Origin: Flavobacterium micromati
Lineage (GTDB): Bacteria; Bacteroidota; Bacteroidia; Flavobacteriales; Flavobacteriaceae
NCBI RefSeq assembly: GCF_900129585.1
Contig: NZ_FQWF01000006.1
Location: forward strand, 62,001 to 126,000
DNA: 64,000 nucleotides
Direction: 5' to 3'
Shown here: piece by piece, positions 1 to 64,000 of the stretch
Numbering within the stretch: the stretch's first letter is position 1
Layout of the letters: each line of letters begins with the position of its first letter
Made by a program: the position numbers and the translations under genes
Notes under the pieces: generated by a model
Databases searched by the model: none
What the model saw: the letters and a program-made list of their open reading frames with translations, nothing else
What the model was told of the DNA's origin: nothing

Positions 1-258
1 GTTGTCTATTGCTCTTATTTGGTCGATCATAATATCACAATCCTGTTCAGTATTTGCGATTCCCTTTTGAATGTTTACTCTTAATATATCTGCTTTAGGC
101 TTTACTATTGAAGTGATCGGACAAATTACGGTAGAAGGATGTTCAATGTTATTTAGTAAATCCGTTTGAACAATTAATACGGGTCTTATTTTACCCAACT
201 CTGTTCCATTTCGTGGATTTAGATTAGCAAGCCAAATTTCAAATTGATTAATTTTCAT
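1..258 (-). CDS. MazF/PemK-type mRNA-interferase toxin, C-terminus outside window
   Basis: The minus strand is open from an ATG at 258-256 to the window edge, giving the first 86 residues. They begin MKINQFEIWLANLNP and continue with GKIRPVLIVQTD and a segment containing VICPITS, the usual opening of MazF/PemK toxins (the R-P-V-L-I-V strand and P-x-T-S). Family members cut mRNA and are held inactive by the cognate antitoxin. The ATG lies inside the last codons of the upstream antitoxin gene, an 11-nt overlap that implies translational coupling. The C-terminal part lies left of base 1, so integrity of the toxin cannot be judged. Confidence 0.85.
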   Translation of the reverse strand, partial: MKINQFEIWLANLNPRNGTELGKIRPVLIVQTDLLNNIEHPSTVICPITSIVKPKADILRVNIQKGIANTEQDCDIMIDQIRAIDN

Positions 259-478
259 AATCAAAATCTTCAAATTCGCTCAAAATATCCATCGAATTTT
301 CAGCAACTAATTTTGATTCCGCTTTTAGTTTTTTTGCTAACAAGCTTTTTTTATTGACTTTGTTATAAAATTCTATTGCTTCGTTTATGTAACGATTCCG
401 AGGTTTATCTAATGATTCTAAAATGTTTTCCGTTTCACTAAATATAACATCGTCAATTTTTAAAGAAATAGTTTTCAT
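248..478 (-). CDS. Antitoxin of the MazF/PemK module (ribbon-helix-helix-like)
   Basis: This 76-residue protein starts KTISLKIDDVIF and has a helical YINEAIEFYNK stretch near residue 30, resembling the strand-helix-helix N-terminus of CopG/RHH-type antitoxins. An acidic tail (EFEDFDYEN) could thread into the toxin. It is the first gene of a two-gene unit and overlaps the toxin by 11 nt. Its role is inferred mainly from size, charge and position before a recognisable PemK toxin; I do not recognise the exact family. A palindromic stretch over its promoter suggests that it represses its own operon. Confidence 0.75.
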   Translation of the reverse strand: MKTISLKIDDVIFSETENILESLDKPRNRYINEAIEFYNKVNKKSLLAKKLKAESKLVAENSMDILSEFEDFDYEN

Positions 479-497
479 AATGTCATTTTTTTTTACA

Positions 498-523
498 CAA
501 AGGTATATATAAATGGTATATAC
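498..523 (-). promoter_or_regulatory. Promoter and probable operator of the MazF/PemK module
   Basis: On the minus strand 505-498 reads TACCTTTG, a match to the Bacteroidota -7 consensus, 19 nt before the antitoxin ATG. Just upstream (503-523) two copies of a self-complementary GTATATAC-like octamer, one imperfect, overlap the -7 box. This is the usual arrangement for an RHH antitoxin operator. The operator role is inferred. Confidence 0.55.
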
Positions 524-565
524 TAATTAACGAAAAAAGCTAAAAAGTTCCAAATCACTATATTT

Positions 566-1723
566 TTACAATCTACTAATCACTCTTATACTTTTCTTCA
601 CATCCTCGGCAATTCGTCTGGCTTCATTAATGTCTTTATTTACAATAGTAACGTGCCCCATTTTTCTAAAGGGTCTTGTTTGCTTCTTTCCGTAAATATG
701 AGGAGTAACTCCATTCCAAGCTAATATCTTTTCGATATTTTCATAGACAACATCTCCAGAAAAACCTTCGGCGCCAACTAAATTCACCATAATTCCAGCC
801 ACTTTACTATCAGTATTTCCTAAAGGCAAATCTAAAATAGCTCTTAAATGATTTTCAAATTGTGAAGTATAACTCGCCTCAATAGAATAATGTCCAGAAT
901 TATGTGGTCGTGGTGCGACCTCGTTTACAATAATCTCGTCATCCTCTGTTTGGAACATTTCTACCGCTAAAAGTCCAACATGATTGAATTTTTCAGAAAC
1001 ATGTAAGGCAATAGTTTTTGCTTTTTCGGAAACTTCATCGCCTATTCGAGCAGGACAAATCACATATTCAACTTGGTTGGCTTCGGGATGAAACTCCATT
1101 TCAACTACAGGATACGCTTTTATTTCGCCGGTAGGGGAACGACAAACAATCACCGCTAATTCATTTTTAAACGGAATCATTTCCTCTGCAATGCATTCTA
1201 CATTCGCTAGATTATCTAAATCAGAAATTTGTCTAATAACTTTTACGCCGTTTCCGTCGTATCCAAATTCAGTACATTTCCATACAAAAGGAAGCGTTAT
1301 TTTCGCATCTAAAATAGAAACTATTAAAGCTTTTAAATCACTAAATCGTTGATAATTTGCCGTTGGAATAGCATTTTTTGTATAAAAATCTTTTTGAACA
1401 CCTTTGTTTTGAATCAGTTTCAACGTTTTGGGAGAAGGATAAACTTTTAATCCTTCTTCCTCTAATTTTACTAAAGCTTCCAAATTAACTAATTCAATTT
1501 CGAAAGTCAAAATATCAACTAATTTCCCAAAATTATAAACAGTTTCAAAGTCCATTAAATCTCCCTTGACGAATTTATCGCAAGCTATTTTGCAAGGCGC
1601 TTCGTCACTAGGATCCAAAACATAAGTTTGTATGTCGAATTTGCGAGTGTCAAACAACATCATTTTGCCGAGTTGACCGCCGCCTAATATGCCGAGTTTA
1701 AAATCAGAAGAAAAATAATTCAT
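566..1723 (-). CDS. purK: N5-carboxyaminoimidazole ribonucleotide synthase
   Basis: PurK uses ATP and bicarbonate to convert AIR to N5-CAIR in purine synthesis. The 385-residue ATP-grasp protein opens with the LGILGGGQLGKMM dinucleotide-fold motif (about residues 10-22). It has the central grasp segment ECIAEEMIPFKNELAV and the metal/ATP site around VNEVAPRPHNSGHY. Length is normal. purE is not adjacent in this window, but the purine-related hpt and adk genes lie divergently about 1.1 kb away. The gap to them is occupied by a toxin-antitoxin pair and a gene remnant. Confidence 0.96.
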   Translation of the reverse strand: MNYFSSDFKLGILGGGQLGKMMLFDTRKFDIQTYVLDPSDEAPCKIACDKFVKGDLMDFETVYNFGKLVDILTFEIELVNLEALVKLEEEGLKVYPSPKTLKLIQNKGVQKDFYTKNAIPTANYQRFSDLKALIVSILDAKITLPFVWKCTEFGYDGNGVKVIRQISDLDNLANVECIAEEMIPFKNELAVIVCRSPTGEIKAYPVVEMEFHPEANQVEYVICPARIGDEVSEKAKTIALHVSEKFNHVGLLAVEMFQTEDDEIIVNEVAPRPHNSGHYSIEASYTSQFENHLRAILDLPLGNTDSKVAGIMVNLVGAEGFSGDVVYENIEKILAWNGVTPHIYGKKQTRPFRKMGHVTIVNKDINEARRIAEDVKKSIRVISRL

Positions 1724-1794
1724 TTGTTTTAGTTATTGTTTGTTAACGGTCAAATGCAGTCGCTACGCTCGTGTCATTGTGTAGATGTAATTGT

Positions 1795-2217
1795 TTAGTG
1801 TAATGCGTTTAAAAATTCATTAGGTGTAAATATCTTTATTTCAGCATTTTTATAATCTTTTAAATCTCTAGTCACAATACAATCCATATCGCTGATAGAT
1901 TGAGCGGAAATTATTTGAATAGCATCTTCAAAATCTTTATGATTGGATTTAAGACTTTTCCTCAGGATCTCCTCAGTCACAGGAATTATTAAAATTGTAT
2001 CTAATAAATCCTCGATGATAGATCGTAATTCGACTTCGTTTACCATTTTTTTTACAATATAATGTAATGTTCCGATAGAATGAGAAGTGGAGTATGTATT
2101 AATTTTGTTGTGCTGGCAATAATCAAAAATTGCTATTGATGATTCTGCAAAAGGTTTTCTGTTGGCTACAATGTCAACTAAAACATTAGTATCTAAAAAA
2201 ATATTTTTATATACCAT
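1795..2217 (-). CDS. PIN-domain toxin (VapC-like)
   Basis: PIN-domain RNases use a cluster of acidic residues and Mg2+ to cut RNA and act as toxins in VapBC-type modules. The protein begins MVYKNIFLDTNVLVDIVANRKPF, with the first conserved Asp in LDTN. Near the C-terminus it has the DFEDAIQ and CIVTRDLKDY segments carrying the remaining acidic residues. The open frame extends 16 codons further upstream, but the start at 2217 gives the standard PIN N-terminus and an 11-nt overlap with the antitoxin, so I chose it. Length is 140 residues. Confidence 0.88.
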   Translation of the reverse strand: MVYKNIFLDTNVLVDIVANRKPFAESSIAIFDYCQHNKINTYSTSHSIGTLHYIVKKMVNEVELRSIIEDLLDTILIIPVTEEILRKSLKSNHKDFEDAIQIISAQSISDMDCIVTRDLKDYKNAEIKIFTPNEFLNALH

Positions 2218-2458
2218 ATTTTTCTTTGTAATATTCTTCTTTAGCTTTTTTAATATCAAAGTCATCTGGAAGGGTAATACGACCGATCAATTTTCTAATT
2301 TTTGGATCAACGTTTTTGTAATCCAAATCTCTTTTCGATGTCAAATTTCTAAAATAACTTTCTACCATTTCAGATAAACTTCTACCTGTTTCTTTGGCAT
2401 AAATTTTAGCTTGCTCAATGACTTCTTTTTCTAACGATAAAGTGAGTTTAGTATTCAT
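2207..2458 (-). CDS. DUF6364-like antitoxin paired with the PIN toxin
   Basis: An 83-residue protein with an N-terminus like ribbon-helix-helix antitoxins (LTLSLEKEVIEQAKIYAKET, then GRSLSEMVESYF). This pattern is typical of the DUF6364 antitoxins that precede PIN toxins in Bacteroidota. The charged tail (KKAKEEYYKEKYG) would be the toxin-binding part. It overlaps the PIN gene by 11 nt (2207-2217), the same overlap as in the MazF-type module on the other side of purK. It probably represses its own promoter. Confidence 0.83.
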   Translation of the reverse strand: MNTKLTLSLEKEVIEQAKIYAKETGRSLSEMVESYFRNLTSKRDLDYKNVDPKIRKLIGRITLPDDFDIKKAKEEYYKEKYGI

Positions 2459-2486
2459 GTACGTATAGTTTTCACAAATGTACGTA
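2459..2486 (-). promoter_or_regulatory. Promoter and probable operator of the PIN module
   Basis: On the minus strand 2482-2475 reads TACATTTG, a perfect -7 box, 17 nt before the antitoxin ATG. Two identical GTACGTA heptamers (2459-2465 and 2480-2486), each containing the palindrome TACGTA, bracket the box 21 nt apart, about two helical turns. They would suit an RHH-dimer operator. Regulation is inferred. Confidence 0.55.
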
Positions 2487-2490
2487 AATA

Positions 2491-2675
2491 TTATAATTGG
2501 TTACTCATCTTCTTTAAAATTTCAGTAGCAACAGCCTTGTAAGCATAAGAATGTTTATGATATGCATCTGTAAGAATACGTTGTAATTCAGAATAAATTC
2601 AATCGTTTACTTTGCCTATTTCATAAAGTGCTCGAATTTAATATGCTTTTGTAGAAACTTTTGTCATTTGTATCA
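2491..2675 (-). pseudogene. Remnant of a HEAT-repeat protein gene (C-terminal end)
   Basis: Reading the minus strand up to a stop at 2493-2491 gives about 60 codons broken by three in-frame stops: a TAG (about 2687) just upstream, a TAA and a TGA. The readable pieces include IRALYEIGKVND, IYSELQRILTDAYHKH and YKAVATEILKKM. They resemble the C-terminal helix pairs of a short HEAT-repeat protein common in Flavobacteria, often mislabelled adenylosuccinate lyase. The TGA sits where that family has Trp (ND-W-IY). No intact N-terminal part is visible upstream. It looks like a decayed fragment. Confidence 0.5.
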
Positions 2676-2783
2676 ACTATATTTTTATAAAGATCCATAA
2701 TCATTTGAAACATTCAAAACAGAAAATTTTAAATATACAGTATTCTTATGCTTTTTAATCTAATTTCTAAATTCAGAAATTGC

Positions 2784-2791
2784 TATCTTTG
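2784..2791 (+). promoter_or_regulatory. -7 promoter element of hpt-adk
   Basis: TATCTTTG matches the Bacteroidota -7 consensus TAnnTTTG and lies 23 nt before the hpt ATG, predicting a leader of about 19 nt. I see no clear -33 TTG at standard spacing. Confidence 0.5.
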
Positions 2792-2814
2792 CCCATTATT
2801 TTAAACATTAGATA

Positions 2815-3345
2815 ATGATACAACTTCACGATAAACAATTTGTTCCATTTATTTCTGCTAAAGAAATTCAGTTTGCCTTAGCAAAAATGGTTGCCCAAAT
2901 AGAAGACGATTTTATAGATGAAATTCCGGTATTTGTCGGTGTTTTAAATGGTGCTTTTATGGTAGTTTCTGATTTTATGAAATTATATAAAAAACCATGT
3001 GAAGTCTCTTTTATAAAAATGGCTTCTTATGAAGGAACTTCCTCAACTAACGATGTAAAACAGTTAATAGGACTGAATCAAGACTTGACTGGACGTTCAG
3101 TTGTTATCATTGAAGATATTGTAGATACTGGAAACACCTTAGTAGAATTGAAAGAATTATTCAAAAAGCAAAATGTAAAACATTTTAAAATAGCGACACT
3201 TTTCTTTAAACCAGAAGCATATACTAAGGACATAAAAATCGATTATATTGGGATCCGAATTCCAAATAAATTCATTGTAGGTTACGGTTTGGATTATGAT
3301 GGTTTGGGTCGGAATTTATCAGAAGTTTATAAATTAAAAGAATAA
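2815..3345 (+). CDS. hpt: Hypoxanthine phosphoribosyltransferase
   Basis: This purine-salvage enzyme joins hypoxanthine or guanine to PRPP, making IMP or GMP in the cytoplasm. The 176-residue sequence has the type I phosphoribosyltransferase PRPP-binding motif VVIIEDIVDTGNTL at about residues 96-109, and the flexible-loop region MASYEGTSS near residue 70. The start follows a good -7 box. adk begins 12 nt after its stop, so the two form a salvage and nucleotide-balance operon. Confidence 0.95.
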   Translation: MIQLHDKQFVPFISAKEIQFALAKMVAQIEDDFIDEIPVFVGVLNGAFMVVSDFMKLYKKPCEVSFIKMASYEGTSSTNDVKQLIGLNQDLTGRSVVIIEDIVDTGNTLVELKELFKKQNVKHFKIATLFFKPEAYTKDIKIDYIGIRIPNKFIVGYGLDYDGLGRNLSEVYKLKE

Positions 3346-3357
3346 CTACACAACAAC

Positions 3358-3930
3358 ATGACTAATATCGTTTTATTTGGAAAACCAGGAGCTGGTAAAG
3401 GAACTCAAGCTGAATTTCTAAAAGAAAAGTATAAATTAACACATATTTCAACTGGAGATGTATTTCGTTTTAATTTAAAAAATGATACTGAACTTGGTAA
3501 ACAAGCCAGAGTTTTCATGGATGCGGGCGATTTAGTTCCAGATGAATTGACCACTAAAATGCTAATTGACGAGGTGAACAAACACCCAAATACGAACGGA
3601 ATTTTGTTTGACGGATATCCCCGAACATTATCGCAATCAGTGGCATTGGATGAATTTTTGACTTCTATTAATTCAAAAGTTGCAGCAACAATTGCACTAG
3701 AAGCCGATGATGAAATTTTAATCCAGCGTTTGTTAGAAAGAGGAAAAACAAGCGGGAGAATAGACGATCAAGATGAAGAAAAAATCAGAAATCGTTACCA
3801 AGAATACAATGAAAAAACAGCGCCCTTAATGGATTATTACAAAGCGCAAGGTAAATTTTTTCCAGTAAATGGAATTGGCTCTATTGCTGAAATCACAGAT
3901 AGAGTCAGTGCAGTTATCGATAATTTATAG
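3358..3930 (+). CDS. adk: Adenylate kinase
   Basis: Catalyses ATP + AMP to 2 ADP. The P-loop GKPGAGKGT lies at residues 8-16, the AMP-binding ISTGDVFR near residue 31, and the DGYPRT segment in the core. The 190-residue length and brief LID region (RGKTSGRIDDQDEEKIRNRY) mark the short-LID form, without the zinc-binding or long LID of other bacterial enzymes. In many bacteria adk follows secY; here it sits beside hpt, about 32 kb from secY, and that slot in the ribosomal cluster is empty. Confidence 0.95.
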   Translation: MTNIVLFGKPGAGKGTQAEFLKEKYKLTHISTGDVFRFNLKNDTELGKQARVFMDAGDLVPDELTTKMLIDEVNKHPNTNGILFDGYPRTLSQSVALDEFLTSINSKVAATIALEADDEILIQRLLERGKTSGRIDDQDEEKIRNRYQEYNEKTAPLMDYYKAQGKFFPVNGIGSIAEITDRVSAVIDNL

Positions 3931-4071
3931 AAGCTATTTCCAGCTGTACGTTACAAGTCCTCACTTACAAAACGTATTTTCTAAGCCATAAAAGGAGCTT
4001 TCGCTGGTCGCTCTTTTCTGTTAAGAAAATTACTTTTTATAAGTTCCGGGCTTTCCACTGCCATCTGGGCT
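3931..4071 (+). repeat. Dispersed intergenic hairpin element, copy 1
   Basis: The stretch has conserved-looking ends and a central hairpin. The left end contains TTCCAGCTGTACG, the stem is AAAGGAGC (3991-3998) with GCTCTTTT (4010-4017), and the right end reads TTTCCACTGCCATCTGGGCT. The same layout, with a different stem sequence, recurs at 40655-40730. It starts directly after the adk stop codon. This resembles REP-like elements scattered through Flavobacterium genomes. Boundaries are approximate. Confidence 0.5.
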
Positions 4072-4149
4072 AAAATAAGAATGATTAAGAATAATCGATT
4101 TAAAAATGAAAAATCGAGTAAGAATACCTAAACGAATCAAAATATAACA

Positions 4150-5421
4150 TTGGAAATAGTAATAATATTTTTTCTAATACTGCTAAATGGGGTTTTCTCT
4201 ATGTCCGAAATCGCCTTGATCTCAGCACGAAAAAATAGATTAGAAACAGCAGCAAAAAAAGGAAATAAAAGCGCAAAAATAGCACTTGATTTGGCTAATT
4301 CGCCAAATAAATTTTTGTCAACCGTACAAATAGGAATCACTTTAATAGGGATTCTTACTGGTATTTACAGTGGCGATAAAATAACCTCTGATGTTCAAAA
4401 TTTCATACAAGGATTTGAAGTATTAAAACCTTATTCACCCGCCATTGCTGTAGGTCTGGTAGTTGTAGTATTGACTTTTTTCTCACTAGTTCTAGGGGAA
4501 TTATTACCTAAAAGAATAGGATTAAATCACCCAGAAGCAATCGCTAAGGCCGTTGCGATGCCTATGAAGGTAGTGTCCATTGTAACAGCGCCTTTTATTT
4601 GGTTATTGACGCAATCAACTGAATTTCTTTTAGATGTTTTGCGAATAAAACCCACCGCTGATGGGCGCGTAACAGAAGAAGAAATAAAAGCTATAATTAA
4701 AGAGGGAACAGAAGGTGGCGAAGTGCAAGAAATAGAACAAGATATTGTGGAACGCGTTTTTCATATTGGCGACAGAAAAATAAACTCTTTAATGACACAT
4801 AGAAAGTCGGTTATTTTTTTACCACTTTATGCAAACAAGGAGGAAGTAAAGAAATTTATGCTGGAGGAATTACATTCCATATATCCAGTTTATAATGGCA
4901 ATTATGATGAGATTGTTGGTGTGGTGAATTTAAAGGATATTTTTGCTCATTTTGATAATGAAAATTTCAATTTGTCTGACATTATGACCGAAGCTCCTTT
5001 TATGATGGAGCAAACTACGGCTTATGTTGCGCTCGAAAATTTTAAAAAAACGGGTATTCATTATGCGTTTGTGTCTGATGAATATGGAGTTTTTCAAGGT
5101 GTGATTACGTTAAATGATATTTTAGAGGCTTTAGTTGGAGATGCGTCTGATTTTTATAAAGATGATTTTCAGTTAGTAGAACGAGAAGATGGCTCATGGT
5201 TAGTTGATGGTCATTATTCATTGCACGATTTCTTGACGTATTTTGAGTTAGATGAACTAATAAATGATTATGAAGTAACTACCGTAAGCGGTTTAATAAT
5301 GACTGAACTTTCTCGTATTCCAAAACAGGGAGAGAAGTTGATTTGGCAAAAATTTCAGTTGGAAGTAATAGATATGGACGGCGTGAAGATTGATAAAGTA
5401 ATGGTTAAGGCATTACAATAA
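4150..5421 (+). CDS. CNNM/CorC (hemolysin C-like) transporter-associated protein
   Basis: A 423-residue inner-membrane protein: an N-terminal DUF21/CNNM domain with about four membrane segments (the first at residues 2-22, later ones near 65-85 and 95-120), then a CBS-pair region (about 205-330), then a C-terminal CorC_HlyC domain. The family is linked to Mg2+/Co2+ efflux, but the substrate here is unproven. The start appears to be TTG at 4150: an in-frame stop lies at 4144 and the first in-frame ATG (4201) would cut into the first membrane helix. It lies between adk and obgE. Confidence 0.88.
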   Translation: MEIVIIFFLILLNGVFSMSEIALISARKNRLETAAKKGNKSAKIALDLANSPNKFLSTVQIGITLIGILTGIYSGDKITSDVQNFIQGFEVLKPYSPAIAVGLVVVVLTFFSLVLGELLPKRIGLNHPEAIAKAVAMPMKVVSIVTAPFIWLLTQSTEFLLDVLRIKPTADGRVTEEEIKAIIKEGTEGGEVQEIEQDIVERVFHIGDRKINSLMTHRKSVIFLPLYANKEEVKKFMLEELHSIYPVYNGNYDEIVGVVNLKDIFAHFDNENFNLSDIMTEAPFMMEQTTAYVALENFKKTGIHYAFVSDEYGVFQGVITLNDILEALVGDASDFYKDDFQLVEREDGSWLVDGHYSLHDFLTYFELDELINDYEVTTVSGLIMTELSRIPKQGEKLIWQKFQLEVIDMDGVKIDKVMVKALQ

Positions 5422-5503
5422 TTGTGTAAAGTGTTCGGTATTTTAAATTCAGCATTTTTACTGAAGCTAAAAAACCAAATTCTAAGCACTGAAAAAAAGA
5501 ATT

Positions 5504-6505
5504 ATGACAGAAGGAAATTTTGTAGATTACGTTAAAATATATGTTTCATCCGGAAAAGGAGGAAAGGGATCTACGCATTTGCATAGAGAAAAATTTATTG
5601 AAAAAGGTGGGCCAGACGGTGGTGATGGTGGCCGTGGCGGTCATGTTTATTTAGTTGGAAATAAAGGTCTTTGGACGTTGTTTCACTTAAAATTTGCACG
5701 ACATATTAAAGCTGGAAATGGTGGAGATGGAAGTGGAGACCGAAGTACAGGTGCTGATGGAGATGATAAATATATCGAAGTGCCATTAGGAACGGTTGTA
5801 AAAGACAAAGAAACGGGAGAAATTCTATTCGAAATTACTGATGAGGGCGAAAAACAAATTTTGTCCCGCGGTGGTAAAGGTGGTTTAGGTAACTGGCATT
5901 TTAGAAGTTCTACAAATCAAACACCAAGATATTCGCAACCCGGTTTACCTGGCGCAGAAATGGATGTGATTTTAGAATTAAAAGTCCTTGCTGATGTTGG
6001 GCTAGTAGGTTTTCCTAATGCTGGAAAATCAACACTGTTGTCCGTACTAACTTCTGCTAAACCAAAGATTGCTGATTATCCGTTTACGACTTTAAAACCA
6101 AATCTTGGAATCGTGGCTTACAGAGATTTTCAATCATTTGTAATTGCTGATATTCCAGGAATTATTGAAGGCGCTGCTGAGGGAAAAGGTCTAGGGCATT
6201 ATTTTTTACGTCATATTGAGCGTAATTCTACTTTACTATTTTTAGTTCCTGTTGATACGCCAGATATAAAAGGGGAATACGATATTTTAGTAAACGAGCT
6301 AACTAAATACAATCCTGAAATGTTAGACAAGGAGCGTATGGTTGTCATTTCTAAATGTGATATGCTAGATGATGAATTGAAAGCAGAATTAAAAACTGAG
6401 TTAGATATTTCTTTTAAAGATGTTCCATATATGTTTATTTCTTCTGTTGCACAACAAGGGCTAACAGAATTAAAAGATAAATTGTGGAAAATGTTGAATG
6501 AATAA
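5504..6505 (+). CDS. obgE: GTPase Obg/CgtA
   Basis: An essential GTPase that binds the 50S subunit and links ribosome maturation to the stringent response. The glycine-rich Obg fold fills residues 1-158 ([20 protein letters not shown]). The G domain follows, with G1 at about 168-176 (GFPNAGKST), G3 DIPG, and a G4 motif reading SKCD rather than NKxD. The 333-residue protein has no long C-terminal extension. A strong terminator follows at 6525. Confidence 0.95.
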
Positions 6506-6524
6506 TTTGTACAAAATGTAATTT

Positions 6525-6557
6525 AAAGGTGTTCTAGAAATGGGGCACCTTTTTTTT
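6525..6557 (+). terminator. Rho-independent terminator of obgE
   Basis: AAAGGTG (6525-6531) pairs with CACCTTT (6546-6552) across a 14-nt loop and is followed by a run of T, 20 nt after the obgE stop. Confidence 0.75.
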
Positions 6558-6631
6558 GTAATATAATTACGAAATTCATAAAATTATATTAAAAAAAGGA
6601 TTTTCACTGATGTTTGTTTTGTATTAAGATG

Positions 6632-6659
6632 TTGAAATTCCGAAAATGATTTATATTCG
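6632..6659 (+). promoter_or_regulatory. Probable promoter of the S46 peptidase gene
   Basis: TTG at 6632-6634 and TATATTCG at 6652-6659 are separated by 17 nt. The -7 box departs from TAnnTTTG by one base. The ATG follows 24 nt later. Confidence 0.45.
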
Positions 6660-6683
6660 CACAACTAAAAAAATAATTGCATT

Positions 6684-8828
6684 ATGAAAAAAATAATTTT
6701 ATTCTTAACTATGTGCCTAATGGCTTTTCCAGCAAAAGCCGATGAAGGAATGTGGTTTTTGATGTTTATAGAAAGATTAAACCATAGAGATATGGCAAAA
6801 ATGGGTCTGCAACTTACAGCCGAAGAAATTTACAGTATAAATAATCATAGTTTAAAAGACGCCGTTGTTCAATTTAATGGTGGTTGTACTGCTGAAATGG
6901 TTTCTAAAGAAGGTTTATTGTTAACTAATCATCACTGTGGATACGATGCCATTGCTGAACTTTCTTCAGAAGAGCAAAATTATCTTAAAAATGGTTTTTG
7001 GGCTAAAGACAAAGCTGCTGAGATGAAACCAAAATCGTTATTCGTTCGTTTTTTCGTTCGAATGGATGATGTTTCTAAAAGAATTTTATCAAAAGTGAAT
7101 GATAAAATGACCGAAACAGAACGCAATAAAGCGATTCAGCAAGAAACTTCTTTGATCGAAAAAGAAAATAGCGAAGGTGGAAAATACACTGTTTCTGTTC
7201 GTCCTTTCTTCCAAGGTAATGAATATTACTATTTTGTTTATCAAGATTATAAAGATGTACGTTTAGTAGGAACACCTCCGGAGAGTCTAGGGAAATTTGG
7301 TGGCGACACTGATAACTGGGAATGGCCAAGACACACAGCTGATTTCTCTATGTTTAGAGTGTATGCTGATGCTAATGGTAATCCAGCTGAATACTCTAAA
7401 GATAATATGCCGTTAAAACCAAAACATTATCTACCAATAAGCTTAAAAGGAGTAGAGGAAAATGATTTTGCCATGATTTTAGGTTATCCGGGTCGCACGA
7501 ATCGCTGGATGCCTGCAGGTGGGATTGAACAAAATGTGCAATTCGCTTATCCAGCATGGGTTGAAGGTGCAAAAACTGGAATGGATGTCATGAAGACATA
7601 CATGGATAAGGATGAAAAGGTAAAATTAGAATATGCTTCAAAGTACGCTTCGACTGCTAATTACTGGAAAAACCGTCAAGGAATGATTGATGCTTTGACT
7701 AAAGCGGGAACGGCAAAAACGAAAGCAAAAGAAGAAGCCAAGTTCAATAAATGGGCAAATAAGACAGAGAATAAGGCTAAATATGGTTCTGTAATAGCAA
7801 CCGTAAATGATTATTACACTCAAACAAATGTAAAAATGCTTCATGATAATTATTTGTCTCAATTAGTGAGAACAGCTAGTTACGGTGCAGCTCCTGCTAC
7901 TTTAGGAAATTCACTAATTGCTTATTACAAAGAAAATGAAGCTAAAAAACAAGAAATGCTCCCGAGATTGAATCAACTTGTTGAAACGGTTTATGGAAAA
8001 TTTCATGCTCCACTAGAAAAAGATGTTTTTATAGCTCAATTAAATTTATATACTTCAAAAGCTTCTGCTTACGGACTTCCTGAAAACATTGCTAAATTAA
8101 AAGAGGAGAATAAAGGAGATTTCACGGCGTATGTAGATATGGCTATTGGCAAAAGCATTTTTGCTACAAAAGAAAGTGTTTTGGCATTCATGAAAGATCC
8201 AAAACCAGAAAGTATTGCCAGCGATCCTTTGTATGTTATTTCTAATGAATTAATGACAAAAATGAGAGCTAAAACACCAGAGCAATTAAAAGCAGATGAT
8301 GATTTTGCAATTGCTTTCCGTAATCTTGTTGCGGGTTTACGTGAGTCTAAAATGAATTCAATTCAGTATCCGGATGCCAACTCAACGTTGCGATTGACTT
8401 ATGGAAAAGTACGTGCTTTGCCAGCGGATAAACGTAATGATGCTGCCGTAAATAATTATACTACAATGACGGGTTTGGTTAAAAAGTATAAAGCTGGTGA
8501 TGCGGAATTTGATTTACCAGCCCGAGTATTAGAACTAAATAAGTCAAAAGACTTTGGAGAATATGCGGATAAAGATGGTTATATGCCCGTAAATTTCTTG
8601 ACCGATAACGATATTACGGGAGGAAATTCAGGTTCGCCAGTATTAAACGGAAAAGGAGAACTTACAGGTATCGCATTTGATGGAAACATCGAAGCTATGG
8701 CTGGCGATGTGATATTTGATAAAAAGTTACAAAGAACAATTAACTTAGATATTCGTTATGTGCTTTGGATAATTGATAAATACGCGGGTGCTAAACACAT
8801 TATTGACGAAATGACAATTGTGAGATAA
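6684..8828 (+). CDS. S46-family dipeptidyl-peptidase (DPP7-like)
   Basis: A periplasmic serine exopeptidase that removes dipeptides from peptide N-termini. It has a signal peptide (residues 1-19, MKKIILFLTM...AKA) and 714 residues, the family's usual length. The catalytic His lies in TNHHCGYDAI (81-90), the Asp in DNWEWPRHTADFS, and the Ser is Ser649 in GGNSGSP. Eighteen residues after the Ser is Gly667 (FDGNIE). In Porphyromonas gingivalis the matching residue is Gly in DPP7 (hydrophobic P1) and Arg in DPP11 (Asp/Glu P1), so a DPP7-type preference is inferred. The gene is monocistronic, with a terminator on each side. Confidence 0.93.
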   Translation: MKKIILFLTMCLMAFPAKADEGMWFLMFIERLNHRDMAKMGLQLTAEEIYSINNHSLKDAVVQFNGGCTAEMVSKEGLLLTNHHCGYDAIAELSSEEQNYLKNGFWAKDKAAEMKPKSLFVRFFVRMDDVSKRILSKVNDKMTETERNKAIQQETSLIEKENSEGGKYTVSVRPFFQGNEYYYFVYQDYKDVRLVGTPPESLGKFGGDTDNWEWPRHTADFSMFRVYADANGNPAEYSKDNMPLKPKHYLPISLKGVEENDFAMILGYPGRTNRWMPAGGIEQNVQFAYPAWVEGAKTGMDVMKTYMDKDEKVKLEYASKYASTANYWKNRQGMIDALTKAGTAKTKAKEEAKFNKWANKTENKAKYGSVIATVNDYYTQTNVKMLHDNYLSQLVRTASYGAAPATLGNSLIAYYKENEAKKQEMLPRLNQLVETVYGKFHAPLEKDVFIAQLNLYTSKASAYGLPENIAKLKEENKGDFTAYVDMAIGKSIFATKESVLAFMKDPKPESIASDPLYVISNELMTKMRAKTPEQLKADDDFAIAFRNLVAGLRESKMNSIQYPDANSTLRLTYGKVRALPADKRNDAAVNNYTTMTGLVKKYKAGDAEFDLPARVLELNKSKDFGEYADKDGYMPVNFLTDNDITGGNSGSPVLNGKGELTGIAFDGNIEAMAGDVIFDKKLQRTINLDIRYVLWIIDKYAGAKHIIDEMTIVR

Positions 8829-8846
8829 AATTCTCTTCTAAAATCT

Positions 8847-8890
8847 AAAAGCCTCTTACCTTGTTGTCAAAATAAGTAAGAGGCTTTTTT
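8847..8890 (+). terminator. Terminator after the S46 peptidase gene
   Basis: AAAAGCCTCTTAC (8847-8859) and GTAAGAGGCTTTT (8876-8888) form a 13-bp perfect stem ending in a T run. Confidence 0.9.
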
Positions 8891-8936
8891 AGTTAAACCT
8901 TTTAACATGAAAATAGATTTCAAAAGTAAATTTCGT

Positions 8937-8944
8937 TATTTTTG
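8937..8944 (+). promoter_or_regulatory. -7 element placed for a leaderless start (TPR gene)
   Basis: TATTTTTG ends 4 nt before the ATG at 8949, so the expected transcription start falls on the start codon. Confidence 0.5.
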
Positions 8945-8948
8945 AAGA

Positions 8949-9626
8949 ATGAAACATATATTTTATTTAATAATATTTCTGCCAATGGTGATCTGGTCTC
9001 AATCTAATTTTGAAAAAGCGGAAAAATTATTCGAAGCTGGAAAATATGATCAAGCTCAGTCTGCCTTTGAAACTCTTTTAAAAGTTAATCCTTCCAACTT
9101 AAAAACAATCGAGTATTTAGGAGATATTGCAGGAAAAAATAAATCGTGGGACAAAGCAATCACTTATTATAAAAAGCTAAAAGAACTAAAACCTGCTGAG
9201 GCTAATTATTTCTATAAATATGGAGGTGTATTGGGAATGAAAGCAAAAGAGGCTAATAAGTTTAGAGCACTTGGAATGATTGATGAAGTGAAAGCTTCTT
9301 TTTTAAAAGCAGTGAGTTTAAACCCAAAACATATCGAAGCACGGTGGGCCTTAATAGAACTATATATTCAGTTACCGGGAATTGTAGGCGGAAGCGAATC
9401 AAAAGCCATTAAATATTCTAACGAACTCTCAAAGCTTTCAGCAGTTGACGGGTATCTATCAAGAGGACATATTGAGGAATATTTCGAGAGATATGAATCT
9501 GCTGAAAAGCAATATAAAAAAGCTTTTGAACTCACCAAATCAAAAGTGGCTTATCAAAAATTATACAATTTGTATGTATACAAAATGAAAAATGCGGGAA
9601 AAGCAAAACAGTTAAAAACCTCGTAA
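8949..9626 (+). CDS. Exported TPR-repeat protein
   Basis: A 225-residue protein with an N-terminal signal peptide (MKHIFYLIIFLPMVIWSQ) followed by tetratricopeptide repeats: FEKAEKLFEAGKYDQAQSAFETLLKVNP at about 21-48, another at 55-82, and further helical pairs ending around SAEKQYKKAFEL (about 178-190). TPRs bind other proteins; no enzymatic motif is present and the partner is unknown. A TATTTTTG box sits immediately upstream. The gene lies between the S46 peptidase terminator and mpl, with no evident functional link to either. Confidence 0.85.
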   Translation: MKHIFYLIIFLPMVIWSQSNFEKAEKLFEAGKYDQAQSAFETLLKVNPSNLKTIEYLGDIAGKNKSWDKAITYYKKLKELKPAEANYFYKYGGVLGMKAKEANKFRALGMIDEVKASFLKAVSLNPKHIEARWALIELYIQLPGIVGGSESKAIKYSNELSKLSAVDGYLSRGHIEEYFERYESAEKQYKKAFELTKSKVAYQKLYNLYVYKMKNAGKAKQLKTS

Positions 9627-9689
9627 CTAACATAGTTAAATAAGGTGCCTTAGCGATACAATAAAATTTAAACAATCTTAAATTACATT

Positions 9690-11102
9690 ATGAATTCCAA
9701 CATCAACGACAATGTAGTTGTTCCCCCTTCCGGGGTTAGGGGGCTTCGCCTTCATTTTATAGCAATAGGCGGCAGTGCCATGCATAATCTCGCGTTAGCA
9801 TTGCACAATAAGGGATACCAAGTTACAGGAAGCGACGACGCTATTTTTGAACCATCAAAATCTAGGTTAGATAAAAAAGGAATTTTGCCAGCAGAATTAG
9901 GTTGGTTTCCAGAAAAAATAACAACTAATGTCAAAGCAGTTATTCTAGGAATGCATGCAAAAGCAGATAATCCAGAATTACTAAAAGCGCAGGAATTAGG
10001 AGTTACAATTTACTCATATCCTGAGTTCTTGTATGAACAGTCTAAAAATAAAACACGCGTGGTAATAGGAGGCTCTCATGGGAAAACTACGATTACATCG
10101 ATGATTTTACACGTGATGCACTACCATGATATTGCTGTTGATTATATGGTTGGCGCGCAACTAGAAGGTTTTGATAATATGGTTCATCTTACTGAAACGA
10201 ATGATTTCATTGTTTTAGAAGGAGATGAATATTTGTCTTCGCCCATCGATAGAAGACCAAAATTTCATTTATACCAACCTAATATTTCGTTAATTTCGGG
10301 TATTGCTTGGGATCATATTAATGTATTTCCAACGTACGAGAATTATGTAGAACAATTTGAAATTTTTATTGGCAAAATAACAAATGGTGGAATTCTGGTG
10401 TATAATGAAGATGATCCAGAAGTAAAACGTGTTGCTGAAGCCGCAACAAACCCAATCCGTAAAATTGCTTATCATACGCCCAAATATTCAGTTCAAGATG
10501 GAATAACATTGCTTGAAACTCCTGAAGGTGATATGCCTATTGAAGTTTTTGGAGCGCATAACTTAAATAATTTGGCTGGCGCCAAATGGATTTGTCAAAG
10601 TATGGGAGTCGATGAAGCTGATTTTTATCAAGCCATTGCTAGTTTTAAAGGTGCGTCCAAACGTCTAGAAAAAATAGCTGAAAGCAAAGAAAAAGTCGCC
10701 TACAAAGACTTTGCACATTCCCCTAGTAAAGTTGCAGCCACTACAAAAGCGGTAAAAGAACAGTATCCAAACCGCACTTTAATCGCTTGTTTAGAACTTC
10801 ATACCTATAGTAGTTTAAATGCAGAATTCCTCAAAGAATACGAAGGTGCATTAGAATATGCTGATGTCGCAATTGTTTTTTATTCTCCAGATGCGGTAAA
10901 AATAAAACAATTAGAAGAAGTGACTTATGAGCAAATTGCTACTGCTTTTAATCGTAAAGACTTAATAATTTACACTAATCCGGTAGAATTTAAAGATTAT
11001 TTGTTCAATCTGAACTTTGAAAATTCAGCTTTGTTGTTAATGAGTTCGGGAAATTATGGGGGTTTAAATTTTGATGAGGTAAAGGAATTGATGGTAAAGT
11101 AA
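9690..11102 (+). CDS. mpl: UDP-N-acetylmuramate:L-Ala-gamma-D-Glu-meso-DAP ligase
   Basis: Recycles the murein tripeptide by ligating it to UDP-MurNAc with ATP. It has the Mur-ligase opening LHFIAIGGSAMHNLALAL (about residues 21-38) and ATP loop GGSHGKTT (127-134), then central and C-terminal Mur domains with ASKRLEK and AHSPSKV. The motif variants (GGSAMHNLA rather than GIGGIGMSG) fit Mpl rather than MurC. The first 20 residues are an unusual extension containing VPPSGVRGLR, encoded by a G/C-rich palindrome (9723-9743). Without it the protein would start like other family members. Confidence 0.9.
   Translation: MNSNINDNVVVPPSGVRGLRLHFIAIGGSAMHNLALALHNKGYQVTGSDDAIFEPSKSRLDKKGILPAELGWFPEKITTNVKAVILGMHAKADNPELLKAQELGVTIYSYPEFLYEQSKNKTRVVIGGSHGKTTITSMILHVMHYHDIAVDYMVGAQLEGFDNMVHLTETNDFIVLEGDEYLSSPIDRRPKFHLYQPNISLISGIAWDHINVFPTYENYVEQFEIFIGKITNGGILVYNEDDPEVKRVAEAATNPIRKIAYHTPKYSVQDGITLLETPEGDMPIEVFGAHNLNNLAGAKWICQSMGVDEADFYQAIASFKGASKRLEKIAESKEKVAYKDFAHSPSKVAATTKAVKEQYPNRTLIACLELHTYSSLNAEFLKEYEGALEYADVAIVFYSPDAVKIKQLEEVTYEQIATAFNRKDLIIYTNPVEFKDYLFNLNFENSALLLMSSGNYGGLNFDEVKELMVK
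9723..9743 (+). repeat. REP-like G/C-rich palindrome inside the mpl 5' end
   Basis: CCCCCT (9723-9728) and AGGGGG (9738-9743) enclose TCCGGGGTT, in DNA that is otherwise AT-rich. The G-rich run is immediately followed by a second small palindrome-like GGGCTTCGCC. It adds codons in frame to mpl. Confidence 0.5.
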
Positions 11103-11136
11103 TGGTATTAATATGAACTAATTTAAAAGTAGCAAT

Positions 11137-11832
11137 ATGGCTGAAAATTCCTTTTTCCCTATTACCAATTGGTCCGAAGATGATAAACCGCGAGAAAAAC
11201 TAATGCTAAAAGGCAAAAGTGTTTTGAGTGATGCGGAATTGATTGCAATTTTGATAGGTTCAGGAAGTAGGAATGAATCAGCCGTTGATTTGAGTAAGAG
11301 AATTCTCGCTAGTGTAGATCATAATTTGAACGCGTTAGGAAAAGTATCATTGTCTCAATTAATGCAGTTCAAGGGAATAGGAGAGGCCAAGGCCATTTCG
11401 ATTATAGCTGCTTTAGAATTAGGAAGACGTCGAAGAGCAGAAGATATAGTTGAGCTCAAGAAAGTAACTTCAAGCAAAATTATTTTTGAAATCATGCAAC
11501 CTATAATTGGTGAGTTGCCTCATGAAGAGTTTTGGATTATCTATTTGAATAATTCGAATAAAGTAATTTCAAAATCGCAACTGAGCAAAGGAGGAATAAC
11601 GGGAACTTTGGTTGATGTTAGGCTTGTATTTAAAACGGCGCTAGAATTGGGTGCAACTGGATTAATTCTATGTCATAATCACCCATCAGGAGCTTTAATT
11701 CCAAGTGACGCCGACAAACAAATAACACGTAAATTAAAATTAGCTGGGGAAAGTTTAGAGATAAAAGTTTTAGATCATGTGATCATAACTGAAACTAATT
11801 ATTACAGCTTTGTAGATGAAGGAATATTTTAA
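11137..11832 (+). CDS. radC: RadC family (JAB/MPN-domain) protein
   Basis: A 231-residue DUF2466 protein with N-terminal helix-hairpin-helix-like helices (LSQLMQFKGIGEAKA, about 68-82) and a C-terminal JAMM metalloprotease-like domain. The metal motif appears as CHNHPSGALIPSDAD near residue 185-200 (H-x-H...D). Despite the name, RadC has no proven repair function. It stands 34 nt after mpl and 9 nt before the YjjG-type gene, probably in one operon. Length is normal for the family. Confidence 0.93.
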   Translation: MAENSFFPITNWSEDDKPREKLMLKGKSVLSDAELIAILIGSGSRNESAVDLSKRILASVDHNLNALGKVSLSQLMQFKGIGEAKAISIIAALELGRRRRAEDIVELKKVTSSKIIFEIMQPIIGELPHEEFWIIYLNNSNKVISKSQLSKGGITGTLVDVRLVFKTALELGATGLILCHNHPSGALIPSDADKQITRKLKLAGESLEIKVLDHVIITETNYYSFVDEGIF

Positions 11833-11841
11833 ATAAAGAAA

Positions 11842-12531
11842 ATGAAACATACACACATAACAGACGTGTTTTTTGACTTAGATCATACGTTATGGGATTT
11901 TGACAAAAATTCGGGATTGACTTTTGAACTAATATTTAAAAGGAAACTTCCGACTATAAAAGTGCAACAGTTCATTGAAAAATTCGTTCCAATAAATCAG
12001 GCCTGTTGGAAATTATATCAACACGATGAAATTACACATGAGGAATTGCGTTATAATCGCTTGAAACATTCCTTTGATGCAATTAAATATTCTATCTCAG
12101 ATCAAGAAATTGAAGATATTGCAAACGAGTACATTCATTTTTTACCCGAAAACAATCATCTTTTTGATGGTGCAATTGAGTTGTTAGAGTATTTAAAACC
12201 CAATTATAAGTTACATATTATCACTAATGGTTTCGCAGAAGTGCAGTTTAAAAAAATTACTAATGCTCAGATTGGATCTTATTTCCATACAATTACTAAC
12301 TCTGAACTGGCTGGCGTAAAAAAACCAAATCCAATAATATTTAATTATGCTGTAGATTTGGCTAGAGCCAAAAAAGAAAATAGCATTATGATTGGCGATA
12401 GTTTAGATGCAGATGTTCAAGGAGCTTTAGATGCTGGTTTAAAAGCTATTTTTTTTAATGAAAGTAATATTCCAGTAGAGCCGCATATCAAACAAATTAA
12501 CCATTTATTAGAACTCAAAAATTATTTATAA
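11842..12531 (+). CDS. yjjG: YjjG-type HAD nucleotidase
   Basis: A haloacid dehalogenase-superfamily phosphatase. E. coli YjjG hydrolyses non-canonical pyrimidine nucleotides such as dUMP and 5-fluoro analogues. The 229-residue protein has motif I FFDLDHTLWDFD (nucleophile Asp12, acid Asp14), motif II ITNG, motif III Lys in GVKKPNP, and motif IV MIGDSLDADVQGA. The insert between motifs I and II is a helical cap (C1 type). The YjjG call rests on overall pattern; a generic HAD hydrolase remains possible. Confidence 0.85.
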   Translation: MKHTHITDVFFDLDHTLWDFDKNSGLTFELIFKRKLPTIKVQQFIEKFVPINQACWKLYQHDEITHEELRYNRLKHSFDAIKYSISDQEIEDIANEYIHFLPENNHLFDGAIELLEYLKPNYKLHIITNGFAEVQFKKITNAQIGSYFHTITNSELAGVKKPNPIIFNYAVDLARAKKENSIMIGDSLDADVQGALDAGLKAIFFNESNIPVEPHIKQINHLLELKNYL

Positions 12532-12620
12532 AATATGAAATGAGTATTACCTGGCTTTGGTCTTCTCCAAAGAAGGTATGCGAATTTGATATTCCAATAA
12601 AAACCAAATATTATCAAAAT

Positions 12621-13370
12621 ATGAAAAAATTAATTCTAGCATTACTCGTGTTTACAAGCAGTTATAATTACGCTCAATCAGTAAATGATTATAAGGCGGT
12701 TATAATTCCTTTACAGTACAAATTTTTGAAAAGTGAAAATCAATATCGTTTGAATACGGCTACCAAATTTAATCTCACCAAAGCCGGTTTTGTTTCTTTT
12801 TATAAAAATGAAAATTTAACTGCTGATTACAGCGATCGCTGTAGTTTACTTTACGCCGATGTAGAAAAAGAAGGTGGTTTTTTAATCACAAAACTATATC
12901 TTACTCTGAAAGATTGTAATGACAAAGTAATTTTCAAATCCATTGTTGGAAAAAGCAAGGAGAAGGATTTCCAACTTGCATACATGGAAGCTTTAAACCA
13001 AGCATTTCAATCAGTTTATGCTTTGCGATATAAATACAGCGGGGTTAGTGCGAAAAGTGAATCAATGGTAATACAACAAAAGGTTGTTAACTCAGTTGCT
13101 ACAACACAATTCCAAAATACGGTTCAAACCTCTAATGTGGATTTAAAAGATTCAAACTTACTTTATGCTCAAGCCACACCTACTGGTTTTCAATTGATCG
13201 ACAGCACGCCAAAAGTAGTTATGAAATTGATGAAAACCTCCCAGCCTAATTCTTTTATTGCAATAAGGGATTCAGTTCAAGGGTCGCTAATTTTAAAGGA
13301 TAATCATTGGTATTTTGAATATTATCAAAACGACGAATTGATTTCGGAAAAAGTTGCAGTAAAATTTTAG
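12621..13370 (+). CDS. Unknown secreted protein of Flavobacteria
   Basis: I do not recognise this protein. From the ATG at 12621 it has a clear signal peptide (MKKLILALLVFTSSYNYAQS). The mature part of about 230 residues has alternating beta-strand-like segments (YKAVIIPLQYKFL, FLITKLYLTLKDCNDKVIF) and a Ser/Gln/Thr-rich middle. The frame is open 27 codons further upstream (to 12540), but that extension would bury the signal peptide, so I reject it. There are no catalytic motifs. It follows the YjjG gene by 89 nt and converges on rarA. Confidence 0.75.
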   Translation: MKKLILALLVFTSSYNYAQSVNDYKAVIIPLQYKFLKSENQYRLNTATKFNLTKAGFVSFYKNENLTADYSDRCSLLYADVEKEGGFLITKLYLTLKDCNDKVIFKSIVGKSKEKDFQLAYMEALNQAFQSVYALRYKYSGVSAKSESMVIQQKVVNSVATTQFQNTVQTSNVDLKDSNLLYAQATPTGFQLIDSTPKVVMKLMKTSQPNSFIAIRDSVQGSLILKDNHWYFEYYQNDELISEKVAVKF

Positions 13371-13438
13371 TCGATTTTCGAATATTTAGAATAATGCTTT
13401 CAGTACAATGTTCAAAGATTTTTCTTTTGACTTATTTA

Positions 13439-13462
13439 AAAAAAAGCAAAATGCTACTTTTT
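13439..13462. terminator. Weak hairpin between convergent genes
   Basis: A short inverted repeat (AAAAAGCA, 13441-13448, with TGCTxCTTTTT, 13452-13462) has A and T runs on its two sides and could end transcription from either side. The stem is short and mostly A/T. Confidence 0.35.
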
Positions 13463-13506
13463 GGATTTTAAAAACGCATATCAGTTAGCAAAAATTATTG
13501 CATCAT

Positions 13507-14784
13507 TTAATATCCATATTTATCTTTCCAACGATTTTTTAGAAATTCGCGAATGCTGTTTTCTCTTGAATTATTTCCAGGAATATAGATTGGTTTTTTA
13601 CTGATGGTTTCAGGTAAAAATTCCTGTTCTGCAAAATTGTTCGAGTAATCATGCGAATATTTGTATTCCTCGCCATAACCTAATTCCTTCATTAATTTAG
13701 TTGGTGCGTTTCGCAAATGGATAGGAACGGGCAAATCGCCAGTTTGTTTTACTAATTGCTGCGCTGTTCTAATAGCTAAATAAGACGCATTACTTTTAGC
13801 TGATGTTGCTAAATAAACCGCACATTGACTCAAAATAATTCGGCTTTCTGGATAGCCAATAGTACTAACTGCCTGAAACGTATTATTGGCCATGATAAAT
13901 GCAGTTGGATTTGCATTTCCTATATCTTCACTGCTAAGAATTAGCATTCTTCTAGCTATAAATTTTACATCTTCACCGCCTTCAATCATTCTGGCTAGCC
14001 AATACACGGCGCCGTTTGGATCGCTACCGCGAATAGATTTTATAAAAGCGGAAACAATGTCATAATGTTGCTCGCCCGTTTTGTCATATAAAACAGTATT
14101 TTGCTGTACTAAAGCAAAAACGCGATCGTTTGTTATAATTATTTCGTCTTCATTGGATGCATTTATGACGAGTTCAAAAATATTGAGTAGTTTGCGTCCA
14201 TCTCCGCCGGAAAGTCTCAGTAGGGCTTCTGTTTCGTTTAATTTTATGTTTTTAGTAGATAAGTAAGTATCCGTGGTCATTGCTCGTTGTAGTAATGATT
14301 CGAGATCATTTTTAGTAAAAGCATTCAAAACATAAACCTGGCAGCGAGATAGTAGTGCAGGAATCACTTCAAAACTGGGGTTTTCTGTTGTTGCCCCTAT
14401 TAATGTAATCCATCCTTTTTCAACTGCAGCTAGAAGCGAATCTTGTTGCGATTTACTAAAACGATGAATCTCATCAATAAACAAAATGGGATTTTTGGTC
14501 GTAAATAAACCGCCGCTTTGCTTTGCCTTGTCGATAACCTCTCGAATATCTTTCACACCTGAATTTATAGCGCTCAAAATGTAAAAAGGACGTTTTGATT
14601 CTTGAGCAAGGATTTGAGCTAAAGTTGTTTTCCCAGTTCCAGGCGGTCCCCATAAAATCAAGGAAGGGATTATTCCTTTTGCAATTTGCTGTGTGAGTGA
14701 GCCTTCAGGTCCTACTAAATGGGACTGACTTATATAATCTTCGAGTTTTTGTGGACGGATCCTTTCGGCAAGTGGTGCTTCCAT
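13507..14784 (-). CDS. rarA: Replication-associated recombination protein A (AAA+ ATPase)
   Basis: RarA/MgsA acts at stalled replication forks, with SSB and clamp-loader-like activity. The 425-residue protein begins [24 protein letters not shown], then Walker [13 protein letters not shown] at about 46-57, Walker [10 protein letters not shown] near 100-108, sensor 1 [10 protein letters not shown], and arginine-finger region LLSRCQVY. The C-terminal RarA oligomerisation domain includes [20 protein letters not shown]. It is divergent from the rhomboid gene, with 283 bp between them. Confidence 0.95.
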
Positions 14785-15067
14785 TGGTAAAAAGCTTAAA
14801 AATTATATTATTTGATTGTTGTCTGAAATCTAGGTACAGACTTTGCGAAATTAAACAATCTAAATTTAAATTATTCTTTATTTTTTCGGTTGCTGCCAAA
14901 GCCTCATAAAAGATTCACGATTAATTTTGAGAATATTAATTTGTGATATATTTTGGAAAGCTGGGTAATCCTTTTTGTTTAACTTTCACACTAATATGAC
15001 AAATAAGCATCATTTTAATTTTGGTTGAGTTTTTGAGTAATTATTAACTTATGTATTCAAATCAATA

Positions 15068-15844
15068 ATGGACAACGATTTTAAATTCACTAATGCTGTA
15101 ATTACACTACCGCTGTTTTCTATCATAATCATTTGGTTTGTGTTCTGGTTGGAAATTAAATTTGGTTTTGATTTTGTTCAAAACGGTATTTATCCTCGAA
15201 CTTTGTCCGGTCTGCAAGGCATATTGTTTAGTCCTTTCATCCATGCAGATTTAGAACACTTATATAATAATTCACTTCCGCTTTTTGCATTGTTAGCAGC
15301 TTTACAATTTTTTTACCGTAAACAATCAATAAAAGTTTTGTTCTTTGGAATAGCGCTTTCTGGTGCAATAACATGGCTTATTGCAAGGGATAGTTATCAC
15401 ATTGGTGCAAGCGGACTAATTTACGTTTTGTTTAGTTTTATCTTTTTTAAAGGAATTCAAACAAAACATATTCGGCTTGCGGCTCTTTCTCTTACTGTAA
15501 TTGTCGTTTATGGCGGACTAGTTTGGTACATCTTTCCAACTCCCGCTGTGCTTGGCAAAAATTCTATTTCGTGGGAAGGCCATTTGTCAGGATTGTTGAC
15601 AGGTTTTATTTTGACTTTAGTCTTACAAACCAAAGAATTTAAAAGAATACCAAAATATGAATGGGAGCAGCCGAACTATAATCCACAAGATGATAAATTC
15701 ATGCAGCGTTTTGATCAAGAAGGAAACTTTACTAATTTACCAATAAAAGAGGAGCTGCCTATTTTAACTTATTACTCATCAGACGTTGCTGTGAGCTATA
15801 CAATTATTCCGAACGAAAAAAACGAATTAATACCGGAGTCCTAA
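15068..15844 (+). CDS. Rhomboid-family intramembrane serine protease
   Basis: A 258-residue polytopic protein that would cleave membrane proteins within the bilayer. The catalytic Ser115 is in HIGASGLIY and His172 in WEGHLSGLLTGF; the conserved HxxxxHLxxN-type segment is HADLEHLYNNSLP at about 59-71. About six membrane helices are visible, followed by a roughly 70-residue hydrophilic C-terminal tail. The last five codons lie within a terminator hairpin. No substrate can be deduced from context. Confidence 0.92.
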   Translation: MDNDFKFTNAVITLPLFSIIIIWFVFWLEIKFGFDFVQNGIYPRTLSGLQGILFSPFIHADLEHLYNNSLPLFALLAALQFFYRKQSIKVLFFGIALSGAITWLIARDSYHIGASGLIYVLFSFIFFKGIQTKHIRLAALSLTVIVVYGGLVWYIFPTPAVLGKNSISWEGHLSGLLTGFILTLVLQTKEFKRIPKYEWEQPNYNPQDDKFMQRFDQEGNFTNLPIKEELPILTYYSSDVAVSYTIIPNEKNELIPES

Positions 15845-15856
15845 TTCGTTTTTTAA
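15817..15856 (+). terminator. Terminator overlapping the rhomboid stop codon
   Basis: AAAAAACGAATTA (15817-15829) and TAATTCGTTTTTT (15842-15854) form a 13-bp perfect stem. The stop codon is the first three bases of the right arm. The A-run/T-run symmetry would allow it to work on both strands, between convergent genes. Confidence 0.8.
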
Positions 15857-15867
15857 TCTGAAATCAA

Positions 15868-15883
15868 TCCCGAGACTTCGGGA
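15868..15883. repeat. Small TCCCGA palindrome
   Basis: TCCCGA (15868-15873) and TCGGGA (15878-15883) around a GACT loop lie between the convergent rhomboid and rlmB genes. It resembles small GC-rich hairpins common in Flavobacterium intergenic DNA. Confidence 0.5.
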
Positions 15884-15904
15884 CGCTAAGCAGCAATTTT
15901 AATC

Positions 15905-16639
15905 TTAATTTCTTTGTCTCACTGCTTCGTATAAAAATGCGCCGCATGCAACAGAAACATTTAGTGATCCTATGGTTCCAAACATTGGTAGTTTAGCTTT
16001 TTCATCGACAATCTTTAAAACCGAAGGGTTCACACCGCGATCTTCTGACCCCATAATAATTGCTACAGGTTCATTTAGTGAAATATCGTATATGTTTTTA
16101 TCTGTTTTTTCGGTTGCTGCAACAGTTTTGATTCCGCTGGCCTGCAAAAGGAAAATAGCATCTTTAATATGTTCTACCTTACAAATGGGAATATTAAACA
16201 CCGCTCCAGCAGATGTTTTTACTGTGTCTCCATTTACTGGTGCTGAACCAGCTTTTTGGACTATAATACCGTTTACTCCAGTGCATTCTGCAGTTCTAAT
16301 TATTGCTCCAAAATTTCGTGCATCAGAGATTTGATCTAAAATTAAAAACAATGGTTTTTTTCCATTTTCAATAACAGATTCTATTAAAGTTTCCAAATCG
16401 AAGAAAGATATAGGGGAAATAGTCGCAACTGCACCTTGATGGTTATTGGGAGTCAATCTATTTAATTTTTCTACTGGAACATAAGAGAAATTGATGTTTC
16501 CTCTTTTCATCACTTTCATTAAGTCTTTCATAAGTTCGCTACTCGCTTCCTTTTGAATGTAAACTTTATCTACTGTTGCTCCCGCTTGTATAGCTTCAAT
16601 TATTGCTCTAATCCCAAAAATTTGATGTTCTTTTTCCAT
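15905..16639 (-). CDS. rlmB: 23S rRNA (guanosine-2'-O-)-methyltransferase RlmB
   Basis: A SpoU/TrmH-class SAM methyltransferase; RlmB methylates G2251 of 23S rRNA. In 244 residues it has an N-terminal L30e-like substrate domain (IFGIRAIIEAIQAG) and the three SPOUT knot motifs: NFGAIIRTAEC, VAIIMGSEDRGV and LNVSVACGAFLYEAV. The ATG at 16639 is preceded by a TATCTTTG box ending 4 nt upstream, so the mRNA may be leaderless. The upstream SusD gene is insulated by a terminator. Confidence 0.93.
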   Translation of the reverse strand: MEKEHQIFGIRAIIEAIQAGATVDKVYIQKEASSELMKDLMKVMKRGNINFSYVPVEKLNRLTPNNHQGAVATISPISFFDLETLIESVIENGKKPLFLILDQISDARNFGAIIRTAECTGVNGIIVQKAGSAPVNGDTVKTSAGAVFNIPICKVEHIKDAIFLLQASGIKTVAATEKTDKNIYDISLNEPVAIIMGSEDRGVNPSVLKIVDEKAKLPMFGTIGSLNVSVACGAFLYEAVRQRN

Positions 16640-16643
16640 GTGG

Positions 16644-16651
16644 CAAAGATA
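16644..16651 (-). promoter_or_regulatory. -7 element placed for a leaderless start (rlmB)
   Basis: The minus strand reads TATCTTTG at 16651-16644, 4 nt before the rlmB ATG, placing the expected transcription start at the A of ATG. Confidence 0.55.
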
Positions 16652-16652
16652 T

Positions 16653-16686
16653 AAAAAAAAACCACCAGCAATGCTGATGGTTTTTA
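16653..16686 (-). terminator. Terminator of the susC-susD operon
   Basis: On the minus strand CCATCAGC pairs with GCTGGTGG (one G-T) around a short loop and runs into nine T residues. It lies just after the SusD stop and abuts the rlmB promoter. Confidence 0.85.
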
Positions 16687-16701
16687 TTAGTTAAGATTTT
16701 A

Positions 16702-18150
16702 TTACAAATCCCACCATACTTTATTACTTAATGAAACATACGGTAATGGAATACCAGGGCCCGCTTGCAGTGATGCATTATTAACATTAATCTCAATTTG
16801 AGGATATGATAATCTTACAGGGATAGCATTAGTGGTTCTGTTATTAACAGAGGGAGTTAGTGCTGGGAAACCTGTTCTTCTCCAATCGACAAATGATTCA
16901 TATGCTCCTTGGTACATAGTGATCCATTTTTGTTCCATAATTCTCTGTAACGTATTGTTATAAGTTACAAGGGGATTAGCTAGGTATGCTACTGTCGATG
17001 TTGCTAAACCAAGTGATGTTAAATCTTGAGTAATCGCATTATTATAATTTAATGTAGCGTTAGTTACATCAGAAGCTCTAAAATAAATTTCTGCTTTAAT
17101 AAAATTTACTTCAGCAGCACTTATAAAAATAACTGGTGAATCTGTAGAAGCGTAAGCGGATCCAGTTCTTGAAAATAAACTTTCACCTGCGTCATCAGTA
17201 TCATCACCTGGAATATTTCCCAAAACTTGCCCTGCAAGAGTTCCATTTACAATAGGTTTGAAATATACAGCAATTCTTGGATCTGCCAATGATTTCATCT
17301 TGTCAACAATGGTATTCGCAACTGCATTATCTCTTCTTCCAGAAAGTTCGTCAAATTGAAAGATTGGATTTGAGTTAGAAGCACTTGTTCCAAAGACTAA
17401 TTTTGCATCATTTACAGAATTAGTAATCAAAGTTGGGTTTGTTTGTAAAAAAGTAAGTGCCGCTGCTGGTCTTCTTAAACTTAAATGGTTTAATAATCGT
17501 AATTTTAAAGAATTTCCAAAAGCTGCCCATTTTGTTGCAGACCCACCATAGACCACATCGGCTGTGCCAGGATTAGATCCTGCATTTGTCGTTACATTGG
17601 CAATACCTAAATCAACTCGTGCCAATAGATTATTGTATATATCCTCTTGCTTATCATAAGCAGGAGTCAAAATTGATGATAATTGTAAAGCGTCAGAATA
17701 AGGGATGTCTCCAAAAGTATCCGTTAATACACTAAAGGTGTACACTTGCAGCAATTGTGATATTCCTGTATACAGTCTATCATTGGTTGCAGTTGTGTTA
17801 TTTTCGATAGTTTTTAAGTCGATTAACACATTGTACATGTTTGTCCATAATCCATCTGTAGAGGAAGGAGTAATATCGTAGCGAGCATATTCATTAGGTT
17901 GACCTCTATGACCTGCATAATACTGGACAATATTAGATGGCATACGTGTAGCTTCACCTCCAATGATGTACCCTAAGTTAACCTCAGAAGAGGTTAGTAA
18001 TGTTGAATTAGGAACTGCAGTTGGAGCATTAGGATCAGTATTTATATCCAATTCACTTGTGCATGACGAGAGCAATAATATACTTGCAAAAACCCCAACA
18101 AAAAGATTTTTGGTGTTTATTATTCCGTCATAAATTTTTATTTTTTTCAT
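16702..18150 (-). CDS. SusD/RagB-family outer-membrane lipoprotein
   Basis: A surface lipoprotein that caps a SusC-type TonB-dependent channel and captures nutrients. The N-terminus has a signal region with lipobox LLLSSC (Cys about residue 30), followed by SELDINTDPNAPT, typical of SusD-like proteins. TPR-like helical segments and a C-terminal NxxLxxGPGIPLPY end follow over 482 residues. The pattern (DPNAPT..., QKWITMYQGAYESFVDWRRTGFP) fits the SusD-like_2 subgroup. It follows SusC by 13 nt. No glycoside hydrolase or peptidase is adjacent, so the substrate is unknown. Confidence 0.92.
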   Translation of the reverse strand: MKKIKIYDGIINTKNLFVGVFASILLLSSCTSELDINTDPNAPTAVPNSTLLTSSEVNLGYIIGGEATRMPSNIVQYYAGHRGQPNEYARYDITPSSTDGLWTNMYNVLIDLKTIENNTTATNDRLYTGISQLLQVYTFSVLTDTFGDIPYSDALQLSSILTPAYDKQEDIYNNLLARVDLGIANVTTNAGSNPGTADVVYGGSATKWAAFGNSLKLRLLNHLSLRRPAAALTFLQTNPTLITNSVNDAKLVFGTSASNSNPIFQFDELSGRRDNAVANTIVDKMKSLADPRIAVYFKPIVNGTLAGQVLGNIPGDDTDDAGESLFSRTGSAYASTDSPVIFISAAEVNFIKAEIYFRASDVTNATLNYNNAITQDLTSLGLATSTVAYLANPLVTYNNTLQRIMEQKWITMYQGAYESFVDWRRTGFPALTPSVNNRTTNAIPVRLSYPQIEINVNNASLQAGPGIPLPYVSLSNKVWWDL

Positions 18151-18163
18151 CTTTCTTTTATTT

Positions 18164-21100
18164 TTAAAATTGAACTCTTAGATTAAAACCAATTGTTCTA
18201 GTTGTAGGAAAAGCAAATCTCGAAACACCCTGAGCATTACCAGTTCCAAAAGAACTTGATTCTGGATCAATGTGAGGTACTTTCGTCCATAACGCTAAAT
18301 TACGACCATATAGACTTACGTCTAAAGCCTTTATACTACTATTGTTTAATTTAAATGTGTATCCAATAGAAGCTTCACGCAATTTTACCCAGTTATTTTC
18401 GTAAACGTACTCTTCGTTAGGATATGCGCTACCGTACCATACTCCATCGCGTTTAAGAACTACATCATTTGGATTTCCAGTTGTTTGATTAACACCAGGA
18501 AAAGTGTAATCATCTTCTCTGCTTGCAGTTTTTGCACTTACTCCATAAAAATCTAACAATTCTTCAGTTCCACTATAAATCGATCCACCTTGTCTTGTAT
18601 CAAATTGAGCAGAAATATAAAGATTTTTATAAGTAAAAGTATTAGTTAATCCACCCGTCCAGTCTGGCTCAACATAACCTAGGTTTTTACCATCTTCAAA
18701 AAGAGGGTATCCATCATTATCAGTTAATATTTGTCCACTGTCGTTTCTAGCATAACCAGATCCAATAATGCTTCCGTAACGTTCGCCTTGTACAGCAAAG
18801 ATTGCAGGATTTCCAGCAAATCCACCTAAGAATATTTTGTCAATACCAGGGAAAGTTTGGTCAACATTAGATTTTATTTTACTAAAGTTAACATTTATGT
18901 CCCACTTGAAATCTTTAGTTTGGATTGGCGTCCCACGTAAAGACAATTCTATACCTCTAGAATTTGTTTCACCACTGTTGATGATGGTTTGTTGAGCGCC
19001 AGTAGTTGGAGAAATGTCTAATGGAATGATTCCACCTGTATTGACATTTCTAAAAAAGGAAGCGTCTAATCCCAGTCTGTTTTTAAACATTTTTAATTCA
19101 ACACCAATTTCATATTCTGTTGTAAATTCTGGTTTTAAATTAGCGTTTGCAATTGTATTGTTTACAGTATATCCAGGAAGACCATTAAATGGGAAAACTA
19201 TCCCATCAGTAAATCCATCTGCAAATTGACCCAACTGAAATGTTTGTTCTGTTAAGTAAACTCCTGCATCACGAGCGGTTTTTGATGCTCCAACGCGTAA
19301 TTTACCGTAACTAAGCACATCTCCTTTTATATCTAATGCTTCTGAAAATATAAATGAAGCACTCGCCCCTGGATAGAAGAAACTTCTATTTTGTTGCGGA
19401 AGTGTTGAACTCCACTCATTTCTTCCAACGATATCTACGAATAAATAATTATTATAACTTAAGGTTAAATTCCCGAAAGCTCCTATTAGGTTTCGCTTAC
19501 TTGTTGAATTGAAAGCAGGGTCAAAAGTTTGGATGTTATTGGTATTTTGAATGCCAGGTAAAACTAATTGAGATCCTGTTATAACACTTTGTCTAAATGT
19601 TCTTGTATTTATATCCTGTCCAATTAACAATGTCGCCTCAAATTTATCAGCAAACTTCTTATTGAACGTTGACGTTAAGGTTGAAGTAATTTCATTTCTT
19701 GTTACATCATCAAATGAAAGAAATCCATTTGGAGCACTTCCACTATTCTTATCTCTAAAAAATTTTCTATTGTCAACTAAATTATCATTACCCAATCGGT
19801 AGTTAACTTTCATCCAAGGAGCAACATCATAAGCTAAATTTACGCTCATTATATATCTTCTACTATCACTTATTGCAGAGTTTTTATTAACTGTCCAAAA
19901 AGGGTTGTCAAATGATCCGCCACGAGAGTTGATTTGGCGTCCGTCTGGTCTTTCAAATCCGTATCCTGACAAATTCCAAGATACAGGAGTATGGAATAAG
20001 GCAAAAATAGGGTTATTACCATCTTGACCTGTAAAAGGTAAGTCTCCATTAGAAATGTTATAAGAGAAATTAACTCCAGCGCTAAACTTATCACTGAACT
20101 TATAATTTCCATTAAAACGAGCATTAATTTTATCAAAACCTTGATTAGGTATGATTGACGTTTGTCTAGAATTTCCTAATGAAACAAACATGCTATACTT
20201 ATCTGAAGAATTAGACAATGATATATTGTTATTGTTTGTAAATCCAGTATTTAAGAAATCTTTTCTTGGATTAAATGCTTTTAATTGGATAGGTTGTGGA
20301 CCTAAACCTCGAGCTGCTCCAGCTCCAGCGCTGTTTACAGTTTGTCCTGTGATGCGTGGTCCAAAAGAACGCGATCCTCCTTCAGCATAAGTTACACCAT
20401 TATTACCTTGTGCAAATTCTGTTTGATAGTCAGGTAATACTAAAGCCTCGTCAACTGCAACTTGGCTAGTAAATTCGATAACTGGTACTCCATTGCTATT
20501 TTTTCCCGTTTTGGTAGTTATTAAAACCACACCATTAGAACCTCTATTCCCGTAAAGAACCGCTCCAGCAGAACCTTTAAGAACCGTTACGGATTCAATA
20601 TCGTTTGGATTAATATCCGAAGCTCTGTTTGGACTTGCAAAACCTGCAACCGTATCACCATTTCCATCATTTGAATTAGAAATTGGAACACCATCAATAA
20701 CGTAAAGTGGCTCATTAGAGTTAGTAAGTGACTTATTTCCACCTCTAATAACTAATCTACTTGCTTGCCCTGGGGCTCCGCCAGAGGCAATTACTTGCAC
20801 ACCTGCAACTTTTCCTCCAAGTGCATTTACAAAATTCTGATTTCCACCTTTAGTTATGTCGTCACTTCCAACAACAGAAGTAGCGTAACCTAAAGCTCTT
20901 TCTTGTTTTTTGATTCCCAAAGCTGTTACTACAACAACTTCAAGTTCATTAGCGTCATCTTTAAGCTTTACATTAACAATAGCTGATGTAGCAGCTACTT
21001 CTTGTGTTTTCATCCCAATATAACTAAATAATAAGATTTGATTGGGAGATGCTTTAATGGAAAATTTTCCATCAAAATCTGTTTGTGCTCCAGACTGAGT

Positions 21101-21244
21101 TCCTTTGATTAAAACGCTTACCCCAGGGAGAGGTAATCCCGCATTATCCGAAACAGTTCCTGAAACGGTTCTTTCCTGCGCAAACGTAATTTGCGCCACT
21201 AATGCTATCAATAGCATTAAGAAGCCATTTAATTTTAATTTCAT
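18164..21244 (-). CDS. SusC/RagA-type TonB-dependent outer-membrane transporter
   Basis: A 1026-residue barrel transporter. Order: signal peptide (1-22), a carboxypeptidase-regulatory-like domain (RTVSGTVSDNAGLPLPGVSV, about 25-100), a plug with DIESVTVLKGSAGAVLYGNRG and GVVLITTKTG near 215-245, and a 22-strand barrel ending in an aromatic-terminated strand (NLRVQF). It forms an operon with the SusD gene. Energised by TonB-ExbBD, it imports a nutrient not deducible from sequence. No sigma/anti-sigma regulator lies nearby in this window. Confidence 0.95.
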   Translation of the reverse strand: MKLKLNGFLMLLIALVAQITFAQERTVSGTVSDNAGLPLPGVSVLIKGTQSGAQTDFDGKFSIKASPNQILLFSYIGMKTQEVAATSAIVNVKLKDDANELEVVVVTALGIKKQERALGYATSVVGSDDITKGGNQNFVNALGGKVAGVQVIASGGAPGQASRLVIRGGNKSLTNSNEPLYVIDGVPISNSNDGNGDTVAGFASPNRASDINPNDIESVTVLKGSAGAVLYGNRGSNGVVLITTKTGKNSNGVPVIEFTSQVAVDEALVLPDYQTEFAQGNNGVTYAEGGSRSFGPRITGQTVNSAGAGAARGLGPQPIQLKAFNPRKDFLNTGFTNNNNISLSNSSDKYSMFVSLGNSRQTSIIPNQGFDKINARFNGNYKFSDKFSAGVNFSYNISNGDLPFTGQDGNNPIFALFHTPVSWNLSGYGFERPDGRQINSRGGSFDNPFWTVNKNSAISDSRRYIMSVNLAYDVAPWMKVNYRLGNDNLVDNRKFFRDKNSGSAPNGFLSFDDVTRNEITSTLTSTFNKKFADKFEATLLIGQDINTRTFRQSVITGSQLVLPGIQNTNNIQTFDPAFNSTSKRNLIGAFGNLTLSYNNYLFVDIVGRNEWSSTLPQQNRSFFYPGASASFIFSEALDIKGDVLSYGKLRVGASKTARDAGVYLTEQTFQLGQFADGFTDGIVFPFNGLPGYTVNNTIANANLKPEFTTEYEIGVELKMFKNRLGLDASFFRNVNTGGIIPLDISPTTGAQQTIINSGETNSRGIELSLRGTPIQTKDFKWDINVNFSKIKSNVDQTFPGIDKIFLGGFAGNPAIFAVQGERYGSIIGSGYARNDSGQILTDNDGYPLFEDGKNLGYVEPDWTGGLTNTFTYKNLYISAQFDTRQGGSIYSGTEELLDFYGVSAKTASREDDYTFPGVNQTTGNPNDVVLKRDGVWYGSAYPNEEYVYENNWVKLREASIGYTFKLNNSSIKALDVSLYGRNLALWTKVPHIDPESSSFGTGNAQGVSRFAFPTTRTIGFNLRVQF

Positions 21245-21328
21245 TTTATTATATTTTGAATTAGTTCTACAAACTTCTTAATAATTTGTTAACATTCCTA
21301 ATATAAATATTGGTATTTCTGTGCAATA

Positions 21329-23029
21329 TCAAAATTTAACATTATAGCTAATATGCACAATTGTATTTGAAAATTGGAACGGCTGATTTTTAGCTCGACC
21401 ATTTGCGACCGATAGTTTAAACAATCCATTAAAGGTTTGTAATCCTAATCCCATGCCAAATCCAAACAAATTTTCTGTCACGTCAGCCGCGTCTAAAAAT
21501 GGTTTATTTTTAAATATACTGTAATCCAAGATAGTATGAGTGTAAAGTGTAGGAGCAATCACATAACGATACTCAGTTTGAACTGTTGAGGAGAAATAGG
21601 CTTCCAGACTATTTTCTGCAAAACCACGGATGCTATTTAAACCCCCAAAACGGAAAAGCTCATTTGTTAAATATCTGTCGCTTTGTAAATAATAATTTTG
21701 ACTGTTGATATAGATAGAGTTTTTCTTATTTAAGTAAAAATTATGAATTGCTTGTAAATTTATTGTAAACTGTTTATCACTCGAATTTTCTGGCGCTTCG
21801 CTAATGGCTCTACTTCCCACTCCAGTCGTGATTTGAAATTTGGTTTCGACTGGGAAATTCGAATCAGATCTGTCGGGTTTAATGTATTCGAAACTAGAAG
21901 TAACAAAACTATTGTTGAAATCACTAATAGATGTTCCAACTGAATTTTGGATATCGCTCGATTCAGTAGCTTGATAGCCTAAATAAAAACGAGACGAGTA
22001 ATTTATATAGTAACTTAAATCTATCGCTGTCTTAGTGTTTTGGAAAGTCGAGTCCTGTCTAAATATGTTTATTTGTGCTTTGAGACCTATTGGTGTTTTA
22101 AAAAGATAGGGAAGTTCAAAACTACCTTTAAATGTTTTTTGATCGTTGCCGTCACTTTTCCAATAAAGAGCAAGTTGCTCTCCAAAACTTAGAATATTAT
22201 TTAATGTTACGTCAAGGTAACCAATTAAGTCAATTTTGTTGTTTTCATTATTTGCAAAGCCAAGAAAGCCGTCAAAGTTATTGGCATTGGTTTTTTCTAA
22301 ATAAACGAAGACGGTGGTCGAGTCTTTAGTGAATAGAATTTCAGGAAATTTAATCTGATTTACAAACCTAAATTTTCCAAAATCTTCATGAATTTCTGTT
22401 ACTGTTTTTTGATTGAATAATCTTTTCTGATATTTTCTATTTATTTGTTTTAAATGGCCTTTTGGAAATTTATTTTTACGCCCATCGTCAGAATATCGGA
22501 TTGTTATTCCGTTGAGCAATCTTTGCTGAGTCAGTTCTACTTTTAAATCTGCATATAACGTGTGTTCGACTCTTTCAATATTTTCTAATTTTACATTAGC
22601 CAATGCAAAACCTTTTTCTTCTAGAGATTGAATGGTTTGATTTAAAAACGAATCTAATTTAGAATACAATATAATCACTATGTTATTTTTGGATTGAAGT
22701 GTTTTGTTTACAGAAAAATTTTCAGGAACAGTGATATGTATGAAATCGGTTTTTTCACCCAAGCTAAAAGTGCTGATGTAGCTACTGTCATTTAATTTTT
22801 CAGTTTTAGAGGCAATAATATCAATGTAACCTTTTTGAGATAGTGCTGCTGTCGCTTTATTTATTTCTTCGTTGATCGTTTTTAAGCTGTTGTGAGATCT
22901 CGTATATTGTAGGGAATCAATTTGCACAGTCTCTGCTGTCGTCTTACCAATAATTTTTAGTTTTAAATTTTGCGCAGCAGAGCCCCAGCAGATATTTAAG
23001 ATTAAAATTATGCGTAGAAGTGATTTCAA
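21329..23029 (-). CDS. Omp85-superfamily (TamA/BamA-like) outer-membrane protein
   Basis: A 566-residue protein with a signal peptide (MKSLLRIILILNICWGSAAQ), POTRA-like alpha/beta repeats in the first 220 residues (SQKGYIDIIASK, LEEKGFALANVKLENIE), and a C-terminal 16-strand-type barrel. The diagnostic loop-6 motif is seen as FGGLNSIRGFAENSL, and the chain ends in Phe (HISYNVKF). Omp85 proteins insert or secrete outer-membrane proteins; the size suits a TamA or patatin-less relative. It lies upstream of susC on the same strand (84-nt gap), with no clear promoter for SusC between them. Confidence 0.85.
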   Translation of the reverse strand: MKSLLRIILILNICWGSAAQNLKLKIIGKTTAETVQIDSLQYTRSHNSLKTINEEINKATAALSQKGYIDIIASKTEKLNDSSYISTFSLGEKTDFIHITVPENFSVNKTLQSKNNIVIILYSKLDSFLNQTIQSLEEKGFALANVKLENIERVEHTLYADLKVELTQQRLLNGITIRYSDDGRKNKFPKGHLKQINRKYQKRLFNQKTVTEIHEDFGKFRFVNQIKFPEILFTKDSTTVFVYLEKTNANNFDGFLGFANNENNKIDLIGYLDVTLNNILSFGEQLALYWKSDGNDQKTFKGSFELPYLFKTPIGLKAQINIFRQDSTFQNTKTAIDLSYYINYSSRFYLGYQATESSDIQNSVGTSISDFNNSFVTSSFEYIKPDRSDSNFPVETKFQITTGVGSRAISEAPENSSDKQFTINLQAIHNFYLNKKNSIYINSQNYYLQSDRYLTNELFRFGGLNSIRGFAENSLEAYFSSTVQTEYRYVIAPTLYTHTILDYSIFKNKPFLDAADVTENLFGFGMGLGLQTFNGLFKLSVANGRAKNQPFQFSNTIVHISYNVKF

Positions 23030-23216
23030 ATGATGTCTTTTTTTAACGGAATGGTTTGCAAATATCTATAGTTTGAGTGTAAAATCAAACTGTAAAATGA
23101 TCTTGTTAAATTGTCATAAAAAAATGCAGTAGTTGAAATGCTTTTTTAATTAAGGACAATTCAGTAGATCTTTAAAGAACAAATATTTAGTTGATAAAAA
23201 AATTAGTCATTTAACG

Positions 23217-23266
23217 TTTGTCAAGTAAAAATTATTTTCTACATTTGCAACCCCGTAAAAAGCGGG
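23217..23266 (+). promoter_or_regulatory. rpsL promoter with start-proximal hairpin
   Basis: TTTG (23217-23220), a 19-nt spacer, then TACATTTG (23240-23247): a textbook Bacteroidota promoter. CCCG and CGGG (23252-23255, 23263-23266) form a hairpin at the expected mRNA 5' end. The ATG is at 23301. Confidence 0.8.
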
Positions 23267-23300
23267 AATTTAATATAATAAGAAATTTTTAGTATTAATT

Positions 23301-23684
23301 ATGCCAACAATTCAACAATTAGTAAGAACAGGAAGAACTCAGATAACTAAGAAGAGTAAATCGGTTGCTTTAGATTCTTGTCCTCAAAGAAGAGGGGTTT
23401 GTACGCGTGTTTACACTACAACACCAAAAAAACCAAACTCTGCAATGCGTAAAGTAGCGCGTGTACGTTTGACAAATGGTAATGAAGTGAATGCTTACAT
23501 CCCTGGTGAAGGACACAATCTACAAGAGCACTCGATAGTATTAGTTAGGGGTGGAAGGGTAAAAGATTTACCAGGAGTTAGATACCACATCGTTCGTGGT
23601 GCACTTGATACGTCAGGAGTAGCAGGAAGAACGCAAAGAAGATCTAAGTACGGAGCTAAACGCCCAAAAGAAGCAAAAAAGTAA
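23301..23684 (+). CDS. rpsL: 30S ribosomal protein S12
   Basis: uS12 sits at the decoding centre and is the classical streptomycin-resistance target. The 127-residue protein shows the conserved [18 protein letters not shown] loop and [13 protein letters not shown] (the Asp that is often methylthiolated). Both key lysines are wild type, so no streptomycin resistance is predicted from this gene. It is the first gene of the str operon, behind a strong promoter. A palindromic element separates it from rpsG. Confidence 0.98.
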
Positions 23685-23698
23685 TTTAAAGTTTGCAT

Positions 23699-23728
23699 CG
23701 TAGAGACGCGATTTATCGCGACTGTATA
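23699..23728 (+). repeat. REP-like palindrome between rpsL and rpsG
   Basis: A 14-nt palindrome, CGCGATTTATCGCG-like (23707-23720), lies inside a longer imperfect repeat that starts CGTAGAGACGCGAT. It resembles a short palindromic repeat, built on GTAGAGACGCGAT and its complement, found in many Bacteroidota and cyanobacteria. The right arm is partly eroded here. Confidence 0.6.
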
Positions 23729-23754
23729 ATTGTGAAATTTATTAAAAAAAAGAC

Positions 23755-24231
23755 ATGAGAAAAAGAGCGGCAAAGAAAAGACCACTTTTACCAGATCCAA
23801 GGTTTAATGACCAACTGGTAACACGTTTTGTGAACAACTTAATGTGGGATGGAAAAAAATCGACAGCGTTTAAAGTATTTTATGATGCTATTGACATCAT
23901 TGAGTCTAAAAAACAAGATGCAGAAAAACCATCATTAGAAATATGGAAAGATGCTTTAACTAATGTTATGCCTCACGTAGAAGTACGTAGTCGTAGAGTA
24001 GGTGGAGCAACATTTCAAATTCCAATGCAAATTAGACCAGATAGAAAAATTTCTATGGCTATGAAGTGGTTGATTATGTATTCAAGAAGAAGAAATGAAA
24101 AGTCTATGGCTCAGCGTCTAGCATCAGAATGTTTAGCTGCGGCTAAAGAAGAAGGTGCTGCTGTAAAGAAAAGAATGGATACTCACAAAATGGCAGAAGC
24201 TAATAAAGCATTCTCTCACTTTAGATTTTAA
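23755..24231 (+). CDS. rpsG: 30S ribosomal protein S7
   Basis: uS7 nucleates assembly of the 30S head and contacts E-site tRNA. The 158-residue protein begins MRKRAAKKRPLLPDPRF and carries the RRVGGATFQIPMQI segment and C-terminal helices ending KAFSHFRF. In E. coli it represses the str operon; here the gap to rpsL (70 nt) holds a palindrome that may be a mobile repeat rather than an S7 site. Confidence 0.98.
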   Translation: MRKRAAKKRPLLPDPRFNDQLVTRFVNNLMWDGKKSTAFKVFYDAIDIIESKKQDAEKPSLEIWKDALTNVMPHVEVRSRRVGGATFQIPMQIRPDRKISMAMKWLIMYSRRRNEKSMAQRLASECLAAAKEEGAAVKKRMDTHKMAEANKAFSHFRF

Positions 24232-24241
24232 TTCTTAAGAA

Positions 24242-26398
24242 ATGGCTAGAGAACTTAAATATACAAGAAATATAGGAATTGCTGCTCACATTGATGCTGG
24301 TAAAACAACAACAACAGAGCGTATTTTATTCTATACAGGAAAATCACATAAAATTGGTGAAGTACATGATGGTGCTGCAACAATGGACTGGATGGCACAA
24401 GAGCAAGAAAGAGGTATTACAATTACGTCGGCAGCTACTACTTGTGAATGGAATTTCCCAACAAAACAAGGTAAAACTTTACCTGAGACATTACCTTATC
24501 ACTTTAACATTATTGACACTCCAGGACACGTTGACTTTACAGTTGAAGTAAACCGTTCGTTACGTGTACTTGATGGTCTTGTTTTCTTGTTTAGTGCTGT
24601 TGATGGTGTTGAGCCTCAATCAGAAACTAACTGGAGACTTGCTGATCAGTATAATGTACCACGTATTGGTTTTGTCAACAAAATGGATAGACAAGGTTCT
24701 AACTTCTTGATGGTTTGTCAGCAAGTAAGAGATATGTTGAAATCAAACGCAGTTGCAATCACTTTGCCAATTGGTGAAGAAAATGATTTTAAAGGTGTTG
24801 TCGATTTAGTAAGAAACCAAGCGATTGTTTGGGATGAAGAAGGTATGGGAGCAACTTACGAGATTGTACCTATTCCTGAAGATATGATTGCTGAAGTAAA
24901 AGAATACAGATCGATTCTTATTGAGGCAGTTGCTGATTATGATGAGAACTTGCTTGAAAAATTCATGGAAGATGAAAACTCTATCACAGAGGAAGAAATC
25001 AACACTGCATTGAGAGCTGCTGTAATGGACATGGCTATCATTCCTATGATTGCTGGTTCGTCTTTTAAAAATAAAGGAGTGCAATTCATGTTAGATGCAG
25101 TATGTAAATACCTACCATCTCCAATGGATAAAGCAGGCATTGAAGGAATTCATCCTGATGACGCTGAATTATTAGAAGAAGATCAAGTTAAAATTTTACG
25201 TAAACCAGACGTTAAAGAGCCTTTCGCTGCTTTAGCATTTAAGATCGCAACTGACCCATTCGTAGGTCGTTTAGCTTTCTTCCGTGCTTATTCAGGAAGA
25301 CTAGATGCTGGTTCTTATGTATTGAACACGCGTTCTGGTAACAAAGAAAGAATTTCTCGTATCTACCAAATGCATGCTAACAAACAAAATCCTATCGATT
25401 ATATCGAAGCTGGAGATATTGGAGCTGCTGTTGGATTTAAAGATATCAAAACTGGAGATACATTGTGTGATGAAAAGCACCCAATTATTTTGGAGTCAAT
25501 GAAATTCCCTGCACCAGTTATTGGTATTGCAATTGAGCCTAAAACTAAAGCTGACGTTGATAAAATGGGTATGGCTTTGGCTAAATTAGCTGAAGAAGAT
25601 CCAACATTTACAGTTAGAACTGATGAGGCTTCGGGTCAAACTATTATCTCAGGTATGGGTGAGCTTCACTTAGATATCTTAGTTGATAGAATGAAACGTG
25701 AATTCAAAGTTGAAGTGAACCAAGGTGAGCCTCAAGTTGAGTACAAAGAAGCATTTACTAAAAGTGCAGTACACAGAGAAACGTATAAGAAACAATCAGG
25801 TGGTCGTGGTAAATTTGGTGATATCGTATTTAAATTAGAGCCAGCTGATGAAGTAGAAGGGAAAGTTCCTAAAGGATTACAATTCGTTAATGCTGTAAAA
25901 GGTGGTAACGTTCCTAAAGAATACATTCCATCTGTAGAAAAAGGTTTCAGAGAAGCTATGAAAACGGGTCCTTTAGCAGGATACCAAGTTGATAGTTTAA
26001 AAGTAACTTTAACGGACGGATCTTTCCACCCTGTCGATTCAGATGCATTGTCTTTTGAATTAGCAGCGAGAATGGGATATAGAGAAGTAGCTAAAGCTGC
26101 TGGAGCTGTTATTCTTGAGCCAATCATGAAAATGGAAGTTATTACACCAGAAGAAAACATGGGAGATATCGTAGGTGATATTAACCGTCGTAGAGGCCAG
26201 GTGAATGACATGGGTGATAGAAATGGAGCAAAAACTATTAAAGCAGATGTGCCTTTATCAGAGATGTTTGGATATGTTACAACATTAAGAACATTATCTT
26301 CTGGAAGAGCAACTTCTACAATGGAATTTTCGCACTACGCTGAAACACCTTCTAATATTTCAGAAGCAGTAATCAAAAAAGCAAAAGGAAACGCTTAA
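24242..26398 (+). CDS. fusA: Elongation factor G
   Basis: The GTPase that drives translocation on the ribosome. In 718 residues: G1 AHIDAGKTT (15-23), switch [13 protein letters not shown]3 DTPGH and G4 NKMD, then domains II-V, with the domain IV loop and a C-terminal [17 protein letters not shown]. It lies 10 nt after rpsG and 11 nt before rpsJ. No tuf gene follows, as is usual in Bacteroidota, where the str and S10 operons are fused directly through rpsJ. Confidence 0.98.
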
Positions 26399-26409
26399 TC
26401 TTTAAGAAA

Positions 26410-26715
26410 ATGAGTCAAAAAATCAGAATAAAATTAAAATCTTACGATCACATGTTGGTAGACAAGTCTGCTGAGAAGATTGTAAAAACTGTTAAAAGTA
26501 CAGGTGCAGTAGTTACAGGACCAATTCCTTTGCCAACTCACAAAAAACTTTTCACTGTATTGCGTTCTCCACACGTTAACAAGAAAGCGAGAGAGCAATT
26601 TGAAGTAATGTCATACAAGAGATTGATTGATATTTATTCATCTTCATCTAAAACTATTGATGCATTAATGAAACTTGAATTGCCAAGTGGAGTTGAAGTT
26701 GAGATCAAAGTTTAA
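26410..26715 (+). CDS. rpsJ: 30S ribosomal protein S10
   Basis: uS10 belongs to the 30S head and, in NusE form, to antitermination complexes. The 101-residue protein has [21 protein letters not shown], the long loop used in both roles. Although it is normally the first gene of the S10 operon, here it is tied to fusA (11 nt) and separated from rplC by 155 nt containing a promoter and a long inverted repeat. It may therefore be expressed with the str genes. Confidence 0.97.
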
Positions 26716-26733
26716 GTAGTTTCAGAGTAAAAA

Positions 26734-26837
26734 AGAACGCTGCTTTTAATTGAAAAATATTTTTTTGGTTTGTGTGTAAATAAGTTATACTTTTGCACCA
26801 CTTTAAAAAAATAGGATTCGGTTAAAAGCTGCGTTCT
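26734..26837 (+). promoter_or_regulatory. Internal promoter within a long inverted repeat, rpsJ-rplC gap
   Basis: A 16-nt arm at 26734-26749 is complementary (one mismatch) to 26822-26837. Between the arms lie TTG (26766-26768), a 20-nt spacer and TACTTTTG (26789-26796). Readthrough RNA from upstream could form the stem; RNA started here would contain only the right arm. Regulation is inferred. Confidence 0.55.
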
Positions 26838-26870
26838 ATATTTATATTTAATAATTAATAATTAATATTT

Positions 26871-27488
26871 ATGTCTGGGTTAATTGGTAGAAAAATCGGC
26901 ATGACTAGCATTTTCGACGAAAACGGGAAGAATATTCCTTGTACAGTAATCGAAGCTGGACCATGTGTTGTTACCCAAGTCAGAACCAAAGGTGTTGACG
27001 GGTACGAAGCGTTGCAACTTGGTTTCGATGACAAAAACGAGAAACATTCCACAAAAGCGGCTTTAGGTCACTTTAAAAAAGCGGGAACTGTAGCTAAGAA
27101 AAAGGTCGTTGAATTTCAAGATTTTGCAACTGAACAAAAATTAGGAGATCTTATTGATGTTTCTATTTTTGCTGAAGGAGAGTTTGTAGATGTACAAGGT
27201 GTATCTAAAGGTAAAGGTTTTCAAGGGGTTGTTAAACGTCACGGTTTTGGTGGTGTTGGACAAGCAACTCACGGTCAACACAACCGTTTAAGAGCGCCAG
27301 GTTCTGTAGGAGCTTCTTCTTATCCATCTAGAGTATTCAAAGGAATGCGTATGGCTGGAAGAATGGGAGGAGATAATGTAAAAGTTCAAAACCTTAGAGT
27401 TTTAAAAGTAGTAGCTGAAAAGAACCTACTTGTTATTAAAGGATGTGTTCCTGGATGTAACAACTCTTATGTAATCATTCAGAAGTAA
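26871..27488 (+). CDS. rplC: 50S ribosomal protein L3
   Basis: uL3 initiates 50S assembly and reaches towards the peptidyl-transferase centre. The 205-residue protein has the central [17 protein letters not shown] and [19 protein letters not shown] loops, including the Gln methylated by PrmB in other bacteria. It has its own promoter in the 155-nt upstream gap. Its last base is the first base of rplD, a 1-nt overlap. Confidence 0.98.
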
Positions 27489-28117
27489 TGGAAGCAAAAG
27501 TATTAGATTTCAACGGAAAAGATACTGGAAGAAAAGTTCAACTTTCTGATTCAGTATTTGGTATAGAACCAAACAATCACGCAGTATATCTTGATGTAAA
27601 GCAATATCTTGCTAATCAACGTCAAGGAACGCACAAAGCTAAAGAAAGAGCTGAAGTTGCGGGATCTACTCGTAAGATTAAAAAACAAAAAGGAACAGGA
27701 ACTGCTCGTGCAGGTTCTGCTAAAAATCCATTGTTTAAAGGTGGTGGAACAGTTTTTGGACCAAGACCAAGAAGTTATTCATTTAAATTGAATAAAAGCT
27801 TGAAACGTTTGGCAAGAAAATCTGCTTTCTCAATTAAAGCTAAAGAGGCAAACATAATTGTACTTGAAGATTTTAATTTTGAAACACCAAACACTAAAAA
27901 TTTCATTAACGTTTTGAAAGCTTTAGAGTTAGAAAATAAAAAGTCACTATTTGTATTGGGTGACACCAATAAAAATGTATATTTGTCCTCACGCAATTTA
28001 AAGGGCTCTAGCGTTGTAAGTAGCTTAGAATTAAGCACTTACGCTATATTAAACGCTAATAATTTAGTGCTTTTAGAGAGTTCTTTAGAGATAATTGAAG
28101 AAAATTTAAGTAAATAA
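27488..28117 (+). CDS. rplD: 50S ribosomal protein L4
   Basis: uL4 lines the peptide exit tunnel with its extended loop, visible here as GTGTARAGSAKNPLFKGGGTVFGPRPRSY-like sequence around residues 75-103. It is 209 residues. In E. coli L4 represses the S10 operon; whether the inverted repeat upstream of rplC is an L4 target is unknown. It overlaps rplC by one base. Confidence 0.97.
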   Translation: MEAKVLDFNGKDTGRKVQLSDSVFGIEPNNHAVYLDVKQYLANQRQGTHKAKERAEVAGSTRKIKKQKGTGTARAGSAKNPLFKGGGTVFGPRPRSYSFKLNKSLKRLARKSAFSIKAKEANIIVLEDFNFETPNTKNFINVLKALELENKKSLFVLGDTNKNVYLSSRNLKGSSVVSSLELSTYAILNANNLVLLESSLEIIEENLSK

Positions 28118-28123
28118 TAGGAT

Positions 28124-28414
28124 ATGAGCATCATAATTAAGCCTATAGTAACGGAAAAAGTAACCAAAGAAAGTGAAGTTTTAAACCGCTTCGGATTCGT
28201 TGTTGACAAAAAAGCAAATAAAGTACAAATTAAGAAGGCTATTGAGGCTGCTTATGGAGTAACGATTTTGAGTGTTAACACGATGAACGTAAGACCGGAT
28301 AGAACTACAAAATACACTAAAAGTGGTTTAATCAGTGGAAAGACCAATGCAATCAAAAAAGCAATTGTTCAAGTACAAGAAGGACAAACAATTGATTTTT
28401 ACAACAATATCTAA
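28124..28414 (+). CDS. rplW: 50S ribosomal protein L23
   Basis: uL23 sits at the tunnel exit and is the docking site for trigger factor and SRP. The 96-residue protein starts MSIIIKPIVTEKVTKESE and has the conserved KANKVQIKKAIEAAYGV helix and NTMNVRPD strand. It lies 6 nt after rplD and 9 nt before rplB. Confidence 0.97.
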   Translation: MSIIIKPIVTEKVTKESEVLNRFGFVVDKKANKVQIKKAIEAAYGVTILSVNTMNVRPDRTTKYTKSGLISGKTNAIKKAIVQVQEGQTIDFYNNI

Positions 28415-28423
28415 GATAGAAAA

Positions 28424-29248
28424 ATGTCAGTAAGAAAATTAAAACCTATTACCCCAGGTCAGCGATTTAGAGTTGTGAATGGTTATGACGCCATTACAAC
28501 TGATAAGCCGGAACGCTCTTTGATAGCGCCGATAAAAAACTCTGGAGGTAGAAATAGTCAAGGAAAGATGACCATGCGTTATACGGGTGGTGGTCACAAG
28601 CAGAGATATCGTATCATTGATTTTAAACGTACAAAAGAAGGAATTCCAGCTACAGTGAAATCAATTGAATATGATCCAAATCGTACTGCATTTATCGCAT
28701 TGTTAGCTTATGCTGATGGTGAGAAAACGTACATTATTGCTCAAAACGGATTGAAAGTAGGTCAGAAGTTAGTTTCTGGTCCAGAATCTCAACCTGAAAT
28801 TGGTAATACTTTACCTTTAAGTAAAGTTCCACTTGGAACTGTAATTTCTTGTATCGAATTGAGACCAGGGCAAGGTGCGGTAATCGCTCGTTCTGCTGGA
28901 ACATTTGCTCAATTAATGGCAAGAGATGGAAAATATGCGACAATCAAAATGCCTTCTGGAGAAACAAGATTGATCTTGTTGACATGTTCGGCTACAATTG
29001 GAGCAGTATCTAATTCAGACCACCAATTAGTTGTATCAGGAAAAGCTGGTAGATCAAGATGGTTAGGAAGAAGACCTAGAACAAGACCTGTTGCAATGAA
29101 CCCTGTCGATCACCCAATGGGTGGTGGTGAAGGACGTTCTTCTGGTGGACATCCACGTTCAAGAAATGGAATACCAGCAAAAGGTTATAGAACTCGTTCT
29201 AAGAAAAACCCGAGTAACAAGTATATCGTAGAACGTAGAAAGAAATAA
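28424..29248 (+). CDS. rplB: 50S ribosomal protein L2
   Basis: uL2 is needed for subunit association and supports peptidyl transfer. The 274-residue sequence has the N-terminal [18 protein letters not shown] region, [17 protein letters not shown], and the C-terminal [19 protein letters not shown] loop with the conserved His. It is a typical length and closely packed between rplW (9 nt) and rpsS (6 nt). Confidence 0.98.
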
Positions 29249-29254
29249 TAAGAT

Positions 29255-29533
29255 ATGGCACGTTCATTAAAAAAAGGACCTTTTGTTCATTATAAGTTAG
29301 ACAAGAAAGTTCAAGAAAACATCGCAGGTGGAAATAAAGGAGTAGTAAAGACTTGGTCTAGAGCTTCGATGATTACTCCAGACTTTGTTGGACAAACTAT
29401 CGCAGTTCATAACGGTCGTCAATTTGTACCAGTTTACGTAACAGAAAACATGGTAGGTCACAAATTAGGAGAATTTTCACCAACTAGATCTTTTAGAGGT
29501 CATGCTGGAGCAAAAAATAAAGGTAAAAAATAA
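29255..29533 (+). CDS. rpsS: 30S ribosomal protein S19
   Basis: uS19 is in the 30S head near the A-site finger. The 92-residue protein begins [19 protein letters not shown] and has the conserved [19 protein letters not shown] and [16 protein letters not shown] segments. There is a 6-nt gap on each side. Confidence 0.98.
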
Positions 29534-29539
29534 GAAGCA

Positions 29540-29950
29540 ATGGGAGTTCGTAAAAGAGAAACAGCAGATGCGAGAAAAGAGGCTAATAAGTCTATTGCTT
29601 TCGCGAAATTGAATAACTGCCCTACTTCACCTAGAAAAATGCGCTTAGTAGCGGACTTGGTAAGAGGTCAGAAGGTAGAGAGAGCATTAAACATCTTAAG
29701 ATTTAGTTCTAAAGAGGCTTCAAGAAAATTAGAAAAATTGGTTTTATCTGTAATTGCCAACTGGCAAGCAAAAAACCCTGAAGCTAATATGGAAGAAGCT
29801 GGTTTATTTGTAAAAACGATTACAGTTGATGGTGGAATGATGTTGAAAAGACTTCGTCCAGCTCCACAAGGTCGTGCACACAGAATTAGAAAACGTTCTA
29901 ATCACGTAACAATCGTGCTTGGATCTATTAATAACACACAAGCAATTTAA
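29540..29950 (+). CDS. rplV: 50S ribosomal protein L22
   Basis: uL22's long beta-hairpin lines the exit tunnel at the macrolide constriction. The 136-residue protein is slightly longer than in E. coli owing to its charged N-terminus ([14 protein letters not shown]). It carries [19 protein letters not shown] and, at the hairpin tip, [21 protein letters not shown]. It has no deletion of the kind that gives erythromycin resistance. Confidence 0.97.
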
Positions 29951-29956
29951 TACAAG

Positions 29957-30718
29957 ATGGGACAAAAGACAAATCCAATTGGAAATAGACTTGGTATCAT
30001 CAGAGGATGGGACTCAAACTGGTATGGTGGAAATGATTATGGTGATAAACTTGCCGAAGATTATAAAATCAGAAAGTATATCCATGCTCGTTTATCAAAA
30101 GCTAGTGTATCAAAAGTAATCATTGAGAGAACTTTGAAACTTGTAACCGTTACTATCACTACTGCTAGACCTGGTATTATTATCGGAAAAGGTGGCCAAG
30201 AGGTAGACAAGTTAAAAGAAGAACTTAAGAAAATTACTGACAAAGAGGTTCAAATCAACATCTTTGAAATTAAAAGACCTGAACTTGACGCGTATCTAGT
30301 TGCTACAAGCATCTGTCGTCAAATCGAAAGCCGTATTTCTTACAGACGTGCAATCAAAATGGCAATTGCTGCCTCTATGCGTATGAACGCTGAGGGTATC
30401 AAAGTTTTGATTTCTGGTCGTTTGAATGGTGCAGAGATGGCTCGTTCAGAAGGTTTCAAAGAAGGAAGAGTTCCTTTATCAACTTTCAGAGCTGATATTG
30501 ATTATGCTTTGGCAGAAGCTCACACTACTTATGGTAGAATGGGAATCAAAGTATGGATCATGAAAGGTGAAGTTTATGGAAAGAGAGATCTTTCTCCACT
30601 TGCTGGAATGGACAAAAAACAATCTGGTACTGGTGGAGGTAAAGGTGGCGATGCTCCTAGAGGAGACAGAAAGCCTTTTAACAAAGGTGGAAAACCAGAC
30701 GCTCGTAAACGAAAGTAA
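29957..30718 (+). CDS. rpsC: 30S ribosomal protein S3
   Basis: uS3 forms part of the mRNA entry tunnel. The KH domain shows [18 protein letters not shown] near residue 75, and the C-terminal domain has [29 protein letters not shown]. At 253 residues it is longer than E. coli S3 (233), because of a glycine- and lysine-rich tail after residue 215. The gap to rplP is 19 nt. Confidence 0.97.
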
Positions 30719-30737
30719 ATTTTTAAATTAAAGAAAA

Positions 30738-31163
30738 ATGTTACAGCCTAAAAGAACAAAATACCGTAAGGTACAAAAAGGTAAAATGAAAGGGAACTCT
30801 CAAAGAGGGCATGAACTTTCTAATGGAATGTTTGGTATTAAATCTGTACATGAAGATGGAATGTTCCTTACTTCTCGTCAAATAGAAGCTGCGCGTATTG
30901 CTGCAACTCGTTTTATGAAAAGAGAAGGACAATTATGGATCAAAATATTTCCAGACAAACCAATTACTAAGAAGCCTCTTGAGGTACGTATGGGTAAAGG
31001 TAAAGGAGCCGTTGAATATTGGGCTGCTGTTGTTAAACCCGGAAGAATTATGTTTGAAGTTGGAGGAGTACCTTTGTCAGTTGCAAAAGAGGCGTTACGT
31101 CTTGCAGCTCAAAAGCTTCCAGTAAAAACTAAGTTCGTTGTTGCTAGAGATTTCGAAGCATAA
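30738..31163 (+). CDS. rplP: 50S ribosomal protein L16
   Basis: uL16 helps place A-site tRNA. The 141-residue protein begins [20 protein letters not shown] and has [29 protein letters not shown], with the Arg that is hydroxylated in some bacteria, plus [16 protein letters not shown]. It is standard in length, followed by rpmC after 13 nt. Confidence 0.98.
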
Positions 31164-31176
31164 TTAATAGTATATT

Positions 31177-31368
31177 ATGAAACAATCAGAAATAAAAGAT
31201 CTTTCTGCAGCAGAGTTGCAAGAAAAGCTTAGCCAGACTAAGAAAACATATGCTGATCTAAAAATGGCTCACGCTATTTCACCAATTGAGAATCCACTTC
31301 AAATTAGAAGTGTAAGAAGAGTGGTTGCTAGATTAGCTACAGAACTTACTAAAAGAGAGTTACAATAA
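31177..31368 (+). CDS. rpmC: 50S ribosomal protein L29
   Basis: uL29 is a two-helix protein beside L23 at the tunnel exit. It is 63 residues: MKQSEIKDLSAAELQEKLSQ, then a second helix with NPLQIRSVRRVVARLATEL. It lies between rplP and rpsQ, with gaps of 13 and 17 nt. Confidence 0.96.
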   Translation: MKQSEIKDLSAAELQEKLSQTKKTYADLKMAHAISPIENPLQIRSVRRVVARLATELTKRELQ

Positions 31369-31385
31369 CTGTAGTCTGCTGAAAG

Positions 31386-31646
31386 ATGGAAGAAAAAAGA
31401 AATTTAAGAAAAGAGAGAATTGGTGTTGTTACTTCAGACAAAATGGACAAGTCTATTGTTGTTGCTGAAGTACGTAAAGTAAAACACCCATTATACGGTA
31501 AGTTCGTGTTGAAGACTAAAAAGTATCACGCACACGACGAAATGAACGACTGTAACATTGGAGATACTGTAAGGATCAGCGAAACGCGTCCTTTAAGTAA
31601 AACTAAATGTTGGAGGTTAGTTGAAATCTTAGAAAGAGCTAAATAA
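31386..31646 (+). CDS. rpsQ: 30S ribosomal protein S17
   Basis: uS17 is an OB-fold 16S rRNA-binding assembly protein. The 86-residue sequence has [19 protein letters not shown] at the start, [19 protein letters not shown] in the middle and [16 protein letters not shown] at the end. rplN starts 2 nt after it. Confidence 0.97.
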
Positions 31647-31648
31647 TT

Positions 31649-32017
31649 ATGGTACAACAAGAGTCAAGATTAAAAGTAGCAGATAATACGGGAGCAAAAG
31701 AAGTTTTAACTATCCGTGTTTTAGGAGGTACCAAAAGAAGGTATGCCTCTGTTGGTGACAAGATTGTAGTTTCTATCAAAGATACGGCACCTAACGGAAG
31801 CGTTAAAAAAGGAGCTGTTTCAACTGCAGTTGTTGTACGTACCAAAAAAGAAGTGAGAAGAGCCGATGGTTCTTACATCCGTTTCGATGACAATGCATGT
31901 GTTCTTTTGAATGCTGCAGGGGAAATGAGAGGAACTCGTGTTTTTGGTCCAGTAGCAAGAGAACTTCGTGAAAAACAATTCATGAAAATTGTATCATTAG
32001 CACCAGAAGTGCTTTAA
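31649..32017 (+). CDS. rplN: 50S ribosomal protein L14
   Basis: uL14 lies at the subunit interface and is the docking site of RsfS. The 122-residue protein begins [20 protein letters not shown] and has [15 protein letters not shown]-like and [28 protein letters not shown]-like segments, all conserved. It lies 2 nt after rpsQ and 11 nt before rplX. Confidence 0.98.
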
Positions 32018-32028
32018 TTCGTTTTAAG

Positions 32029-32343
32029 ATGATAAAGCTAAAAATAAAATCAGGTGACATCGTAAGAGTAATTGCTGGAGACCATAAAGGTGAAGAAGGT
32101 AAAGTATTACGTGTGTACAAGGAGAAAAACAAAGCAATTGTTGAAGGTGTAAACATGGTATCTAAACATACGAAACCAAGTGCAAAAAGCCCTCAAGGTG
32201 GTATTGTAAAGAAAGAAGCTTCTATACAAATATCTAACATCTCTTTAATTGATCCTAAAACTAAGGAAGCAACTAGAGTTGGTATTAGAGTAGAAGGAGA
32301 TAAGAAAGTAAGATTTTCAAAAAAATCTAATCAAGTACTATAG
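32029..32343 (+). CDS. rplX: 50S ribosomal protein L24
   Basis: uL24 starts 50S assembly. The KOW motif is at the N-terminus ([21 protein letters not shown], about 9-29), followed by [24 protein letters not shown]. It is 104 residues. rplE starts 2 nt after its stop, suggesting tight coupling. Confidence 0.97.
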
Positions 32344-32345
32344 TA

Positions 32346-32897
32346 ATGGCATATATACCTAGACTAAAAGAAGAATATAAGAGCAGAGTAATCGCATCTC
32401 TTAAAGAGGAATTCGGATACGTAAACGTAATGCAAGTTCCTAAATTGGAAAAAATCGTTTTAAGTAAAGGAGTTGGTGCAGCTGTATCTGATAAAAAACT
32501 AATTGACTATGCGGTTGATGAGTTAACAAAGATCACTGGACAGAAAGCAATATCTACTATCTCAAAGAAGGACGTTGCGTCATTCAAATTGAGAAAAGGG
32601 ATGCCTATTGGAGCAAAAGTTACTTTGCGTGGAGAAAGAATGTATGAGTTTTTAGATAGACTTGTTACTTCTGCTTTACCACGTGTAAGAGACTTTAGTG
32701 GTATTAAAGCCACTGGTTTTGACGGAAGAGGTAATTATAACCTTGGTGTTTTGGAACAAATCATTTTCCCAGAAATTGATATCGATAAAGTTAACAAAAT
32801 ATCAGGAATGGATATCACTTTTGTAACATCTGCAAAAACCGATAAAGAAGCAAAGTCTCTATTAACAGAATTAGGATTACCTTTTAAAAAGAACTAA
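32346..32897 (+). CDS. rplE: 50S ribosomal protein L5
   Basis: uL5 binds 5S rRNA and contacts P-site tRNA. The 183-residue protein has [20 protein letters not shown] at the start, the central [22 protein letters not shown], and [19 protein letters not shown]. It is typical in length. In E. coli the S8 repressor site overlaps this start; here the spacing to rplX is only 2 nt, and a structured gap occurs instead before rpsH. Confidence 0.98.
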
Positions 32898-32900
32898 GAC

Positions 32901-33170
32901 ATGGCTAAAGAATCAATGAAAGCCCGCGAGGTTAAGAGAGAAAAAACAGTAGCTAAATATGCTGAGAAAAGAAAAGCTTTGTTAGAAGCTGGAGATTTCG
33001 TAGGTTTGCAAAAGTTACCGAAAAATGCTTCACCAGTTCGTTTGCACAATCGTTGTAAATTAACAGGTAGACCAAGAGGGTATATGCGTCAATTCGGTCT
33101 TTCACGTGTTACATTTCGTGAAATGGCAAATAACGGATTGATACCAGGTGTTAAAAAGGCATCTTGGTAA
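32901..33170 (+). CDS. rpsN: 30S ribosomal protein S14 (zinc-free form)
   Basis: uS14 is in the 30S head. The 89-residue sequence is the long form without the CxxC-x(n)-CxxC zinc ribbon: [29 protein letters not shown] has a single Cys. L36 and S4 in this cluster also lack zinc sites. The following 126-nt gap is much longer than the neighbouring gaps and contains two hairpins. Confidence 0.97.
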
Positions 33171-33296
33171 GACGTAATTTTATTACGTTTTGATACAGAC
33201 TTAACTTACGTTTTGTCTGTATCATTAATATTTATAAATTGGTTTCAGGTTCAATAAGATCGTCTTAAAGAAAACCAAAACCGCAAATTAATACAA
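33171..33296 (+). promoter_or_regulatory. Structured gap rpsN-rpsH with two hairpins
   Basis: ACGTAA and TTACGT (33172-33177, 33183-33188) form a small hairpin. TGATACAGAC and GTCTGTATCA (33191-33200, 33215-33224) form a perfect 10-bp stem with a 14-nt loop. No long T run follows, so this is unlikely to be a simple terminator. It could be a regulator-protein site or an mRNA processing site. Confidence 0.55.
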
Positions 33297-33695
33297 ATGT
33301 ATACAGATCCTATTGCCGATTATTTGACAAGAGTTCGTAACGCTGTGGCTGCAAACCACAAAGTTGTTGAGATTCCTGCATCTAATCTAAAAAAAGAAAT
33401 AACCAAGATCTTATTTGATCAAGGTTATATCTTGAGTTACAAATTTGAAGACAACGCCGTTCAGGGTTCAATCAAGATCGCTTTGAAGTATGATAAAGAT
33501 ACTAAAGAGTCAGTAATTAAAGATATCCAAAGAATTAGTAAACCAGGTTTACGTAAATATTCAAGTTCTTCATCTATCCCTAGAATTCTTAACGGATTAG
33601 GTATTGCTATCGTGTCAACTTCAAAAGGGTTAATGACTGGAAAGAAAGCAAAACAGTTAAACGTAGGTGGTGAAGTAATTTGTTACGTATACTAA
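33297..33695 (+). CDS. rpsH: 30S ribosomal protein S8
   Basis: uS8 binds the central domain of 16S rRNA and, in E. coli, represses the spc operon. The 132-residue protein begins [21 protein letters not shown] and ends with [20 protein letters not shown]...GGEVICYVY. It starts a new tightly spaced run after a structured 126-nt gap, so S8 feedback at that gap is an attractive but untested idea. Confidence 0.98.
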
Positions 33696-33713
33696 TTTAA
33701 AGACTATATAAAG

Positions 33714-34256
33714 ATGTCAAGAATAGGTAAAAGCCCAGTAACAATACCAGCTGGTGTAACTGTAGAAGTTGCTAATGGTATTATTACAATAAAAGGAAAA
33801 AATGGTCAACTAACTCAGGAGTTCTCGGACGTTACTGTTACAGTTGAAGGCGATCAGGTTCAAGTAGAAAGATCGTCTGATCACAAAGACCAAAGAGCAA
33901 AACACGGATTGTATAGATCTTTAATCAATAATATGATTATAGGTGTTACAGAAGGTTTTACAAAGTCTTTAGAATTGGTTGGAGTAGGATATAGAGCTTC
34001 AAGTCAAGGGCAAAAATTAGATTTAGCACTTGGATTCTCTCACAATATTGTTTTAGAAATTGCTCCTGAAGTTACTTTAGTAACAATATCTGAAAAAGGT
34101 AAGAACCCTATAGTTAAATTAACATCATTTGACAAACAACTTTTAGGTCAAGTAGCTGCGAAAATCAGAGGTTTCCGTAAGCCTGAGCCGTACAAAGGAA
34201 AAGGTGTTAAATTCGTAGGTGAAGTATTAAGAAGAAAAGCAGGTAAATCAGCTTAA
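33714..34256 (+). CDS. rplF: 50S ribosomal protein L6
   Basis: uL6 lies near the factor-binding site. It has two similar domains: [19 protein letters not shown] at the N-terminus, [19 protein letters not shown] in the middle, and [20 protein letters not shown] near the end. It is 180 residues, the normal length. The gap to rpsH is 18 nt and to rplR 11 nt. Confidence 0.98.
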
Positions 34257-34267
34257 AAAATAAGATT

Positions 34268-34618
34268 ATGTCATTAACAAAACCTGAAAGAAGACAAAGA
34301 ATTAGATTCAGAATTAGAAAAACGATTAGTGGTACTGCTACAAATCCAAGACTATCTGTATTTAGAAGTAACAAAGAAATTTATGCTCAACTTATTGATG
34401 ACGTAAACGGAGTTACTTTACTAGCAGCTTCTTCAAGAGAAAAAGAAATAGGTAACGGTACGAATATTGAAGTGGCCACAGCAGTTGGAAAACTAGTTGC
34501 TGAGAAAGCTTTGGAAGCTGGTATTGATGTGGTAACTTTCGATAGAGGAGGTTATTTATATCACGGTCGTATTAAATCATTAGCAGAAGGCGCAAGAGCG
34601 GCTGGACTTAAATTCTAA
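34268..34618 (+). CDS. rplR: 50S ribosomal protein L18
   Basis: uL18 binds 5S rRNA with L5. The 116-residue sequence has a basic N-terminus ([18 protein letters not shown]), then [20 protein letters not shown] and the C-terminal [26 protein letters not shown]-like end. It is closely packed in the spc block. Confidence 0.98.
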
Positions 34619-34624
34619 TATAGT

Positions 34625-35152
34625 ATGTCTAATAGTAAATACAAGAATGTAGAGTTAGTAAAGCCAAGTGGTCTTGAATTAAAAGATCGTTTGGTAAGTG
34701 TGAATCGTGTTACTAAAGTTACAAAAGGTGGTAGAGCATTTGGTTTTTCTGCTATTGTAGTTGTTGGTGATGAAAATGGAGTAGTTGGACATGGTTTAGG
34801 GAAATCTAAAGACGTTTCTGAAGCAATTGCGAAAGCCGTAGAAGATGCTAAGAAAAATCTAGTAAAGATTCCTTTAAATGGTCTTTCTGTTCCTCACGAA
34901 CAAAAAGGTAAATTTGGTGGTGCACGTGTATTTTTAATTCCTGCCTCTCATGGTACAGGAGTTATTGCTGGTGGAGCTGTTCGTTCAGTTCTTGAATCAG
35001 TTGGAATTCACGATGTATTATCTAAATCACAAGGATCTTCAAATCCTCACAACGTAGTAAAAGCAACTTTTGATGCTTTATTACAAATGAGAAGTGCTTA
35101 TAGTGTTGCAAAACAAAGAGGTATTTCTTTAGAAAAAGTTTTTAAAGGTTAA
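34625..35152 (+). CDS. rpsE: 30S ribosomal protein S5
   Basis: uS5 is important for decoding accuracy and mRNA entry. It has the double-stranded-RNA-like domain [41 protein letters not shown], and [33 protein letters not shown]-like sequence in the C-terminal domain. It is 175 residues. Confidence 0.98.
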
Positions 35153-35164
35153 TTCAAGGAAATT

Positions 35165-35347
35165 ATGGCTAAATTATTAGTAAAACAAGTTAGAAGCAAA
35201 ATCAACTGTCCCCTTACTCAAAAAAGAGGATTAGAAGCTTTAGGTCTACGTAAAATGGGACAGGTTGTAGAGCATGATTCAAACCCTACAATCCTTGGGA
35301 TGATAAATAAAGTTAAACACTTAGTTTCTGTCGAGGAAGCTAAATAA
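35165..35347 (+). CDS. rpmD: 50S ribosomal protein L30
   Basis: uL30 is a small 60-residue protein: [19 protein letters not shown], then [17 protein letters not shown] and a final strand with HLVSVEEAK. It lies between rpsE (12 nt) and rplO (11 nt), its standard place. Confidence 0.96.
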
Positions 35348-35358
35348 CAAATACTGTT

Positions 35359-35811
35359 ATGAATTTAAGTAACTTACAACCTGCTGAAGGTTCTACACAC
35401 AATCAAAATAAGAGATTAGGTAGAGGAGAAGGTTCTGGAAAAGGTGGTACTTCTGCAAGGGGACACAAAGGAGCAAAATCTCGTTCTGGTTATTCTAAAA
35501 AGATTGGTTTTGAAGGTGGGCAAATGCCACTTCAAAGACGTGTACCTAAGTTTGGTTTTACAAACATCAATCGTAAAGATTACGAAGGTGTAAATCTTGA
35601 TACACTTCAACTTTTAGTTGATAATGGTGTGATTAAAGATACTGTTGATATGACAGTTTATGTTGCTAATCGTTTAGCTACCAAAAATGAAATCGTTAAG
35701 ATTTTAGGTAGAGGTGAACTGACAGCAAAATTAAAAGTAACCGCTCACAAATTTACTGCTACTGCAAAAGCCGCTATTGAAGCTGCTGGTGGAGAAGCTG
35801 TAACAATGTAA
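35359..35811 (+). CDS. rplO: 50S ribosomal protein L15
   Basis: uL15 is a late-assembly protein that threads into 23S rRNA. The 150-residue sequence has an extended basic N-terminus ([22 protein letters not shown]) and the [18 protein letters not shown] motif. It lies directly upstream of secY with a 13-nt gap. Confidence 0.98.
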
Positions 35812-35824
35812 TTTTTCTATTAAT

Positions 35825-37171
35825 ATGAAGAAATTTATTGAATCATTAAGTAATGTTTGGAAGATTGAAGAACTTAAGAATAGAATCTTAATAACATTAG
35901 GTTTACTTTTAGTTTATCGTTTTGGGGCTCAAGTTACCCTACCAGGCATTGATGCCACACAGCTCGGTAATTTAGCTGGTCAAACCAAAGACGGAATTGG
36001 TTCAATTCTTGACATGTTTACTGGTGGTGCATTTTCTCAAGCATCTGTTTTTGCTTTAGGAATTATGCCTTATATTTCTGCTTCCATTGTTGTTCAGTTA
36101 ATGGGAATTGCGATTCCTTATTTACAAAAGCTACAAAGTGACGGAGAAAGCGGTAGAAAAAAGATTAATCAAATCACTCGTTGGTTGACAATTGCGATTA
36201 CGTTAGTTCAGGGTCCAACCTACATTTATAATTTATACAGAACGTTACCTAGTAATGCTTTTTTGTTGGGATTCAATTCATTTGAATTCTTATTTTCGTC
36301 GGTTATTATTTTAGTTACAGGGACGATTTTCGCCATGTGGTTAGGAGAGAAAATTACTGATAAAGGTATAGGAAATGGTATTTCATTGTTGATTATGGTC
36401 GGTATTTTGGCTAGATTTCCGCAAGCATTTATTCAAGAATTTACAACAAGAGTTACCAATAATAATGGTGGTCCAATGTTGTTAGTTATTGAAATCATTA
36501 TCTGGCTTTTAGTTATTATCTGTTGTGTATTGTTAGTGATGGCTGTTAGGAGAATACCGGTTCAGTATGCGCGTCGTACGACTTCAGGTGATTTCGAGCA
36601 GGATATGTTAAACGGAAATAGACAGTGGATTCCTTTAAAGCTTAATGCTTCAGGGGTTATGCCAATCATTTTTGCGCAAGCAATTATGTTTATACCAGCA
36701 GCTTTAGCTGGATTGTCTAAATCAGATACATCACAATCCATTGTCGGCGCTTTTAGTAATATGTTTGGATTTTGGTATAATTTAGTATTTGCAACTTTAA
36801 TAATTGTATTTACGTTTTTTTATACTGCAATTACAGTACCTACTAATAAAATGTCTGATGATTTAAAGAGAAGCGGTGGTTTTATTCCAGGCGTTAGGCC
36901 AGGAATTGAAACTTCTGATTATCTTGACAAAGTGATGTCTTTAATAACTTTTCCAGGATCTTTATTTCTAGCTTTAATTGCTGTGTTCCCAGCGATAATA
37001 GTAAGTTTGATGGATGTTCAGCAGTCTTGGGCAATGTTTTTTGGAGGTACTTCATTAATAATTATGGTTGGTGTTGCCATAGATACAATGCAGCAAATCA
37101 ATTCATATTTGTTGAATAGACATTATGATGGTTTAATGAAAAGTGGTAAAAATAGAAAAGCAGTAGCTTAA
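35825..37171 (+). CDS. secY: Preprotein translocase subunit SecY
   Basis: The channel of the Sec translocon. In 448 residues I count ten hydrophobic segments, with the plug region [24 protein letters not shown], and the cytoplasmic loops containing [15 protein letters not shown] and [10 protein letters not shown]. The C-terminal tail is [10 protein letters not shown]. infA follows 4 nt later; the adk and map genes that often sit here in other phyla are absent. Confidence 0.98.
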
Positions 37172-37175
37172 CTTT

Positions 37176-37391
37176 ATGGCAAAACAATCAGCAATAGAAC
37201 AGGACGGATCAATCATCGAAGCATTGTCGAATGCGATGTTCCGTGTAGAGTTAGAGAATGGGCATATTGTAATAGCACATATATCTGGAAAAATGCGTAT
37301 GCATTACATCAAATTATTACCTGGTGATAAAGTGAAACTAGAAATGAGCCCTTACGATTTGTCAAAAGCAAGAATTACTTATAGATATTAA
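37176..37391 (+). CDS. infA: Translation initiation factor IF-1
   Basis: IF-1 is an OB-fold protein that occupies the 30S A site during initiation. The 71-residue sequence has the conserved [39 protein letters not shown] and [12 protein letters not shown]. It is immediately after secY and 12 nt before rpmJ. Confidence 0.98.
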
Positions 37392-37403
37392 AGGATATTC
37401 AAA

Positions 37404-37520
37404 ATGAAAGTTAGAGCTTCAGTAAAAAAGAGAAGTCCCGAGTGCAAAATTGTGCGAAGAAAAGGGAGATTGTACGTAATAAACAAAAAGAATCCTAGAT
37501 TTAAACAAAGACAAGGATAA
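37404..37520 (+). CDS. rpmJ: 50S ribosomal protein L36, zinc ligands mostly lost
   Basis: A 38-residue protein that begins [20 protein letters not shown] and ends NPRFKQRQG. The zinc ribbon of ordinary bL36 uses Cys11, Cys14, Cys27 and His33. Here position 11 is Ser, 14 is Cys, 27 is Asn and 33 is Phe, so it cannot bind zinc in the usual way: a zinc-free form. It starts 12 nt after infA, with rpsM 2 nt downstream. Confidence 0.95.
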
Positions 37521-37522
37521 TT

Positions 37523-37897
37523 ATGGCAAGAATAGCAGGGGTAGATATCCCAAAAAACAAGAGAGGTGTTATAGCACTTACCTACATCTTTGGATTAGGA
37601 AAAAGTAGAGCAATTGAGATTTTAGAAAAAGCTCAAGTTAGCCAAGACAAAAAAGTTCAAGATTGGAATGATGATGAGATCGGAGCAATTCGTGAAGCAG
37701 TATCAACTTTCAAAATTGAAGGAGAATTGCGTTCTGAAGTTTCTTTAAACATCAAACGTTTAATGGATATTGGTTGTTATAGAGGTATCCGTCATAGATC
37801 TGGTCTTCCATTAAGAGGGCAAAGAACTAAAAACAACTCTAGAACAAGAAAAGGTAAAAGAAAAACTGTTGCTAACAAGAAAAAAGCAACTAAATAA
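37523..37897 (+). CDS. rpsM: 30S ribosomal protein S13
   Basis: uS13 forms head-body bridges and contacts P-site tRNA with its C-terminal tail. The 124-residue protein has [37 protein letters not shown] and [20 protein letters not shown], ending in a Lys/Arg-rich tail. It starts the alpha-operon part of the cluster. Confidence 0.98.
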
Positions 37898-37905
37898 TAA
37901 GTAAT

Positions 37906-38289
37906 ATGGCTAAAGCAACTGCAAAAAAACGTAAAGTTATCGTTGAATCAACGGGAGAAGCTCATATTTCTGCTACTTTTAACAATATCATCATTTCTTT
38001 AACTAACAAAAAAGGTGAAGTTATTTCTTGGTCGTCAGCTGGAAAAATGGGTTTTAGAGGTTCTAAAAAGAACACTCCATACGCGGCTCAAATGGCAGCA
38101 GAAGATTGTAGTAAAGTAGCTCTTGAAGCTGGATTGAAAAAGGTTAAGGTTTATGTAAAAGGACCAGGAAACGGACGTGAGTCTGCTATTCGTTCTTTAC
38201 ATAACGGTGGAATTGAAGTTACAGAGATTATCGATGTTACTCCAATGCCTCACAACGGATGTCGTCCTCCAAAGAGACGTAGAGTTTAA
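37906..38289 (+). CDS. rpsK: 30S ribosomal protein S11
   Basis: uS11 lies on the platform near the E site. The 127-residue sequence has [41 protein letters not shown] and the invariant end [15 protein letters not shown] 90-nt structured gap separates it from rpsD. Confidence 0.98.
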
Positions 38290-38309
38290 TAATATATTTA
38301 AGTATAACT

Positions 38310-38362
38310 AGGTAGAATACACGATTATCGAAGGATATGACCTGAATTCATAATCTCTACCT
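38310..38362 (+). promoter_or_regulatory. Candidate structured RNA before rpsD
   Basis: AGGTAGA (38310-38316) and GATTAT (38323-38328) pair with the contiguous 13-nt arm 38350-38362 (ATAATC then TCTACCT), leaving a 6-nt bulge. The apical loop contains AGG and CCT, which can pair again. An autogenous S4 site is a reasonable hypothesis because rpsD follows 18 nt later. Confidence 0.5.
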
Positions 38363-38379
38363 TAATTTAATTTTTAGAA

Positions 38380-38985
38380 ATGGCAAGATATACTGGTCCA
38401 AAAACTAGAATTGCACGTAAATTTGGCGAAGCAATTTTCGGAGATGACAAAGCATTCGAAAGAAGAAGTTACCCACCTGGACAACACGGGATGGCTAAAA
38501 AAAGAGGTAAAAAATCTGAATATGCAATCCAGTTAATGGAAAAGCAAAAAGCTAAATATTCTTATGGAATATTAGAAAAGCAATTTAGAGGTTTATTTAA
38601 GAAAGCATCAGCAACCAAAGGTGTTACTGGTGAAGTTCTTTTGCAATTATGTGAAGCAAGACTAGACAACGTAGTTTTTAGAATGGGAATTGCTCCTTCT
38701 AGAAGAGGTGCTAGACAATTAGTTTCGCACAGACACATTACCGTGAACGGTGATGTAGTAAATATCGCTTCTTACCACCTAAAGCCAGGTGACAAAGTTG
38801 CAGTTCGTGAAAAATCTAAATCTTTAGATGCTATCGAACGTTCTTTATCTAATTCAAGTCATGTTTATGAGTGGATTACATGGAATAATGATGTTAAAGA
38901 AGGTACTTTTGTTACTGTACCTGCGAGACTTCAAATTCCAGAAAACATTAAAGAACAATTAATCGTAGAGTTGTACAACAAATAA
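38380..38985 (+). CDS. rpsD: 30S ribosomal protein S4 (zinc-free form)
   Basis: uS4 nucleates 30S assembly and represses its own mRNA in E. coli and Bacillus. The 201-residue protein has [22 protein letters not shown] and the S4 RNA-binding domain [32 protein letters not shown]-like near residue 92. There are no N-terminal Cys residues, so this is the zinc-free form. A possible hairpin leader lies directly upstream. Confidence 0.98.
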
Positions 38986-39006
38986 TAATTGACTTAGTCG
39001 AAATTT

Positions 39007-39999
39007 ATGGCAATATTTAATTTTCAGAAGCCCGATAAAGTTATCATGATCGATTCAACCGATTTTGAAGGTAAATTTGAGTTTAGACCTTTAGAACCTG
39101 GTTACGGATTGACTGTTGGTAATGCACTTAGAAGAGTTTTGCTTTCAGCATTAGAAGGTTATGCAATTACATCGGTTCGCATAGAAGGTGTAGATCATGA
39201 GTTTTCTACTATAGCAGGAGTTGTTGAAGACGTTACCGAAATTATTCTTAATCTTAAGCAAGTACGTTTTAAACGTCAAATCGAAGATATAGATAATGAA
39301 TCAGTTACCATTTCGGTTTCTGGTAAAGATCAATTAACAGCTGGTGATTTTCAAAAATTTATTTCAGGTTTCCAAGTTCTGAATCCAGAACTTGTAATTT
39401 GTAATTTAGACAGTAAAATCAAACTTAATTTCGACTTAACAATCGAGAAAGGTAGAGGTTACGTTCCTGCTGAAGAGAATAAAAAACAAAATGCTGCAAT
39501 TGGAACTATATTTACAGACTCAATTTTTACTCCGGTAAAAAATGTAAAATACACGATCGAAAACTTTCGTGTAGAGCAAAAAACAGATTATGAAAAATTA
39601 GTTTTTGAAATAAAGACGGATGGTTCTATTAATCCAAAAGATGCTCTTACTGAAGCTGCAAAAGTTCTTATTCACCATTTCATGTTGTTTTCTGACGAAA
39701 GAATTACACTTGAGGCTGACGAAATTGCACAAACAGAATCGTATGATGAAGAATCATTACACATGAGACAATTGCTTAAAACTAAGCTTGTTGATATGGA
39801 TCTTTCTGTGAGAGCATTAAATTGCTTGAAAGCGGCTGAAGTTGATACACTTGGTGATTTAGTATCGTTCAATAAAAATGACCTAATGAAATTCCGTAAT
39901 TTTGGTAAAAAATCTTTAACTGAACTTGATGAACTTGTTGCAGTTAAAAATTTAAACTTCGGTATGGACTTAGCAAAATACAAATTAGATAAAGAATAA
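39007..39999 (+). CDS. rpoA: RNA polymerase alpha subunit
   Basis: The alpha subunit dimerises to start polymerase assembly, and its C-terminal domain binds regulators and UP elements. The N-terminal domain (1-230) has [27 protein letters not shown]; the C-terminal domain has [21 protein letters not shown] and [13 protein letters not shown]. It is 330 residues. A 63-nt gap with an imperfect hairpin leads to rplQ. Confidence 0.98.
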
Positions 40000-40001
40000 A
40001 T

Positions 40002-40048
40002 TACTTCATATTTTGATCTCCAACGCGGATAGCATCAAGATGAAAGTA
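40002..40048 (+). other. Imperfect hairpin in the rpoA-rplQ gap
   Basis: The left arm (TACTTCATxTTTTGAT-like, from 40002) is complementary to the right arm ending at 40048 (ATCAAGATGAAAGTA), apart from small bulges, across a loop containing GCGGAT. No T run follows, so I do not call it a terminator. Confidence 0.35.
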
Positions 40049-40062
40049 TAAAAAAACACGTC

Positions 40063-40557
40063 ATGAGACACGGAAAGAAATTCAATCACTTAAGCAGACA
40101 GACTGCACATAGAAAATCTATGTTAGCTAATATGGCTTGTTCTCTTATTGAGCACAAACGTATTAATACTACTGTTGCTAAAGCAAAAGCGCTTAAACAA
40201 TTTGTTGAGCCTTTAATAACAAAATCTAAAGCTGATACGACTCACAATCGTCGTATTTGTTTCGCTTATTTACGTAGCAAATATGCGGTAACTGACTTGT
40301 TCAGAGACGTAGCTGCTAAAGTAGGTGACCGTCCAGGTGGATACACACGTATCATTAAAGTTGGAAATCGTTTAGGAGATAATGCTGATATGGCAATGAT
40401 CGAACTTGTAGATTTCAATGAACTTTACAACGGAGGTAAAAAAGAAGTTAAAAAAGCAAAAAGCCGTCGTGGTGCTAAAGCAAAGAAAGCAGATGATGCT
40501 ACTGAAGCTGCAGCTCCAACTGCCGAAGCTGAAACAACAACTGACCCTGCAGAATAA
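40063..40557 (+). CDS. rplQ: 50S ribosomal protein L17 with acidic/Ala-rich tail
   Basis: bL17 surrounds the tunnel exit. The core (1-125) begins [24 protein letters not shown] and has [15 protein letters not shown]. The 164-residue protein extends about 37 residues past the E. coli length, first Lys-rich ([17 protein letters not shown]), then Ala/Glu/Thr-rich ([16 protein letters not shown]), as is common in Flavobacteria. It is the last gene of the cluster; a terminator follows. Confidence 0.97.
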
Positions 40558-40584
40558 TTATGCTAATAATAATTCAATAAAAAC

Positions 40585-40619
40585 AAGGATAGGCTATTTA
40601 TAGTTTATCCTTTTTTTTT
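40585..40619 (+). terminator. Terminator of the ribosomal protein cluster
   Basis: AAGGATA (40585-40591) pairs with TATCCTT (40606-40612) and runs into a long T stretch, 28 nt after the rplQ stop. Confidence 0.85.
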
Positions 40620-40654
40620 GATTTTTTTTTTGGAGCAGAACTAAATGTTTTTAT

Positions 40655-40730
40655 CACTTGCTCACTCCTGCTGTATGCTGTATCTCCTCGCCCAAACGCT
40701 GGGCAAGGAGGATGCCGCTTCCATCAGGGC
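40655..40730 (+). repeat. Dispersed intergenic hairpin element, copy 2
   Basis: The left end contains CACTCCTGCTGTATGC; the central stem is CTCCTCGCCCA (40684-40694) with TGGGCAAGGAG (40700-40710), an 11-bp pairing with one mismatch; the right end reads GATGCCGCTTCCATCAGGGCT. Ends and layout match the element after adk, while the stem differs. Confidence 0.55.
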
Positions 40731-40803
40731 TGTTGTGGAAAAGTAATACTTTGAACACTAATTTTGGGGGCTCCAAGAACATTTACCGTATATTTTTTTT
40801 GCT

Positions 40804-40829
40804 TTGACTATTTTAAAAAATTAAATTTG
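40804..40829 (+). promoter_or_regulatory. carA promoter
   Basis: TTG (40804-40806) and TAAATTTG (40822-40829) precede carA. The spacing (15 nt) is slightly short of the preferred 17-20. The leader would be about 65 nt. Confidence 0.5.
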
Positions 40830-40897
40830 CACTTTAATTACTGATGTAAAATTACTTTGGCATTTTTGTCAACAACACAACATTTACACTACTACTA

Positions 40898-41998
40898 ATG
40901 AAATACACAACAAGACAAAGCGCTATTCTCCTATTAAGTGATGGAACTATTTTTCACGGAAAGTCGATAGGAATTAGTGGAACTGCTTTTGGTGAAGTTT
41001 GCTTTAATACAGGAATGACTGGTTACCAGGAGATTTTTACAGACCCTTCTTACTATGGGCAATTGATGGTGGCAACCAATGCGCACATTGGGAATTACGG
41101 AGTAAATGATTCTGAAGTCGAATCAGATAGCATAAAGATAGCAGGATTAATTTGTAAAAATTTCAGTTTTAACTATTCTCGTGTAGATACATCAGGAAGT
41201 TTAGAAGATTATTTTACTAAACAAAATCTCATTTGTATTTCTGATGTGGACACACGAGCACTTGTAAGTTACATTCGTGACAACGGAGCCATGAATGCAG
41301 TAATTTGTACGGATGGCACTTCTATCGAGGATCTAAAGGAAGCACTTATTAGCGTTCCTGACATGAATGGCTTAGAATTGGCTTCTAAAGTTTCTACAAA
41401 AGAATCTTATTTATTCGGTGATGAGAATGCAACATATAAAATAGCAGCATTAGATTTAGGAATAAAGAAAAATATTCTTCGCAATCTTGCAAAGAGAGAT
41501 TGCTACATAAAAGTGTTCCCATACGATTCGACTTATCAAGAATTAGCATCCTTTAATCCTGACGGGTTTTTCTTGTCAAATGGACCAGGAGATCCTGAGC
41601 CGCTTTCGGGTGCTATTCAATTGGCTAAAGAAATCTTGGAACACAATAAACCATTATTTGGGATTTGTCTTGGACATCAAGTAATAGGTTTAGCGAACGG
41701 AATTTCTACCTACAAAATGTTCAACGGTCATCGAGGAATTAATCATCCAGTAAAAAATGTAATTACAGGTAACGGAGAAATTACTTCTCAAAATCACGGT
41801 TTTGCCGTAAATAAAGAAGAACTTGAAAGCAACGCTGAACTAGAAATCACACATGTACACCTTAATGATGGAACTGTAGCTGGAATGCGTATGAAAAATA
41901 AAAATTGTTTTTCTGTTCAATACCATCCTGAAGCCAGTCCTGGACCACATGATGCGTCCTACTTATTTGATCAATTTATCGATAATATTAAAGGATAA
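40898..41998 (+). CDS. carA: Carbamoyl-phosphate synthase small (glutaminase) subunit
   Basis: Supplies ammonia from glutamine to CarB for pyrimidine and arginine synthesis. The 366-residue protein has the N-terminal CPSase domain (FGEVCFNTGMTGYQEIFTDPSY) and a class I glutaminase domain with the nucleophile Cys in LFGICLGHQVIG and the His-Glu pair in QYHPEASPGP. carB is not in the window. The gene stands alone between terminators. Confidence 0.97.
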   Translation: MKYTTRQSAILLLSDGTIFHGKSIGISGTAFGEVCFNTGMTGYQEIFTDPSYYGQLMVATNAHIGNYGVNDSEVESDSIKIAGLICKNFSFNYSRVDTSGSLEDYFTKQNLICISDVDTRALVSYIRDNGAMNAVICTDGTSIEDLKEALISVPDMNGLELASKVSTKESYLFGDENATYKIAALDLGIKKNILRNLAKRDCYIKVFPYDSTYQELASFNPDGFFLSNGPGDPEPLSGAIQLAKEILEHNKPLFGICLGHQVIGLANGISTYKMFNGHRGINHPVKNVITGNGEITSQNHGFAVNKEELESNAELEITHVHLNDGTVAGMRMKNKNCFSVQYHPEASPGPHDASYLFDQFIDNIKG

Positions 41999-42040
41999 TT
42001 TTAGTGATTAGTGTATTTATGTACTAAGTTCTAAATGAAT

Positions 42041-42077
42041 AAGGGATTTACTTTTTGAAAAGTAGATCCCTTTTTTA
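42041..42077 (+). terminator. Terminator of carA
   Basis: AAGGGAT (42041-42047) pairs with ATCCCTT (42066-42072), with further pairing inside (TACTTTT with AAAAGTA), followed by T residues. Confidence 0.85.
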
Positions 42078-42229
42078 TTAAAAAGATCTGTAGTTAAACC
42101 GGAATTTATTTTAGATTCATATTATAAATATGCTCGATTGCGTTACACGATAATTATATCTTCTCCAAATAATTACAACGTTTTCGTTAATAAGATTCAC
42201 TTTTTTCATTAAATGAATCAAAAAGATAG

Positions 42230-43552
<1,323 letters not shown>

Positions 43553-43574
43553 TAAATTTTTGTGTAAGTCTTTT

Positions 43575-43606
43575 AAAAACCGTTCTATAAATGAGCGGTT
43601 TTTTTT
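43575..43606 (+). terminator. Terminator of eno
   Basis: AAAAACCG (43575-43582) and CGGTTTTT (43596-43603) enclose an AT-rich loop and lead into a T run. Confidence 0.85.
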
Positions 43607-43661
43607 GTTATTTTTAACACATTCGTTGGATTATTCTTTTTTTAGTTGGTCTTTAATTCAG

Positions 43662-43669
43662 TAGATTTG
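43662..43669 (+). promoter_or_regulatory. -7 promoter element of gltA
   Basis: TAGATTTG matches TAnnTTTG, 38 nt before the gltA ATG. No -33 TTG is visible at the usual distance. Confidence 0.45.
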
Positions 43670-43707
43670 GTAAATTATTATTTTTAAAAGTTTATTTCAA
43701 TTATATT

Positions 43708-44991
43708 ATGTCAAAAACAGCAATATTAGAGGTTAATAGTGAAAAATTTGAACTACCAATGGTTACGGGAAGTGAAAATGAAGTGGCTATAGATATTAGT
43801 AAATTACGTGATTTGTCAGGAATGATTACGCTAGATCCAGGTTATAAGAATTCAGGTTCCTGTACCAGCGAAATTACTTTCTTAGACGGTGAGTTAGGAA
43901 TTCTGCGCTATCGAGGATATTCCATTGAAGATTTAGCTGAAAAAGGACATTTCCTTGAAGTGTCTTATTTAGTTATTTTTGGAGAATTACCAACTGCATC
44001 TCAATTAGAACAATTTGAAAAAGATATTACCAGATACACTTTGGTAAATGAAGAAATGAAAAGCATCATTGATGGTTTTCCTAAAACAGCACACCCAATG
44101 GGCGTGTTATCTGCTTTAACAAGTGCTTTGACAGCTTTCAATCCTAGATCAGTAAATGTAGAGAATGAAAAAGAAATGTATGAAGCTGTTTGTAAAACGA
44201 TGGCAAAATTCATGGTTATTGCAACTTGGACATACAGAAAAAGTATGGGTTATCCGTTGAATTATTATGATAATACAAAAGGATATGTAGAAAATTTTAT
44301 GCGATTAATGTTTGAATTACCTACTGAGCCGTACAAACAAAATCCTATAGTTATCAATGCGTTAGACAAATTATTTATCCTTCACGCTGATCACGAACAA
44401 AATTGTTCAACATCGACAGTTAGGATGGTAGGATCTTCTCATGCGGGTTTATTTGCATCAATTTCAGCGGGAGTTTCTGCACTTTGGGGACCTCTACATG
44501 GTGGAGCAAATCAAGCAGTTCTTGAAATGCTGGAAGAAATTCACAGAACAGGTGGTGATGCCGATAAATATTTGGCTAAAGCCAAAGATAAAAATGATCC
44601 GTTTAGATTAATGGGTTTTGGTCATAGAGTATATAAGAATTTCGATCCAAGAGCCAAAATTATTAAAAAAGCTGCGGACGAAGTTTTATCGACTTTAGGC
44701 GTAAATGATCCAATTCTTGCTATTGCAAAAAAACTAGAGGAATCAGCATTAGTGGATGAATATTTTGTTTCAAGACAGTTATATCCTAACGTAGATTTTT
44801 ATTCAGGAATAATATACAGAGCTTTAGGAATTCCTACTGATATGTTTACGGTAATGTTTGCTATAGGTCGTTTGCCAGGTTGGATCGCACAATGGAAAGA
44901 GATGCGTGAAAACAAAGAACCAATAGGAAGACCGAGACAAATTTATACAGGACATCCGTTAAGAGATTTTGTAACATCTGAAAAAAGATAA
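43708..44991 (+). CDS. gltA: Citrate synthase
   Basis: Condenses oxaloacetate and acetyl-CoA, the entry step of the TCA cycle. The 427-residue protein is type II-like: an N-terminal beta domain, ILRYRGYSIEDLA, and catalytic residues in LHADHEQNCST (His), MGFGHRVYKNFDPR (His) and YPNVDFYSGI (Asp). It is followed at once by a terminator and the promoter of the next gene. Confidence 0.97.
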   Translation: MSKTAILEVNSEKFELPMVTGSENEVAIDISKLRDLSGMITLDPGYKNSGSCTSEITFLDGELGILRYRGYSIEDLAEKGHFLEVSYLVIFGELPTASQLEQFEKDITRYTLVNEEMKSIIDGFPKTAHPMGVLSALTSALTAFNPRSVNVENEKEMYEAVCKTMAKFMVIATWTYRKSMGYPLNYYDNTKGYVENFMRLMFELPTEPYKQNPIVINALDKLFILHADHEQNCSTSTVRMVGSSHAGLFASISAGVSALWGPLHGGANQAVLEMLEEIHRTGGDADKYLAKAKDKNDPFRLMGFGHRVYKNFDPRAKIIKKAADEVLSTLGVNDPILAIAKKLEESALVDEYFVSRQLYPNVDFYSGIIYRALGIPTDMFTVMFAIGRLPGWIAQWKEMRENKEPIGRPRQIYTGHPLRDFVTSEKR

Positions 44992-45001
44992 ATTCATATT
45001 C

Positions 45002-45029
45002 AAAGCTTCACATTTGTGGAGCTTTTTTT
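45002..45029 (+). terminator. Terminator of gltA
   Basis: AAGCTTCAC and GTGGAGCTT pair (one G-T) around a short loop and end in seven T residues. Confidence 0.85.
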
Positions 45030-45036
45030 ATATTTG
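45029..45036 (+). promoter_or_regulatory. -7 element of the DDAH-like gene
   Basis: TATATTTG begins at the last T of the gltA terminator and ends 15 nt before the ATG at 45052. It argues against the more upstream start at 45016. Confidence 0.6.
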
Positions 45037-45051
45037 CCAAAACCCGAAAGC

Positions 45052-45972
45052 ATGCTAGAGTTAAATATAAATAATGAAACGTCCAGACTGACTGCAGTAG
45101 TATTAGGTTCTGCATTAAGTAATGGACCTACACCAAAACCTGAAGAAGCTTACGATCCAAAATCATTAGAACACATTCTGGCGGGAACATATCCGCACGA
45201 ATCAGATATGATCAATGAAATGGATTCGTTTTTGAAAGTGTTGAAAAAGTATAATGTAACCGTTTTTCGTCCAGAGAACATCGAAAATTACAATCAGATT
45301 TTTGCTCGGGACATCGGTTTTGTTATTGGTGATGTTTTTGTAAAATCAAATATTCTACCAGATCGAGAGCGCGAATTGGATGCGATTCAATATGTTATCA
45401 ACCAAATTAATCCCATAAAAGTAGTTCGACCGCCAGAGGAAGTACACATAGAAGGCGGTGATGTAATGTTGTGGAATGATTATATTTTTATTGGAACTTA
45501 TAAAGGAAGCGATTATAAATATTATATCACAGCGAGAACTAATAAGGAAGGAGTTCAATATATTAAAAATTTGTTTCCAAATAAAATTGTCAAAGAGTTC
45601 GATTTGGTAAAATCTAAAATTGAAGCACGGGATAATGCGTTGCATTTAGATTGCTGTTTTCAGCCTGTTGGGATAGATAAAGGGATTATTTACAAAAGTG
45701 GATTCCGTGAAGAGGCGGATTATTTATTTCTTGTCAACCTTTTTGGCAAGGAAAATTTATTTCATCTAACAAGAGACGAAATGTACAATATGAATTCCAA
45801 TGTTTTCTCTATAGATGCCAATGTGGTCGTTTCAGAAAGAAACTTTACTCGACTTAATAATTGGTTGCGGCAAAATGATTTTATTGTAGAAGAGATTCCG
45901 TACGCAGAAATTGCTAAGCAAGAAGGGTTGCTTCGCTGCTCAACTTTACCGCTGATTAGGAAAATAACTTAG
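45052..45972 (+). CDS. Dimethylarginine dimethylaminohydrolase-like protein
   Basis: A guanidino-group-modifying enzyme of the amidinotransferase superfamily; DDAH-like members hydrolyse methylarginines or arginine to citrulline. Seen here: an acidic motif RDIGFVIGD, VHIEGGDVMLWND, the catalytic His in NALHLDCCFQPV and the catalytic Cys in EGLLRCSTLPL near the C-terminus. The start at 45052 gives 306 residues. The frame is open to 45016, but that part encodes the gltA terminator. The next gene is a second superfamily member. Exact substrate unknown. Confidence 0.85.
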   Translation: MLELNINNETSRLTAVVLGSALSNGPTPKPEEAYDPKSLEHILAGTYPHESDMINEMDSFLKVLKKYNVTVFRPENIENYNQIFARDIGFVIGDVFVKSNILPDRERELDAIQYVINQINPIKVVRPPEEVHIEGGDVMLWNDYIFIGTYKGSDYKYYITARTNKEGVQYIKNLFPNKIVKEFDLVKSKIEARDNALHLDCCFQPVGIDKGIIYKSGFREEADYLFLVNLFGKENLFHLTRDEMYNMNSNVFSIDANVVVSERNFTRLNNWLRQNDFIVEEIPYAEIAKQEGLLRCSTLPLIRKIT

Positions 45973-46049
45973 CCAGCTTTGGCCAGACGACCAAAACTAA
46001 AAATATAAAAATTGTAACAATAATTAATTCCCATATTTGGGTGAAAAAT

Positions 46050-46985
46050 ATGAAACAAACAACAAATTCAATATTGATGATTCGGCCAGTGGCGTTCAGA
46101 ATGAATGAACAAACTGCAGTAAACAATTATTATCAAAAAGTTCTAGATGGACTTTTACCAGCAACTGTAAACGCAAAGGCACAGCAGGAATTTGACACTT
46201 TCGCCGAGAAATTACGGGCTGTGGGGGTTGATGTAACCGTAGTTGATGACACTTTAGAACCAAGCACTCCGGATAGTGTTTTTCCAAATAATTGGATCTC
46301 CTTTCATGAAAATGGAGATGTTGCTTTATATCCCATGTTTGCTGAAAATCGTCGTGAAGAACGCCGCGAAGAGATTTTGGATATGTTAGAAGATAAAGGT
46401 TTTGTAATCCATAATATTGTTGATTATACTTCGGCTGAAGAGGATGGTTTTTTTCTTGAAGGAACAGGAAGTTTACTTCTTGATCGAGCAAATAATAAGG
46501 CGTACTGCGCTTTATCTCCGCGTGCTGATGAAGAATTATTCATAGAATTTTGTGAGGATTTTGATTATGCTCCGGTAATTTTTGAAGCTTTCCAAACTGT
46601 ATACGGTGAGCGAAAACTCATTTATCATACTAATGTGATGATGTGTTTAGGCGAAACTTTTGCTGTAATTTGTTCTGATTGTATCGATGACAAAAAAGAG
46701 CGCAAAATGGTTCTTGATAATTTAAAGGAAAATGGGAAAGAAGTTGTTATTATTACCGAAGGGCAAATGAATAATTTTGCAGGTAATATGCTTGAAATTC
46801 GCGGAGCTAATGAAAAAAGATACTTAATAATGAGCACATCGGCACATCAAAGTTTGACGGATAAACAAGTGAAACAATTAGAAAAGCATGCTGAAATCCT
46901 GAGTTCTAGCTTGGACACAATAGAAGCGTGTGGAGGCGGAAGTGCTAGGTGTATGATGGCTGAGATTTTTCTGCCAAAAAACTAA
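46050..46985 (+). CDS. ctlX: CtlX-type citrulline/arginine hydrolase
   Basis: An amidinotransferase-superfamily protein of the CtlX group, linked with citrulline utilisation. The sequence has MIRPVAFRMNEQTAVNNYYQ, the substrate loop DSVFPNNWISFHENG, FFLEGTGSLLLDR, the His in LIYHTNVMMCLGE, and the catalytic Cys in GGGSARCMMAEIF. I prefer the ATG at 46050 to the in-frame GTG 9 nt upstream. It follows the DDAH-like gene by 77 nt, suggesting that both act in arginine/citrulline breakdown. Confidence 0.85.
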   Translation: MKQTTNSILMIRPVAFRMNEQTAVNNYYQKVLDGLLPATVNAKAQQEFDTFAEKLRAVGVDVTVVDDTLEPSTPDSVFPNNWISFHENGDVALYPMFAENRREERREEILDMLEDKGFVIHNIVDYTSAEEDGFFLEGTGSLLLDRANNKAYCALSPRADEELFIEFCEDFDYAPVIFEAFQTVYGERKLIYHTNVMMCLGETFAVICSDCIDDKKERKMVLDNLKENGKEVVIITEGQMNNFAGNMLEIRGANEKRYLIMSTSAHQSLTDKQVKQLEKHAEILSSSLDTIEACGGGSARCMMAEIFLPKN

Positions 46986-47002
46986 CTTTAAAAGCTCTGA
47001 CG

Positions 47003-47629
47003 TTATAAATTAGATTTTATAATGTTAATAATTGCACTTACTATGTACTGAATTCCTATTGCAATTACAATAAAACCAACAATTCTTGAGATTGCTACAA
47101 TCCCTGAAGCGCCTAGAATTTTGGCCAAATAATGAGCACTTCTCAGTATAATAAAAATAGTTATTGCAATGGCAAGAATCGCAAATGAAGATATAATAAT
47201 CTCCATCGTTTCATTGTGTTCCTGATAAAATGCAATGAGTAACGAAATAGAACCTGGACCAGCAAGCATAGGAATTGCTAACGGAGTCAATGCTATATCG
47301 TTTCGTTTTTGTGCATCAGTTTCTGCTTTTTTACTAATACCACGCTTTTTAGTGAATTTACCTGAAAGTAATGAAAAACCCGAATTTACGATTATGATGC
47401 CGCCTGCTATTCGCAGTGCATCAATACTAATTCCAAAGAAAAGTAAAACATACTGTCCTATAAAAAAAGATACAATTAAAATGATAAATACATTAATCGC
47501 TGTCCATAAAGAAATTCTGGAACGTTCTTTTTTAGTGTCATCTTGTGTAAGTCCCACAAAAATAGGAACGGTACCAATAGGGTTCAAAACCGAAAAAAGA
47601 GCAACAAATAAATAAATAAAGAGATCCAT
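47003..47629 (-). CDS. MarC-family integral membrane protein
   Basis: A 208-residue inner-membrane protein with about six hydrophobic segments and the family's LNPIGTVPIFVGLT near the start, the central AIPMLAGPGSISLLI, and a glycine-rich loop before helix 4. Despite the name, MarC proteins are not shown to cause antibiotic resistance; their function is unknown. It converges with ctlX and is divergent from the CoA-binding gene. A -7 box sits just upstream. Confidence 0.9.
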   Translation of the reverse strand: MDLFIYLFVALFSVLNPIGTVPIFVGLTQDDTKKERSRISLWTAINVFIILIVSFFIGQYVLLFFGISIDALRIAGGIIIVNSGFSLLSGKFTKKRGISKKAETDAQKRNDIALTPLAIPMLAGPGSISLLIAFYQEHNETMEIIISSFAILAIAITIFIILRSAHYLAKILGASGIVAISRIVGFIVIAIGIQYIVSAIINIIKSNL

Positions 47630-47647
47630 ATTTTCAAATTATTACGG

Positions 47648-47655
47648 CAAAAATA
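47648..47655 (-). promoter_or_regulatory. -7 promoter element of marC
   Basis: The minus strand reads TATTTTTG at 47655-47648, 18 nt before the marC ATG. Confidence 0.5.
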
Positions 47656-47938
47656 CTCTTTTTTTATTCTTTTAAGTTAAGCGATTGTTTTTATTAAATT
47701 ATTACTACTACAAATAGTCAGGTCATTTACCGTCGCGAATTGTTTTTAATTAATCTAATTTTTATAAATTAGAAAATTATAGTAAAGAGAATAAAATATT
47801 ATGTTTTTTTAAACTATTGAAGAAATATAAGGATATTTAAGTTTTTGCTTTGATGCTTGCTAAACCACGATCAGGCTGCTTTTTAGACGCTAATTATAAG
47901 TAAACCTTAAAATACCTAAACGAATAATCCTTTTTGAT

Positions 47939-47946
47939 TACTTTTG
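47939..47946 (+). promoter_or_regulatory. -7 promoter element of the CoA-binding gene
   Basis: TACTTTTG ends 19 nt before the ATG at 47966. Confidence 0.5.
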
Positions 47947-47965
47947 CCGGATACAATTTTAGATA

Positions 47966-48334
47966 ATGATAAAAAATAAAAAAACTTTAGTTCTTGGTGC
48001 TACGACTAAACCAGAACGATACGCTTTCAAAGCAGTAAATATGTTAGTAGATAAGGGACATTCTGTGCTTGCATTGGGTCAAAATGCAGGTGAAGTTGCT
48101 GGTATAAAAATTCAAACAAAAGCAATCCCATTAAAAAATATCGACACTGTCACGTTATATTTAAATCCAATGCGTCAGCGTGATTATTACAATTATATAG
48201 TGGACACAAAGCCAAAGCGTGTTATTTTTAATCCAGGAACGGAAAATCCAGAATTTTACCAGTTATTAAAATTAAATGATATTAAAGTTGAAGTTGCCTG
48301 TACACTGGTGTTATTGTCGACTAATCAATATTAA
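47966..48334 (+). CDS. CoA-binding (Rossmann-fold) protein
   Basis: A 122-residue protein with a single CoA-binding domain: LVLGATTKPERYAFKAVNMLVDKGHSV at residues 7-33 forms the nucleotide-binding turn, with an RVIFNPGTENPEF strand-loop near 88. It resembles YccU-type proteins of unknown role. It stands alone; recR is 234 nt downstream behind its own promoter. Confidence 0.88.
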   Translation: MIKNKKTLVLGATTKPERYAFKAVNMLVDKGHSVLALGQNAGEVAGIKIQTKAIPLKNIDTVTLYLNPMRQRDYYNYIVDTKPKRVIFNPGTENPEFYQLLKLNDIKVEVACTLVLLSTNQY

Positions 48335-48555
48335 TAGTTTGATAAATTTATTTACGAAATATACTAACGGCTATTCATTTGAAGTGTTTGGTAAATTGAA
48401 TAATATTGAGCTTAAAGTTTGGTAAATAATTGGTTTTTCAATAGTATTCGTAAGCTTCGTATTAACTTTAATGTGATATAATTGTTGTTTGATATTTTGA
48501 TAAATAAATCACCTAAAAATCTATCGAGATAAAAATTTCTCGTTTCCAAATTGAC

Positions 48556-48563
48556 TACTTTTG
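48556..48563 (+). promoter_or_regulatory. -7 element placed for a leaderless start (recR)
   Basis: TACTTTTG ends 5 nt before the ATG at 48569, placing the expected transcription start on the start codon. It lies inside the alternative upstream frame (TTG at 48551), arguing against that start. Confidence 0.55.
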
Positions 48564-48568
48564 CAGTT

Positions 48569-49189
48569 ATGGAATTTTCTTCGAAATTAATAGAGAAAGC
48601 GGTGAACGAAATGTCACAGCTACCTGGAATTGGCAAACGAACGGCGCTTCGACTCGTTTTACATTTGTTAAAACAACCCAAAGAACAAACTGGATTTTTA
48701 TCGCAATCACTTGTTGCAATGCGGGAGGATATAAAATATTGCATTAGTTGTCATAATATTTCTGATAGCGCAATTTGTGAAATTTGCGCTAATAAAAGCC
48801 GGAATCATCAAATAATTTGTATCGTAGAAGACATACGAGATGTCATGGCAATTGAAAACACCGGGCAGTTTAGAGGAATCTACCATGTTTTAGGAGGTAA
48901 AATTTCTCCTATTGACGGCATTGGCCCAAGCCAACTAAACATAACCACATTAGTGGAGAAAGTAAAGTCAGGAAATGTAAGCGAAGTAATATTTGCTTTA
49001 AGTTCAACAATGGAAGGTGACACTACAAATTTTTATATTTATAAACAAATTATAGAAAGTACTATTATTATTTCGACAATTGCTAGAGGAATTTCTGTGG
49101 GTGACGAGTTAGAGTTTGCAGATGAAGTTACATTAGGTCGAAGTATTTTACAAAGAGTTCCATTTGAAAAGGGATTTAAAAATAATTAA
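48569..49189 (+). CDS. recR: Recombination mediator protein RecR
   Basis: With RecO, RecR loads RecA on SSB-coated DNA. The 206-residue protein has the helix-hairpin-helix [19 protein letters not shown], the zinc finger [16 protein letters not shown], the Toprim glutamate in [12 protein letters not shown], and the acidic pair in [10 protein letters not shown] place the start at ATG 48569, where the usual N-terminus begins, not at the upstream TTG, because a -7 box lies between them. Confidence 0.95.
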
Positions 49190-49237
49190 ATTAGCTATTT
49201 ATAGATTCGCAATGCTTTTAAATCCTAAATGAAAAGC

Positions 49238-49245
49238 TATATTTG
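49238..49245 (+). promoter_or_regulatory. -7 promoter element of the first polysaccharide operon
   Basis: TATATTTG lies 19 nt before the ATG at 49265. Confidence 0.55.
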
Positions 49246-49264
49246 TCGATAAAAATTCCAAAAA

Positions 49265-50056
49265 ATGAGCAGATTAGTACTCTTTTTATTGCTATTTGTT
49301 AGTATGTTGTTTACTTCTTGTATTCCTACTAGCGATTTAATTTATCTTCAAAAAAAAGACGGTTCAAAGCCAACATCTTCGGTTTCGGCGGTAGAAACAA
49401 AACCTTATCGTTTACAAATAAATGATGTCTTGAGCATCACTATAAAAGCAATAGATCCAAAATTAGTTACTATTTTTAACCCAACAAGTAATGATGCTAC
49501 CGCTGGAAAATCAGAGACAGCATTGTATTTTGATGGATTCACCGTCGATGACCACGGCAATATTCGTTTTCCTGTATTAGGAGAATTAAACGTTATAGGT
49601 TACACGCTTGATGAAGTTAGAATTCGAGTTGAAAAACAATTACTTTTAGAATATTTCACTAAAGAAGCTGATATTTTTGTAACCGTGAAGTTAGCGGGTT
49701 TTCGATATACAATCAATGGAGAAATAGGCGCTCCCGGGACAAAAAGTTTATTTCAGGAACATGTAAATATCATGGAAGCTATTGCAAATGCAGGCGATAT
49801 AACGATAACTGGAAATAGAAAAGCAGTAACGATCATGCGAAAAACGCCAACAGGTGTTGAAATGCACGATCTAGATCTCACCGATATAAACGTAATGAAA
49901 TCTCCGTATTTCTATTTACAACCTAACGATTATATTTATATCAAACCATTGAAACAGAAATCTTGGGGTACAGGAAAAACAGGTATAGAGTCATTAGGAA
50001 CTATAATTACTTTACTATCTTTAGCCACTACAACTTTTTTGCTATTAAGAAACTAA
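49265..50056 (+). CDS. Wza-type polysaccharide export lipoprotein (short form)
   Basis: An outer-membrane polysaccharide export (OPX) protein. A lipoprotein signal with Cys19 in LFTSC is followed by a Poly_export domain (QINDVLSITIKAIDP, about 58-72; DDHGNIRFPVLGELNVIGYT), one SLBB-like unit (YTINGEIGAPGTKSLFQEH), and a hydrophobic C-terminal segment (ITLLSLATTTFLLL, about 247-260). At 263 residues it is the short class. The Wzc-like kinase gene follows 16 nt later, so the pair would form a Wza-Wzc export complex. Confidence 0.93.
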   Translation: MSRLVLFLLLFVSMLFTSCIPTSDLIYLQKKDGSKPTSSVSAVETKPYRLQINDVLSITIKAIDPKLVTIFNPTSNDATAGKSETALYFDGFTVDDHGNIRFPVLGELNVIGYTLDEVRIRVEKQLLLEYFTKEADIFVTVKLAGFRYTINGEIGAPGTKSLFQEHVNIMEAIANAGDITITGNRKAVTIMRKTPTGVEMHDLDLTDINVMKSPYFYLQPNDYIYIKPLKQKSWGTGKTGIESLGTIITLLSLATTTFLLLRN

Positions 50057-50072
50057 AAACTGAAGTACTAGA

Positions 50073-52523
50073 ATGTTAGATATAAAAGATTTTTCGATTT
50101 TTGAAAATCAGGTTAGTTTTGACTTTAAAGGATTTTTAGTTAAAATAGGAAGCTATTGGAAGTGGTTTTTAGCTAGTTTGTTAATCAGTTTTACAATTGC
50201 CTACCAGGTCAATATACGTAAAGAGAAAATCTATGGTATGGAAACCCTTATTTCAATAAAGGAAGAAAGTAATCCGCTTTTCACTTCAAATACAAGTTTA
50301 GTTTTTAACTGGGGCGGGACATCAGATCAGGTTCAAACTATTTCCACAACATTACAATCACGCTCCCACAATGAGTTAGTTGTTGATAAACTGCAATATT
50401 ACATCAATTATCTCGTGGAAGGAGAATACAATTTAATTGATGGCTATGGTGCTGTTCCATTTTATGTAGCTATTGATAAATCTAAGGCGCAACTTGCGGG
50501 CGCACTTATTGGAATCAAATTTATAAGTGAAAATGAATACGAAATCAGAATTCCTTTTGAGAATCCGAGCGTTTCTGTTATTACTTATGCAAGTAATAGC
50601 TATAGTTCTACAGCAGTTGTCACAGGCGATTTTGTTAAAAAGTATAAAGTAGGTGAAAAAGTTTCGCTGCCGTTTCTGAACTGGAAATTACAAATCACTG
50701 ACAATCCAGGCTTTTATGTAGGAAACGAATATTTTGTCAGTTTTAGTGATTTTGACGGAACAGTATCCGGATACAAGGGAATAAATGTTGGTTCAGACGA
50801 TAAAGGGGGGTCTATTATTACCTTGGCAATGCAGGGAACAAATAAAGCTAGACTGGTAGAATATTTAAATTCGACTGTCAAAATGCTAATCAAAAGACAG
50901 CTTGATAGTAAAAATCAGTTTGCTACAAATACAATTGCCTTTATAGATAGCACACTAGTAGCTATGGAATCCCAGTTAAAGGAAACTGGGGATGAGCTCA
51001 AAACTTTTCGCAAGGGGAAAAATATTTTTGATGTCGAAGATGGTGGAGCTAAATTCGCTGATAAAATCCTCGAGTTTGACATTACAAAAGATGAAGTAAA
51101 TCGCAAAATGGCGTATTACAACTCGCTGAAAGCCTATTTGAAAAACAGTGTAAATTATGGTAAACTACCCGCGCCATCTGTTGCCGGAATCGAAGATCCT
51201 AACATTGTAGTTAATGTTTCAAAACTAATTGCACTTTCTACGCAACGATCAGAAATGGCTTATGCGGTTAAAAGCGACAAGATTTTTAAAGATTTTGACA
51301 ATCAAATGGAGGCTATTAAAAATGTACTTCTTGAAAACATAGCAACTGCTAAATCTTCTTTAGAGTACGATTTAGCAATGGTAAGTGGTAAGATAAATGA
51401 AACTGAAAGCACAATTAAGCGCCTTCCAGATGATCAACAAGAATTAATAAAGATCAAGAGAAAATACGATTTAAGCGATAACATTTACAGTACTTTTCTG
51501 CAAAAAAGGAGTGAGGCCGATATTGTAAAAGCAGCAAATTTATCTGATATTCATTTTATAGATCCAGCAAAAGATGTGGGAGGCGGATTAATTGGACCCA
51601 AGACATCAGTCAATTATGTGTTAGCTTTATTTTTAGGCATTCTCATTCCATTGATTTTTGTTTTTGCCATTTTCTTTATAAATGATTCGGTTCAAAATGC
51701 TGAGGACATCAGCAAGATGACAAAAATTCCATTAATAGGCGTTGTTGGAGTGAACAAAGACAGCGGAAATCTAGCAGTTTACGACAAACCAAAATCAGCA
51801 CTGTCAGAATCTTTTCGGGCAATTCGATCTTCACTTCAATTTCTTTACAAAAAACAAAATGTTGATGGTGCTAAAACTTTGATGATAACCTCGTCAGTAA
51901 GTGGTGAAGGAAAAACATTCTGTTCTATAAACATCGCTACCGTTTTTGCCTTGAGCGAGAAGAAAACAGTTGTAATTGGTCTTGATTTAAGAAAACCTAA
52001 ATTAGCTTCCGAATTTAATTTGACGAATGAGGTAGGCGTGGTTAATTATTTAATCAAGCAAAAAACGGTTGACGAAATCATAAATCATACTTCTATTCCT
52101 TATTTGGACGTTATATTGTCAGGGCCAGTGCCGCCAAATCCAGCTGAAATGATTCTTAGCGAAGGAATGAAAGAATTGATTGAGGAATTAAAGAAAAAAT
52201 ACGATTATATTATTTTAGATACGCCACCTGTTGGTCTTGTGTCGGATGCGCTAGAACTCGCACAATATTGCGATGTTACGCTATATATTGTTAGACAGAA
52301 TGTGACTAAAAAAGATATGATTACAGTATTGAATAACCGAGTGAAACGCGGGGAATTAAACAATACGAGTATAATTTTGAACGGTTTAGAAAACAAGGCA
52401 AAATACGGAACAGGTTATGGCTATGGATACGGTTCTTATGCTCATGGTTATTATGAAGAGGACAAACCACTGAATTTATATCAAAAGATTGCTAAAAGAT
52501 TGCGAAAAAGTAAATCGATTTAG
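50073..52523 (+). CDS. Wzc-type polysaccharide co-polymerase/tyrosine autokinase
   Basis: An inner-membrane protein controlling polymer length and export. In 816 residues: membrane helix 1 (about 29-46), a periplasmic Wzz-like domain with a coiled coil, helix 2 (about 515-536), then a cytoplasmic BY-kinase. Walker A is SSVSGEGKT (about 607-615), Walker A' VIGLDLRKPKL, and Walker B YIILDTPPVG. The tail from about 777 is Tyr-rich (YGTGYGYGYGSYAHGYY), the expected autophosphorylation cluster. It probably pairs with the preceding Wza-like protein. Confidence 0.94.
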   Translation: MLDIKDFSIFENQVSFDFKGFLVKIGSYWKWFLASLLISFTIAYQVNIRKEKIYGMETLISIKEESNPLFTSNTSLVFNWGGTSDQVQTISTTLQSRSHNELVVDKLQYYINYLVEGEYNLIDGYGAVPFYVAIDKSKAQLAGALIGIKFISENEYEIRIPFENPSVSVITYASNSYSSTAVVTGDFVKKYKVGEKVSLPFLNWKLQITDNPGFYVGNEYFVSFSDFDGTVSGYKGINVGSDDKGGSIITLAMQGTNKARLVEYLNSTVKMLIKRQLDSKNQFATNTIAFIDSTLVAMESQLKETGDELKTFRKGKNIFDVEDGGAKFADKILEFDITKDEVNRKMAYYNSLKAYLKNSVNYGKLPAPSVAGIEDPNIVVNVSKLIALSTQRSEMAYAVKSDKIFKDFDNQMEAIKNVLLENIATAKSSLEYDLAMVSGKINETESTIKRLPDDQQELIKIKRKYDLSDNIYSTFLQKRSEADIVKAANLSDIHFIDPAKDVGGGLIGPKTSVNYVLALFLGILIPLIFVFAIFFINDSVQNAEDISKMTKIPLIGVVGVNKDSGNLAVYDKPKSALSESFRAIRSSLQFLYKKQNVDGAKTLMITSSVSGEGKTFCSINIATVFALSEKKTVVIGLDLRKPKLASEFNLTNEVGVVNYLIKQKTVDEIINHTSIPYLDVILSGPVPPNPAEMILSEGMKELIEELKKKYDYIILDTPPVGLVSDALELAQYCDVTLYIVRQNVTKKDMITVLNNRVKRGELNNTSIILNGLENKAKYGTGYGYGYGSYAHGYYEEDKPLNLYQKIAKRLRKSKSI

Positions 52524-52548
52524 AGACCGAACATAAAAATTTAATGTA

Positions 52549-53532
52549 ATGACACAACGAAATCGAAGTGTAATTTTAATAACAGGAGGCGCTGGATTTA
52601 TAGGTGCTAACTTATGCGAATATTTTTTGTCTAAAGGAGATCAGGTAATATGTTTGGATAATTTTGCCACTGGTCACCGCCATAATTTGACAAAATGCTT
52701 ACAAAATCCAAATTTCAGATTAATCGAGGGCGACATTCGGAATGCTTCTGATTGTGTAAATGCAGTCAAAGGAGTAGATTATGTATTGCATCAAGCAGCT
52801 TTAGGTTCGGTACCACGGTCTTTAAAAGATCCTGTTACCACAAATGATGTCAATGTTTCTGGATTTTTAAATATGCTAGTTGCGGCTCGAGATGAGAAAG
52901 TAAAACGGTTTATATATGCAGCTAGTTCCTCTACGTACGGAGATTCAGAATCCTTACCAAAAGTGGAAGAAATAATAGGGAAACCGCTTTCTCCTTATGC
53001 AATAACAAAATACGTAAATGAGCTGTATGCCGAAATTTTTAGCAAAACCTATGGTTTAGAGACAATCGGACTACGATACTTTAATGTTTTTGGTCGAAAG
53101 CAAGATCCAAAAGGTGCTTATGCTGCTGTAATTCCAAAATTTGTAATGCAATTGATGCAACACGAAAGTCCAAATATAAATGGTGATGGCAATTATTCTC
53201 GTGATTTTACGTATATCGACAATGTAATTCAAATGAATGAGTTGGCGATGTTAACACAAAATCCTGAAGCTATTAATACTATTTACAATACTGCTTTTGG
53301 CGATAGAAATACATTAAATAATTTAATAGATTATCTTAAAGAGTTTCTAGCAGTTTATGATCCTAAAATTGCAAACATAGCTGTAAATTACGGACCAAAT
53401 AGAGCCGGAGATATTCCGCATTCCTTAGCAAGTATTGACAAAGCGAAAAGACTACTCAGTTATAATCCGCAATATTCGATGCAACAAGGATTGAAAGAAG
53501 CAGTCAAATGGTATTGGGAGAATTTGAAGTAG
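52549..53532 (+). CDS. UDP-N-acetylhexosamine 4-epimerase (WbpP/TviC-like SDR)
   Basis: An extended short-chain dehydrogenase, probably converting UDP-GlcNAc or its uronate to the galacto form. It shows the NAD-binding TGGAGFIGANL (12-22), the SSSTYGD segment and the YxxxK pair in SPYAITKY, plus FNVFGRKQDPKGAY, characteristic of the WbpP/TviC group. It is 327 residues. Together with the TviB-type dehydrogenase at 56244 it could make UDP-GalNAcA. It is 25 nt after the kinase gene. Confidence 0.88.
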   Translation: MTQRNRSVILITGGAGFIGANLCEYFLSKGDQVICLDNFATGHRHNLTKCLQNPNFRLIEGDIRNASDCVNAVKGVDYVLHQAALGSVPRSLKDPVTTNDVNVSGFLNMLVAARDEKVKRFIYAASSSTYGDSESLPKVEEIIGKPLSPYAITKYVNELYAEIFSKTYGLETIGLRYFNVFGRKQDPKGAYAAVIPKFVMQLMQHESPNINGDGNYSRDFTYIDNVIQMNELAMLTQNPEAINTIYNTAFGDRNTLNNLIDYLKEFLAVYDPKIANIAVNYGPNRAGDIPHSLASIDKAKRLLSYNPQYSMQQGLKEAVKWYWENLK

Positions 53533-53651
53533 CTTATTGATTCTAAGTAAGGAAAGGGAAAAGAACAAAGAAGAAAAAGCGTAAAATTATAAGCCTGAAT
53601 GGCAAAGTAAAAGTTATTGAACCGACAACCAAAAACCAAAACGAAAAAAAC

Positions 53652-55043
53652 ATGGGAATTACAAAAATATGTTGCATTGGCGCAGGATATGTTGGTGGAC
53701 CAACTATGGCAGTAATAGCACAAAAATGTCCTCACATACAAGTAACCGTTGTGGATTTGAATGAAGCTCGTATCGCAGCTTGGAATGATAAAGATTTAAG
53801 CCAAATACCAATTTACGAACCAGGATTAGATGTAATTGTTGGAGAGGCAAGAGGAAGAAATTTGTTTTTTTCGACAGATGTAGATAAAGCAATTGATGAA
53901 GCGCAAATTATTTTTATCTCAGTAAACACGCCCACTAAAACCTACGGAAAAGGAAAAGGCATGGCTGCTGACCTAAAATATATAGAATTATGCGCAAGAC
54001 AAATTGCAAGGGTTGCCAAGGATAATAAAATTGTGGTCGAGAAATCAACACTACCTGTGCGGACCGCGGAGGCTATTAAAAGTATTTTAGATAATACTGG
54101 GAATGGTGTGCAATTCCAAATCTTATCAAATCCTGAATTCCTAGCAGAGGGTACCGCTGTAGAAGATTTATTAAATCCAGATCGGATTTTAATAGGCGGT
54201 GACAGTACTGTTGAAGGACAAAAAGCAATACAATCACTCGTTAACGTTTATTCAAATTGGGTATCTGATGAAAAAATCTTAACTACAAATGTGTGGTCTT
54301 CAGAATTGTCAAAGTTGACTGCAAATGCTTTTTTAGCACAGCGAATTTCGTCTATCAATGCAATGTCGGAATTATGTGAAAAAACAGGGGCCGATGTTAG
54401 TGAAGTAGCAAAAGCCATAGGAATGGACAGTCGAATTGGCTCAAAGTTTCTGAAAGCATCGGTTGGTTTTGGCGGTTCTTGTTTCCAAAAAGATATTTTG
54501 AATTTGGTTTATATTGCCAAGTCGTATGGATTAAATGAAGTAGCTGATTATTGGGAACAAGTAATTATCATGAATGATCATCAAAAAAGACGATTTTCGG
54601 ATAAAATTGTTCAAACGCTTTACAACACCGTTTCAGGGAAGAAAATTACGTTTTTAGGTTGGGCCTTTAAGAAAGATACAAACGACACTAGGGAATCTGC
54701 CGCTATTTACGTGGCTGATGATTTAATCAATGAGCATGCAAATATCGCCGTTTACGACCCGAAAGTTTCTACAAATAAAATCATCGATGATCTAAATTAT
54801 TTGGAAACTAGAACAGCTGAAAAGAATGAAAATAGAATAAGTTGCTTTACAGATCCGTACCAAGCCTGCCATAATGCACATGCTATTGCCGTATTAACAG
54901 AATGGGACGAATTTAAAACTTTTGACTGGCAAAAGATTTACGATGCTATGCAAAAACCAGCCTTTATCTTTGATGGTAGAAATTTATTAAATGGAGCGGA
55001 ATTAAAAGCAATTGGATTTGTATATCATGGAGTAGGGGCATAA
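53652..55043 (+). CDS. ugd: UDP-glucose 6-dehydrogenase, animal/plant-like class
   Basis: Oxidises UDP-glucose to UDP-glucuronate. The 463-residue protein starts [21 protein letters not shown], has [15 protein letters not shown], the catalytic Cys in [17 protein letters not shown], and [18 protein letters not shown]. These blocks resemble human UGDH far more than the short bacterial UDP-glucose dehydrogenases, and the length matches except for the C-terminal tail of animal enzymes. Such forms are known in some Bacteroidota. A tandem heptamer array starts 3 nt after its stop. Confidence 0.93.
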
Positions 55044-55046
55044 TTA

Positions 55047-55262
55047 GGTACGAGGTAAAAGGTACGAGGTGCGAGGTTTGAAGTACGAGATACGAGGTAA
55101 AAGGAGGTATGAGGTAAAAGGTACGAGGTGCGAGGTTTGAAGTACGAGGTACGAGGTAAAAGGTACGAGGTAAAAAATATTTGGTACAAGGTATGAGGTA
55201 AAAGGTACGAGATATAAGGTACGAGATGCGAGGTGCGAGATTTAAGTTACGAGGTTCGGGGA
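55047..55262. repeat. Tandem heptamer array (GGTACGA-type)
   Basis: About 30 copies of a degenerate 7-mer, most often GGTACGA, GGTAAAA, GGTGCGA or GGTTTGA, run without break except for a 3-nt slip (about 55102-55104) and one AT-rich unit (about 55173). A block of about eight units starting at 55054 is repeated at 55113. All frames have stops, so it is not coding. Confidence 0.85.
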
Positions 55263-55376
55263 GGAAAAGAGTTAATAAAATGAACGGAATAGTTTAGTTC
55301 ACGATTTCGAATTCAAAAAAAGTAACTTCTAACAGATAACTTAAAACTGTCTCAACACATAAAAAAATAAAAAAGT

Positions 55377-55844
55377 ATGAATTGGTATGTAGTTTACACG
55401 AAACCCAAATGGGAGAAAAAAGTTGCAGAACAATTAATAAAGAGTGGTATAGAATGCTATTGTCCGTTAATAACTCAAGTGCGTCAATGGTCAGATCGCA
55501 AGAAAAAAATTGAAGTTCCGCTATTTAATTCTTATGTTTTTGTTCAATTAGAGGAATCCCAGCGGAATACTGTTTTTAGCGCTTCGGGAGTTGTTCGGTA
55601 TTTATTTTGGCTAGGGAAAGCTGCTATTGTTCGAGACGAAGAAATTAGCGTTATCAAAAAATGGTTGGACAATGCTGATGGAGCAGATATTTTGGTAGAA
55701 TCTATTAAAATTGGCGATGCTATAAAATTAGAATCGGGGCCTTTCTCTAATCAGAAAGCAGTTGTACAAGAGATCAATAATACGCATTATGTGCTAGTTT
55801 TAGAATCGTTGGGATGCGTTTTGAAAATAAAAAAGAAGTTGTAA
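55377..55844 (+). CDS. UpxY/RfaH-type transcription antiterminator
   Basis: A NusG paralogue of the UpxY group, which in Bacteroides lets polymerase read through the leader of its own capsule operon. The NGN domain begins MNWYVVYTKPKWEKKVAEQL and has CYCPLITQVRQWSDRKKK and PLFNSYVFVQL; a KOW-like end runs from about residue 115 (SIKIGDAIKLESGPFSNQK). It is 155 residues. Its place among polysaccharide genes strongly suggests local control. Confidence 0.9.
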   Translation: MNWYVVYTKPKWEKKVAEQLIKSGIECYCPLITQVRQWSDRKKKIEVPLFNSYVFVQLEESQRNTVFSASGVVRYLFWLGKAAIVRDEEISVIKKWLDNADGADILVESIKIGDAIKLESGPFSNQKAVVQEINNTHYVLVLESLGCVLKIKKKL

Positions 55845-56243
55845 TTCTAACGTCCGCTAAAAGTCAAAATTAAAACGCAACACATATAACATTACGCTGA
55901 TCGAAGCAGATTTTGGGTATAATTAGTGCTTTTTTACGATTTAATTAAGAGCTTAGATGGACCTAAATATTATAAAACTGCTTTGTTTATGTTAGCGCAA
56001 AATTATTTAAAATAACTTTTTATTTTTGATATTAGTCTCATAAATTGCAATTACACAACGCATTTTTTAGTATCAGTAGTTTTACAAAATAAAGCTATTA
56101 AATTCTTTCTGTTTTGAAAAAGGACGAAAATAAATAACTGACTCACTATATTTGTGTAACCGTAAAAAGCGTGAATTGTTAATTTGGTTTTGAGTTGGAA
56201 AGCGAATTGTTAAAGGAATATTATCAAATAGGATTAAAAATAG
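55845..56243. other. Gene-free leader stretch before the TviB-type gene
   Basis: These 399 bases are AT-rich and contain the promoter at 56147 and its hairpin, described separately. No open frame resembling a gene is seen. Confidence 0.6.
56147..56171 (+). promoter_or_regulatory. -7 element plus hairpin before the TviB-type gene
   Basis: TATATTTG (56147-56154) is followed 5 nt later by CCGTAAAAAGCG (56160-56171). The same 12-mer occurs at the same distance after the rpsL -7 box. Confidence 0.5.
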
Positions 56244-57527
56244 ATGGAATCTAATATAAAAATAGCGGTTGTAGGTCTTGGATACGTAGGTTTACCTTTA
56301 GCGCGCTTATTAGCTACAAAGTACTCCGTTGTGGGATTTGACATCAATGTGATTCGGGTTGCTGAACTGAAACTAGGAACCGATTCAACGCTAGAAATTG
56401 ACTCTGAAACCTTGCAAAATGTTTTGGTAAATGATGTTTCAGCTAGCAATGGATTGTTTTGCACTACAAATATTAAAGATATAAGCCATTGCAATTACTA
56501 TGTGGTTACTGTGCCTACGCCAGTCGATAAAAACAATCGTCCAGATTTGACACCGTTATATAAGTCGAGCGAGACGGTGGGCAAAGTATTGAAAAAAGGT
56601 GACATCGTTATATATGAATCAACAGTTTATCCTGGCGCAACGGAAGAGGAATGTGTACCTGTTTTAGAAAAAGTATCGGGCTTAAAATTCAACCTAGATT
56701 TTTTTGTGGGATATTCACCGGAGCGAATCAATCCTGGCGATAAGGAACATACTGTCGAGAAAATCTTAAAAATAACTTCAGGATCTACTCCAGAAACAGG
56801 TCAGAAAGTAGATGAATTATATCGCTCAGTAATTACCGCAGGAACACATTTAGCTCCTTCTATAAAAGTAGCAGAAGCAGCAAAGGTAATTGAGAATTCT
56901 CAACGAGATATAAACATTGCTTTTGTCAACGAATTAGCAAAAATTTTCAATTTGATGGAAATCGACACCCATGCTGTTTTGGAAGCAGCAGGAACTAAGT
57001 GGAACTTTCTACCTTTTAAACCAGGTTTAGTAGGCGGTCATTGCATAGGCGTTGATCCATATTATTTAGCCCAGCGAGCACAAGAGTTTGGTTACCATCC
57101 CGAAATTATTTTGGCAGGTCGTCGTTTAAATGATAGTATGGGAGAATACGTCGCTGCACAAATCGTTAAGCTTATGATTAAAAAAGGAATTTCAGTAAAT
57201 GGAGCAACTCTATTAATGTTGGGTATTACGTTTAAAGAAAATTGTCCCGATGTTCGAAATACTAAAATCATAGATGTGATATCCGCCTTGACGGAATACG
57301 GTATTGAAATTACTATTTATGATCCTCTTGCAAATCCAATTGAAGTACAGAAAGAATATGCATTAATAACTACTAATACGATTCCAAAACAAAAATTTGA
57401 TACGGTTGTACTAGGAGTAGCACATAAGGAATTTTTAGAACTTGATATTTCGGTATTAAAAAATACCAACAGTATTTTGTATGATGTCAAAGGCGTTTTA
57501 GGAGATAAAGCGGATGGGAAATTGTAA
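56244..57527 (+). CDS. UDP-HexNAc 6-dehydrogenase (TviB/WbpO-like)
   Basis: Oxidises UDP-GlcNAc or UDP-GalNAc to the uronic acid in two NAD-dependent steps. The 427-residue protein has AVVGLGYVGLPLARLLA (about 8-24), VPTPVDKNNRPDLTPL, the ESTVYPGATEEEC block, and the catalytic Cys in GLVGGHCIGVDPYYLAQ. The block patterns fit TviB/WbpO rather than WecC (ManNAc) or Ugd. With the WbpP/TviC-like epimerase it could make UDP-GalNAcA. Confidence 0.9.
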   Translation: MESNIKIAVVGLGYVGLPLARLLATKYSVVGFDINVIRVAELKLGTDSTLEIDSETLQNVLVNDVSASNGLFCTTNIKDISHCNYYVVTVPTPVDKNNRPDLTPLYKSSETVGKVLKKGDIVIYESTVYPGATEEECVPVLEKVSGLKFNLDFFVGYSPERINPGDKEHTVEKILKITSGSTPETGQKVDELYRSVITAGTHLAPSIKVAEAAKVIENSQRDINIAFVNELAKIFNLMEIDTHAVLEAAGTKWNFLPFKPGLVGGHCIGVDPYYLAQRAQEFGYHPEIILAGRRLNDSMGEYVAAQIVKLMIKKGISVNGATLLMLGITFKENCPDVRNTKIIDVISALTEYGIEITIYDPLANPIEVQKEYALITTNTIPKQKFDTVVLGVAHKEFLELDISVLKNTNSILYDVKGVLGDKADGKL

Positions 57528-57745
57528 TAGAATAAAGGGCGATCTGTAGAATTGAACACGTCACTTTTTATTTGAAGTAAACAAAATATTTAGTTATAAT
57601 TCTGCTTTAAAAAGTCGGGTCGATGTTTTTAACAAAAGCATCCAATGTGAAAGTTATTTATTTTTGCTAGCGAAATTTACGTAAAGTAAAATTTAAGGTA
57701 ATAAAATATAAAATAAGATTACTAATACGAATTAATAAGTAAGGT

Positions 57746-58753
57746 ATGGAAAAGAAAAAATTAGTAACACATGTCATCTTAACTGGTGGAGTAGGGAGTA
57801 GACTTTGGCCATTATCAAGAAAAAGCCAACCCAAACAATACCTCGATATTTTTGAAGGTAAATCATTATTTGAAATGACGGTAGATCGCAATCGTAATAT
57901 AGCTGACAAGGTAATGGTAGTTGGTAATATAGACAATTGTCATCTTAGCAAAGCTGTATTAGAAAAATCGAATACGAGTTATATAGATATTATCGAATCA
58001 ACGCCACGAAATACAGCGGCAGCAATTGCTTTTGCTTCATTTGCATCAAATGAAGATGATATTTTGTTGGTCACACCTTCAGATCACATTATTGGTGAGA
58101 TCGAACGTTATGAAGAAGCAATTCAAGAAGCAATTGAAAAAGCATCTCATGGAGCTATCGTTACTTTTGGAATTGTTCCTACCAAACCAGAAACTGGATA
58201 CGGTTATATTGAACGCAATGGCGATAACGTGCTCTCATTTAGAGAAAAGCCAAACCAAGTTACCGCACGTGATTTTATTGCAAAAGGGAATTTTCTTTGG
58301 AACAGCGGGATGTTTTGCTTTAAAGCAGGTGTCTTTTTAGAGGAACTTAAAATGTATGCCCCAAAGGTATTTGAAACAGCAAAACTAGCTTGGGAAAATA
58401 ATGATGAAGGCAATTTAGATTTAGCACTTTCTCTAGATATTCCTTCAATAAGTATTGATTATGCCGTGATGGAACGATCAAAAAAAATTAAAGTTGTAGG
58501 CTCTCAATTTGAATGGTCAGATTTAGGATCTTTCGAATCAGTATATGATTATTTGAAAACAATAGGTCATCCCGTTGATGAAAACGGTAATATGGTTATT
58601 GGCACCAAAAATTACACTGCTTTTATTGGTGTTCAGGATACTATTTTTGTTCATACAGATACTGCCAACTTAATTTTGAAAAAAGAGTTTTCACAAGATG
58701 TGAAAAGTGTCTATAGTGCCTTAGAGCGGGCGAAATCTGATTTGTTGAATTGA
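57746..58753 (+). CDS. manC: Mannose-1-phosphate guanylyltransferase
   Basis: Makes GDP-mannose from mannose-1-phosphate and GTP. The N-terminal nucleotidyltransferase signature is ILTGGVGSRLWPLSRKSQPKQYL (about 9-31, split here), with TPSDHII and FREKP in the sugar-nucleotide site and the ending DLGSFESVYDYL. It is 335 residues, so it is the single-domain form without the C-terminal phosphomannose isomerase domain of long ManC proteins. A separate isomerase and mutase must be encoded elsewhere. Confidence 0.9.
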   Translation: MEKKKLVTHVILTGGVGSRLWPLSRKSQPKQYLDIFEGKSLFEMTVDRNRNIADKVMVVGNIDNCHLSKAVLEKSNTSYIDIIESTPRNTAAAIAFASFASNEDDILLVTPSDHIIGEIERYEEAIQEAIEKASHGAIVTFGIVPTKPETGYGYIERNGDNVLSFREKPNQVTARDFIAKGNFLWNSGMFCFKAGVFLEELKMYAPKVFETAKLAWENNDEGNLDLALSLDIPSISIDYAVMERSKKIKVVGSQFEWSDLGSFESVYDYLKTIGHPVDENGNMVIGTKNYTAFIGVQDTIFVHTDTANLILKKEFSQDVKSVYSALERAKSDLLN

Positions 58754-59297
58754 AAATGATGAGACTTTTCATTTAGATAGCCATTTGGTTTATCTGTATT
58801 TTTAGCAATAAAATATCAAAATTCGCGAAATAACAAGGAGTTACTTTTATTTTATAAAACTTTGAATTTTAAGAGTTTTGCTTTTTTTTCGATGTTAAGC
58901 AACTCCATGAAATAGGATTGAACAAGCAATATCGTTGAGCGTTGTATTAGACTTTCTTTTTTAGTAGTTTTTTTTTGAGATAAAAAATATAGTGATTCGT
59001 CAAAAACACATTAGTGAAAAACGTATCATTAATTTTTGAGCTTGTCGCAAATAAAAAAACGGTTTTCTGCGGTTGTGTAGCAGAATTATAATAAAGTGAA
59101 ATCAATATATTCAAATTTTGATTTATAATGAAATAAATAATCACTAAAAAGTATGAATTTTTGGCAATCATACGAAGTTATTTTATCTTGATTAAAAACA
59201 AGCTGGAATGACAAGTAAAGTCAATCAATTACTATCTCCTTTAATAATATATTTTATATTTGCACACCGCCGCAATTTCGTTAGCGCGGTTCAATAC
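58754..59297. other. Gene-free stretch between manC and the 4,6-dehydratase gene
   Basis: These 544 AT-rich bases include an inverted repeat (58837-58846 with 58897-58906) and, at the right end, a promoter with hairpin. I see no gene; short minus-strand frames here have no recognisable protein pattern. Confidence 0.6.
59255..59290 (+). promoter_or_regulatory. -7 element plus GC hairpin before the 4,6-dehydratase gene
   Basis: TATATTTG (59255-59262), then ACCG-C-CGC (59266-59273) pairing with GCG-CGGT (59284-59290), a 7-bp stem with one bulge. The ATG follows at 59298. Confidence 0.5.
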
Positions 59298-61274
59298 ATG
59301 AAAGCAAATTCCTCGCAAATAAAAAATAGTAATAATATACATGATTCGAAAAACTTTTCTCGAAGCAAGTTCTTTGAAAAATATATTCTAAGCTTAGAAT
59401 ACCTACCTAGATGGATAATCTTTTGCATTGATGTATTGTTTGTCGTTCTTGCTAATGTTATAACGTACACCGTTGTAAAAAATCTTGAAGTTGAATTTTA
59501 CGATACTTTAACTATTGCGGTGCGATTTGGTATTATTTTGATAGTAAATATGATTTTCTTTTTACTGTTCAAAACATACTCAGGGATCATTCGCCACTCT
59601 TCTTTTATCGATGTTATAAAATTACTACTGTCCACAAGTTGTGCTTTAGTAACACTTGTATTATTTAATTATTTCACACATCTGATTACCGGGAAAAAAA
59701 TATTTTTTATATCGGCATTGTTCATCAATTTTGTAATCACCTTTGTATTACTTTTTTTGTTTCGAATATTTGTCAAGAAATTTTTTGAACTTTTTACTAA
59801 ACAAAGTGGTGAAGCAGAGGTTTTAAGAACAATGATTTATGGCACAGATGCCAATGCTATTTTTGTTGCCAATGCGTTAAAGTCAGAATTTCCATCGCGG
59901 TTTAAATTGCTAGGTTTTATAAGTAAATCAGAAAATAAATCAGCAAGAACCATTCATGGGCTTGCCATATTTAGTCAAAAACGGGGAATACCTATTTTGA
60001 TGAGATCAAAGAATGCCAATGCATTAATTATTGCAGATAAAAGCCTGAGTACAGCAGACAAAATAACAATTGTAGATCGTTGTTTAGAATTTAATATCAA
60101 AGTGTTCACACTTCCCGCAATCTCAGATTGGGAAGATGCAAACGAAATTTCTAGAAAAGTTAAAAACATAGAAATAGCTGATTTACTTGAGCGCAGTCCT
60201 ATTGTTTTGGATAATATGCTAATTTCGCGTCAAGTTAAATCGAAGACTATTCTTATTAGTGGTGCTGCAGGTTCGATAGGAAGCGAAATAGTTTGGCAAA
60301 TTTTATCATTTAAACCCGATAAAATTATTTTAGTGGATCAAGCGGAAACGCCCTTGCATCATTTGTCTTTAGAACTCAATAAAGCTGATTCTACTGTTGA
60401 ATTAAAATCATTAATTGCCGATATTCGGAATTTTGATACAATGGAAGACATTTTTCAAAAACATAAGCCTTCAATCGTTTATCATGCGGCAGCTTACAAA
60501 CATGTTCCTTTGATGGAAGAAAATCCTGCGCAAGCTATTTTTACCAATGTAAAAGGGACAAAGAATTTAGCGGACTTATCGGTAAAATATAAAGTAGGAA
60601 GGTTTGTAATGATTTCTACTGACAAAGCTGTCAATCCAAGCAATGTTATGGGTGCAAGCAAACGTATAGCCGAAAAGTACGTTCAATCATTGTCTTTTAG
60701 GGACAATATGCAAGGATTTCATGAGACAAAATTTATAACAACACGTTTTGGTAATGTGCTCGGTTCTAATGGTTCTGTTGTTCCGCTATTTACGAAACAA
60801 ATTGAAAGTGGAGGTCCCGTTACTATTACACATCAAGATATTATACGGTATTTTATGACCATTCCTGAGGCCTGTCAGTTAGTTTTAGAGGCAGGAGCAA
60901 TGGGGAATGGAGGCGAAATTTATATTTTTGATATGGGTAAACCAGTGAAAATAATAGATCTGGCGAGAAAGATGATCAAATTAGCCGGTTTTATACCTGA
61001 TAAAGACATCAATATTAAAATTATTGGACTTAGACCCGGAGAGAAATTATATGAGGAGTTACTAAATGACAGCTCGAAAACGGTACCAACACATAATGAA
61101 AAAATTATGATCGCACAGGAAAATGCCACAGACTTCGTTGCACTACATGTTGCAATAAACGAACTTCTAGAATGTGCTGAGCAACTAAATGATGATCTTA
61201 TTGTGGCAAAAATGAAGGAAATAGTTCCCGAATTTAAAAGCATGAACTCAACTTTCCAGATTTTAGATAAGTAG
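59298..61274 (+). CDS. UDP-GlcNAc 4,6-dehydratase, membrane-bound (PglF/CapD-like)
   Basis: Forms a UDP-4-keto-6-deoxy-HexNAc, precursor of bacillosamine, FucNAc or QuiNAc. It is 658 residues from ATG 59298: four membrane segments in the first 180 residues, a linker domain, then a C-terminal dehydratase with GAAGSIGSEIVWQIL, AAAYKHVPLMEENPAQA and MISTDKAVNPSNVMGASKR, where Met replaces the usual active-site Tyr as in PglF/FlaA1. The frame is open 30 codons upstream, but a promoter lies in that part, so I chose 59298. Confidence 0.9.
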   Translation: MKANSSQIKNSNNIHDSKNFSRSKFFEKYILSLEYLPRWIIFCIDVLFVVLANVITYTVVKNLEVEFYDTLTIAVRFGIILIVNMIFFLLFKTYSGIIRHSSFIDVIKLLLSTSCALVTLVLFNYFTHLITGKKIFFISALFINFVITFVLLFLFRIFVKKFFELFTKQSGEAEVLRTMIYGTDANAIFVANALKSEFPSRFKLLGFISKSENKSARTIHGLAIFSQKRGIPILMRSKNANALIIADKSLSTADKITIVDRCLEFNIKVFTLPAISDWEDANEISRKVKNIEIADLLERSPIVLDNMLISRQVKSKTILISGAAGSIGSEIVWQILSFKPDKIILVDQAETPLHHLSLELNKADSTVELKSLIADIRNFDTMEDIFQKHKPSIVYHAAAYKHVPLMEENPAQAIFTNVKGTKNLADLSVKYKVGRFVMISTDKAVNPSNVMGASKRIAEKYVQSLSFRDNMQGFHETKFITTRFGNVLGSNGSVVPLFTKQIESGGPVTITHQDIIRYFMTIPEACQLVLEAGAMGNGGEIYIFDMGKPVKIIDLARKMIKLAGFIPDKDINIKIIGLRPGEKLYEELLNDSSKTVPTHNEKIMIAQENATDFVALHVAINELLECAEQLNDDLIVAKMKEIVPEFKSMNSTFQILDK

Positions 61275-61987
61275 GTCTGATTGTGTGTTTTCGATACAAT
61301 TTTTAAAGTAAACGATTGGGGTGAATAGAAATTATTTTAAAGCTCTAAAAATCACTTCCAGCAAAAGTCCGGAATAAACATAAATTACTTGCACGATACA
61401 ATTTTTAAGCGAGCGATTTTACTAATTGAACTCTATTTATCCATAAATACCGCTCGAATCGCCTTTTTAAATAATAACACTAAATGTTTAACGTTTACTA
61501 TTCTCAACGCTTCATTATTCAAAAGCTAAGTGCGCTTTTTTGCGTGGTAAAATAACTTAGTGATTCAGAATATTTAATGTTTTAAACTAAAATGACTTAT
61601 GTAACTATCTATATATGCATCACTAAATCTAGTGATATTTAATACCATTATTTTTATTTCTAAACGCACATCAATATGGTTGTAAAGAGGTTAACTTTTA
61701 ATATGACATTTAATCGAAAATGCATGCCAAGACAAAATTTTTTTATACATTTTATAATACTATATTTGCCAACTGTTAAAAAGGGTTCTTTATTGCTAAG
61801 TCTCGATAAAACAAAAATTAATATAAAAATTTGTACTATGTGAGCCAATTATGGGATTCACTAGGGCGAAGCCATTTACAGAACGTTGTTTTTTATTTTT
61901 TAGAATCTGTCAGATTAAGAAAATAATCACCAATAGACAACCATTAAAATTTAAATTAAAGTATTTTTTTTCTCCAACTACATACAC
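61275..61987. other. Gene-free stretch before the second Wza-type gene
   Basis: These 713 AT-rich bases hold a 15-bp direct repeat (61292-61306 and 61394-61408), a weak hairpin with T run (61521-61539), and the promoter at 61761, which would give a leader of over 200 nt. No gene is seen; the small minus-strand frame here has no family pattern. Confidence 0.6.
61761..61787 (+). promoter_or_regulatory. -7 element plus short hairpin-like motif, second Wza-type gene
   Basis: TATATTTG (61761-61768) is followed by AACTGTTAAAAAGGGTT (61771-61787), similar in shape to the motif after the rpsL and TviB promoters. The ATG is at 61988, so the leader is about 215 nt. Confidence 0.45.
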
Positions 61988-64000
61988 ATGAAAAATTTCC
62001 TAATTATTGTTATGCTGTTTTTTGCTCTTTTTCAGTCGTCGGCACTGATGGCGCAAGATTTATTAAGAAGCAGTGATTTAAGCACCGTAAAAGTGGATTA
62101 TTTATCGGATAGTGATATCGTAAAAATAAAAACACAATTGCAAGCCAATAATGTAACTGTCGAACAAGCTGAACCCATGGCCTTGTCTAAAGGTATGTCA
62201 GCTGGTGAGTTTAGCAAATTGAAAGCGCGTTTAGCTCAGTTTGAAACCAAAAAAGATCCTTCAAAAGACTCGTCAAAGAATGTTTCCAAAGATGGTGAGA
62301 AAGATTCAGAAGAGAAATTTAGACAAAAAGAATTTGGACGAAAACAACAGGAAATAATTAATACAAAGATTAAGGATTCGCTCAATGCCTTAGTTTTTGG
62401 ATCAGAGTTGTTTGACAATCCCACATTAAATTTTGAACCCAATTTAAAACTAGCTACTCCTGTAAATTATGTTTTAGGGCCTGGTGATGAATTGCAAGTT
62501 AGTGTTTACGGTGTTCAGGAATTTAGCGCCAGTGTACCAGTAAGTGTCGAAGGGAGAGTAACCTTGCAGTACGTAGGGGAAATTTCAGTTTCTGGAATGA
62601 GTATTGAAGCCGCAACTCAAAAAATTAAAAGCGCATTTGCAAGAGTGTATAGTACAGTTGCTTCAGGACAATCACAAGTTAGTGTCAGTTTAAGCCAAAT
62701 AAGAACTATCAAAGTTACTTTGATAGGAAGCAGACAACCCGGGAATTATTCTATTTCATCATTAGCAACTGTTTACAATGCTTTATTTTTAGGCGGAGGG
62801 CCAGCAAAGAACGGAAGTTATAGAAATATAGAGCTCCTGAGAAACAACAAAGTATATAAGACAGTTGATATATACAATTTTTTAGTCAACGGCGATCAAT
62901 CAGATAATGTTGGTTTAAAAGATAATGATGTTATTCGGATTCCAGCTTACAACCAGAGAGTTACTGTTGAAGGGGAAGTCAAACGTCCGGGAATTTTTGA
63001 AATGAAAAAAGGAGAATCATTTGCTGATTTACTTCGATTCGCTTCTGGATTTAATGAATTTGCATATACCGCGTCGGTGAATGTTTTACAAAAAACAAGT
63101 ACTGAATTTAAAGTTCGTGACATAAAACAATCTGAATTTTCAACATATAAGCCGTTATCAGGTGACGTTTTCAATGTTACAAAAATCTTAAATCGATTTG
63201 AAAATCGTATTAAAATTGAAGGAGCGGTTTTTAGACCAAATTTTTATTCTTTTTCTGAAGGAATGAAAGTCTTGGATTTGATACTTCGCGCCGAAGGATT
63301 AAAAGAGGATGCTTATAGCAAGCGAGGAATTATTATCCGACTAAAATCAGACTTAACCACTGAGATTGTTAATTTCGATGTTGCCAAAGCAATGTCAGGA
63401 GATTCAGCAGAAAATATACTTTTGAAAAGAGAAGATAATGTAACAATTTATTCGATACTAGATTTCAGAGAAGAATTTAAAGTTACAATAGATGGTGAGG
63501 TTAGAAAACCAGGCGAATATGACTATTATGACAACTTAACTTTAAACGATTTGATCGTTCAAGTAGGCGGATTGACAGGCTCAGCTTCTAAAAGAGTGGA
63601 AGTAGCCCGAATGATTACTTCTGAAGAAATAGATGATGCTAACCCTTTGAAAGCGCAACTATACACAATTGAGATCAGTCCTGGTAATAACGAACAAGCT
63701 AAAAATTTCAGTTTAAAACCGTTTGATGTAGTGAGTATCCGAAAAATGGCGGTATATGAGAAGCCAGAATCAGTTACAGTAACAGGAGCGGTCAATTATC
63801 CTGGGAAATATGCGTTAGTGAATAAAAAATCTAGAGTGTATGATTTAATTCAAAGAGCGGGAGGTTTAACATCATTAGCCAATGTTGAAGGAGTAAAAAT
63901 AAAAAGACCAATTCAAGCAAAGCAAATTGAAGATCTTGAAAATGTAAATATTAATGTAGGTAAAAAAGATAGTATCCAAGATAAATTAGAGAAAAAACTA
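61988..64000 (+). CDS. Large SLBB-repeat polysaccharide export protein (Wza-like), 3' end outside window
   Basis: The frame is open from ATG 61988 to the window edge (671 codons). There is a signal peptide (about 1-25, with a stretch LIIVMLFFALFQ), a charged linker (about 70-125), the Poly_export domain from about residue 161 (VLGPGDELQVSVYG), and SLBB-type units starting near 242 (TLIGSRQPGNYS), 325 (VEGEVKRPGIFE), 409 (IEGAVFRPNFYS), 501 (IDGEVRKPGEYD) and 598 (VTGAVNYPGKYA). It is the second OPX protein of the locus and of the large multi-SLBB class, unlike the short one at 49265. Confidence 0.92.
   Translation, partial: MKNFLIIVMLFFALFQSSALMAQDLLRSSDLSTVKVDYLSDSDIVKIKTQLQANNVTVEQAEPMALSKGMSAGEFSKLKARLAQFETKKDPSKDSSKNVSKDGEKDSEEKFRQKEFGRKQQEIINTKIKDSLNALVFGSELFDNPTLNFEPNLKLATPVNYVLGPGDELQVSVYGVQEFSASVPVSVEGRVTLQYVGEISVSGMSIEAATQKIKSAFARVYSTVASGQSQVSVSLSQIRTIKVTLIGSRQPGNYSISSLATVYNALFLGGGPAKNGSYRNIELLRNNKVYKTVDIYNFLVNGDQSDNVGLKDNDVIRIPAYNQRVTVEGEVKRPGIFEMKKGESFADLLRFASGFNEFAYTASVNVLQKTSTEFKVRDIKQSEFSTYKPLSGDVFNVTKILNRFENRIKIEGAVFRPNFYSFSEGMKVLDLILRAEGLKEDAYSKRGIIIRLKSDLTTEIVNFDVAKAMSGDSAENILLKREDNVTIYSILDFREEFKVTIDGEVRKPGEYDYYDNLTLNDLIVQVGGLTGSASKRVEVARMITSEEIDDANPLKAQLYTIEISPGNNEQAKNFSLKPFDVVSIRKMAVYEKPESVTVTGAVNYPGKYALVNKKSRVYDLIQRAGGLTSLANVEGVKIKRPIQAKQIEDLENVNINVGKKDSIQDKLEKKL

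Follow-up and report, generated by a model that had tools for sequence, protein, structure and literature searches.

The array of seven-base units directly behind the ugd stop codon in Flavobacterium micromati is probably a tolerated member of a dispersed repeat class, lengthened by block duplication and having no dedicated role for the downstream upxY gene. The same consensus recurs in arrays behind unrelated genes elsewhere in the genome. Taken by itself, the ugd array is nothing unusual there, and it is not tied to upxY. Seven-base repeats of this poorly understood kind have been reported from other bacteria before. The importance is in that class, in which a period of 7 is singled out and a polarity rule relative to coding sequences is found in several phyla.

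The array between ugd and upxY

A sequence-only reading had described about thirty heptamers right after a stop codon, between ugd and an UpxY gene, in strict 7-nt phase and with an internal 59-nt duplication. The number and the location proved correct (Table 1). A unit parse gave 31 units, including a few highly degenerate ones, and the first GGTACGA lies 3 nt past the ugd TAA. The units are of the RGTNNGA type, with GGTAAAA, GGTTTGA, AGTACGA and GGTGCGA as common variants. Tandem Repeats Finder reported period 7 at 55046-55239. The lag-7 self-match of 55044-55262 is 0.64, compared with a maximum of 0.41 among 2000 dinucleotide-preserving shuffles, and the array ranks above every other sliding 216-nt window of the 64 kb by this measure.

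The 59-nt duplication was also recovered. Tandem Repeats Finder assigned period 59 to 55046-55175 (2.3 copies, 91% matches), and at an offset of 59 nt the array matches itself at 87% over 60 nt. Because 59 equals 8 x 7 + 3, the duplication produces a 3-nt phase break near 55103. The 7-nt phase is therefore real but not strict, being broken once at 55103-55105, and the final units are degenerate. As the genome is a draft, assembly may have affected the copy number of the array.

Table 1. Features in and around the array, in coordinates of the window (the whole 64,000-nucleotide stretch of DNA that was analysed). Gene calls are simple longest-ORF calls.
Feature	Position	Strand	Evidence
ugd, UDP-glucose/GDP-mannose dehydrogenase family	53652..55043	+	ORF; three UDPG_MGDP_dh Pfam domains; stop is the left edge of the array
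Heptamer array, ~31 units, consensus GGTACGA	55046..55262	+	Tandem Repeats Finder, self-match, unit parse
Two tandem 59-nt block copies within the array	55054..55171 (approximate limits)	+	Tandem Repeats Finder period 59; offset-59 match
3-nt phase break within the array	55103..55105	+	7-nt register shift
Array-free stretch ahead of the NusG-like gene	55263..55376	+	
NusG-like gene (UpxY type), downstream neighbour	55377..55844	+	Pfam NusG, E 4.5e-19

The distance from the array end to the upxY start is 115 nt, free of array sequence. The name UpxY for the downstream ORF is based on its NusG domain and on the capsule-type setting. A weak heptamer-like run is present on the minus strand at 55323-55348, directed away from the upxY start; its score of 6.6 is under every threshold used. 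Neither the array nor the array-free stretch behind it matched an Rfam family.

Dispersal, period and polarity of heptamer arrays

A genome search for other arrays had been proposed in the sequence-only reading. With the array as query against 3.69 Mb in 40 contigs, such a search found the same consensus in eight other locations, of which two are separated by 0.8 kb, giving nine GGTACGA arrays in total. When the first two units are defined strictly, eight arrays start behind stop codons, at distances of 0, 3, 4, 8, 8, 9, 23 and 49 nt; the three farthest have looser or single units closer to the stop, at 0, 7 and 13 nt by eye. The ninth (contig C38) is antisense and, by eye, precedes the start of a QSregVF_b-type gene, assigned by domain match, by ~11 nt. 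The genes that carry arrays behind their stops are functionally unrelated. Among them are a gene with pyridine nucleotide-disulphide oxidoreductase domains (taken as lpd), one for a SPOUT methyltransferase (taken as rlmH) and one for a cyclophilin/FKBP isomerase. The nine arrays have 20 to 62 units each by the parse, in a search that favours long arrays. Used as a DNA query, the ugd array matched three genomes in a set of 60 relatives that included the window's own genome.

The period of 7 is not confined to one consensus. We scanned 1.52 Mb from seven genomes of the genus for arrays of any sequence: 720 kb came from the window's genome, 300 kb from G068, the closest relative read, and 100 kb from each of five others. 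The window and four stretches retrieved around known arrays were excluded; two arrays in contig C24 were known beforehand. Period 7 accounted for 28 arrays, six of which sit in one block of 223-nt repeats, and each of the other periods tested (4-13 and 15-20) for at most five. This block, at 60001-61300 of contig C22 in the window's genome (start of L235), is a tandem repeat with GATT heptamers in each 223-nt repeat. The consensus sequences vary and include GGTACGA, CAGTGTT, GATTNNN, GTTATCG and ATAGAAN among others. Outside the taxonomic family, 400 kb of four genomes held three period-7 arrays, all in G038. When only the 60 nt behind stop codons were considered, 13 of 351 such slots of the window's genome had period 7 and 0-2 had any other period, whereas among five further genomes of the genus period 8 (9/229) was no rarer than period 7 (5/229).

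The arrays are oriented relative to coding sequences. Among the 31 scanned arrays, two lie inside an ORF and the six of the 223-nt block lack an ORF on one side, leaving 23 usable, three of them from G038. The G-richer strand, on which G outnumbers C, has its 5' end nearer an ORF in 19/23 arrays (p 0.0026). The median gap to that ORF is 6 nt, versus 96 nt on the far side, and the near boundary is a stop in 14 arrays and a start, in antisense, in nine. A similar arrangement was found in public genomes, where exact GGTACGA x 3 was sought and 80 loci were analysed among at least 118 stretches. Among the matches listed, the loci outside Prevotella comprise 41 arrays, 11 inside ORFs and 30 intergenic, and the 5' end is nearer an ORF in 22 of the 25 with both ORFs known. 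Again among the matches listed, these arrays lie within 15 nt of a stop in 15/28 cases and of a start in 2/28, and farther away in 11/28. The 15 stop-adjacent arrays include loci from Maribacter, Dokdonia, Chryseosolibacter, Billgrantia, Arenimonas, Shewanella and uncultured Acidobacteriales and Holophagaceae. The loci titled Prevotella or Prevotellaceae (rumen Prevotella, among L069-L146) are unlike the other groups, with 39/43 GGTACGA arrays inside ORFs of at least 100 aa among the matches listed.

Two further properties were considered and are not claimed. For growth of arrays at the coding-sequence end, homogeneity was higher in 21 and lower in 9 of 34 in a partly hand-picked set (Wilcoxon p 0.013), and the figures were 10 and 10 of 23 in an unbiased set. 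For block copying between arrays at separate places, shared strings of 21-30 nt exceed the expectation from permuted unit order weakly.

Origin and possible function

Orthologues of ugd were found in 58/61 genomes of the genus, the window's counted, and the 29 best relatives were compared. In 20/29, an ORF of 154-166 aa (upxY size; domains not checked in each) begins 2-222 nt past ugd. Among these 20, an array-like run was seen only in G068, as ~50 nt of decayed GGTACGA units recognized by eye. Four of the 29, none of them in the group of 20, pass the period-7 threshold within 45 nt of the ugd stop, each with its own consensus. None of the 29 carries the GGTACGA consensus behind ugd above threshold, and none passes with the control periods 5, 6, 8, 9 and 10. 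The mean post-stop self-match over the 29 has no clear excess at lag 7 (0.356, with 0.358 at lag 14 and at most 0.344 elsewhere). Behind rlmH, the mean at lag 7 is 0.395, versus 0.281-0.303 at lags 4-6 and 8-11, and the threshold is passed by period 7 in 3/29 and by period 8 in 2/29. The post-stop slots of lpd orthologues have no period-7 signal (0/29 pass). Many lpd 3' ends consist, by eye, of a short spacer followed by a terminator hairpin; the array of the window's genome is placed between the stop and the hairpin.

The slot behind stops is also used by repeats of other kinds. A palindromic GTAGAGACGC repeat, unrelated to the array, lies within 16 nt behind a stop in 7/10 intergenic copies. 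This use favours tolerance of insertions at the site. After the lpd stop in L298, L302, L312 and L317, palindromic GTAGAGACGC-type repeats and their relatives occupy the position between stop and terminator, which is the heptamer slot. A GTCACGCT-type dispersed repeat has 0/13 copies within 16 nt behind a stop, and a third repeat has two of four copies near an ORF. The loci behind these counts include lpd orthologues and are not an independent sample.

These observations fit best with a neutral or tolerated repeat, the alternative that the sequence-only reading had itself allowed. The ugd array would be one copy of a dispersed class that occupies untranslated slots beside coding sequences, in most cases immediately behind a stop. 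We infer that the array began as a short heptamer run behind ugd, probably seeded earlier than the divergence from G068, and that it was lengthened in this lineage to ~216 nt by block duplication, which is visible in the array, and by slippage. More generally, runs may arise or land in the post-stop slot and survive there, and some may then expand. The array may persist because an insertion at this point is cheap, leaving the protein end, the terminator or the leader of the next gene intact. The nine arrays (eight behind unrelated stops), the period of 7, the polarity, the differing runs in relatives, the 59-nt duplication and the use of the slot by GTAGAGACGC all argue for this reading. However, tolerance alone would leave the period of 7, the polarity and the abutment on start codons (9/23 near boundaries) unexplained, and slippage would not give the fixed unit order of a 40-nt GATT element found in 20/61 genomes. 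Avoidance of the slot by GTCACGCT, the comparable abundance of period 8 in the post-stop slots of the five other genomes, and lag spectra that lack a clear period-7 signal behind ugd and any such signal behind lpd orthologues also count against it.

A function in the untranslated region is unlikely. It would require that the arrays provide a 7-nt-periodic RNA platform beside the coding sequence, bound by an RNA-binding protein and protecting or insulating the mRNA end. The polarity rule and the close abutment on coding sequences are consistent with such a role, as is the uneven variation of the unit across the nine arrays (46% non-consensus at position 4, 44% at position 5 and a minimum of 5% at position 7, in a parse weighted to the core). 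Sense RNA of the array also folds better than shuffles (z -3.26) and antisense RNA does not (z -0.06). However, the helices are short, with ~4-5 pairs, and since GTAC is self-complementary within the unit, we judge the folding to be a by-product. Most orthologous 3' ends lack an array, the consensus varies among families and species, and the genes concerned are unrelated, all of which argue against such a platform.

Active copying of short heptamer elements to the edges of coding sequences by some process, with the long arrays as their expanded form, appears still less probable for the array studied here. The clearest candidate for such an element is the GATT element. Allowing one mismatch, the string GATTAACGATTTTTGATTTCAGATTT is present in 20/61 genomes of the genus, with 22 copies in the window's genome (partly clustered) and 29 in G079; the reversed GATTAACGATTTTTGATTTCAGATTT control occurs in 0/61. 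An alignment of 35 copies with distinct flanks is conserved from about -14 to +25 and falls to background beyond, which defines an element of ~40 nt made of six GATTNNN heptamers in a fixed order. Of 32 copies with a usable 5' ORF, 24 begin within ~16 nt of a coding-sequence edge (18 stops and six starts), compared with 8.6% expected for intergenic points chosen at random. The p value of 1e-19 for this placement is overstated, as some copies are orthologues in different species; not all copies are therefore independent insertions, which weakens the case for copying. Copies of the element (L371-L400; contigs C22, C24, C25, C34 and others in the window's genome) stand against stops or, in antisense, against starts. 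The distribution of GGTACGA points in the same direction, as three units with up to two mismatches are found in 5/148 Bacteroidota genomes, the window's counted, and the reversal in 0/148. On the other side, a search of the genome for RVT_1 reverse transcriptase gave no match, and none of its five Y1_Tnp genes has a clear array adjoining; a single weak run is present in L402, and in L405 a GGTACGA-like match of two units lies 33 nt past the stop of the transposase gene. At 1450-3329 of L401, a Y1-type transposase ORF is followed by two ORFs with cas1- and cas2-like starts, as judged by eye.

For the genus as a whole, it is conceivable, if rather doubtful, that short fixed-order heptamer elements have been copied around the genome and set precisely at coding-sequence edges with a fixed polarity, the long arrays being their expanded form. 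If so, the period of 7 and the placement at coding-sequence edges would be properties of the dispersal process, shared across phyla. The occurrence of several families with differing consensus at the same orthologous 3' ends, together with the fixed-order element, makes the origin testable by strain comparison within the genus.

The sequence-only reading had also suggested that changes in copy number could act as a slow switch for upxY expression. Length does vary, as the much shorter run in G068 demonstrates, but the switch itself is very improbable. The same arrays follow unrelated genes, 19 of the 20 relatives with an upxY-sized ORF near ugd have no array seen there, 115 nt of array-free sequence separate the array from upxY, and a sigma-70-type scan, which does not cover Bacteroidota-type promoters, found no promoter-like site on the sense strand. 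Least credible is a G-quadruplex of the kind proposed for Xanthomonas and Nostoc heptamers. The 25 non-overlapping GG in the 217 nt of the array (G 80, C 17) speak for it, but the array has only one G run of three or more, at 55258, and other families of the genus with single-G units (GATTNNN, CAGTNNT) are still found at coding-sequence edges.

Relation to known repeats

Four long repeat strings had no match in the literature searched, which did not cover bioRxiv. Tandem 7-nt intergenic units are known from cyanobacteria as the heptanucleotide STRR repeats, which the arrays resemble by description and which have sequences other than GGTACGA. The array is unlike the palindromic unit of REP/RAYT systems, as its helices are short and a scan of the array and the array-free stretch found no terminator-like site or hairpin.

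The closest parallel is with the G-rich heptamers GGGAATC of Xanthomonas and GGGGA(T/C)T of Nostoc, which have many dispersed intergenic copies (Rehm et al., 2015; PMC4692102). They lie nearer the ORF on their 5' side irrespective of its orientation, many of them 0-50 bp past a stop on the coding strand, and differ in length between related species. The study reports no function, describes the functional role as still to be elucidated, proposes G-quadruplex formation by tracts of three or more G, and notes a preference for four units. The arrays described here share the 7-nt unit, the many dispersed intergenic copies and the closeness to the 5' ORF, seen above in 19/23 scanned arrays and in the eight of nine GGTACGA arrays behind stops. 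They differ in that GGTACGA units contain at most GG, and in that the arrays are longer than four units, at least in a search that favours long ones. They also differ in having several unrelated consensus families under one position rule, in a Flavobacterium-type organism.

Direct repeats of TAACTGA have been described in Beggiatoaceae, Cyanobacteria and five Bacteroidetes, and in a Beggiatoaceae genome they are mostly just upstream of starts in forward orientation (MacGregor, 2015; PMC4679880). These repeats resemble the present arrays in having 7-nt intergenic units, in forming long arrays in some Bacteroidetes and in being missing at the same place in close relatives. Unlike them, the ugd array has the unit GGTACGA and is 115 nt from the downstream start. 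TCAGTTA, the reverse complement of TAACTGA, resembles the CAGT family of the genus and not the ugd array.
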